NCBI GenBank assembly: GCA_021818955.1
Contig: JAKASR010000032.1
Span: forward strand, 1-35,096
Direction of reading: 5' to 3'
Source of the DNA: Acidobacteriota bacterium
Lineage (GTDB): Bacteria; Acidobacteriota; Terriglobia; Terriglobales; SCQP01
Length of the DNA: 35,096 bases
Each line of letters begins with the position of its first letter. The stretch's first letter is position 1. Of this stretch, positions 1 through 35,096 are shown in pieces. Both the position numbers and the translations under genes were made by a program. The notes beneath the pieces were generated by a model. It had not been told where the DNA came from, made no database searches, and was given only the letters and a program-made list of their open reading frames with translations.

Positions 1-114
1 CCTACCAGGCCTTCCTGGACGGCCGCACATTCACCGCTCAAGCCGGGGTGGCTTGAGCTAAACTGATCCCGCCACTCGGGACCCCGAGTGTCCGCTGATC
101 ATCCGCTAAGTACA
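1..114 (+). mobile_element. possible right end of an insertion sequence (partial)
   Basis: At the window edge one frame (codons from base 3) is open for 17 residues, ending AQAGVA before a TGA at 54-56. It is followed by a perfect 8-bp inverted repeat, CACTCGGG (73-80) and CCCGAGTG (83-90) around a 2-base centre, and then by a segment ending CTAAGTACA at 114. A short terminal reading frame, a hairpin and an ACA end resemble the 3' end of an IS3/IS481-type element, but neither the rest of the element nor a matching left repeat is visible. The peptide itself is too short to identify. Low confidence. Confidence 0.2.
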
Positions 115-435
115 GCTAATTCGCCGCAGCGATAATTTTCGCGAATTGCCAAGTACAAACATTTGCTTTTAGCGGGCAATAGAATGGGGCGACATGAAAT
201 AGACCACCTCGATTGCCACAAACCCCAATAACAGAACGATGCCCAGAAGCCCTGAATACCCAGGACGACCAGATCAAGGATTTTAGGCGGCTGTCGCTTT
301 TAACGGGATCGCCGGATAGGCCTAAGGTGGACATGGCGGTTATTTAGCTCTAGACAAATAAAATATCAAGTGCGACTCGGCCGCTTTTACTTTTTACAGA
401 AAGTAAGATACAATTTCCCCGGCCATAGACAAACA
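115..435. other. non-coding stretch before the first gene
   Basis: No convincing gene. On the minus strand 273-169 encodes about 34 residues with one hydrophobic helix (GLLGIVLLLGFVAIEVVYF) but no good start codon, and a 72-residue frame overlaps it. Neither is supported. A copy of the dispersed GGCTCGGCCGCTTTT-like motif lies at 374-399, close upstream of the first gene. Confidence 0.5.
374..399 (+). repeat. dispersed intergenic motif, copy 1
   Basis: GACTCGGCCGCTTTTACTTT then TTACAG, 37 bases before the first gene. It shares about 18 of its first 20 bases with the copy at 7079. Confidence 0.45.
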
Positions 436-1095
436 ATGGATAGCGTTTCCAAGACGCCATTACTGGAATACATTACCGCCATAAAAGCGCAGGGAGCCTC
501 AGACGAAACACTAATCAGCATGCTGCGATCCGGCGGCTGGAGTGAAAGCGATTCGCGCCTGGCAATCTGCCAATATTATGAACACGCGTCAGGGATTCCC
601 CTCCCAAGGCGTGAACGCGGCGGCGGGAACCGCGCCCTTGATGGCTTAGTTTATTTGATCATCTACATTACCCTGGGGACCTGGACGATCGGGGTCGGTT
701 CAATTTTTTTCACGCTGATTGCAAGAGCTTTTCCACTGCCCTATGAGCATTGGGGACCCGGCCTACTTCGTCAAAACCTTGCCGGCTCGCTGGCGCAGGT
801 CATTGTAGCTTTTCCGATTTACTGGCTGGCGAGCGCCTACGCGCAACGGCAAATCCAACGCGATCCAGAGAAACGGCGCAGCGGAGTACGACGCTGGCTA
901 ACGGCTATAGCGCTGGTGCTTGCCGTCGGCACGGCAGTGGGCGATTTGATCACATTTGTAGCCTATCTACTTAAAGGCGCGCTGACCATACGCTTTGTGC
1001 TGGAAGTAATTACGGTATTCGTGATCTCTGGCGGCGTACTTTGGTATTACCTGCCCGTTTTGACGCTGAAGGGATCGCCTCCAGGCGATGAATGA
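436..1095 (+). CDS. DUF5671-like four-helix membrane protein
   Basis: A 219-residue protein if translation starts at ATG 436; an in-frame GTG at 370 would add 22 residues of unhelpful sequence. Residues 1-50 form a soluble helical region resembling a short recruitment domain (LLEYITAIKAQGASDETLIS). Four predicted membrane helices follow at about 69-96, 115-137, 154-178 and 185-208. Helix order, the basic loop between helices 2 and 3 (RDPEKRR) and the phrase GDLITFVAYLLKGALTIRF match what I recall of the DUF5671 family, whose function is unknown. Its TGA overlaps the ATG of the next gene (ATGA), so the two are almost certainly translated from one mRNA. No strong Shine-Dalgarno is visible at 436. 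Confidence 0.75.
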   Translation: MDSVSKTPLLEYITAIKAQGASDETLISMLRSGGWSESDSRLAICQYYEHASGIPLPRRERGGGNRALDGLVYLIIYITLGTWTIGVGSIFFTLIARAFPLPYEHWGPGLLRQNLAGSLAQVIVAFPIYWLASAYAQRQIQRDPEKRRSGVRRWLTAIALVLAVGTAVGDLITFVAYLLKGALTIRFVLEVITVFVISGGVLWYYLPVLTLKGSPPGDE

Positions 1096-1529
1096 AGAAG
1101 CCTGCAAGAGAAACCATGCATTTGGAGCAAGGGAAAAGCAGAAACCGCCTATTTGGCGCCGGCGCACTACTATTGATTGGGGTAGCCTTGGCATTGGGAT
1201 TTTGGGCGATCGGCACTCCCAAGCACGAGCAAGCAATCGGCTGGGATGAGCAACGGTCCGGACGCCTGGAACAATTGCGATCGCAGATTGCCGGTTATTA
1301 CACTACAAACAAAAAGCTGCCAACCAGCCTATCCGCGTTAGGCCCAATCGGGGAGGCAGCCTATGATCCGGCTACACGAAAGCCATTTAAATATCGCGTG
1401 GTGGGTTCCGGTCATTACCAGCTTTGCGCCTTTTTCAGCACGGACACCCGCAACGATCGATATGCCAATACCTTTCAGGCGCATCCACGCGGCCTATATT
1501 GTTTTACGCTGCCGCCGACGTATTACTGA
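1092..1529 (+). CDS. membrane-anchored pseudopilin-like small protein
   Basis: A 145-residue protein with a basic N-terminus, one membrane helix at about residues 20-41 and an extracytoplasmic part of about 100 residues. The phrases LPTSLSALGP and YDPATRKPFKYRVVGSGHYQLC resemble the C-terminal part of GspG-like pseudopilins, where a proline-rich turn and a DP..G.P.Y motif precede the last strands. There is no GFTLIE-type prepilin cleavage site, so it is probably not processed as a pilin. Two cysteines (in QLCAF and GLYCF) could form a disulphide. The gene starts inside the stop codon of the upstream DUF5671-like gene, which implies translational coupling and joint function. The function is unknown. 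Confidence 0.7.
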   Translation: MKKPARETMHLEQGKSRNRLFGAGALLLIGVALALGFWAIGTPKHEQAIGWDEQRSGRLEQLRSQIAGYYTTNKKLPTSLSALGPIGEAAYDPATRKPFKYRVVGSGHYQLCAFFSTDTRNDRYANTFQAHPRGLYCFTLPPTYY

Positions 1530-1597
1530 GCTTCGTAATACAAATTTTAACGATGCGGCTCTGAATGCCGGACTCTCACGCCTGCTAAGGTATGAAA

Positions 1598-2941
1598 ATG
1601 CGGCGGAAGGGGCAGATCGGTTTTTGGGGGCTGGTGGCGCTGATATTTTTCACCGTCAGCGGCGGCGCTTATGGGATCGAGCCGGTGATCGGCAGCGTCG
1701 GAGTACGGCTGGGGCTGCTGCTGATTGTGCTGATTCCGCTTGCCTGGTCGCTGCCGACGGCGCTGGCGGTGGGCGAGTTGACGGCGATGCTGCCGGTGGA
1801 GGGCGGCTATTACCGCTGGGTGCGGCATGGGCTGGGCGAGTTTTGGGGATTCATCGAAGGGTGGTGGAGCTGGCTATTCACCTTCGTGGATATGGCGCTC
1901 TACCCGGTACTCTGCGGCGACATACTGCGCCAGATCTGGCCGCTGCTTACCGGGCACGCCTTGGCGCCGGGGTTGCGGCTGGCTGCTATCCTGGGCTTTA
2001 TCTGGCTGGCGGCGCTGATCAATTACCTGGGCGCCGCCTGGGTGGCGCGCTACTCGTCGGTGAGCATGATTCTGGTGCTGGCGCCATTTGTGGTTTTCAT
2101 TGCCGCCGCCTGGCGGCACGCGGCCATACATATCGCCGGCGCGGTTGCCGCCGCCGGGTCCGCGCCGAGCGCGGCCGCCTGGGGCCTGGCGCTGACGGCG
2201 GCGATGTGGAATTACACCGGCTGGGACAATGTCGGCACGTTTGCGCCGCAGGTGCAGAGGCCGGAACGAACCTATCCGCGAGCGTTGCTGACGACCCTGG
2301 GGCTGATTACCGTGGCGTATCTGCTGCCGGTTTTCGCCGGCTTGCGGCTCGACGCGAATGCGGCGCACTGGACCGACGGCTATCTGGTGCGTTTGGGGAC
2401 GATCGCCTGGGGTCCCTGGCTGAGCCTGACGATGGCATTGACGGCGGTGCTCAGCGCCTGGGCGCAATACACCAGCCAGGTACTCTACGTGCTGCAACTG
2501 CCCGCCACCCTGGCCGAAGACGGCTACTTGCCGGCGCGATTGGGACGGCGCGACGGGCGCGGCGTGCCCGGCGCGGCGCTATGGCTTTCGACCATTCTCT
2601 ATAGCGTGTTCGCGCTGGCCAGCTTCGGACGCCTGCTGGCCGCCGACCTGCTGCTCTATTCGCTGGCGCTGAGCCTGGAGTTTGTGGTGTTGTTGCGCTT
2701 GCGGCGGCGCGAGCCGGAAAGGACACGGCCGTTCCGGGTAAGTTTGAGCGGATGGAAGCTGGCGCTCTTGTGCTCCGCGCCCATGCTGGTGGCGGCGGCG
2801 GCGCTGATTTATGCCGCCCAGGAAGCGCCCGGCTTCATCATGATCGGGCTGGGGATGGCGGCCACCGCTCCAGGGTGGTATTGGATGAGCCGCAGCCGGC
2901 GCGGCAGACAAGCGGCACAGGCGGCGAGCTCGGAATATTAA
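1598..2941 (+). CDS. APC-superfamily amino-acid permease
   Basis: An inner-membrane transporter of about 447 residues, composed almost entirely of hydrophobic helices (about 12). The N-terminus has the APC signature: GFWGLVALIFFTVSGGAYGIE, with the unwound-helix glycine cluster SGGAYG, then GELTAMLPVEGGYYRWV and the GFIEGWWSWL region of helix 3. Helix 6 carries WNYTGWDNVG, the usual substrate-site region of AA_permease_2 proteins. The start is placed at ATG 1598 because AAGG at 1587-1590 sits 7 bases upstream; ATG 1592 is too close to it. The substrate cannot be assigned; amino acids or polyamines are the family norm, taken up by cation symport or antiport. It is a stand-alone gene, convergent with the ADOP permease. 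Confidence 0.88.
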   Translation: MRRKGQIGFWGLVALIFFTVSGGAYGIEPVIGSVGVRLGLLLIVLIPLAWSLPTALAVGELTAMLPVEGGYYRWVRHGLGEFWGFIEGWWSWLFTFVDMALYPVLCGDILRQIWPLLTGHALAPGLRLAAILGFIWLAALINYLGAAWVARYSSVSMILVLAPFVVFIAAAWRHAAIHIAGAVAAAGSAPSAAAWGLALTAAMWNYTGWDNVGTFAPQVQRPERTYPRALLTTLGLITVAYLLPVFAGLRLDANAAHWTDGYLVRLGTIAWGPWLSLTMALTAVLSAWAQYTSQVLYVLQLPATLAEDGYLPARLGRRDGRGVPGAALWLSTILYSVFALASFGRLLAADLLLYSLALSLEFVVLLRLRRREPERTRPFRVSLSGWKLALLCSAPMLVAAAALIYAAQEAPGFIMIGLGMAATAPGWYWMSRSRRGRQAAQAASSEY

Positions 2942-2947
2942 GTTGCC

Positions 2948-2984
2948 AGCCGGCAATGATTTTAAAAAGCTATCACTGCCGGCT
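2948..2984. terminator. 8-bp inverted repeat between convergent genes
   Basis: AGCCGGCA at 2948-2955 is repeated inverted as TGCCGGCT at 2977-2984 with a 21-base loop, just after the permease stop (2941) and before the end of the convergent ADOP gene (3037). The position suits a transcription end for either gene, but no long T-run follows on either strand. Confidence 0.35.
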
Positions 2985-3036
2985 ATCAACGACACGCTAA
3001 AGGAAAAAGAGCTGAATACTTAAAGCCAAAGCCACG

Positions 3037-5643
3037 TTACTCGTAGCGAATGGAGGCGAGCGGGTTGACGCGGGCGGCGGCGCGGGCGGGCACGAAGCTC
3101 GCAGCAAAGCCGGCCAGCGCCAAGGCCAGAATGGCCACGGCATAGGACAACGGATCGAATGCGCCGACGCCAAACAGCAAGGAGGCGAGCGTATGGGTCA
3201 GCGCCCAGGCTCCGGCCAGGCCGAGCGCCAGGCCGAGCGCGATCAGGGTCATGCCTTCTTTCACGATGAGGCGGAGAATATTTTCCGGCGAGGCGCCCAG
3301 CGCCATGCGCACGCCGATTTCGGGCTGGCGGCGAGTGACACGGTAACTCAAAACGCCATAGATGCCGGCAACGGCGAGCAGCAGAGCGAAGCCGGCAAAG
3401 GCACCGAGCAGCCAGCCGCGAAACTCGGCAGGCGCGGTCTGCGCCTGAAACAGCCGGCGCATGGAGCTGATACCGTAGAGCGGCAGATCGGGGTTGAGGC
3501 CGGCGAGCGCATCGCGCAGACCGGCGATGGCGGCGCCGGCGCCGCGAGCATTCAAGGCCACAACAAAATAACTGCTATCGCCACCAGCGGGTTGATAGAT
3601 TTCCGGCCAAGCGGGCTTATCCAGCGCGGCATTGGAAAGCGACGTGCGGGTATTGGCCGCGATGCCGACCACCTTGTACCAGGGCCCTCCATGAGGCGAT
3701 TGCGAAAAGACCTGATCGAGCGCGCTTTTTCCCGGCCAATAAATCTGCGCCATGGCCTGATTAATCACCACGGCGGTGGTGTAATGCGCGAAAGCCTGTA
3801 AGATTTCCCGATCCGTTATGGGCTTGGGCAGCTTTTCGTAAATCTGGATTCCTTTTAGACCTTGCTCAATATCCGCCGCATTGAAATCGCGGCCGGCAAG
3901 CAGCGGAATGCCCAGCGTGCGGAAAAATCCGGGCGAGATATTGGTTTCCCAAACCAGCATTTTGTGCGTGGCCGGCGGTGCGCCGGGGACGTAATAGTAG
4001 CCGTTCGAGCCTTTCTGCAAAGGGAGTTGGCTGGCGAGGGCGACCGAGCGCATCCCAGGCTGGTTTCCGGCGCGGCGGAGGAAGGCGCGCCAGAACCCGG
4101 CCTGAGCCGCGGCGTCAGAATAAGAGGTTTTGGGCAAGCCGATGCCGGCAATGACGATATTTTGGGGGCGCACGCCAGCGGAGGTATGTTCGAGCCGGTA
4201 AAAGCTGCGAATCAGCAGGCCGGCGCCGATGAGCAACACCAGCGAGAGCGCCACCTCGGCCACAATCAAACCATCGGAGAGCAATTGATGATGGCGCGAG
4301 GGGCTGACGGAGCGTCCGGCGGCGGCTTTGAGTTCGTCATAGCCTCCGGCAGTGGAAAACTGCCAGGCGGGCAGGAGGCCGAAGAGCATGCCCGCGCCCA
4401 GGGCTAAGGCGAGGGTAAAGAAAAACACAGTGGCATTCAGCTCGACCGGATGCAGGGACGGAATCGCCAGCGGCTTGGCCGCGCTCAACAATTTGACGCC
4501 CCAGATGGCTAGCAGCCAGCCCAGGCCGGCTCCCAACAGCGAAAGCAACAAGCTTTCGGTCAGCAGTTGGCGGATGAGACGGCCGCGGCCGGCGCCGAGG
4601 GCGCTGCGCAACGCCAATTCGTGGCGACGCGCCATGGCCCGCGCCAGCAGCAAAGTCGCAACATCGACGCAGGCGATCAGCAGCACCAGCGCCACCGCGC
4701 CCCAGAGGATCAACAACTCCGGGCGGGCATTATGCACGAAAAAATCGCGCAGGCTTGCGACCGCGGCGCCGGTTTGCGAATTGTCCTTGGGATATTCCCG
4801 CCGGAGTTGGGCGGCAATGGTTTCAAGATCCGATTGCGCCTCGGCGACGGTGACACCGGGCTTAAGCCGGCCGAGAACGCTCAACCAATGATTGCCCCGC
4901 GCACGCTGCTTCACGGTTTTGATGGGCAGCGGCAGCCAGATTTTTTCATCGCGAGCGGAGGAATACACCAGGAAACGGAAACCTGGCGGCAAAATGCCGA
5001 TCACGCGATAGCTGGAGCCGTCGAGTTGGATCCGCCGGCCCACCAGCGGACGGCGGCCGAACTGGCTGGTCCAGAAACCGTAGGAAAGTATGGCAACGTG
5101 ATCGCGCCCGGGTTGGTCGTCGCCCGGCAAAAACGTGCGGCCGCGTTCAGCCTGGACGCCCAGCAGCGAAAAGAAATTGGCCGAGACCCGGGAATCATTC
5201 ACTTCAATCGGATGGCCGGCGCCGGTGAGGCTCATCGAGCCCCAAGGGAAATAGGCGGCCATAGCCTGAAAACTATGATTCAGCCGCTGGAAATCGAGAA
5301 AGTCGGGGCCGGAAAAGGGATAATTTCCGGGGGCATCTTCGTGCTCAAAAACTTCGACGAGCTGGCGTGGATGCGTCCACGGCAGCGGGCGCAACAGCGC
5401 AGCGTCAATTACGCTGAAAATGGCGGTATTGGCGCCGATGCCCAGCGCGATGGCGGCGATGGCCAGCAGACTGATCAGCGGCACGCTGCGCAGCACGCGC
5501 CAGCCAGTGCGGAAATCCTGGGCAAGCGTTTCCAGAAACGGCGCGGAACGAAGCGGAAGGTTATGGTTTTCAGGCATTTTTCGCGACCAGCTATTTAGCC
5601 TTAGCAATTGGCTTTCCAAGCCTTCGCCTTGAAAATCAGGCAT
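3037..5643 (-). CDS. ADOP-family MacB-like FtsX permease
   Basis: A protein of 868 residues (or 846 if it starts at ATG 5577, MPENHNLPL...; neither start has a convincing Shine-Dalgarno). It shows the acidobacterial duplicated-permease layout: an N-terminal helix followed by LGIGANTAIFSVIDAALLRP, a large periplasmic MacB_PCD domain (VNDSRVSANFFSLLGVQAERGRTF), three FtsX helices (WGAVALVLLIACVDVATLLLARA), then a second periplasmic domain (ISPGFFRTLGIPLLAGRDF) and a final FtsX block (YRVTRRQPEIGVRMALGASP...LLFGVGAFDPLSYA). Such proteins are permease subunits of type VII (MacB-like) ABC systems acting on periplasmic or outer-envelope substrates. No ATP-binding subunit lies in this window, so it probably pairs with a distant ATPase. 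Confidence 0.92.
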   Translation of the reverse strand: MPDFQGEGLESQLLRLNSWSRKMPENHNLPLRSAPFLETLAQDFRTGWRVLRSVPLISLLAIAAIALGIGANTAIFSVIDAALLRPLPWTHPRQLVEVFEHEDAPGNYPFSGPDFLDFQRLNHSFQAMAAYFPWGSMSLTGAGHPIEVNDSRVSANFFSLLGVQAERGRTFLPGDDQPGRDHVAILSYGFWTSQFGRRPLVGRRIQLDGSSYRVIGILPPGFRFLVYSSARDEKIWLPLPIKTVKQRARGNHWLSVLGRLKPGVTVAEAQSDLETIAAQLRREYPKDNSQTGAAVASLRDFFVHNARPELLILWGAVALVLLIACVDVATLLLARAMARRHELALRSALGAGRGRLIRQLLTESLLLSLLGAGLGWLLAIWGVKLLSAAKPLAIPSLHPVELNATVFFFTLALALGAGMLFGLLPAWQFSTAGGYDELKAAAGRSVSPSRHHQLLSDGLIVAEVALSLVLLIGAGLLIRSFYRLEHTSAGVRPQNIVIAGIGLPKTSYSDAAAQAGFWRAFLRRAGNQPGMRSVALASQLPLQKGSNGYYYVPGAPPATHKMLVWETNISPGFFRTLGIPLLAGRDFNAADIEQGLKGIQIYEKLPKPITDREILQAFAHYTTAVVINQAMAQIYWPGKSALDQVFSQSPHGGPWYKVVGIAANTRTSLSNAALDKPAWPEIYQPAGGDSSYFVVALNARGAGAAIAGLRDALAGLNPDLPLYGISSMRRLFQAQTAPAEFRGWLLGAFAGFALLLAVAGIYGVLSYRVTRRQPEIGVRMALGASPENILRLIVKEGMTLIALGLALGLAGAWALTHTLASLLFGVGAFDPLSYAVAILALALAGFAASFVPARAAARVNPLASIRYE

Positions 5644-5748
5644 TTAGGAAGGAGCCCAAAGTCTTTTATGTCCGCTTCCGGGAATGTCTGTCGCGTTTTG
5701 AGACAATGAGTTTAGGCTTTGAGTTCCGGGTAAGGTGAAAGCGAATCG

Positions 5749-7065
5749 ATGAAAACTTCCATGGCCAATTACTATCGATATTTTGGTGGGGGGATGGCGG
5801 CATTTTTGATGCTCGTACTGGCGCCGGCGGCGTGGGCGTCGCGCCCGCACCCGAGCTCTGCCGCGGGAGCCACGGGATTTTTCCGGGTCGCCAAGATTGG
5901 CGGCGTCTGGTGGTTCATACGGCCGGATGGAGAGAAGATGATTTCGGCGGGGGTGGACCACGTCAGCTATCGCGGGGACGGCGTCTGGCAGGGCAGCGGT
6001 CTTCCCTATCTTAAGGCCGTGCGAGCACGCTATGGCGGGTATGCCGCCTGGAAACAGGCAACGCTCCAGCGTCTGCGGCAATGGGGGTTTAACACCATCG
6101 GCGCATGGTCGGATCCACAATTGGAGACGGCGCCCACCTTGCCCTACACGCTCGTGCTCGATATCGCGGCAAGAGCGGGAGCGAGTTGGAGGAAAGGGCA
6201 AGAGGCCGATTTTTTCTCGCCGGCGTTTGCCGCCGCGGCGCGGCGTATCGCGCGGCAGATTTGTCATGCCCATCGCAACGACCCTAACCTGATCGGTTAT
6301 TTCAGCGATAACGAACTGCGCTGGGGAGCGGACTGGCGTGGCAAGCAATCGTTGCTGGATATGTACCTGGCGCTGCCGGCGGGCGCACCGGGGCGGCAGG
6401 CGGCGATTGCATTTTTACGCCGTGAATATTTCGGCCGTATCGCCGCGCTCGATCATGCCTGGGAGATCAAGGCCACAAGCTTTGACCGCATCCAGACGAT
6501 AGGCAAGACCTCGGCCTACCGTGCGGATGCGCGGCAATTTTTGCGTCTGGCCGCGGGGCGCTATTTTAAGGTTTGCGCCCAGGCCATCCATGCCGCCGAC
6601 CCCAATCATTTATATCTGGGAGCGCGCATCGCTTGGCCGTGGTACCCGGCGGTGCTGGAGGCGGCGCACTGGGCGGACGTGGTCACGATCAACATCTATG
6701 CCCGCGATCCGCGGCCGGTAGCGGCGCGGGCGGCACGCTTGAGCGGACGCCCGGTGATGGTCACCGAATTCTCCTTTCGGGCGCGCAACGCGGTCACGCC
6801 CAACCTGAAGGGCGCGGGCCCAAAAGTTGCCAACCAGGCGGCGCGAGCCGCGGCTTATGCCAAGTATGTGGAGCGGCTGGAATCGCTGCACGCGGCGGTC
6901 GGCTTTCACTGGTTTGAGTGGTGCGACGAACCGCGGCAAGGGCGGGCGTTGGACGGAGAAGACAGCAATTACGGCCTGGTGCGCATCAACGATCGCGCTT
7001 ATAAAACTTTTGTGCAGGCGGTGAGCGCGGCCAATCGCAAAGCGGCGGCGGAACACGGGAAATAA
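5749..7065 (+). CDS. secreted clan-A-like glycoside hydrolase (beta-agarase/galactosidase-like)
   Basis: A 438-residue protein with a signal peptide (helix then APAAWAS, cleavage near residue 30). The body begins with a conserved hydrolase opening (GGVWWFIRPDGEKMISAGVDH). Two likely catalytic glutamates are visible: Glu189 in YFSDNELRWG (the N-E acid/base pattern of clan GH-A) and Glu340 in VMVTEFSFRARN (nucleophile pattern at the end of a strand). HWFEWCDEP near residue 390 fits the last barrel strand. The best match I can name is the agarase/GH42/GH50-like group; the exact family and substrate are uncertain. AAGGTGA at 5732-5738 supports ATG 5749; a second ATG at 5761 is possible. It is divergent from the ADOP gene across 105 bp. 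It probably degrades a plant- or microbe-derived polysaccharide in the periplasm. Confidence 0.75.
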   Translation: MKTSMANYYRYFGGGMAAFLMLVLAPAAWASRPHPSSAAGATGFFRVAKIGGVWWFIRPDGEKMISAGVDHVSYRGDGVWQGSGLPYLKAVRARYGGYAAWKQATLQRLRQWGFNTIGAWSDPQLETAPTLPYTLVLDIAARAGASWRKGQEADFFSPAFAAAARRIARQICHAHRNDPNLIGYFSDNELRWGADWRGKQSLLDMYLALPAGAPGRQAAIAFLRREYFGRIAALDHAWEIKATSFDRIQTIGKTSAYRADARQFLRLAAGRYFKVCAQAIHAADPNHLYLGARIAWPWYPAVLEAAHWADVVTINIYARDPRPVAARAARLSGRPVMVTEFSFRARNAVTPNLKGAGPKVANQAARAAAYAKYVERLESLHAAVGFHWFEWCDEPRQGRALDGEDSNYGLVRINDRAYKTFVQAVSAANRKAAAEHGK

Positions 7066-7078
7066 GGGAAAACGGAAC

Positions 7079-7104
7079 GGCTCGGCCACTTTTACTTTTA
7101 GGCG
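7079..7104 (+). repeat. dispersed intergenic motif, copy 2
   Basis: GGCTCGGCCACTTTTACTTT followed by TAGGCG, 14 bases after the hydrolase stop codon. It closely matches copies at 374-399, 30185-30215 and 33646-33671. Confidence 0.5.
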
Positions 7105-7311
7105 CAAACGCTCGCCCTATCCAAGCCACCCAGCCAACTGCAAAAGGGGGGCTGATGCCTTTCTTGGCGCAATGCCCGCGGAATTGCTTTCAAGGATCCG
7201 GCCGAAACACCGGATGCCTTGCGAAAACTCATGGACACTGAAAGTTTTTGGTCATTAATAATAGCGGGACCTAAAAGGAACCCCACGCTTCGGCCTTCGA
7301 TCTCAGGCAAG

Positions 7312-7343
7312 AACTGCTATCCGGCTCGGGCGTTAACGCTTGG
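7312..7343 (+). repeat. second shared intergenic block, copy 1
   Basis: Starts AACTGCTATCCGGCTCGGGC and continues GTTAACGCTT. About 25 of 30 bases agree with 32575-32604, between the PIG-L and mqnA genes. A shorter related piece (CGGCCGTTAACGCTTATGG) lies before ruvA at about 33727-33745. Confidence 0.45.
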
Positions 7344-7407
7344 GGCAAGGCAAAAGACAAGGGAAAATAAAAGCGGCGCCATTTCGCCAAAATGACGAAA
7401 TGGACAT

Positions 7408-7454
7408 AAGAAAAGCCGTCCCGAGCCCAGGCCCATGCTTGGGATCGGGACGGC
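7408..7454 (-). terminator. rho-independent terminator of the small secreted protein gene
   Basis: Perfect 10-bp stem GCCGTCCCGA (7415-7424) and TCGGGACGGC (7445-7454), with a partly self-complementary loop, followed on the minus strand by TTTTCTTAT (7414-7406). It lies 24 bases past the stop of the gene at 7479-7841. Confidence 0.85.
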
Positions 7455-7478
7455 AGCAGATCACGCGAGATCCGATGC

Positions 7479-7841
7479 TTAATTCTGATAGCGGCGGCGG
7501 CGGAGTGCAATGCCGACGCCAAACAGGCCTAGCCCCAAGCCAGCCATCAAAGGCAGCGGCGAAGAGGTCGCCGGCATGCCGCGATGATGACGACGGCTGG
7601 TCATACCAGTGGCGCCTTGCCCCGACTGGCTGGTGCCGTTGCCGGTGGCATTGGGAGTTGCGTTAGGATTGGCCGGGTTCGCCGGATTTCCGGCGGCGCC
7701 GGCGCCCTGCGACTGGCTTTGCGCCGCGGTGCCGGAAGGATTTTGCTGCCCTGCACTGCCACTGCCTGTCGCCTGCGCTGCCGCCCAGCCGATCCAGGCA
7801 AACAGCATTAAAACGATCGCCAAAAGTCTCCAACGTTGCAT
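7479..7841 (-). CDS. small secreted protein with C-terminal sorting-signal-like tail
   Basis: A 120-residue protein. Residues 1-22 are a signal peptide (LLAIVLMLFAWIGWAAAQ). Residues 23-85 are low-complexity, rich in Gly, Ala, Asn, Gln, Ser, Pro and Thr (NPANPANPNATPNATGNGTS), as in unfolded wall or matrix linkers. The tail has a short TSSPLPLMAG motif, one hydrophobic helix (LGLGLFGVGIAL) and a terminal basic cluster RRRRYQN. This motif-helix-arginines arrangement is that of LPXTG/PEP-CTERM/MYXO-CTERM sorting signals, although the exact motif is none of the standard ones. It is monocistronic with its own terminator and a long inverted repeat in its leader. No homologous domain recognised. 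Confidence 0.72.
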   Translation of the reverse strand: MQRWRLLAIVLMLFAWIGWAAAQATGSGSAGQQNPSGTAAQSQSQGAGAAGNPANPANPNATPNATGNGTSQSGQGATGMTSRRHHRGMPATSSPLPLMAGLGLGLFGVGIALRRRRYQN

Positions 7842-8186
7842 ACGATGTACCCCTCTTCTCTGAGATTGGATATGCCCGCGCCCTGGAGCTCGGAACTACG
7901 GGCATATCCACCCGAATCCTGAACACCCAAGTTACGGTTGTCCTATCCTCAGATGCCAAAGCCAGTTGATATGGATGATTCAAAGCGGAAGCGAAATGTA
8001 AGTGGAAAAAGCCATGCTGCCGCGAAAACCGGCTGCCTTCGCTAAACACTATTCATTTGGATAAAATGAGCAAACTTTTGCAGCAGAACACAATATTTGA
8101 CAGCGATCACCGCAGCTTTACAGCCGTTGGGGAACGGCACTACGATGAGGGCATACGGGTCCGGGCAATTGTTGAAAGACGTCCAT
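7842..8186. other. divergent intergenic region
   Basis: 345 bases between the minus-strand small secreted protein and the plus-strand oxidoreductase operon. The inverted repeat at 7868-7909 is the only clear structure. The in-frame region 8097-8186 upstream of the FeS subunit is open but lacks family similarity and is treated as leader. Confidence 0.55.
7868..7909 (-). promoter_or_regulatory. 11-bp inverted repeat in the leader of the small secreted protein gene
   Basis: GGATATGCCCG (7868-7878) and its exact complement CGGGCATATCC (7899-7909) flank a 20-base spacer, 26 bases upstream of the start codon at 7841. It could be an mRNA hairpin in the 5' leader or a dyad operator for a dimeric regulator. 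There is no T-run, so it is not an intrinsic terminator. Confidence 0.5.
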
Positions 8187-8846
8187 ATGAAAAAGAACAA
8201 AAGCGGGCACGGAACGATCAGCCGGCGCGGCTTTCTGCAAGGCTTGGGTGCGGGCGCAGGTGCGGCCGGAGTGCTGACGCCGGGAACGCTGGCCAAACTG
8301 CCGCCGGCAACTCAGGGCGCCGCTTCGGCGGCGGTGCGCGAGATCGAGTTGCGCATCAATGGCCGGCGGCGGCGGGTGCGGGTCGAACCGCGAGTGACGC
8401 TGCTCGACGCCATGCGCGAGCGCTTGCGCGTCACCGGCCCCAAGCGGGTATGCGATCGCGGCGAATGCGGCGCCTGCACCGTCTTCCTGGATGGCCGACC
8501 GGTGTATGCCTGCATGGTGCTGGCGGTAGATGCCGCCGGCCATGCCATCGAAACCGTCGAAAATTTCGGCACGCCGAAACGCCTGACCCGGCTGCAGCGC
8601 GAATTCGTGGAACATGATGCGCAGCAGTGCGGATTCTGCACGCCTGGATTTGTGACTGCGGCGACGGCGCTATTACGGCGCAGGCCGCGGCCGAGCGATG
8701 CGGAAATCCAGTCAGCGCTGAGCGGCAATCTCTGCCGCTGCGGCACTTATCCCAAGCTGTTGGCGGCGGTCCGGGTCGCCAGCCGCCCGGCGCGTCGGTC
8801 GCAATCGGCGGCCTCCTCCCCCGGCAAACAGCATAAACAGAGGTAG
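8187..8846 (+). CDS. aldehyde oxidoreductase, 2Fe-2S subunit with Tat signal (PaoA-like)
   Basis: A 219-residue iron-sulfur subunit of a molybdenum hydroxylase. It begins with a twin-arginine signal (SRRGFLQGLGAGAGAAG, residues 12-28), so the complex is exported folded to the periplasm. A plant-type 2Fe-2S domain follows with Cys89, Cys94, Cys97 and Cys109. The second, helical cluster domain has Cys148 and Cys151 (QQCGFCTPGF) and Cys183 and Cys185 (GNLCRCGTYPK). These clusters pass electrons from the molybdenum site to FAD. The start at ATG 8187 is chosen because it puts the Tat motif near the N-terminus; an upstream ATG at 8097 would bury it. The large subunit starts 2 bases after the stop. 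The Tat signal and FAD-subunit features make PaoA of E. coli the best parallel. Confidence 0.93.
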   Translation: MKKNKSGHGTISRRGFLQGLGAGAGAAGVLTPGTLAKLPPATQGAASAAVREIELRINGRRRRVRVEPRVTLLDAMRERLRVTGPKRVCDRGECGACTVFLDGRPVYACMVLAVDAAGHAIETVENFGTPKRLTRLQREFVEHDAQQCGFCTPGFVTAATALLRRRPRPSDAEIQSALSGNLCRCGTYPKLLAAVRVASRPARRSQSAASSPGKQHKQR

Positions 8847-8848
8847 CC

Positions 8849-11239
8849 ATGGCGAAAACAAACGTGCGAGCCACCGGCGGAATCATTCTGCCTCCCGAAC
8901 GGCGCACTGCCACGGGCGAGCTGCAGCAGGTCGCCTGGGAAAATCGCATCGTCGATACTGCGGCAGTGGAAGTGCCGGTTCCGGCAGGCGAGCCGCCGAT
9001 TTGGGATGTGGAGACCCGCCCGCAGGTGATTGGCAAGGCGCTGCCGCGGCTGGATGGGCCGATCAAGGTCAGCGGCCGAGCGGATTACACCTACGATCAG
9101 TTGCCGCCGGGCACCCTCTACGGCAAAATCGTGCGCTCACCTTATCCTCACGCGCGGATTGTGCGGCTGGATCTGGAGCGGGCCCAGGCGATGCCGGGGG
9201 TGCACGCCATTATCCGGCTGGACGAAGCCGACCTGCAACATAGTTCGGCGGCGGCGGCGGCGGCGGAGCCGGGCACGGCGGTTGCGGCGCATAAGCAGAA
9301 CGGCGGCGCGAGCGGCAAACGCAATCCTTTGTTTGTCGGGGACGAAATTGCCGCAGTCGCAGCCGAAACCGAGGAACAGGCGGAAGATGCCGCGCGCGCA
9401 ATCGAAGTGGAGTACGAGCCGCTGCCCTTCGTCGCCGATCTGGAAACGGCGCGGCAGCCGACCGCGCCGCGGGTGCATGCCGGGCGCAACAATGTGCGCA
9501 AGTTGCCGGCGCCGCGGGGCAGCAACGGCGACCGGGGCGATATTCACGCCGGGCTGGCGGCGGCGGACGTCCGCATCGAAGGCGAATACCGCACGCAGGT
9601 GGCGCTGCACAACGCGCTCGAAACGCATGGCGTGGTGGCGCGCTGGGAGACAAGCAATCAGCTCACCGTCTGGGCCGCCACCCAGGGAATCTTCGGCGTG
9701 CGCGGCGATCTGGCGACATTCTTTCACCTGCCGCCACACCGGGTACGGGTGATTACGAATTATCTCGGCGGCGGCTTCGGCGCCAAGTTCGGCGCCGGCA
9801 TGCCCGGCATCGTCGCCGCCTGGCTGGCGCGCGAAGCCAAAGCGCCGGTGAAGTTGATGTATGACCGGAAGGAAGAAAACCTGGCCTCGGGCAACCGTCC
9901 CTCCAGCCATCAGCGGGTACGGCTAGGCGCGAAAAAAGACGGCAGCTTGACCGCCATCGAAATAATATCCTACGGTACCCCGGGCACCGGCCATGGCGCC
10001 GGGGTGGGCGGGATGGCGCGGCGGGCTTACAACTGCGCCAACGTGCGCCAGCAGGAGCACGACGTCGCAACCAATCTGGGACCGGCGGCGGCATTTCGAG
10101 CTCCGGGGTATCCACAGGGCGCGTTCGCGCTGGAACAGGCGCTGGATGAGCTGGCCGAGCGGTTGCAGATGGATCCGCTGGAGCTGCGGCTGAAAAATTA
10201 CCGCGAACATCCATTCAAGGCGCTGCGGCGGCAATACGAGATCGGGGCCGAGCGCATCGGCTGGTCGCGGCGGCAACACTGGCAACGCGGCGAAGGCGCG
10301 GTGCGCCGGGGACTGGGAATGGCGTCGGCCTGCTGGCCCACTTTTGGCGGACCGCCCGCGACCGCGCGGGTTACGGTGCAGCCGGATGGTACGGTTACCC
10401 TCACGGTGGGCTCGCAGGATATCGGCGGCGGCACGCGCATGATCGCCGCCCAGGTCGCGGCGGAAGAGTTCGGCTTGACGCCGTACCAGGTACGGGTTGA
10501 ATTGGGCGATACGCGCTGGGAGCTGTACGGCCCGGCTTCGGGCGGCAGCGTGACCATCACCTCGATCGCGCCGGTAATTCGCGCCGCGGCCTGGCAGGCA
10601 CAGCAAAAATTACTGGCAGCGCTGGCGCCCGGGCTGAACGTCCCGCCGGAACAGTTGAAGCTGGCCGGGGGCAAGCTGCACGGCGCGGGCGAGCCGATCC
10701 CCTTTGCCCGAGCCTGCGCCCGCCTGCGCCAGGGCACGATCAGCGCCCAGGCGGACCGCGCTGCCAACTACGAGCGCAACTTAACCGACATGTTTGGGGC
10801 GCAGTTTGCCGAAGTCGAAGTGGACACTGAAACCGGACGCATTCGCGTGGTCAAAATTGTCGCGGTGCACGACTGCGGGCGGGCGATGAACCGCCTGCTG
10901 GCCGAAAGCCAGGTTAACGGCGGCTTGATTATGGGCTTATCGTACGCGCTCTATGAAGAGCGAGTAGTGGACCGTCCGACCGGGCACGTGATGAATCCCA
11001 CGCTGGATTTTTATAAATTGGCCGGCACGCGCGAAATTCCGGAAATCGAGACAGTGATACTGGACGCGATCGATCCGCGCAGTAATAACGTGGATGCCAA
11101 GGGGTTGGGCGAGCCGCCCATCGTGCCCACAGCGGCGGCCATCGCCAATGCGGCGGCGCATGCCCTAGGGGTGCGGCTGCGTGAACTGCCGATGACGCCC
11201 GACCGGGTGCTCAACGCGCTGGCGGCGCTCAACAGTTAG
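8849..11239 (+). CDS. aldehyde oxidoreductase, molybdopterin-binding large subunit (PaoC-like)
   Basis: A 796-residue catalytic subunit of the xanthine-oxidase family, binding the molybdenum cofactor and oxidising aldehydes (or related heterocycles) with water as oxygen donor. The first domain (about 60-180) has VIGKALPRLDGPIKVSGRADYT and IEVEYEPLPFV. Cofactor-binding stretches include NYLGGGFGAKFGAG, AAFRAPGYPQGAFALEQALDE and TVGSQDIGGGTR. The base-catalyst glutamate is in KGLGEPPIVPTAAAIANA near the C-terminus. AGAGG at 8839-8843 precedes the ATG. A GCG-repeat tract at about 9247-9264 encodes six alanines in a surface loop. It has no signal of its own and is presumably exported by hitch-hiking with the Tat-bearing FeS subunit. 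Confidence 0.94.
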   Translation: MAKTNVRATGGIILPPERRTATGELQQVAWENRIVDTAAVEVPVPAGEPPIWDVETRPQVIGKALPRLDGPIKVSGRADYTYDQLPPGTLYGKIVRSPYPHARIVRLDLERAQAMPGVHAIIRLDEADLQHSSAAAAAAEPGTAVAAHKQNGGASGKRNPLFVGDEIAAVAAETEEQAEDAARAIEVEYEPLPFVADLETARQPTAPRVHAGRNNVRKLPAPRGSNGDRGDIHAGLAAADVRIEGEYRTQVALHNALETHGVVARWETSNQLTVWAATQGIFGVRGDLATFFHLPPHRVRVITNYLGGGFGAKFGAGMPGIVAAWLAREAKAPVKLMYDRKEENLASGNRPSSHQRVRLGAKKDGSLTAIEIISYGTPGTGHGAGVGGMARRAYNCANVRQQEHDVATNLGPAAAFRAPGYPQGAFALEQALDELAERLQMDPLELRLKNYREHPFKALRRQYEIGAERIGWSRRQHWQRGEGAVRRGLGMASACWPTFGGPPATARVTVQPDGTVTLTVGSQDIGGGTRMIAAQVAAEEFGLTPYQVRVELGDTRWELYGPASGGSVTITSIAPVIRAAAWQAQQKLLAALAPGLNVPPEQLKLAGGKLHGAGEPIPFARACARLRQGTISAQADRAANYERNLTDMFGAQFAEVEVDTETGRIRVVKIVAVHDCGRAMNRLLAESQVNGGLIMGLSYALYEERVVDRPTGHVMNPTLDFYKLAGTREIPEIETVILDAIDPRSNNVDAKGLGEPPIVPTAAAIANAAAHALGVRLRELPMTPDRVLNALAALNS

Positions 11240-11254
11240 GACAGCGAGGCGGAT

Positions 11255-12259
11255 ATGCGCAATTTCGAATGGCTTGAGCCGCGAACATTGGAAGAGGCCC
11301 TGGCGGCGCTCGACGCCCGCTCTATGCCGCTGGCAGGCGGGGTGGATCTGCTGGGCGAGTTGAAAGATCATATTGCCGCACCGGCGCGGGTAGTGAATTT
11401 GAAGTCGCTGCCGGGACTGCGCGGGGTCAGAGCCGAGCGCGACGGATTGCATCTGGGCGCGCTGACGTCCCTGGCCGAATTGGAAGAACACGCAGAAATT
11501 CAGCGTCACTACCGCGCCCTGGCGGAGGCGGCGGGGAGCGTGGGCACGCCGCAAATCCGCAACCAGGGGACACTGGGCGGCAATCTTTGCCAGCGCCCGC
11601 GCTGCTGGTATTACCGCAGCGAATTCCATCAGTGCCTGAAAAAGGGCGGCGGCATCTGTTACGCCCTGGCCGGCGAAAACAAATACCATGCCATACTCGG
11701 CGGCGGCCCGGCCTTTTATGCGCATCCTTCCGACCTCGCTCCGGCGCTGATCGCGCTCGACGCGCGAGTGCGGATTGCGCGCCAGGAAGGCAGACGGACT
11801 CAGTACCGTTCATTAGCGCTGAGCGAGTTTTTCCGCACGCCCGCCCAGCGACTGGTGGGGGGCGAGACCCTGCTGCAGCCGCATGAACTGTTGGTCGAGG
11901 TGATGGTGCCGCCAGCGGGCGAAAGCCGGTACCTTAAATTCCGGGAACGGCCGTCGCACGACTGGGCGATGGCGGCCTGCGCGGCGCATTTGCGCATTGC
12001 CGGCGGCCGCGTGCACGAAGCGCGCATCGTGCTGGGCGGCGTGGCCACCGTGCCTTGGCGCTCGCCAGCGGCGGAAAAAGCGATTACCGGGCTGCCGCTG
12101 GAAGAAGCGCTCAGCGAAGCCCGCCTGAAACAAGCGGCGCAGGCCGCGGTCGAAGGCGCCCAGCCGCTGCGGCAAAACTGGTACAAGATTACGCTGGCCC
12201 AGACTCTGGTGCGCCGCGCCGTGCTGGCCGCCGCCGGACGGCCGATTCCGGAAGTGTAA
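11255..12259 (+). CDS. aldehyde oxidoreductase, FAD/4Fe-4S subunit (PaoB-like)
   Basis: A 334-residue flavin subunit. FAD-binding signatures are PLAGGVDLLG (about 25-34) and NQGTLGGNLCQ (about 103-113). Between the FAD and C-terminal (CO-dehydrogenase flavoprotein) domains it carries Cys112, Cys117, Cys127 and Cys135 in LCQRPRCWYYRSEFHQC...GGGICYAL. This is the extra 4Fe-4S insertion known from PaoB/YagS and 4-hydroxybenzoyl-CoA reductase, and absent from ordinary xanthine dehydrogenases. It is third in the operon, 15 bases after the large subunit, with GAGG before its ATG. E. coli has the order FeS-FAD-Moco; here the FAD gene comes last. Confidence 0.93.
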   Translation: MRNFEWLEPRTLEEALAALDARSMPLAGGVDLLGELKDHIAAPARVVNLKSLPGLRGVRAERDGLHLGALTSLAELEEHAEIQRHYRALAEAAGSVGTPQIRNQGTLGGNLCQRPRCWYYRSEFHQCLKKGGGICYALAGENKYHAILGGGPAFYAHPSDLAPALIALDARVRIARQEGRRTQYRSLALSEFFRTPAQRLVGGETLLQPHELLVEVMVPPAGESRYLKFRERPSHDWAMAACAAHLRIAGGRVHEARIVLGGVATVPWRSPAAEKAITGLPLEEALSEARLKQAAQAAVEGAQPLRQNWYKITLAQTLVRRAVLAAAGRPIPEV

Positions 12260-12327
12260 TTATGGGCGGTCAAGAGGACGGGGATAACCAGGGAAGAAAA
12301 GGGAAAAGAGAAGAGGAGTAAAACGCC

Positions 12328-12573
12328 ATGGCCGAATGGGAAGCCCACACCCAATCCAACGAAAACCGGCCCGAACCGGCGCAACCCAAAACACCCGCCT
12401 GCCGCCACCTGCGCGTCAAGAATTATTATTACCAGGCAGATGGCCAGGAGCTGGCCGCTTCCGCCATTGGCTCGTATTGGTGCCTGCGGACGCTGCGACC
12501 GGATGGACCGGATCTTGATCTGGTCGAGCCGAAAAGTTGCCGTCCGGGAAGAACCTGCTACGAAGAAGAATAG
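12328..12573 (+). CDS. small four-cysteine cytoplasmic protein
   Basis: An 81-residue soluble protein with no signal or membrane helix. Four cysteines (25, 52, 71, 77) stand in conserved-looking phrases: ACRHLRVKNYYY, IGSYWCLRTLRPDGPD and SCRPGRTCYE. The spacing suggests a metal or Fe-S site, but no named family is recognised; I recall similar small proteins among uncharacterised acidobacterial genes. It has a strong purine-rich ribosome site (AGAGGAG at about 12312-12318) and lies 68 bases downstream of the FAD subunit on the same strand, so it may be co-transcribed with the oxidoreductase. Any role in cofactor assembly is speculation. Confidence 0.7.
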   Translation: MAEWEAHTQSNENRPEPAQPKTPACRHLRVKNYYYQADGQELAASAIGSYWCLRTLRPDGPDLDLVEPKSCRPGRTCYEEE

Positions 12574-12598
12574 CGATGAAATCCGCTCGAACGAGCTA

Positions 12599-12616
12599 AT
12601 CTCGCAAAAACGAGAT
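12599..12616. terminator. short stem-loop between convergent genes
   Basis: ATCTCG (12599-12604), CAAAAA loop, CGAGAT (12611-12616), between the ends of the four-cysteine protein gene and the minus-strand synthase. The stem is short and no T-run follows. Confidence 0.3.
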
Positions 12617-12638
12617 CAAACGATCCAAGGCGATCTAA

Positions 12639-13328
12639 TTACGAGCCATAGGCATGGACCTGGCGGCAGACCAGGCGCAGTGATTCTTCCACATCGCCAC
12701 TGGCGGAGCGGAAGGCCTCGGCATCGATGACCAGCGGAGCGCCAATCACGACCAGCGGAGCGCCATATGCCGGGGCGCTCACCGCCTGTTCGATGCTCAA
12801 CCCTCCGACGGCCTGGACCGGAATGTCCACGGCCGCGATTACCTCGCGCAGACGATCTAAGGGGCTGGGCACCGGTTCGCCGCGCGCGGCAATGCCACGG
12901 CGCTGATCGTAGCCGATATGGTGCACGATGTAATCGCAACCTAAGGCAGCGAGCGTTTGGGCGGCCGCGACCGGATTGGGACAGGCCAGATTGTCTCCCA
13001 TAATCTTGAGTTTGAAATCGCGGCCCGCCTGCACCACCGCGCGGATGGTTTCTTCATGCGCGCGGGCCATGACGACCACATGGGTGGCGCCGGCTTGGGC
13101 CATCAGTTCCGCCTCCAAATAGCCGCCGTCCATGGTTTTCAAATCGGCGACAATCGGCGTTTGCGGAAACTGCCGCCGCAGCGCCCGTACCCCATGCAGG
13201 CCCTCGGCGAGAATCAAAGGGGTGCCGGCTTCGAGCCAATCCACGCCGGCGCGCAAGGCCATGGCCGCGGTCTCGAGCGCGGCTTCGATGGACGTCAGGT
13301 CCAGCGAAATTTGCACAATTGGCGGCAT
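12639..13328 (-). CDS. 3-hexulose-6-phosphate synthase-like (OMP decarboxylase superfamily)
   Basis: A 229-residue TIM-barrel protein, about the usual length for the family. The OMPDC-superfamily catalytic signature D-x-K-x-x-D is at residues 62-67 (VADLKTMDGGYLEAE). Glu33 in LEAGTPLI matches the substrate-loop glutamate, and HHIGYDQRRG (about 136-145) and VQAVGGLSIEQA (about 171-182) fit later barrel strands and the phosphate-binding region. Hexulose-phosphate synthases join formaldehyde to ribulose 5-phosphate; keto-gulonate-phosphate decarboxylases are close relatives and cannot be excluded. The start at 13328 (MPPIVQ) is preferred over a much longer open frame because homology begins there. 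It is convergent with the aldehyde oxidoreductase operon, and no phosphohexulose isomerase gene is adjacent. Confidence 0.78.
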   Translation of the reverse strand: MPPIVQISLDLTSIEAALETAAMALRAGVDWLEAGTPLILAEGLHGVRALRRQFPQTPIVADLKTMDGGYLEAELMAQAGATHVVVMARAHEETIRAVVQAGRDFKLKIMGDNLACPNPVAAAQTLAALGCDYIVHHIGYDQRRGIAARGEPVPSPLDRLREVIAAVDIPVQAVGGLSIEQAVSAPAYGAPLVVIGAPLVIDAEAFRSASGDVEESLRLVCRQVHAYGS

Positions 13329-13423
13329 GATGCCGGCTTCTCCATAACCCTTTAAATTAAGCTGTTGCCAGTTACCAGTCTCCAGTGTCAGGCCAAAAGC
13401 TGCAAGCGGCGCTGAAAAAGGGC

Positions 13424-13454
13424 TTGACAGCAGCGCCACAGCGCCCGATGGTAA
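13424..13454 (+). promoter_or_regulatory. possible promoter of the zinc-ribbon gene
   Basis: A perfect TTGACA at 13424-13429 is followed 19 bases later by a weak TGGTAA (13449-13454), about 28 bases before the ATG at 13482. The -10 match is poor. Confidence 0.28.
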
Positions 13455-13481
13455 GGGGTCGAACGGTTGGGGAGCGCAACC

Positions 13482-14312
13482 ATGTTTTGTGCAAAATGCG
13501 GGCAGCCGATGCCGGAGCAGGCGAGATTTTGCGGCGCTTGCGGAGAGCCGGCCATCGCCGAAGCGGGGGCGGAAAACTTTCAGGCAACGGCCGGCGCCAA
13601 TCCGGCGCAAGCGGTGCCGGCTGCTGCGGTCGCGGCCGCGCCCGTAGCAGCCACCTTGGCGAGCGGTCCGAGCGGCATGCCCACCAGCAAAAGCAGCGGC
13701 AAGGCGCTGGCCAGCATGATCTGCGGCATCGCCGGCTTTTTCCTGATTCTGCCGGCCATCGTCGCGATTATTCTCGGCCACCTTTCCCTGGGCGAAATCA
13801 AGCGCAGCCTGGGCCGGATGACAGGCAAGGGCATGGCCATTGCCGGGCTGGTGATGGGCTATTTCGTAGCCGTCCTAGTGCCCTTGACCGTGGCTGCCGT
13901 ATTCCTGGCCATGCCAGCCCTGATCAAGGTCAGGCAACAGGCGAACGCCAAAGCCGCAATTGCTAGCCTGCGGTACATAAGCACAGCGGAATCCGCCTAC
14001 GCCAGGCAATATCCCTCACTCGGCTATAGCGCCAATCTGGCCGATTTAGGCGGAGCTACCGGCGCGACTTCGGCTCCCACCGCTACCCGGGCGCAACTCG
14101 TAATCGATTCGGCGGCGACCGCCGACGTGACGCCCATCTCAGGTTATATTTTCAGTTACACTCCGGGGCCCTGTTGCCCGGTTCGGACTTTCAAACTGAC
14201 CGCCAGGCCGACAGGAAACGCCGGCATGCGTTATTTCTATACCGATCAAACCGGGGCAATCCGCTTTAACGACGACGCTGCGGCGACGGCAGAGAGCCCG
14301 CTGATTGAATAG
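13482..14312 (+). CDS. zinc ribbon - DUF4190 - pilin-like fusion membrane protein
   Basis: A 276-residue protein. An N-terminal zinc ribbon has Cys3, Cys6, Cys17 and Cys20 (FCAKCGQP...FCGACGEP). An Ala/Pro-rich linker (about 25-65) leads to a DUF4190-type two-helix membrane module (ASMICGIAGFFLILPAIVAI, then IAGLVMGYFVAVLVPLTVAA). The second helix runs into a type-IV-pilin-like extracytoplasmic part: a long helix with KVRQQANAKAAIASLRYI, then a globular region with AYARQYPSLGYSANLADLGG and a possible disulphide. GGGGAG upstream of ATG 13482 supports this start. The layout suggests a cytoplasmic zinc sensor or docking domain linked through the membrane to a pilin-like head. No function known. 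Confidence 0.82.
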   Translation: MFCAKCGQPMPEQARFCGACGEPAIAEAGAENFQATAGANPAQAVPAAAVAAAPVAATLASGPSGMPTSKSSGKALASMICGIAGFFLILPAIVAIILGHLSLGEIKRSLGRMTGKGMAIAGLVMGYFVAVLVPLTVAAVFLAMPALIKVRQQANAKAAIASLRYISTAESAYARQYPSLGYSANLADLGGATGATSAPTATRAQLVIDSAATADVTPISGYIFSYTPGPCCPVRTFKLTARPTGNAGMRYFYTDQTGAIRFNDDAAATAESPLIE

Positions 14313-14390
14313 TTACGAATTGCCGCGGCAGCGTAATGCAACGCGATGAGGCATGACAGCGAGCCGGTTCGCGCCTCAAGAGGCTAACCT

Positions 14391-16490
14391 ATGTCGAAAA
14401 CCATGCAACGGGCAGGCATTTTCGTGGTCATTTTCACCTCGGGCCTGGCGGCAGCGCCGCACGCGTCCGCGCCGCGGCTAACCCTCCAGGCATTTTTCCA
14501 TGCGGTCAGCATCTCCGCGGTCAAGATGTCGCCGAACGGCAAGGCCGTGGCCATCGGCACGCGGCGTCCCGACTACGCGCACAACCGCTTTCGCAGCGAT
14601 CTGTGGATTTACCGCATTCAGGGCAACGGAGGCGAATTGATGCCGCTGGCGGTCAGCGGCCACGATTTTGCGCCGCAGTGGTCGCCGGATGGCCGCTGGG
14701 TGGCGTTTCTGTCGGACCGTGCTCACCATGGGCCGCAGTTGTACGTGATTGCGGCGCGCGGCGGCAGCCCGGACCTGGTAACCTACGCCGCCGGCGGGGT
14801 GCATGCCTTTGCCTGGGCGGCGGATTCACGGCGGCTCTATTACGCCTCCCGGCAGCCGCGCAGTAAAAAACAAAAGCAGCAACATAAACGGATCTGGCAC
14901 GATGTGCGCCGCTATATGCGCGACCGCCGCTCCGACAACCTCTATGAAGTGACTGTGCCGGCCCCCGCAAATTTCTCCACCTTCCCACCCAAGCATAGCC
15001 GCGTGGACCAGTTCATTGCCCACACGCCCTGGCGAGTCGAGCAGTTGCTCGCCACCCCTGACGGCCGCGATTTGATTTATTTAAGCTGCGCGCGGCGCGG
15101 TCCGATTTTTATCACCGGCACGAACGGCTATAAAAAACATGAAATCTATGTAGTCCGCCTGACCGCGGCCGGACATCGCACGCGACAACTGACCCACAAT
15201 CAGGCGTTGGAGGGCGGACTGCACTTGGCGCCCGGCGGCCGCGGCCTGTATTTCACCACCAATAGCGACATTCCCGGTCCTTACGGCGATCTTTCCGGAC
15301 GGATTTATTACCAACCCCTGAGCGGCGGCAACCCTATGCGGCTGGCGCCGGCTTACGGCGGCAGTTTTATCCATGTCACGCTCTCGCCAGGCGGCCACGT
15401 GATCGCCACCGGCCAAAAGGGAGTGCAAGTTCCGCTGTATCAAGTCAGCCGCGGCGCGGCCACCGCAATCAGCTCCACGGCGGGCGATTACCAGGCGCCC
15501 AGCATCGCGCGCCACAGCCGCCGCCTGGCGTTTCTTTACTCGACCCTGAACTCGCCCATTGAAGTTTATCTGGCGGATGATTACCGCCATCCCCAAGCGG
15601 CGCGGCCGATTACCCATTTCAACGCTTTTCTGGCCAACGACCGGCTGCCGCGCGGACACGCTTTCAGCTGGCGCGCGGATGACGGCACCAGGATTCAGGG
15701 CATGCTGGTGTTTCCGCCGGGTCATTACGACGCCCGCCACTTACCCTTGCTGGTGCTCATTCACGGCGGGCCGGAAGACGCCGACGTCAACCACTGGGAA
15801 GCGGATTGGTATCAGTGGGCTTCGCTGGCCGCCAGCCGCGGCTGGCTGGTCTTCGAGCCCAACTACCGCGGCTCCAGCGGCTACGGCGACGCTTTCATGC
15901 GGCGCATCGTGCCGCACATCGTTTCGCGGCCAGGCAAGGACATTCTAGAAGGCGTGCAGGCACTGATTCGCGCCGGCTACGTAAACCGCAAGCATATGGC
16001 CATCGGCGGTTACAGTTACGGCGGCTACATGACCGACTGGCTGATTACGCAAACCGCCGAGTTTCGTGCCGCAGTCACAGGCGCAGGCGCGATCGAGAAC
16101 ACCGCCAACTGGGGCAACGACGATTTGAATTACGACGACACCTGGTACCTGGCCGGGCTGCCCTGGCAAAACGAAGCCATCTACAACAGCGAGGCAGCAA
16201 TCTGGCAGATGGCCAAGGTCAAAACGCCTACCCAAATCGTGATGGGCACCGCCGATAAGCGGGTTTCCACCTGCGAGGATTTCCTACTCGACCGTGCGCT
16301 GCGCGCCGTGGGCGTACCTACGCAAATGCTGATGTTTCCGGGCGAGCACCATGGGCTCGGCAATAATCCCTGGCACGGGCGGATTAAAGTGCGGGAAGGG
16401 TTAAAGTGGCTGGCGCACTGGGCCGGAACCGCGTCGATGCGGCGGACGGAAAAGCGGCTGTATGCGCAGGAAGTGCAGGCGAAAGACTGA
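14391..16490 (+). CDS. secreted S9-family prolyl oligopeptidase-like peptidase
   Basis: A 699-residue protein with a signal peptide (FVVIFTSGLAAAPHASA). An N-terminal beta-propeller contains TolB-like repeats (QWSPDGRWVAFLSDRA, FAWAADSRRLYYAS). The C-terminal alpha/beta-hydrolase domain has LLVLIHGGPEDADVNHW (oxyanion region), FEPNYRGSSGYGDAF, the nucleophile Ser542 in GGYSYGGYM, Asp622 in MGTADKRV and the catalytic His in FPGEHHGLG (653/654). Enzymes of this group (dipeptidyl- or acylaminoacyl-peptidase type) cleave short peptides, here outside the cytoplasm, probably for nutrient recovery. AAGAGG at 14378-14383 precedes the ATG. The C-terminal 20 residues are basic and look disordered. Confidence 0.93.
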   Translation: MSKTMQRAGIFVVIFTSGLAAAPHASAPRLTLQAFFHAVSISAVKMSPNGKAVAIGTRRPDYAHNRFRSDLWIYRIQGNGGELMPLAVSGHDFAPQWSPDGRWVAFLSDRAHHGPQLYVIAARGGSPDLVTYAAGGVHAFAWAADSRRLYYASRQPRSKKQKQQHKRIWHDVRRYMRDRRSDNLYEVTVPAPANFSTFPPKHSRVDQFIAHTPWRVEQLLATPDGRDLIYLSCARRGPIFITGTNGYKKHEIYVVRLTAAGHRTRQLTHNQALEGGLHLAPGGRGLYFTTNSDIPGPYGDLSGRIYYQPLSGGNPMRLAPAYGGSFIHVTLSPGGHVIATGQKGVQVPLYQVSRGAATAISSTAGDYQAPSIARHSRRLAFLYSTLNSPIEVYLADDYRHPQAARPITHFNAFLANDRLPRGHAFSWRADDGTRIQGMLVFPPGHYDARHLPLLVLIHGGPEDADVNHWEADWYQWASLAASRGWLVFEPNYRGSSGYGDAFMRRIVPHIVSRPGKDILEGVQALIRAGYVNRKHMAIGGYSYGGYMTDWLITQTAEFRAAVTGAGAIENTANWGNDDLNYDDTWYLAGLPWQNEAIYNSEAAIWQMAKVKTPTQIVMGTADKRVSTCEDFLLDRALRAVGVPTQMLMFPGEHHGLGNNPWHGRIKVREGLKWLAHWAGTASMRRTEKRLYAQEVQAKD

Positions 16491-16558
16491 AAGGCCGAAG
16501 CGCAGGAGTCAGGAGTTATGCGGGCTAATGTAGCGGACGACCGCGCACGCAGGAACTA

Positions 16559-16768
16559 CTACAGCGTTTCGACATCGGGCTGGCGGCTGATGTGCCATTC
16601 GCCATCAGGGCCGGACTCGATGCTAAAACGGCGGGCGCAACGCATGCAACGCACATGACCGGAGAAGGGATGGCCGAAACGATGCCGGCAACGCCGGAGG
16701 CGTACCAAAAGGCTGGGAACGGCCGCCAACATGAGCGCGATGATAAACCAGATCGCGGGATTATGCAT
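16559..16768 (-). CDS. small membrane protein with CxxC zinc motif
   Basis: A 69-residue protein if it starts at ATG 16768 (MHNPAIWF); ATG 16795 is an alternative. One membrane helix (WFIIALMLAAVPSLLV) is followed by a basic cytoplasmic part with Cys-rich phrases CRHRFGHPFSGHVRCMRCARRF. This resembles small Cys/His zinc proteins common as hypotheticals in acidobacteria. A residue-level reason to believe it is the ordered helix plus CxxC on a strand that is otherwise the antisense of a poorly conserved N-terminal extension. Its 5' end abuts or overlaps the start of the divergent D,D-carboxypeptidase gene. No ribosome-binding site visible. Confidence 0.55.
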   Translation of the reverse strand: MHNPAIWFIIALMLAAVPSLLVRLRRCRHRFGHPFSGHVRCMRCARRFSIESGPDGEWHISRQPDVETL

Positions 16769-16786
16769 AACAGCTACAATGCCAAC

Positions 16787-18430
16787 ATGCAACAACTGTC
16801 CGCGAACCGCTATCGGAGTTTCGCCTTAGTTCTTGCCTTGTGCACCGGGCTGGGATTAGCAATGGCAGGCACGGCCACGGCGCTGCCGGGTGGCGGGCAT
16901 CTCTACAGCGCGGCGCCCCGGGCTCAGATTTCCCCGAGCAGCCCGCCTGTGTTCAAGCCTCAAGCGGCCAAGATCCCCGCCTGGATTCGCCGCATTCAAG
17001 CGGTGTTGCGGCTGCCCAACCAGGCGCGCGCCTTCTGGGGCATTTATATTTATTCGCTTGACCATCACCGGATACTCTTCCAGCACAATGGCTACCGGTT
17101 GTTCGTGCCCGCTTCCAATACCAAGCTGTTTACCATCTCGGCGGCGTTATGCCGCCTGGGGCCGAATTACCGTTTTCACACCCAAGTGCGCGCCTTCGCC
17201 GCCCCGGATGCGCAAGGAAGAGTGGTTGGCGATGTGGTGCTCGTTGGCGAAGGCGACCCGACGCTTTCCGGGCGCTTATATCCATATCCGAACCCGCACC
17301 TGCATTTGAAGCCCAATCCTCCCGACCAGGCCATGGCAGCCCTGGCAGAGCAGATTGCCGCGCGCGGCGTGAAATCGATCACCGGCGATATTGTCGGCGA
17401 CGATACATATTTTCGCTATCAGCCCTATCCGGAAGGGTGGGCGCAAGACGATCTAATGTGGGGCTATGGCGCGGCGATTTCGGCGCTGACGGTGAACGAT
17501 AACCAATACTGGGTGCATATTCGTCCGGGCGCCAGCGCGGGCGCGCTGGCCAGCATCAGCATTCGGCCTTGGGTAGGCGCTTTCCGGGTGGATAACGAGT
17601 TGCTGACGACGGCGGCGGGCGGTCCGCGCGTTATCGAAATCGACCGCCGGGTGGATTCCAACACTATCCACTTCTGGGGTACGCTGCCGCTCGGCAGCAA
17701 CGGCGACCGCGAAACCTTATCCGTCGGCGATCCGGCGCTGTTTGCGGCGCGGCTGCTGAAACGCGATCTGGAACGCCAGGGCATTGTGGTTTATGGCAAA
17801 GCGCGGGCACGGCATTGCCTGCCTTTTCCCCAACAGCCGGGGCTGACGGCACCCGTCTGCACGCCGACGGCGGCGCTGATCGAGTTGGCCGAATTGACCT
17901 CGCCGCCGCTTTCGGAGGATCTGCAATGGATTCTGAAGGTCAGCCAGAATCTGCATGCCGAGTTGATGCTGCGGCTGCTGGGTAAAACCGAAGGCGGGGA
18001 CGGCTCCATCAAATCCGGACTGCTGGCGCGGCAGGCATTTCTGGCGCAGGTTGGGATCAAACCGCACGATGTCTTTTTTCGAGACGGCTCCGGGTTGTCG
18101 CGCGAAACCCTAGTCCAACCGCGGGCCATCGTGCGCCTGTTACGCTACATGGCGCGTCAGCCGGCGCCGATCGCCGCCGATTTCAGATCTTATCTGCCGA
18201 TTGCGGGAGTGGATGGCACGCTCGATAACCGGTTTCTCAACACCCCGGCGGCTGGCGATCTGCTGGGCAAGACGGGTTTTGTCGAGCACGATCGAGCGCT
18301 CAGCGGCTATGCCGTCACCCAGGGGGGCGATCACCTGGCCTATTCCATCATTGTTAACAATGACAATATGAAGGGCCCGCAGATGCGGTCAGCTATAGAC
18401 CGGATTGCGCTGGCCATGATTCAACACTAA
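16787..18430 (+). CDS. dacB: D-alanyl-D-alanine carboxypeptidase/endopeptidase, PBP4 type (S13)
   Basis: A 547-residue periplasmic enzyme trimming peptidoglycan cross-links and stem peptides. With the start at ATG 16787 the signal peptide is ALVLALCTGLGLAMAGTATA. The three penicillin-binding motifs are present: SxxK as Ser110-Asn-Thr-Lys113 (PASNTKLFTIS), SxN as Ser386-Gln-Asn388 (KVSQNLHAEL), and KTG from Lys495 (LLGKTGFVEHD). The large insertion between motifs 1 and 2 (GDVVLVGEGDPTLSG, GDIVGDDTYF) is typical of the S13 family. ATG 16763 in the same frame is possible, and the frame remains open further upstream through the antisense small gene. TACAAT at 16775-16780, 7 bases before ATG 16787, could be a -10 box of a leaderless transcript. 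A terminator lies about 100 bases downstream. Confidence 0.9.
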   Translation: MQQLSANRYRSFALVLALCTGLGLAMAGTATALPGGGHLYSAAPRAQISPSSPPVFKPQAAKIPAWIRRIQAVLRLPNQARAFWGIYIYSLDHHRILFQHNGYRLFVPASNTKLFTISAALCRLGPNYRFHTQVRAFAAPDAQGRVVGDVVLVGEGDPTLSGRLYPYPNPHLHLKPNPPDQAMAALAEQIAARGVKSITGDIVGDDTYFRYQPYPEGWAQDDLMWGYGAAISALTVNDNQYWVHIRPGASAGALASISIRPWVGAFRVDNELLTTAAGGPRVIEIDRRVDSNTIHFWGTLPLGSNGDRETLSVGDPALFAARLLKRDLERQGIVVYGKARARHCLPFPQQPGLTAPVCTPTAALIELAELTSPPLSEDLQWILKVSQNLHAELMLRLLGKTEGGDGSIKSGLLARQAFLAQVGIKPHDVFFRDGSGLSRETLVQPRAIVRLLRYMARQPAPIAADFRSYLPIAGVDGTLDNRFLNTPAAGDLLGKTGFVEHDRALSGYAVTQGGDHLAYSIIVNNDNMKGPQMRSAIDRIALAMIQH

Positions 18431-18756
18431 AATGGCGAGTCGCTCTGCGGCGCATTGTCTGGTTTGCCGGCCGCTTAGATAGAGTATGAACTTCGATGTA
18501 ACGGGCAAGATGCCTGGTTCCAAGATGCGGCCACTGACTCATAGGTGGAATCACTGAGTCGGCGGTTTTTTCGCGGATACCCAGGCAAAAACTTATGCTA
18601 TGCTCAGTACGGTTTGACCGTGCCGCTTCACTTAGGCCGAACCTGCCGCCCGATTTGGAAAGCGCGCCAGCGCTCCTCCAAGCCGATAAGTCAGGGTTCC
18701 CGCGGTAAGCCCAGCCCGAGTTTCAAACTGATTTTTCTCTTTGAGGTTTCTGAGTC
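18431..18756. other. intergenic region: terminator plus cold-shock leader
   Basis: No protein gene supported. It contains the dacB terminator (18531-18571) and then about 185 bases before the cold-shock gene start. Long 5' leaders are usual for csp mRNAs, where they act as RNA thermosensors; no specific fold could be verified by eye. Confidence 0.5.
18531..18571 (+). terminator. rho-independent terminator downstream of dacB
   Basis: CCACTGACTCA (18531-18541) pairs with TGAGTCGGCGG (18555-18565), with one mismatch and one G-T pair, around a 13-base loop, directly followed by six T (18566-18571). Confidence 0.8.
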
Positions 18757-18960
18757 GTGAAAGAGCAAGGAACGGTTAAGTGGTTCAACAATGTCAAAGG
18801 GTATGGCTTCATCACCCGCATGAGCGGGGAAGATGTGTTCGTGCATTATAGCGCGATCCAGAGCAACGGCTACCGAACACTGGCCGAAGGCCAGGCGGTG
18901 GAATTCGAAGTGAAGCAGGGCCCGAAAGGGCTGCTGGCTGAACAGGTGATTGTTCTGTAG
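18757..18960 (+). CDS. cold-shock protein, CspA family
   Basis: A 67-residue single cold-shock (OB-fold) domain, the normal length. RNP1-like KGYGFITR and RNP2-like DVFVHYSAI are both present, as is the opening [14 protein letters not shown]. It binds single-stranded RNA or DNA and melts mRNA structure, in the cold or constitutively. The start codon is GTG with GAGG at 18743-18746 ten bases before it. It is monocistronic, with a leader of up to about 185 bases after the upstream terminator and a strong stem-loop just after the stop. Confidence 0.96.
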
Positions 18961-18966
18961 CATTCC

Positions 18967-18995
18967 GCGAAGCCATGCCTTCCGCATGGCTTCGC
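18967..18995 (+). terminator. 12-bp perfect stem-loop after the cold-shock gene
   Basis: GCGAAGCCATGC (18967-18978), loop CTTCC, GCATGGCTTCGC (18984-18995), starting 6 bases past the stop. There is no clear T-run (TCACTTAAA follows), so it may be a processing or stability hairpin rather than a classic terminator. Confidence 0.6.
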
Positions 18996-19098
18996 TCACT
19001 TAAATTCAAAACCCTCAAGTACAGTGGCGGAACTGAATGAACCCGCCGCTAGGCGGAATTGTGCCCAAAAATAAAAGAATTGGCGTGCTCCAAGCGAC

Positions 19099-20244
19099 TC
19101 ATGCTTTGGACGGCAACGACCAAGGCAGGGTCTGAAGACTGCGATCGCCTTCCAGCAACTCCACTTGCTCGTGGCTGACCCGCAGCCGCGGCCAGGCGCT
19201 TCCCGAATACGTCAAAAAACCCAAAGCAAAGTGAGCGGTTAGCGAGCTGCGCGCCGGCACGATCAGATAGGTGGGGGTATCTAACAGCCATGGCTCGGCG
19301 AAAGTTTCGCGGCGGCTGCGCGGCCAGGGGCTGGTGCCAAATTCCAGGCCGCGGGTATAGGTGCGGCCGGACCAGGGCGGACTGGTGCGGGCGAATTTTT
19401 CATCCCAGATGCCGAGCCAGGGATAGAGGCGGCGCGGCCAGAGGTAACCCAGCGCCAAGCCGCGGCCGCGATGCCCGGCGAGGAACCAGCCCCAGGCCTC
19501 CTCCGTTCGCACGCGGAAACACACAAAATCGCTGGCGCGCGGCGCCGACACCGCGTGGCGATAATCCACACTGCCGCCACGACGAGCGGGAGCCATTGGC
19601 CAGGCCGCGGCCGCATCCACTGCCAATTGCGAATCCGCGTGGAGTTGCGCTGCCACGGTGCGGCCCTGGTCGCAGTTGGTTTCGAGCCAGAACTGACCGG
19701 CTTCCAGCCAAGGCGGGCCCAAGGTCACATGCTGCTGCCACATCAGGGGATGATCCCAGCAACTGAGATTTTCGACCCGCTCCTCCACCCAAGCGAGCCA
19801 GCCTTCAAGCCGAATGCGCCGCTCGACGCGAAGTTGCGCGCGCGGCTCTTCACAAACACCCTGTAAGCCGCCGTCCGGCGCCGAGCGCCATTGCCAGTCC
19901 GCGATGCCGAAAAAACCATGCGTAGGCACGCCCGCCGCGGTTTCTTCCGGCGAGGGCGCGCCAAAAAGATCGAGGCAGAGATTATGGCCAAGAATCGAGG
20001 CCAGCGTGCGGCCTTCCGGCGGGCCGCCATAGTCGCGATCAATCAAGGCATCATCCGCCACACCGGGCTCAAAGGATGGCCACGGTGGAACCCAAAGCGG
20101 GTTGTCGAGCGCGGCATCGGAAGCGGCGGGCGCCACCGCGGCCATGTGTCCACCGCCGGCCGCAACCGCCAACTGCAAGTGTTCGTTTTTCAGCCAGTAA
20201 ATCTTGCGGCCATTGATCCAGTTCACGGCTGACGGCTCGGACAT
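19099..20244 (-). CDS. galactose-mutarotase-like carbohydrate-binding fold protein
   Basis: A 381-residue cytoplasmic protein from ATG 20244 (a GTG at 20256 is also in frame; GGTG about ten bases before ATG 20244 favours it). The pattern of many short strands and phrases such as LQLAVAAGGGHMAAVAP, THGFFGIADWQWR, VERRIRLEGWLAWVEERVENL and MWQQHVTLGPPWL fits the aldose-1-epimerase / galactose-mutarotase-like beta-sandwich superfamily, with HGFFG in the place of the usual HG catalytic region. The assignment rests on overall pattern, so the substrate and even enzymatic activity are uncertain. It is divergent from the PQQ-like propeller gene, with 60 bases between start codons. Confidence 0.6.
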   Translation of the reverse strand: MSEPSAVNWINGRKIYWLKNEHLQLAVAAGGGHMAAVAPAASDAALDNPLWVPPWPSFEPGVADDALIDRDYGGPPEGRTLASILGHNLCLDLFGAPSPEETAAGVPTHGFFGIADWQWRSAPDGGLQGVCEEPRAQLRVERRIRLEGWLAWVEERVENLSCWDHPLMWQQHVTLGPPWLEAGQFWLETNCDQGRTVAAQLHADSQLAVDAAAAWPMAPARRGGSVDYRHAVSAPRASDFVCFRVRTEEAWGWFLAGHRGRGLALGYLWPRRLYPWLGIWDEKFARTSPPWSGRTYTRGLEFGTSPWPRSRRETFAEPWLLDTPTYLIVPARSSLTAHFALGFLTYSGSAWPRLRVSHEQVELLEGDRSLQTLPWSLPSKA

Positions 20245-20304
20245 GACTCCAGTCACCTCATGCTGCGCTTTCGCTCACCAGGATACCCTTAACTTCAAGC
20301 TAGT

Positions 20305-21900
20305 ATGGAATTTATGCTGCCCTTCCGGCTTCGGTCATGTTTTTTTCCAGCAGTATGCTTGATGATAGCTGGCATGGCGCTTGCGGGCCAGCGCGCCGTC
20401 ACGACCTGGCAATACAATCGCCGCCGCACCGGCGCGAATCTGCAGGAAAAAAAACTCAAACCGGCCAACGTCAATCCGCGCCAATTCGGGAAATTATTCA
20501 CGTTCGCAGTGGATGGCGCGGTGTATGCGCAGCCGCTGTATCTGCCGGATCTGCAGATTGCGGGCAAAGGCCGGCATAACACGCTCATTGTCGCCACCGA
20601 AGGCGACAGTGTTTATGCCTTCGATGCCGGCGGGCGGCCGCGAACGCCGCTTTGGCGCGACCGGTTCGTCCATGCCGCGGCTGGAATCACCACGGTCAAG
20701 CCGCAACAGATCGGTTGCGATCAGATCACGCCACAGATCGGAATCACGGCAACGCCGGTGATCGATGCGCAACGCGGAGTGATTTATGTGATCGCGCGCA
20801 CCTGGGAAAAAGGAAAGTTTATTCAGCGGCTGCATGCGCTCAATGCGCATAGCGGCGCCGAGATGCCCGGCAGCCCGGTCACCATTCAGGCTTCCGTCGC
20901 GGGCCATGGAGATGGCCAAAACGGCGGGCGGGTAAGTTTCGATCCCATGCGTAACAATGCCCGGGCGGCGTTGCTACTGGCCAACGGACAAGTGTATGCC
21001 GCCTGGGCTTCGCCCTGCGACGCCATTCCTTATCATGGCTGGCTGCTTGGTTATGATGCCCGCACGCTGCAATTACGGACTTTGTTTACGCCTTCGCCGG
21101 ACAGCAATGACGGCGGCATCTGGCAAAGCGGCGCCGGACTGGCTGCTGGTCGGCAAGGGCATGTGTATGCGGTCGTCGGCAACGGCGGATTCGACGCCGG
21201 CGCCGCAGGGGGACGCGATTACGGCGACAGCGTGCTGAAGTTGGCCGCGTCCGGCAAGCCGCCGGCGGTGTCCGATTTTTTTACCCCTTTCGATCACCAT
21301 GGGTTGAATCTAGCTGACGCCGACCTGGGCTCGGGCGGTCCGGTGCTGCTGCCGGGACATTTGCTGGTGACGGCGGGCAAATCGGGCACAATCTATCTGC
21401 TCCGCCGCAATCGTTTAGGCGGAATCGCGCCGGGCGACAGCCAGATCGAGCAGGCGTTACGCGGAAAATTTCAGGCGGAATTCGGAACACCGGCATGGTG
21501 GAACGGTAATCTTTATTTCGCTCCCGCCGGTCGTCGGATGTTTCAATTCCGGTTGCGGCAGGGGCGGCTGCTGACCAAGCCAGTGGCGCGTTCGCGCGAA
21601 AAATTCTTTTATCCGGGCGCAACTCCTACACTTTCTTCCAATGGGCGGCGCGACGGAATCGTGTGGGCGCTGCAATTAGGCGCATTCAATAGCTCGGGAT
21701 TTGAACAGCCGGCGGTGCTGCACGCCTACGACGCCCGTAATATCGGGCGCGAATTATACAGTAGCCGCTGGAATCTCCATCGCGATATGCCGGGCACCGA
21801 GGTGAAATTCGCACCGCCGCTGGTGGCCAACGGGCGGGTGTATGTGCCCACCGCGAACGGGGTCACAGTGTACGGCTTATTGGAAAAAGCAAGCCGATAA
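20305..21900 (+). CDS. secreted PQQ-like beta-propeller protein
   Basis: A 531-residue protein with a signal peptide (FFPAVCLMIAGMALAG). Propeller blades of the PQQ/quinoprotein type follow: TLIVATEGDSVYAFDAGG, ATPVIDAQRGVIYVIART, HVYAVVGNGGFDAG, GHLLVTAGKSGTIYLLRR and PPLVANGRVYVPTANGVTVYGL near the end. The opening TWQYNRRRTGANLQEKKL and FAVDGAVYAQPLYLPDLQIAG are typical of a family abundant in acidobacterial genomes, annotated as pyrroloquinoline-quinone repeat proteins. There is no clear PQQ-dehydrogenase active-site aspartate region or cytochrome domain, so it may be a binding or scaffold protein rather than an enzyme. It starts at ATG 20305 or 20314; no clear Shine-Dalgarno. Confidence 0.83.
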   Translation: MEFMLPFRLRSCFFPAVCLMIAGMALAGQRAVTTWQYNRRRTGANLQEKKLKPANVNPRQFGKLFTFAVDGAVYAQPLYLPDLQIAGKGRHNTLIVATEGDSVYAFDAGGRPRTPLWRDRFVHAAAGITTVKPQQIGCDQITPQIGITATPVIDAQRGVIYVIARTWEKGKFIQRLHALNAHSGAEMPGSPVTIQASVAGHGDGQNGGRVSFDPMRNNARAALLLANGQVYAAWASPCDAIPYHGWLLGYDARTLQLRTLFTPSPDSNDGGIWQSGAGLAAGRQGHVYAVVGNGGFDAGAAGGRDYGDSVLKLAASGKPPAVSDFFTPFDHHGLNLADADLGSGGPVLLPGHLLVTAGKSGTIYLLRRNRLGGIAPGDSQIEQALRGKFQAEFGTPAWWNGNLYFAPAGRRMFQFRLRQGRLLTKPVARSREKFFYPGATPTLSSNGRRDGIVWALQLGAFNSSGFEQPAVLHAYDARNIGRELYSSRWNLHRDMPGTEVKFAPPLVANGRVYVPTANGVTVYGLLEKASR

Positions 21901-21970
21901 GTGTTGCGGGTTTCGGTACAGATGCATTGGCCTCTAGGCGGAATGGGTACACCTGGCACCGGACGAAAAC

Positions 21971-22639
21971 TCAGCGGGCAGCGCCGGCAATCTCATCCAA
22001 GAGTTCGCGCGCGGCGGCCGGCGCGCTCACGCTACCACTCAGAATCTGGTGAGCGGTGTCGCGGCCGTAATAGGCGCGGTTGGCGGAGTGGTCCTGCTTG
22101 ATGACGCCACCGCGCAGCGTCAGACCGCCAAATAAGCCGCGACTGCGAGAGTAGGCCAGCATTTTGGCGTGCATTAACGCATCGGTTTGCGCGGAGAGAT
22201 TGCGTCCGACCGGACCGGCGGTGGCAGAGGCGTCGCCGCCGAGCGAGAATTTATCGCGCAGCAGATACTTTTCTCCGCTCTTATTCATGATCAGCAACAG
22301 CAGGTCTTCTTCCTGAGCCCCGATCTGCAGACCAAAACTGCCGCCGCCCAAGGTCAGAAACAGCGGGGCCGACCAGCCGTGCGGCGTGCGGCAGGTGACC
22401 ACGCCCCGGCCAAAATCGCCGCCAAAGACGAAGCCCGCCTTCTTCACTCCAGGAATAACCATGACACATTGCGAATGTTCCAGGATTTCCCGCGGCACCC
22501 CTCCATCGGGAGCGCGATTAATCGCTTGAAATGCGCGCGCGGCATTACGCAGCCGCTTCACGGTCTCTTGAGCACGAGATGCCATCGGCATGGCCAGCAA
22601 ACCGGCTAGCAATAACCAACCCAATCTTTTCATATGCAT
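21971..22639 (-). CDS. periplasmic SYLF (Ysc84-like) lipid-binding protein
   Basis: A 222-residue protein from ATG 22639, chosen because AGGGG lies about 6 bases upstream; ATG 22657 is less likely. The signal peptide is LGWLLLAGLLAMPMASRAQ. The SYLF domain shows AFQAINRAPDGGVPREILEHSQCVMVIPGVKKAGFVFGGDFGRGVV, then SAPLFLTLGGGSFGLQIGAQEEDLLLLIMN and AYSRSRGLFGGLTLRGGVIKQD, all standard for the family. In eukaryotes the domain binds phosphoinositides; in bacteria these are secreted envelope proteins of uncertain role. Length is normal. It is monocistronic. Confidence 0.92.
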   Translation of the reverse strand: MHMKRLGWLLLAGLLAMPMASRAQETVKRLRNAARAFQAINRAPDGGVPREILEHSQCVMVIPGVKKAGFVFGGDFGRGVVTCRTPHGWSAPLFLTLGGGSFGLQIGAQEEDLLLLIMNKSGEKYLLRDKFSLGGDASATAGPVGRNLSAQTDALMHAKMLAYSRSRGLFGGLTLRGGVIKQDHSANRAYYGRDTAHQILSGSVSAPAAARELLDEIAGAAR

Positions 22640-22923
22640 GTTTGACCCCTGAGACATACTTTAATGCAGTTTTGAATTCCAGGTACTAAGAATCGAGTTT
22701 GAAATATTACAAAATCTCCGAATGGCGATATAAAAAAGAAATATCGGCAAGAGCGATAATGCGATTACGAGCCCGCTCCAGCATCTTAAAGCGATAGCAG
22801 AAAACCCGCGAAGCGATTGGCGAGCAAGCCTGGAATCCATGTATGTGCGTGAGCGAAAAAATTTCATGCATGGGCAATTTACACGCAAGCTCGAAAGGTT
22901 GAGGCGATCTAAAAGGAACTATT

Positions 22924-23952
22924 ATGAACCCGCTTCCTATGCGCCCACCCCATCATTTTCACTGCGCGCGACGAGCTATAGGGCTGATCGTGCTGCTGGC
23001 TGCGAGCGCCGCATGGAGCCAGGCGACGGGCGGATTGCTTTCCGGCAGCGTGATTACGCCGTCCGGCCAGAACGCGGCGCATGCTAAGGTTACGGCAAAA
23101 AATCTGGCTACCGGACAAAGCTTCACCGTAGTGAGTAATCTGCTGGGTGTTTACCAATTCCCGGCCGTGCCGCCGGGCTGGTATCAGGTGATTGCGGAAG
23201 CAGCCGGGTTGCGCACTCCGACGGTAAAAATTCAACTGGTGACGGGAGTACGCTCCACGCTGAATCTAGCATTGAGCGGGCAGGCGAAAGCACCCGCGCC
23301 ACACAACCCCGCACCCGGTTTATCGCTCCAGAGTTTAGGTTTCAAGCCCAACCAGATTCGAGGCAGCTTGAGCGAACAGGCGCGACTGAACAAGCGCACG
23401 CGGATGCTGCAAATTCATCAAAAGCTGGGGCTGCTCACCACCATTCCGCTGATCGCCACGGTCATTGCCGGCGGCTGGGCCAAGCCGCATCGCTATCGCC
23501 TGAGCAATGGACAATTCGCACCCTTGCCCACGGGCAGCACCAGCGGGCGCAATATCCACCTCGCGCTGGGCGTGGTGACCACGGGAATGTATTTCACCAC
23601 TGCTTATTACGCTATTTTTGCGCCTAAAATCCAGGGACAAAAAAAGAAAGGCCCGATTCTGTGGCATGAGGGGCTGGCATGGATTCACGGCACGGGCATG
23701 ATCTTGACACCGATTTTGGGAGCCATGGCTTACCAGCAACTCAATCGCGGCGAGCGAGTGCATGGGATTGCCAAACTACATGGCGCTGTCGCCGTAACCA
23801 CCTTAGGAGCTTATGTTGCCGCCTTGCTGGTGGTGGCGCGTCCGCATTGGCTGGCCGAAATCACCCGTGCGCCACATAGAGTTTTCGCCTGGCTGCATGC
23901 TGGAATGCAGCCGGCGCCGCCGCGAGTCCAGACCACCCTGTTCACGCCTTAA
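22924..23952 (+). CDS. carboxypeptidase-regulatory-like domain fused to cytochrome b561-like 4-helix module
   Basis: A 342-residue protein. A signal peptide (AIGLIVLLAASAAWSQA) is followed by a CarboxypepD_reg-like beta-sandwich (about 38-120: GSVITPSGQNAAHAKVTAKNLATG, VYQFPAVPPGWYQV). A Pro-rich linker then leads to four membrane helices, most of which begin at a histidine: His165 (RMLQIHQKLG), His212 (GRNIHLALGVV), His248 and His255 (LWHEGLAWIHG), and His280 and His286 (RVHGIAKLHG). This His arrangement is that of cytochrome b561-type di-haem electron carriers. AAAAGGAAC just before the ATG is a good ribosome site. The next gene, YceI-like, starts 33 bases later, so this pair mirrors the b561 (yceJ) - yceI operon of E. 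coli. Haem binding is inferred, not shown. Confidence 0.82.
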   Translation: MNPLPMRPPHHFHCARRAIGLIVLLAASAAWSQATGGLLSGSVITPSGQNAAHAKVTAKNLATGQSFTVVSNLLGVYQFPAVPPGWYQVIAEAAGLRTPTVKIQLVTGVRSTLNLALSGQAKAPAPHNPAPGLSLQSLGFKPNQIRGSLSEQARLNKRTRMLQIHQKLGLLTTIPLIATVIAGGWAKPHRYRLSNGQFAPLPTGSTSGRNIHLALGVVTTGMYFTTAYYAIFAPKIQGQKKKGPILWHEGLAWIHGTGMILTPILGAMAYQQLNRGERVHGIAKLHGAVAVTTLGAYVAALLVVARPHWLAEITRAPHRVFAWLHAGMQPAPPRVQTTLFTP

Positions 23953-23985
23953 CTTGAGAACTAGCAAAAAGAAGAGGACTCTTCG

Positions 23986-24549
23986 ATGCCGAATTCGATA
24001 TCGAAACTGATCTTGCTCGCCCTGCCGGCAGCATTTGTTCCCCGGTTTTCCGCGTCCGCCGCTAAACCCCTGCAATGGAAATTGTTGAAAGCTACGCTCA
24101 CCTACCATGTCTCCACTGCTTTACATCAGGTCTATGGGGTCAGCAAAATGGCCAAGGGAAAAGGCGTCTGCCACTCGGGGCAGTGCAGTTTCCTGGCGGC
24201 CGCACCGGTAAACTCGTTTCACTCCGGCGACACCAATCGTGATCTGCATATGATCCAGTCGGTGCGCGGCGCGGTCTACCCGATGGTGATTGTGCGCACG
24301 CAAATTCCCGAGGCGGCCATCCATCCCGGGCCGCTGCGCGCGAAGCTGCAAATTCAATTCGCCGGCCACACCGTAAATTACAATCAGGTGGCGTTCCAAT
24401 TAATCCAGCAGGGGAAAAATTATCGCCTAACCGGAACGATTCCCGCTAAGCTTTCGGATTTCCAGATTCCTCCCCCGGAGTTTTTGTTTTTGAAAGTCGC
24501 CAATCCCATTCCCGTTGCGGTGAACATGCTCTGGACGCAGACAGGCTAA
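23986..24549 (+). CDS. YceI-like periplasmic lipid-binding protein
   Basis: A 187-residue protein with a signal peptide (LILLALPAAFVPRFSASA). The lipocalin-like YceI fold is recognisable in LTYHVSTALHQVYGVSK at the start, FHSGDTNRDLHMIQSV (equivalent to the F.SG...RD.HM motif) and VYPMVIVRTQIP. YceI proteins bind isoprenoid chains such as ubiquinone-like or polyisoprenoid lipids in a barrel. The pair HSGQC/VCHSG adds two cysteines (in GVCHSGQCSF) close together, unusual and possibly a disulphide or metal site. It lies 33 bases after the b561-like gene with no terminator between, so the two are probably one operon. Confidence 0.85.
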   Translation: MPNSISKLILLALPAAFVPRFSASAAKPLQWKLLKATLTYHVSTALHQVYGVSKMAKGKGVCHSGQCSFLAAAPVNSFHSGDTNRDLHMIQSVRGAVYPMVIVRTQIPEAAIHPGPLRAKLQIQFAGHTVNYNQVAFQLIQQGKNYRLTGTIPAKLSDFQIPPPEFLFLKVANPIPVAVNMLWTQTG

Positions 24550-24953
24550 CGCTTAAACTCAAACCACAAGCCGGTTCTACGAAACCTGGCCGGTGCCGTC
24601 CTGCGCGCACTAGGTCAATGTCGCTTTCGAACGAGCCAACCCACGATCACTGCTGAATTATTACCGGCGGTTGATTCAGTTGAAATTCGCCGATCCAGCT
24701 CTGCGACGGGGGTATTGGCTAGCGGTCTACCGCCATGACAATGCTGTATTGAGTTATATGCGCATCCAGGGCAGAGAACGCGTTTTGGTGATGCTGAATA
24801 TGACCGGCCCGCTAAGAATTGAACAGTAGCGGATCGGGGCAAGACAATCAGAAGTGCTGGCTGACAACTTTTTTTGAAGGTCAAATATTGACGCCGGACA
24901 AGTACATATACCGCTCAAGAATATGGCCGGAGCATTAGATCATCTAAAAAAGC
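24550..24953. other. intergenic region occupied mostly by the GH13 remnant
   Basis: Apart from the remnant at 24570-24829, the last 124 bases form the leader of the following large gene. A TTGACG at 24888-24893 could be a -35 box, but no well-spaced -10 is seen. Confidence 0.5.
24570..24829 (+). pseudogene. decayed C-terminal remnant of a GH13 alpha-amylase-family gene
   Basis: In the frame ending with TAG at 24827-24829 the DNA reads like the end of a GH13 enzyme (alpha-glucosidase or trehalose synthase type): ETWPVPSCAH, an internal stop TAG at 24611-24613, then VNVAFERANPRSLLNYYRRL, IQLKFADPALRRGYW, VLSYMRIQGRERVLVMLNMT. These match the GH13 pattern ..WLPV......NV....DP.SLLN.YRRLI.LR..NPAL..G...., ...V.aY.R....ervLV.lN..... 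The catalytic barrel is absent upstream, where the YceI gene ends at 24549. There is no start codon in frame with the fragment. It appears to be a remnant of a deleted gene, not a functional one. Confidence 0.75.
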
Positions 24954-27900
24954 ATGAAATCGCGGATTATTGCGTTTTGTGTCTTATTGCTGCTGAGTTT
25001 CATTCCACTCGAGGGACAACAAGGCTACTTCGGCCAGAATAAAGTCCAGTTTAAATCGCTGCATTTCCAGGTTCTGCAGACACCGCACTTTGAAATTTAT
25101 TACTACGCCGAGGAAAAACCGGCGATTGGATATATCGCCCGCATGGCGGAGCGCTGGTATACGCGGCTGACGCGCATTTTGAGGCATCCGTTGCTCTCAA
25201 AGCAACCGCTGATCATCTACGCCGACCAGTCGGATTTTTCCCAATCCACCGTCATTCCCGGCATGGTCGAGCCCGGGGTCGGTGGTGTGACCTTATCGCA
25301 GGCGCGGCAGATCGTGCTGCCGCTCGCCGGTCCCCTGGCCGAGACCGATCATGTGCTTGGGCATGAGTTGGCGCATGCCTATGAGATGGACATGACCACG
25401 AACCCGCGCAGCGGCGCGCCGGCCATATCCAATCTACCCTTGTGGTTTGTAGAAGGATTATCGGAGTACTTATCGCTGGGAACGGATGATCCGCAAACCA
25501 CCATGTGGCTGCGCGATGCGGCCCGGCGCAACCAATTACCGACAATTGAGAAGCTGGACAGCTCGCGTTATTTTCCCTATCGTTTCGGGCATGCATTCTG
25601 GGCCTATGTCGCCGGGCGATATGGCGAAGAGAAGATCGCGCCACTACTTACCGCCGCGGCCGGAGGCGGGCTGGATCGGGCACTGGAAAACCAGTTGCAG
25701 GCAAAACGGAAAGAGATCTCCAACGGCTGGCTGCAAGCCAATCAGGCCGCATTACAACCGGTGCTGGCGGCCACGCAGGCCACCGCACCGCATGCCAGCC
25801 GGTTAATAGGGGTCGCCGACAAACGCGGCCAGTATTACATCAGTCCAGCGCTCAGCCCGGATGGAAGCAAAGTCATGCTATTTTCCGCCCGCGGACGATT
25901 TGCCATGGATTTGTATCTGGCAGATGTACGGAGCGGGAAAATTCTGCACCAGATTACAACTACCGCTACCAGTGCTCATTTTGAGAACCTGGAATTCATT
26001 AACTCCAGCGGCGCCTGGAACGCTGCCGGAGATCAATTTGTGCTGGGCCGCACCCATGACGGCCGGGCTGAGCTGGCTTTCTATGACACAAATCGGGCCA
26101 GGATTACACGCATTGCCCCGGTGCCGGGGGTAGGCGAGGTGCTGAACCCGTGCTGGTCTCCCGATGGCCGGCAGATTGTATTTTCGGCGCTTAAAGGCGG
26201 ACTGAGCGATCTGTATCTGATGGAAGTGGCGACTGGCCGCATTCGCCCGCTCACCAATGATGCCTATGCCGACCTGCAACCCGCATGGTCTCCGGATGGG
26301 CGCAAGATCGCGTTTGTCACCGATCGCTACTCGACTCGTCTCGATACACTGAGCTATGGCCATTACCAGTTGGCCATGTTGGATACTCAGAAAAATGTCA
26401 TACAACGGCTGCCGACGCTGGCCGGAGCCAATACAATCAATCCGCAATGGTCTCCCGACGGGCGCTATCTATATTTTGTTTCCGATTCCGGCGGCATTGC
26501 CAACCTTTACCGGCTTGCGCTAAACAGCGGGACGATTGAGGCGGAAAGCAATTTGCAAACCGGCGTTGCCGGCATCACGCCGCTCAGTCCGGCGATTTCC
26601 GTGGCGGCGCGCAGCGGGGATATCGTCTTTAGCACCTTTGAAAACAGCGGCTATACCCTCTGGCGGATGCCGGCGCCGGGTGCCAATGCCGAAGTGGGGA
26701 CGCGCGATAAACTGGCGGGCTTGCATGCCGGTCTGCTGCCGCCCTGGAAGGCTCCGGGCGGGAAAGTAAATGCCTATTTAAACGCGCCTGAATGCGGCCT
26801 GCCGCCGGAAACCGCCAGTTATGCCAGCAACCCCTATAAGGCTCGCCTGCGGCTAACCGATATCGTTCCCGCCAGTATCGGGCTAGGCGTAAGCACGTAT
26901 GGCCCGGCTTTCGGCGGAGGCACCGCACTGCAGTTCCAAGACTTGCTCAAAACGCAATCATTGACACTTGCCGTTTCCACCATAACTTCCAACGGCACCT
27001 CAGACTTTATGCGTAATTTCAGCGGCATAGCTTCGTTTCAAAACGCCGCTCATCGCTGGCAATGGGGATTTGCCGGAGGGCAGATTCCGCTGATCACCGG
27101 GACGTTTGGCGCACAGCTTGGCACCGTTTCCGGGCATCCAGTGCAGATGAACCAGTTCACTACCTACTGGGAAATGGACCGGCAGGCATTGGGCATGTTG
27201 GCGTATCCCATCAATCGCGCCCAGCGGCTGGAATTTGCCGCGGGTTTCGAAAATATCGGCTTCGCCGCCCGAACCGAGATGCAGATTTGGTCGCTGGAAA
27301 CCGGGGGGCTGCTGGCAGATGTGGCCCAGGATATGCCGGCACCGAAATCCTTGAACTTTGCGACCGGCTATGGCGCGCTGGTTTATGACACTTCCATATT
27401 CGGCGGCACCAGCCCAGTGCGCGGCCAGCGTTATCACCTGCAATATGGCGCGTCGGGAGGAAGCCTGTTTTTCGGCACCGCTCTGCTCGATTACCGCCGC
27501 TATCAGCCGCTTGCCGAGCCGCTGAGCCTGGCGGTCCGGATCATGCATTTCGGCCGCTATGGTTCGGGCGCCAACGATTTACGTTTGCAGGATTACTTTC
27601 TCGGATATCCCGACCTGGTGCGCGGGTATAGCCTGGATTCTTTTCGCGCGGAAGAATGCGGACCTTCTTTTTATAGCCGTGGCGAATGTCCCATTTTTAA
27701 CCGGCTGTTGGGTAGCCGGCTGGCGACCGGAAATGTCGAACTCCGGCTGGAGTTGCTGGGCCCGCTGGGCGTGCTTACTCATGCGATGCTGCCTCCGGTC
27801 GAGCTGGCGCCCTTTTATGACGCCGGCATGGCCTGGTCGGGACCCTACCAGGCAGGACTGCCGAAGCATGTGGAGACCAGTGAGGGCACGACTTTGCGTA

Positions 27901-28004
27901 TTAATTTATTCGGCATAGCCATCGGCGCTATCACCTACGCTATTCCCAATCAGCGGCCGCTCACGCACCATATCTGGGAATTCGACCTGCTGCCTGGTTT
28001 TTAA
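24954..28004 (+). CDS. metallopeptidase - TolB-like propeller - Omp85-like barrel fusion protein
   Basis: A 1016-residue protein with a signal peptide (IIAFCVLLLLSFIPLEG). Residues 40-270 form a gluzincin (peptidase MA-like) domain with zinc motif His137-Glu138-x-x-His141 (VLGHELAHAYE) and Glu168 in WFVEGLSEYL. Residues about 285-590 form a TolB-type propeller with repeated SPDG motifs (LSPDGSKVMLFSARG, CWSPDGRQIVFSALKG, AWSPDGRKIAFVTD, QWSPDGRYLYFVSD). The C-terminal third (from about 650) is rich in alternating strands and contains VRGYSLDSF (Arg890-Gly-Tyr892), matching the (V)RGY motif of the BamA/TamA Omp85 barrel, then GNVELRLELLGPLGVL and APFYDAGMAW. It is likely an outer-membrane-anchored periplasmic peptidase-receptor. 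The start is ATG 24954 with a weak ribosome site. The next gene is convergent, 16 bases away. Confidence 0.85.
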   Translation: MKSRIIAFCVLLLLSFIPLEGQQGYFGQNKVQFKSLHFQVLQTPHFEIYYYAEEKPAIGYIARMAERWYTRLTRILRHPLLSKQPLIIYADQSDFSQSTVIPGMVEPGVGGVTLSQARQIVLPLAGPLAETDHVLGHELAHAYEMDMTTNPRSGAPAISNLPLWFVEGLSEYLSLGTDDPQTTMWLRDAARRNQLPTIEKLDSSRYFPYRFGHAFWAYVAGRYGEEKIAPLLTAAAGGGLDRALENQLQAKRKEISNGWLQANQAALQPVLAATQATAPHASRLIGVADKRGQYYISPALSPDGSKVMLFSARGRFAMDLYLADVRSGKILHQITTTATSAHFENLEFINSSGAWNAAGDQFVLGRTHDGRAELAFYDTNRARITRIAPVPGVGEVLNPCWSPDGRQIVFSALKGGLSDLYLMEVATGRIRPLTNDAYADLQPAWSPDGRKIAFVTDRYSTRLDTLSYGHYQLAMLDTQKNVIQRLPTLAGANTINPQWSPDGRYLYFVSDSGGIANLYRLALNSGTIEAESNLQTGVAGITPLSPAISVAARSGDIVFSTFENSGYTLWRMPAPGANAEVGTRDKLAGLHAGLLPPWKAPGGKVNAYLNAPECGLPPETASYASNPYKARLRLTDIVPASIGLGVSTYGPAFGGGTALQFQDLLKTQSLTLAVSTITSNGTSDFMRNFSGIASFQNAAHRWQWGFAGGQIPLITGTFGAQLGTVSGHPVQMNQFTTYWEMDRQALGMLAYPINRAQRLEFAAGFENIGFAARTEMQIWSLETGGLLADVAQDMPAPKSLNFATGYGALVYDTSIFGGTSPVRGQRYHLQYGASGGSLFFGTALLDYRRYQPLAEPLSLAVRIMHFGRYGSGANDLRLQDYFLGYPDLVRGYSLDSFRAEECGPSFYSRGECPIFNRLLGSRLATGNVELRLELLGPLGVLTHAMLPPVELAPFYDAGMAWSGPYQAGLPKHVETSEGTTLRINLFGIAIGAITYAIPNQRPLTHHIWEFDLLPGF

Positions 28005-28020
28005 TTTAAGCCGTTTTTTT

Positions 28021-30120
28021 TTATTCTTCCTCTTCGACCTGACCGCGCTCGGCTTTGGCCTGAGTAATGATCTTTTCGGCGTTGAGTTGAGGTACGACGT
28101 CGTAATGCGAAAAGTTCATTTGGAAGCTGCCGCGCCCCTGGGTCATGGAGGTCAGGTCGGACTGATAGCTGAGCATTTCAGCCATCGGAACTTGGGCGCG
28201 CACGAGTTGCTGCGCGCCGCGAACTTCCATGCCTTCGATGCGCCCGCGGCGGGCATTGAGGTCGCCCATTAAATCCCCTGCGAACTCCTGCGGAGACTGC
28301 ACCTGCACTTCCATAATCGGCTCAAGCAGCACCGGTTTAGCTTGCTCCATGGCTTTTTTAAACGCCAGGGAGCCGGCGACTTTAAAAGCAAGTTCGCTGG
28401 AATCTACTTCGTGATAGGAACCGTCATAGAGGATCACCTTAAAATCCACCACGGGATAACCGGCCAGATAGCCGCGTTGGGCGCTTTCGATGATGCCTTT
28501 TTCGACGGCGGGAATGAAGTTGCGGGGAATGGCGCCGCCGAAAATATCATTTACAAACTCAAAGCCGCCGCCGCGGGGAAGAGGCTCCATTTTGATTTTG
28601 CAATCGCCGAACTGGCCATGGCCGCCGGTCTGTTTCTTATAGCGTCCCTGGGCGTCGGCTTTGGCGCGAATCGTTTCGCGGTAGGGCACCTTGGGAGCTT
28701 TCAGCGTGACCTCGACATGATAGCGGTGCTTGAGCTTGGCGACCGCGATTTCGACATGTTGCTGGCCGGTGCCGGCGAGCAGGAATTCATTGGTTTGCGC
28801 GTCGCGGAAAAAGCGCAGCGCCAAATCTTCTTCCAGCATGCGGTGCAGCGCAGCGCCGATTTTATCCTCATCGCCGCGGCTTTTCGGCTCGATGGCGAAA
28901 TTAATAGCGGGCTCGGAAACGATGACCGGCGGGAACTGTATGGGGGCGGCCTTATCGCCCAGGGTATCGCCGGTAAAGGTGTCGCGCAGTTTGGCCACCG
29001 CGCCCAGATCTCCGGCATGCAACTCCGGAACGGAAAGCAGTTGTTTGCCTTGCAGCACGCTGAGGTGGGCCAGGCGCTCGACGGCGCCGCGGGCGAAGTT
29101 GGTGACATTGGCATCGTTGTAAACGACGCCGGAGCGGACTTTAAAAATGCTGATGCGCCCGGCAAAGGGATCCACCAGGGTTTTGCAGACGAATAGTGCC
29201 AGCGGCTGATCGTCGCGCATGGCGCGGCGGGGAGCGGGGGCGCCAGACTCGGCGCGGCCTTCGATTTCACTTACCTCCGCGGGCGAAGGGGCAAAATCCA
29301 CCAGAAACTGCAACAAAGCATCGATACCCTGGTTGAGGGTGGCGGAAGCAAACAGCACCGGGAAAAGGCGCCGTTCGGCCACAGCGACGCGCAGGCCGGC
29401 GCTTAAATCTTCCACCGGCAGGGTGCCTTTTTCGAAGAACTCTTCCATCAGCTTGTCATTGCCTTCGGCCACCAATTCGACCAGGGTTTCATGGGCGGCA
29501 CCGGCTTCCGCGGCCAGGTTTTCGGGAATCGGCTGCTCGCGGCTGACGCCATTGCCACCTGCCTCCGCCAGCAGGGCACGCATGCGCACCAGGTCGGCCA
29601 CGCCCTGAAAGTCCTTTTCCTGGCCAAGCGGCAACTGGGCCCGGCAAACACCCCGACCGAAGGCGGAAGTCAGCGATTCGAGCACGCGCGCCGCGTCGGC
29701 GCGGTCGCGATCCATGCGATTGACGACAATGAAGACGGGCAGCCGGGCGGCGGCGGCCATTTCCCAGATTTTTTCGGTTTGGACTTCAACGCCGGCAACG
29801 GCATCGACCACCAGCAGCAGCGCCTCCACTACCGGCAACGCCAGCGCGACCTCATGCAGGAAAATGCCATAGCCGGGCGTATCGAAGAAGTTCAGCTTCG
29901 AGCGATTCCATTCCGCCACCGCGGTCGCGGCGCCGATGCTGATGCGGCGCTGAATTTCTTCCTCATCGAAATCGGTAATGGTGTTGCCATCTTCGACGCG
30001 CAGCAAGCGCGGCGTAGCGCCGGCGGTGAACAGGGCGGCGGCGACGAGCGAAGTCTTGCCGCAGCCGCCATGGCCGGCGATTGCCAGATTTCGTAAGGAA
30101 GCGGTTTCGTAAGTTTTCAC
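28021..30120 (-). CDS. elongation factor G paralogue (EF-G-like, fusA2 type)
   Basis: A 699-residue translational GTPase. G1 is GHGGCGKTS (about 16-24), G3 is DTPGY, and G4 is NRMDRD instead of the canonical NKxD. The switch I region is RRISIGAA, where canonical EF-G has RGITI.SA. Domain IV (YKKQTGGHGQFGDCKIKMEPL; FGGAIPRNFIPAVEKGI) and domain V (SYQSDLTSMTQGRGSFQMNFSHYDVVP) are complete. The features match the EF-G-like paralogue (EF-G2) family rather than the housekeeping factor. Its role is uncertain: translocation, recycling or stress. GTG 30120 is chosen as start because GGGAG at 30130-30134 is nine bases before it; TTG 30126 is only three bases away. Confidence 0.92.
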   Translation of the reverse strand: MKTYETASLRNLAIAGHGGCGKTSLVAAALFTAGATPRLLRVEDGNTITDFDEEEIQRRISIGAATAVAEWNRSKLNFFDTPGYGIFLHEVALALPVVEALLLVVDAVAGVEVQTEKIWEMAAAARLPVFIVVNRMDRDRADAARVLESLTSAFGRGVCRAQLPLGQEKDFQGVADLVRMRALLAEAGGNGVSREQPIPENLAAEAGAAHETLVELVAEGNDKLMEEFFEKGTLPVEDLSAGLRVAVAERRLFPVLFASATLNQGIDALLQFLVDFAPSPAEVSEIEGRAESGAPAPRRAMRDDQPLALFVCKTLVDPFAGRISIFKVRSGVVYNDANVTNFARGAVERLAHLSVLQGKQLLSVPELHAGDLGAVAKLRDTFTGDTLGDKAAPIQFPPVIVSEPAINFAIEPKSRGDEDKIGAALHRMLEEDLALRFFRDAQTNEFLLAGTGQQHVEIAVAKLKHRYHVEVTLKAPKVPYRETIRAKADAQGRYKKQTGGHGQFGDCKIKMEPLPRGGGFEFVNDIFGGAIPRNFIPAVEKGIIESAQRGYLAGYPVVDFKVILYDGSYHEVDSSELAFKVAGSLAFKKAMEQAKPVLLEPIMEVQVQSPQEFAGDLMGDLNARRGRIEGMEVRGAQQLVRAQVPMAEMLSYQSDLTSMTQGRGSFQMNFSHYDVVPQLNAEKIITQAKAERGQVEEEE

Positions 30121-30525
30121 GCGCAAATTCTCCCGGCGGTCCAGCCTTGATCCCTGCCCGGGACAATCGCCGCCAGCCAGGGGCGGCTCGGCCGCTTATT
30201 TTCCGCTTAATGCGGATTGGCGCTGAACCGCCGCGGCAGACAGGGCAAAACCAGACCGCCGACGGCGGGAAAGCTCATAGTAGCCGAATACGCCTTACCG
30301 GTAATAGTCACTAAATTCCGCCATGAGGAAATTCGCCTGATTTAACCCGGAAAGCCGGGGCGGCTATTCTGGCAACGAACCGGTATCTGATCCCGCAAAA
30401 CGAATTAATTGGCCGTTAGCGATCCATTCCCGACGATCGCAACCGGCCGGGCAACGCCCGGATGCAACAAAGCCGCCATTCTAACAGATGCACCCGCCGC
30501 GCCAAACACTTGTCGGGCGTCAAGT
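30121..30525. other. intergenic region upstream of the EF-G paralogue and downstream of prfA
   Basis: About 400 bases without a supported gene. It holds the ribosome site of the EF-G gene, a copy of the dispersed motif at 30185-30215, and a 6-bp stem CCGGGC (30447-30452) / GCCCGG (30456-30461) that could act as the prfA transcription end on the minus strand, without a T-run. Confidence 0.5.
30185..30215 (+). repeat. dispersed intergenic motif, copy 3
   Basis: GGCTCGGCCGCTTATTTTCC, then GCTTAATGCGG. Its first 13 bases match the other copies exactly or nearly so. The preceding GC makes a GCGGC-TCG-GCCGC hairpin. Confidence 0.45.
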
Positions 30526-31596
30526 CTACTCCACGGCCGCCGATTGCAGCCGTTCCGCTTCGAAGTGCCCGGCGAGGGCGTCGATTAAAGGATCGAGCTT
30601 GCCATCCATAATCGCGTCGAGATGATGCAGACTCAAGCCAATGCGGTGGTCGGTTACCCGATCCTGGGGAAAGTTATAGGTGCGGATTTTTTCGCTGCGA
30701 TCGCCGCTGCCCACCTGGGCGCGGCGCTCGGCCGCAATGGCCTCGTGCTGGCGTTCACGCTCGATTTCCAACAGCCGCGAACGCAGCACACGCAGCGCCT
30801 TGGCGCGATTTTTAATTTGTGATTTTTCATCCTGGCAAGAAACCACCAGGCCGGTGGGCAAGTGGGTAATACGCACTGCCGAATAAGTGGTATTGACCGA
30901 CTGGCCGCCGGGACCCGAGGAGCAGAAGGTGTCAATGCGCAGGTCTTTAGGATCAATTGCCACATCCACTTCCTCCGCCTCGGGCAAAACCGCGACGGTA
31001 ATGGCGGAGGTGTGAACCCGGCCTTGCTGCTCAGTCTCGGGCACGCGCTGCACGCGATGCACGCCGCTTTCATATTTCAGCCGGCTATACACGTTCCGGC
31101 CTTCAATGATAGCCACGGCCTCCTTCAACCCGCCCACGCCGGATTCGCTGGATGAAAGCAATTCCGCACGCCAGCCTTGCGACTCGGCGTAACGCAGGTA
31201 AAGACGCAGCATTTCGGCGGCAAAGAGGCTGGCCTCGTCGCCCCCGGTGCCGGCGCGGATTTCCAGCACCACGTTTTTCTCATCATTCGGATCGCGCGGC
31301 AACAGCAGGCGTTTGAGCGTAGTTTCCAGTTGCTCGCGATGGGCTTCAAGGCGCACCACCTCATCCGTGGCCATTTGGCGCAATTCGGGATCACGCTCAT
31401 TGAGCAGTTCACGCGTAGCGCGCAGATCGGTCTCGACCTGCTGGAATTCCCGATATCGGGAAACAATTTCCACCAATTCCGCATGCGCCTTGGCGGTCTT
31501 CTGGTAGCGCGCGCCGTCAGCTAGCACTTCCGGAGAGGCTAATTGCTGAGTCAGCATCTCATAGCGAGTTTCGATTTGCGCCAATTTTTCGAGCAT
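30526..31596 (-). CDS. prfA: peptide chain release factor 1
   Basis: A 356-residue protein, normal for bacterial RF1. The catalytic GGQ motif is at residues 230-232 ([10 protein letters not shown]) and triggers peptidyl-tRNA hydrolysis. The stop-codon recognition motif is Pro186-Glu-Thr188 ([10 protein letters not shown]), the PxT type that reads UAA and UAG, which separates RF1 from RF2 (SPF). A conserved upstream helix ([20 protein letters not shown]) is present. It starts at ATG 31596. It has a minus-strand neighbour (PIG-L deacetylase) 73 bases upstream on the same strand, so co-transcription is possible. There is no hemK/prmC gene next to it, unlike many genomes. Confidence 0.97.
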
Positions 31597-31669
31597 AGAA
31601 AGGCCGTATACAGCCGTTGTATTCAGTTTAACGCGGAGTCCCAGGCAGCCAGCGACAGCGCGCGAACCT

Positions 31670-32425
31670 TTAAAGCTGAAGACCGGAGCCGGAGATCAGC
31701 GCGTCAGGAGGCTCCGGCTTGAGCCGGGTAATACGGCCGGCATCGGGAGGAGACGCAGCCAGGTGAAAATATTCCAAGCCTCCTCCCAACGCCAGGTAGG
31801 CGTCAAATCGCGGAAACAGCGGCGCCTGTGTCTGATGACAATGAAACGCCGCCTGCTTGCGCTCAAGCCAGGGCTGGATATCGCAGACCAAATGAGGCGG
31901 CGAGAGTTGCACGTCGGGATAGTTGGGCAATGAAGCGCGGCCGCTGCCGTACCATAAACGCTGCACCTGAAACGCGGGTGCGCCGGCCAAGGGCCAGGCG
32001 CGTTCATTGGCGGCCCAATGAAAGGCGGCGGTGGCAAGCATGCCAGCCATGCCGTGGTCGGGATGTCCAGTCAGGCTGCCTTCCGGACCCATCGTCAGAA
32101 CCAGGTCGGGACGCCAGTCACGAATAATATCGGCCAGGCGTCCGGCGGTGGTGGAAAAATCGGTTCGAGGCAGGCCGCTATCGGGCAAATCCCAGATTTC
32201 ATGCTGGCCAATGCCGAGTAGTCGGCAGGAAGCCTCCAGTTCGCCCGCTCGTAAAGCTTTCAATTCCTCCATGCTCTTTGCCGTGCCGCGGTTTCGCGCG
32301 GCTTCGCCACCGGTGAGGCAAACCAGCCGAACTTGCACGCCGTGATCGGTTAATGCGGCCAGCGTACCCCCGAAATTTCCCGCTTCATCGTCCGGATGCG
32401 CCGTAATACACAGCAGGCGAGGCAT
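31670..32425 (-). CDS. PIG-L/LmbE-family deacetylase
   Basis: A 251-residue zinc-dependent N-acetyl-hydrolase of the LmbE/PIG-L family. The metal site is AHPDDE (His10, Asp13) and HPDH (His121, His124). The second-half helix with [11 protein letters not shown] corresponds to the usual K..A...H.SQ segment. Family members deacetylate amino sugars such as GlcNAc-malate in bacillithiol synthesis (BshB) or GlcNAc-inositol in mycothiol synthesis, or act on antibiotic intermediates. The substrate here is unknown; BshB1-like is a reasonable guess in this phylum. No bshA or bshC gene lies in the window. It is divergent from mqnA. Confidence 0.93.
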
Positions 32426-32544
32426 AGTCTTAGTTTACCGTTGCCGATTGCCGGTTAGCGGTTCGGTTTAGCATTGCCGTTCATAGGCGCGAGATCCGCT
32501 GCGGCAGAAGCCCCGCGTGAACCCGATTTGCGAGCATTGATTCA

Positions 32545-32565
32545 GGCAATTTCTTCGAAATTGCC
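32545..32565. promoter_or_regulatory. perfect 9-bp inverted repeat with 3-base centre
   Basis: GGCAATTTC (32545-32553), TTC, GAAATTGCC (32557-32565). It lies 120 bases upstream of the PIG-L start and just before the second shared block. It could be an operator dyad or RNA hairpin; no T-run follows. Confidence 0.4.
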
Positions 32566-32574
32566 AATGACATA

Positions 32575-32604
32575 AACTGCTATCCGACCCGGCCGTTAAT
32601 GCCT
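32575..32604 (+). repeat. second shared intergenic block, copy 2
   Basis: AACTGCTATCCGACCCGGCC then GTTAATGCCT. About 25 of 30 bases match 7312-7341. Confidence 0.45.
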
Positions 32605-32711
32605 AAAATCCAAAAAACCATCAATTACTTGTAGTCTAAATTCGAAATTCCAACGCCCTGTTTATTAATTAATAAATCTTGCCCCGAACTGCTGACAGCT
32701 CGGCCAAGCCG

Positions 32712-32717
32712 TATAAT
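32712..32717 (+). promoter_or_regulatory. possible -10 box for mqnA
   Basis: A perfect TATAAT followed by a T-run, about 42 bases before the preferred GTG start. No well-spaced -35 (the CTGACA at 32692-32697 leaves only 14 bases), so this is tentative. Confidence 0.35.
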
Positions 32718-32758
32718 TTTTTTTGCCCTCCCGCACCTCATTCGCACGCTCCTGGCGC

Positions 32759-33580
32759 GTGGCCGCAATTCGTTTTCTCAACACCGCCCCGCTGTTGTGG
32801 GGCCTGGATCGGGAACCCCGGCTGCAGATGTTTTCGACTGTGCCTTCAGCCTGCGCTGACGCGCTGGCCGCCGGCCAAGCCGATCTAGGCATCATTCCAG
32901 TCATCGAAATGGCGCGCATTCCAGGGCTCTGGGCGCTGCCTGGCGTCGCCGTCGCCGCGCGCCGGCAAGTCCGCAGCATATTGCTGATCATGCGCACGCC
33001 GCCGGAACGGATTCGCAGCCTGGCGCTCGACCGCAGCTCGCGTACATCGGCGGCGCTGGCGCAAATTTTATTGCGGCGGCGTTTTGGCGCAGATTTCAAG
33101 GCGGTTTCCGCTTCACCGGACTGGCGTGGCATGCTGGCTTCCGCCGATGCCGGCCTGCTGATCGGCGACCCCGCGCTGCAGCTTCGGTTAAGCGGCGAGG
33201 CCGAGGCCGAAGGCTTCGGCGTGCTGGACCTAGCCACGGTCTGGCACGAATGGACACGGCTGCCATTCATTTTTGCGCTTTGGGCCGTGCGCGCCGAAAG
33301 TATGCCCGAGCCGGAAAGCGAAGAAGCCCGTTGGCTGGCGGAACGTTTTATTCGCGCGCGCGAGGAAGGCTTCGAGCATCTGACCGCCATCTGCCGGGAA
33401 TGGGCGCTGCGGCTGAATTTGCCCGAACACGAAATCCGGCACTACCTCGAACACAACCTGGAACATCGGCTCGATGCCGGACATCTGGAGGGCTTGCGCC
33501 ATTTTCTCGATTTGGCCGCCACCGAAGGCTTAATCGAGCAATCCCGGCTGCCGGTTTTCATTAGAGCGCCAAAACCGTAA
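32759..33580 (+). CDS. mqnA: menaquinone biosynthesis protein MqnA (chorismate dehydratase)
   Basis: A 273-residue periplasmic-binding-protein-fold enzyme of the futalosine pathway. It converts chorismate to 3-[(1-carboxyvinyl)oxy]benzoate, the first step of this menaquinone route. The opening AAIRFLNTAPLLWGLD matches the family's ..YLNT.PL start. ADLGIIPVIEMARI is the ADxGLIPV-like binding segment, and LLIGDPALQL and DLATVWHEWTRLPFIFALW are characteristic. GTG 32759 is preferred because homologues begin just before the LNT motif; a TTG at 32723 would add 12 residues. No other futalosine-pathway gene (mqnB/C/D) lies in the window. The hairpin at 33641-33667 probably ends its transcript. Confidence 0.9.
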   Translation: MAAIRFLNTAPLLWGLDREPRLQMFSTVPSACADALAAGQADLGIIPVIEMARIPGLWALPGVAVAARRQVRSILLIMRTPPERIRSLALDRSSRTSAALAQILLRRRFGADFKAVSASPDWRGMLASADAGLLIGDPALQLRLSGEAEAEGFGVLDLATVWHEWTRLPFIFALWAVRAESMPEPESEEARWLAERFIRAREEGFEHLTAICREWALRLNLPEHEIRHYLEHNLEHRLDAGHLEGLRHFLDLAATEGLIEQSRLPVFIRAPKP

Positions 33581-33640
33581 CCTTATATGATCCGTTTTCG
33601 ATCGCTAAAAATGAAGATCGGATGTATTTTTCAGAGGGCT

Positions 33641-33667
33641 GAAGCGGCTCAGCCGCTTTTCATTTTA
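33641..33667 (+). terminator. likely intrinsic terminator after mqnA, overlapping dispersed motif copy 4
   Basis: AAGCGGCT (33642-33649), C, AGCCGCTT (33651-33658) is a perfect 8-bp stem with a minimal centre, followed by TTTTCATTTT. The one-base centre means the top pairs open to form the loop. The same bases carry the GGCTC.GCCGCTTTT motif (33646-33671) found elsewhere. Confidence 0.6.
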
Positions 33668-33671
33668 AGCG
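33646..33671 (+). repeat. dispersed intergenic motif, copy 4
   Basis: GGCTCAGCCGCTTTTCATTT then TAAGCG, matching the copies at 374-399, 7079-7104 and 30185-30215. Confidence 0.45.
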
Positions 33672-33765
33672 CTGATCCGCCCCCGGCGGACAAGAGATCG
33701 GCCGAAAGCGAGCGCGTCGCGAAAACGCGGCCGTTAACGCTTATGGCCGGCGGGAGACGAATGCC

Positions 33766-34350
33766 ATGATTGCATTTTTACGGGGAATATTGCTGGAGCG
33801 AGCCCCCGGCCGGATCGTGCTCGAACTCAATGGCATCGGCTATGAGGTTTTTGTGCCGATTTCGACTTACACCGCCTTGCCGGAACATAAAAACGCGCTG
33901 GCGGAGTTATTCGTTCATACGCATGTCCGGGAAGACGCACTCCAGCTTTATGGGTTTGGCACGCGGCTGGAGAAGACGTTGTTTGAAAAGCTGATCGGCG
34001 TCAGCGGCATCGGGCCGCGGCTGGCGCTGGCGATTTTATCGGGCTTACCGGCCGAAGAGCTTTCGGCCTCCATCCGCTCCGCCGATCATGCCCGGCTGAC
34101 GGCCATCCCCGGCGTCGGGAAAAAGACAGCGGAACGGGTGGTGCTGGAGCTGAAAGACAAGCTTCCGGCCGGGGAGGAAGCCCCCACGGCGCCGTTGCCC
34201 AGCGCGGTGGCCGACGTGCTATCGGCGCTTGTCAATCTGGGCTATGCGCGCGCGCAAGCGGAAAAAACCATCGCCCGCGCCTTATCTCAGGATGCCGAGC
34301 ATGGATTCGAGCCGCTGTTTAAAACCTGCATGCACCTGTTGGGCGCCTGA
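33766..34350 (+). CDS. ruvA: Holliday junction branch-migration protein RuvA
   Basis: A 194-residue protein, normal for the family. Domain I (OB-fold) opens with MIAFLRGILLERAPGRIVLELNGIGYEVFVP. Domain II carries the two helix-hairpin-helix DNA-binding motifs, LIGVSGIGPRLALAILSGL (about 72-90) and LTAIPGVGKKTAERVVLELKDKL (about 107-129). The C-terminal domain III (ALVNLGYARAQAEKTI) contacts the RuvB motor. The RuvA tetramer holds the four-way junction during recombination repair. GGGAG is about 9 bases before ATG 33766. Neither ruvB nor ruvC is adjacent here. Its 3' end is overlapped by 64 bases by the convergent regulator gene. Confidence 0.97.
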   Translation: MIAFLRGILLERAPGRIVLELNGIGYEVFVPISTYTALPEHKNALAELFVHTHVREDALQLYGFGTRLEKTLFEKLIGVSGIGPRLALAILSGLPAEELSASIRSADHARLTAIPGVGKKTAERVVLELKDKLPAGEEAPTAPLPSAVADVLSALVNLGYARAQAEKTIARALSQDAEHGFEPLFKTCMHLLGA

Positions 34351-34943
34351 GCGGCATCCGTCCGCAAGCGAAATTCGGCGGCGCGAGCTAATAAAACCAT
34401 CGCCGCGAGGTGCAAAAAATTAAAGCGATGGTCGTGCGGGCGGCTGACCACCATCAATAGCCGGTGCGGCTCGGATTGCAGCACCACGGCAATCGCTTCA
34501 GAATCAACTTCCAAGGTGCGCCAGGCTGCCGCTTCGATTGTCCAGAGGGTGGCGCTGATCAGGCGATAGCCTTGCGAAAGAATGGAAAATAGCAGCTTGG
34601 GGTTAGGCTCGACCAAGCAATTGCTGTCATTCCAGGAGGCCAGCAAGGGCGGATCGGTGCCGAGCACTTTCCACAACACCGCGTTCCGCGCCTGCCCGCA
34701 TTCCTGCGCGCCGGCCAGCAAGGCGGCCAGCAGGCCACCTTCATTGCTGGCCATTTCCATGTTGCCCAAGGCGATGCCCAATTGCCGGTTGAGCCTATAG
34801 CCAGCGACGTTGAGCGACGGCTTCGGTGCGGTTGCCTGCAGCAACTCCTCCACCGAATGCATGCCCTTTTTTTTCAGGCTGCGAGCAATATAATTTTTCA
34901 CGGTATAGCGGGAAAGTCCGAATTCCGCGGCAATTTCATCCAC
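34287..34943 (-). CDS. LuxR-type HTH regulator with GAF-like C-terminal domain, N-terminus unclear
   Basis: From the first canonical start (GTG 34943) the protein has 218 residues: DEIAAEFGLSRYTVKNYIARSLKKKG is a LuxR/GerE-type recognition helix pair, followed by a region of about 150 residues with GAF-like features (LATLLAGAQECGQARNAVLW-like, WTIEAAAWRTLEVDSEAIAVVLQSEPHRL). In the same frame upstream of the GTG the DNA reads LTLTIVEALRAKRAV, which is the missing first HTH helix, and only then an in-frame TGA (35012-35010). So the GTG start cuts the HTH domain; the true start must be non-canonical (no ATG/GTG/TTG in the 22 codons between), or the gene is broken. Its 3' end overlaps ruvA by 64 bases, antisense. 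Autonomous folding and function are uncertain. Confidence 0.55.
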   Translation of the reverse strand: MDEIAAEFGLSRYTVKNYIARSLKKKGMHSVEELLQATAPKPSLNVAGYRLNRQLGIALGNMEMASNEGGLLAALLAGAQECGQARNAVLWKVLGTDPPLLASWNDSNCLVEPNPKLLFSILSQGYRLISATLWTIEAAAWRTLEVDSEAIAVVLQSEPHRLLMVVSRPHDHRFNFLHLAAMVLLARAAEFRLRTDAAQAPNRCMQVLNSGSNPCSAS

Positions 34944-35096
34944 CGCTCGCTTTGCGCGCAGCGCCTCGACAATCGTAAGCGTCAGGGCAAACCCAGTATG
35001 CAGGTGGATTCAGGCTTGCTGGCGGACGGCAAGCCAGGCGGCAGGTGTGAGGTCAATGAGCTGGCGATGCGAGCGATCGGCAAGACCGGGGAGTAC

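Follow-up and report, generated by a model that had tools for sequence, protein, structure and literature searches.

Does the pairing of a cytochrome b561 gene with a gene for a YceI lipocalin, as found at yceJ-yceI in E. coli, recur in a phylum as distant as the Acidobacteriota, and if so, with which kind of cytochrome? The question is raised by two genes, termed A and B here, in a 35,096-nucleotide stretch of DNA (the window) from an acidobacterial genome of 3.8 Mb. An original prediction, made from the letters of the window, had described gene A as a b561-like membrane protein fused behind a periplasmic beta-sandwich and gene B as a YceI protein 33 bases further on, and had proposed that the E. 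coli pair recurs here with a new extra domain as a lipid-quinone redox module. An ORF check confirmed both reading frames, which are co-directional and separated by 33 bp, with a likely ribosome-binding site 7 bases ahead of the gene B ATG (Table 1). The analyses described below indicate that genes A and B are a real, conserved, Acidobacteriota-centred variant of the known b561-lipocalin module. A literature search turned up no description of the pair from Acidobacteria, and a module that unites a cytochrome of different wiring, a dispensable sandwich and a YceI with cysteines seems, as far as the literature searched shows, to be undescribed. The gene directly upstream of gene A, in divergent orientation, encodes a SYLF/Ysc84 domain protein (21971-22657, reverse strand).

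Table 1. Coordinates of features of genes A and B in the window, and of the response regulator found beside the pair at other loci
Feature	Position	Strand	Basis or remark
Gene A: signal peptide, CarboxypepD_reg, linker and four-helix b561-like membrane domain	22924..23952	+	342 aa
Gene A signal peptide, residues 1-32	22924..23019	+	predicted cut after AWS, inferred from sequence; model helix 10-29
CarboxypepD_reg (transthyretin-like) beta-sandwich, residues 39-117	23038..23274	+	PF13620, E 3.3e-15; Foldseek
Gene A four-helix transmembrane core, residues 149-305	23368..23838	+	model pLDDT 88, pTM 0.78; conservation
His165, helix a, candidate ligand H1	23416..23418	+	87/87
His212, helix b, candidate ligand H2	23557..23559	+	87/87
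His248, at the start of helix c; candidate ligand H3, alternatively second-shell/proton donor	23665..23667	+	87/87; small residues at +4, +18
His255, helix c, candidate ligand H3	23686..23688	+	87/87; Thr at +7 as for H165, H212, H286
His280, at the start of helix d; probable second-shell/proton donor	23761..23763	+	84/87
His286, helix d, candidate ligand H4	23779..23781	+	87/87
AGAGGA, likely ribosome-binding site of gene B, within the 33-bp gap	23973..23978	+	read from sequence
Gene B: secreted YceI-family protein	23986..24549	+	187 aa
Cys62 of CX4C pair (CHSGQC)	24169..24171	+	invariant in 60-member alignment
Cys67 of CX4C pair (CHSGQC)	24184..24186	+	invariant in 60-member alignment
Response regulator beside the pair	L079:6041-6862; L042, L080, L095, L057, L055, L084; L014, L075		divergent in L014, L075

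The predicted N-terminal carboxypeptidase-regulatory domain was recovered in a Pfam search with gene A (Table 1) and in an AlphaFold2 model of the protein, where a beta-sandwich stands between a signal helix and a bundle of four helices. Foldseek searches with the full-length model returned matches to the sandwich only, which resembles the transthyretin-like domains of carboxypeptidases. Since PF13620 is present in only 43 of 70 gene A relatives, the remainder having a low-complexity stretch in its place, the sandwich is an accessory rather than an essential part and, judged from these relatives, is common but dispensable. Elsewhere in the host genome CarboxypepD_reg-like domains occur mainly in large reading frames. 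The linker between sandwich and four-helix core is proline/alanine-rich. A short motif, LP[D/N/S]AP(S), recurs in the gene A linkers of many relatives and in otherwise unrelated secreted proteins of acidobacteria, right behind the signal peptide (L055:3584-4573, L042:3594-4514 and, on the reverse strand, L079:8309-9097), with 15 occurrences outside recognised core frames versus a mean of 3.9 for anagrams of the motif.

Gene B encodes a YceI-like body preceded by a signal peptide. The window's copy alone gave no match in a Pfam search, but PF04264 was matched by 56 of 60 gene B relatives (best 1.4e-9), and gene B is therefore assigned to YceI, as predicted, through its family; on this sequence evidence it is best described as a divergent YceI protein. 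A profile comparison of the gene B family with three canonical YceI proteins, based on thin alignments, was in register but of low probability (6.7%, E value 0.0054). The host genome also encodes two canonical YceI proteins, located on other contigs with no adjacent b561 gene and having no signal peptide by inspection. A phmmer search against PDB sequences yielded no match for either the gene A or the gene B protein, and profiles of the core and of YceI gave chance hits only against the same sequences.

Linkage of the two genes was then considered across the phylum. A protein search of 297 genomes located the core in 6, with close relatives of gene B adjoining in those same genomes, and a profile search of 396 genomes located the core at 9 loci in 8 genomes, with a YceI neighbour at all nine; since only 8 of the 396 genomes carry the core, the pair is an accessory one. 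A weak extra core match in genome G203 proved to be an aldo-keto reductase and was removed as a false positive. Close YceI loci in the phylum genomes numbered ten, one of them (L020/L143, in genome G084) encoding a YceI of the cysteine-bearing family in a genome with no b561 core match. A broader scan with one genome per species yielded 167 relatives, and locus counts were made on the best 80 of these. Of the 80, 79 carry an Acidobacteriota label and one is a metagenome bin assigned to Opitutaceae; a YceI of the same family lies directly after the core at 78. At L066 and L086 no YceI was found within the roughly 250 bases left before the contig end. At one locus (L039:4290-6179) the core and YceI share a single reading frame uninterrupted by a stop codon, representing either a natural fusion or an assembly error. 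Distances between cores and between YceI proteins across 55 loci were correlated (rho 0.65 versus a permutation maximum of 0.24), a sequence-based result that fits joint inheritance, although species history or shared ancestry alone would yield some correlation. A closely similar OmpR-type response regulator, usually accompanied by a histidine kinase, lies beside the pair in about ten of the 80 loci and begins right after YceI in six of them (L079, L042, L080, L095, L057 and L084), which suggests regulated expression.

The b561 reading of gene A had been founded on histidines placed in four helices. When conservation was counted over 87 aligned gene A relatives, five of the six histidines named proved invariant and the sixth, His280, nearly so (Table 1). 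Eukaryotic b561 proteins carry small residues at His+4 and His+18, leaving room for the haem (PMC10691727). In the gene A family small residues occupy both positions in 100% of sequences for H165 and H212, and occur for H248 in 89% at +4 and 100% at +18 and for H286 in 100% at +4, against a background rate of 34%. A conserved threonine is found at +7 from H165 (95%), H212 (89%), H255 (98%) and H286 (100%), each of these four histidines being ~20 residues from its own helix end; in designed diheme bundles the ligand histidines are held by threonines (PMC10120048). Because the small-residue and threonine patterns disagree on helix c, both H248 and H255 are candidates for the third ligand.

The proposed recurrence of the E. 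coli pair holds as regards gene order, yceJ and yceI being adjacent and in the same order as genes A and B, but not as regards the type of cytochrome. Six YceJ/CybB-type proteins share invariant H18, H52, H145, H159 and H166, with the H145/H159 pair 14 residues apart in the last helix. The gene A family, in contrast, has no last-helix pair at that spacing, its last-helix histidines being 6 apart, while helix c carries invariant histidines and each of the four helices has at least one. Indeed, hhalign found no profile match between the gene A core and these six proteins (probability 0.7%). The eukaryotic b561 family PF03188 was matched weakly by 14 of 70 gene A relatives at E<0.1 (best 1.8e-5) and the prokaryotic family PF01292 by 6 of 70; the PF03188 matches inspected scored 13-21 bits against a cut-off of 23, in mixed registers, and none of the b561 Pfam matches inspected reached its curated cut-off. 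A PF03188 search of 99 phylum genomes likewise gave no match over the cut-off. Gene A is accordingly described as b561-like, with an apparently eukaryote-like ligand layout, and is placed in neither PF03188 nor PF01292. Its layout is nearer to the eukaryotic one than to the YceJ type, so the similarity in gene order may stem from two modules put together in parallel and not from a single pair that recurs.

In B. cenocepacia, mutation of either gene of the LcoA-BcnA pair causes lipid peroxidation to accumulate, and it has been proposed that the cytochrome re-reduces a quinone held by the lipocalin (PMC9113575). The lipid-quinone idea of the original prediction fits this published precedent and, being the LcoA-BcnA model, is not new. 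The LcoA-BcnA logic fits here with menaquinone, because the host genome has two PF02621 menaquinone-biosynthesis genes and a search of the genome found no COQ7. One of the two, which codes for a protein of the MqnA/MqnD type, lies within the window itself, some 8 kb beyond the pair (32723-33580, forward strand). The window also encodes the large and FAD subunits of a molybdopterin aldehyde oxidoreductase/xanthine dehydrogenase-type enzyme (8849-12259, forward strand) and a BshB/MshB-like deacetylase (of the bacillithiol or mycothiol type; 31670-32425, reverse strand), which falls below the equivalog cut-off.

Taken with the domains, conservation, linkage, fold class and menaquinone gene content observed, this precedent leads us to infer a haem, a lipid ligand, a direction of electron flow and a protective role. 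It seems probable that the pair is an Acidobacteriota variant of the cytochrome b561-lipocalin (LcoA-BcnA, yceJ-yceI) module, passing electrons across the membrane to a lipid or menaquinone held by YceI. The four helices of gene A would most likely bind a pair of b haems, close to opposite faces of the membrane, with every helix supplying a single histidine ligand: H165 paired with either H255 or H248 at the periplasmic face, and H212 paired with H286 at the cytoplasmic face. Electrons would cross the inner membrane through these two haems and reach gene B, a secreted YceI barrel that would hold an isoprenoid lipid, probably menaquinone, and act as the periplasmic exchange partner of gene A. 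The pair would thereby keep periplasmic lipid or quinone reduced and quench envelope radicals, and the sandwich would be an optional part, for docking or for tethering. The main clue to the role of the lipid carried by YceI proteins is their association with a b561 cytochrome; if another lineage of cytochromes proved to be linked to YceI just as tightly, this would speak for a functional and not a historical coupling.

The cysteines noticed in the CHSGQC segment of gene B bear on where the electrons might go. C62 and C67 are invariant in the family (Table 1) and absent from the canonical YceI sequences of E. coli and of the host genome; BcnA homologues are reported to be without cysteine, and alpha-1-microglobulin works through a loop cysteine (PMC9113575). 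All of this would suit a cytochrome that passes electrons to the cysteine pair rather than to a bound quinone, giving a periplasmic dithiol lipocalin, driven from the membrane, for the reduction of lipid hydroperoxides or aldehydes. However, two cysteines in CX4C spacing beside a strand may simply form a structural disulfide, or may belong to a metal site with the conserved histidines, and we regard the dithiol reading as unlikely. A bolder version, in which the locus is a second, independently assembled b561-lipocalin module, with a bacterial diheme cytochrome of the eukaryotic one-histidine-per-helix layout and the YceI cysteine pair as electron acceptor of a membrane-powered dithiol lipocalin, is likewise a long shot. 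The locus also offers a menaquinone-based version of the module, in which the cysteine pair makes the electron acceptor testable by mutation.

Structure prediction of the four-helix module returned the expected bundle, modelled with good reliability (Table 1). Foldseek with the core alone gave no match below E 0.16. In structural comparison, matches to the core included 4D2, a designed diheme bundle (Z 11.7, with an rmsd of 2.2 across all of its 106 residues), the superoxide oxidase of E. coli, 5oc0, at Z 10.1, and human Dcytb, 5zle, at Z 9.8 (model residues 24-178 on chain residues 41-184), but unrelated four-helix bundles of chemoreceptor domains also scored a Z of about 10. Since such bundles are common and unrelated ones score alike, the fold alone is weak evidence; the modelled fold is compatible with b561 and not diagnostic of it. 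Lysine plus arginine number about 11 on the presumed periplasmic side versus 6.5 on the cytoplasmic side, which runs against the assumed topology; the presumed periplasmic loops may form a superoxide- or lipid-collecting surface, or the assumed topology may be in error. Superoxide oxidase (SOO) gathers superoxide with a positively charged P-side (PMC11869295), and the K/R-rich loops, the presence of 5oc0 among the structural matches and the extra conserved H248 and H280, which could act like the SOO proton donors H87/H158, would all be in keeping with a gene A protein that passes electrons from superoxide in the periplasm to menaquinone, while YceI buffers the quinone. Neither the ligand layout nor the sequence profile matches the SOO family, however, and the proposal appears improbable. 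Least likely of all is that gene A is not a haem protein, its histidines binding metal ions or protons while the pair moves lipid or metal, since the generic nature of the four-helix fold and the lack of an inspected b561 family match over cut-off are set against at least one invariant histidine at each helix entry, b561-type small-residue spacing and a recurrent YceI partner.

The b561-lipocalin reading preferred here is best judged beside known systems. E. coli superoxide oxidase CybB (5oc0) shares with gene A a four-helix membrane bundle and extra histidines near the presumed haem site, but differs in histidine layout and has no profile similarity to it. CYBDOM proteins (DOMON-b561; PMC10691727) similarly place an extracytoplasmic beta-sandwich ahead of a b561 core that starts at the first transmembrane helix; the gene A sandwich, however, is CarboxypepD_reg rather than a haem-binding DOMON, and is missing from about 40% of relatives. 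The cytochrome b561 of eukaryotes (PF03188; Dcytb, AtCytb561-B) resembles gene A in its core of four helices, each bearing an invariant histidine, and in the small residues at His+4/+18, whereas gene A is bacterial and YceI-linked, has only weak sequence similarity to it and lacks the outer helices 1 and 6. With LcoA-BcnA and YceJ-YceI (PMC9113575) the locus shares a b561-like gene directly upstream of, and co-directional with, a secreted YceI gene, the partner belonging (via its relatives) to the PF04264 family; occasional apparent fusion of the two genes, fusions being known for LcoA-BcnA in alpha-proteobacteria (PMC9113575), and, by analogy, a likely envelope redox role are further points in common. 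It departs from them in having histidines in all four helices instead of an invariant last-helix pair 14 residues apart, an N-terminal sandwich, a menaquinone genome and an invariant C62/C67 pair where the BcnA lipocalins reportedly have no cysteine. Nevertheless, by analogy of gene order and partner, LcoA-BcnA is the nearest functional precedent for genes A and B.
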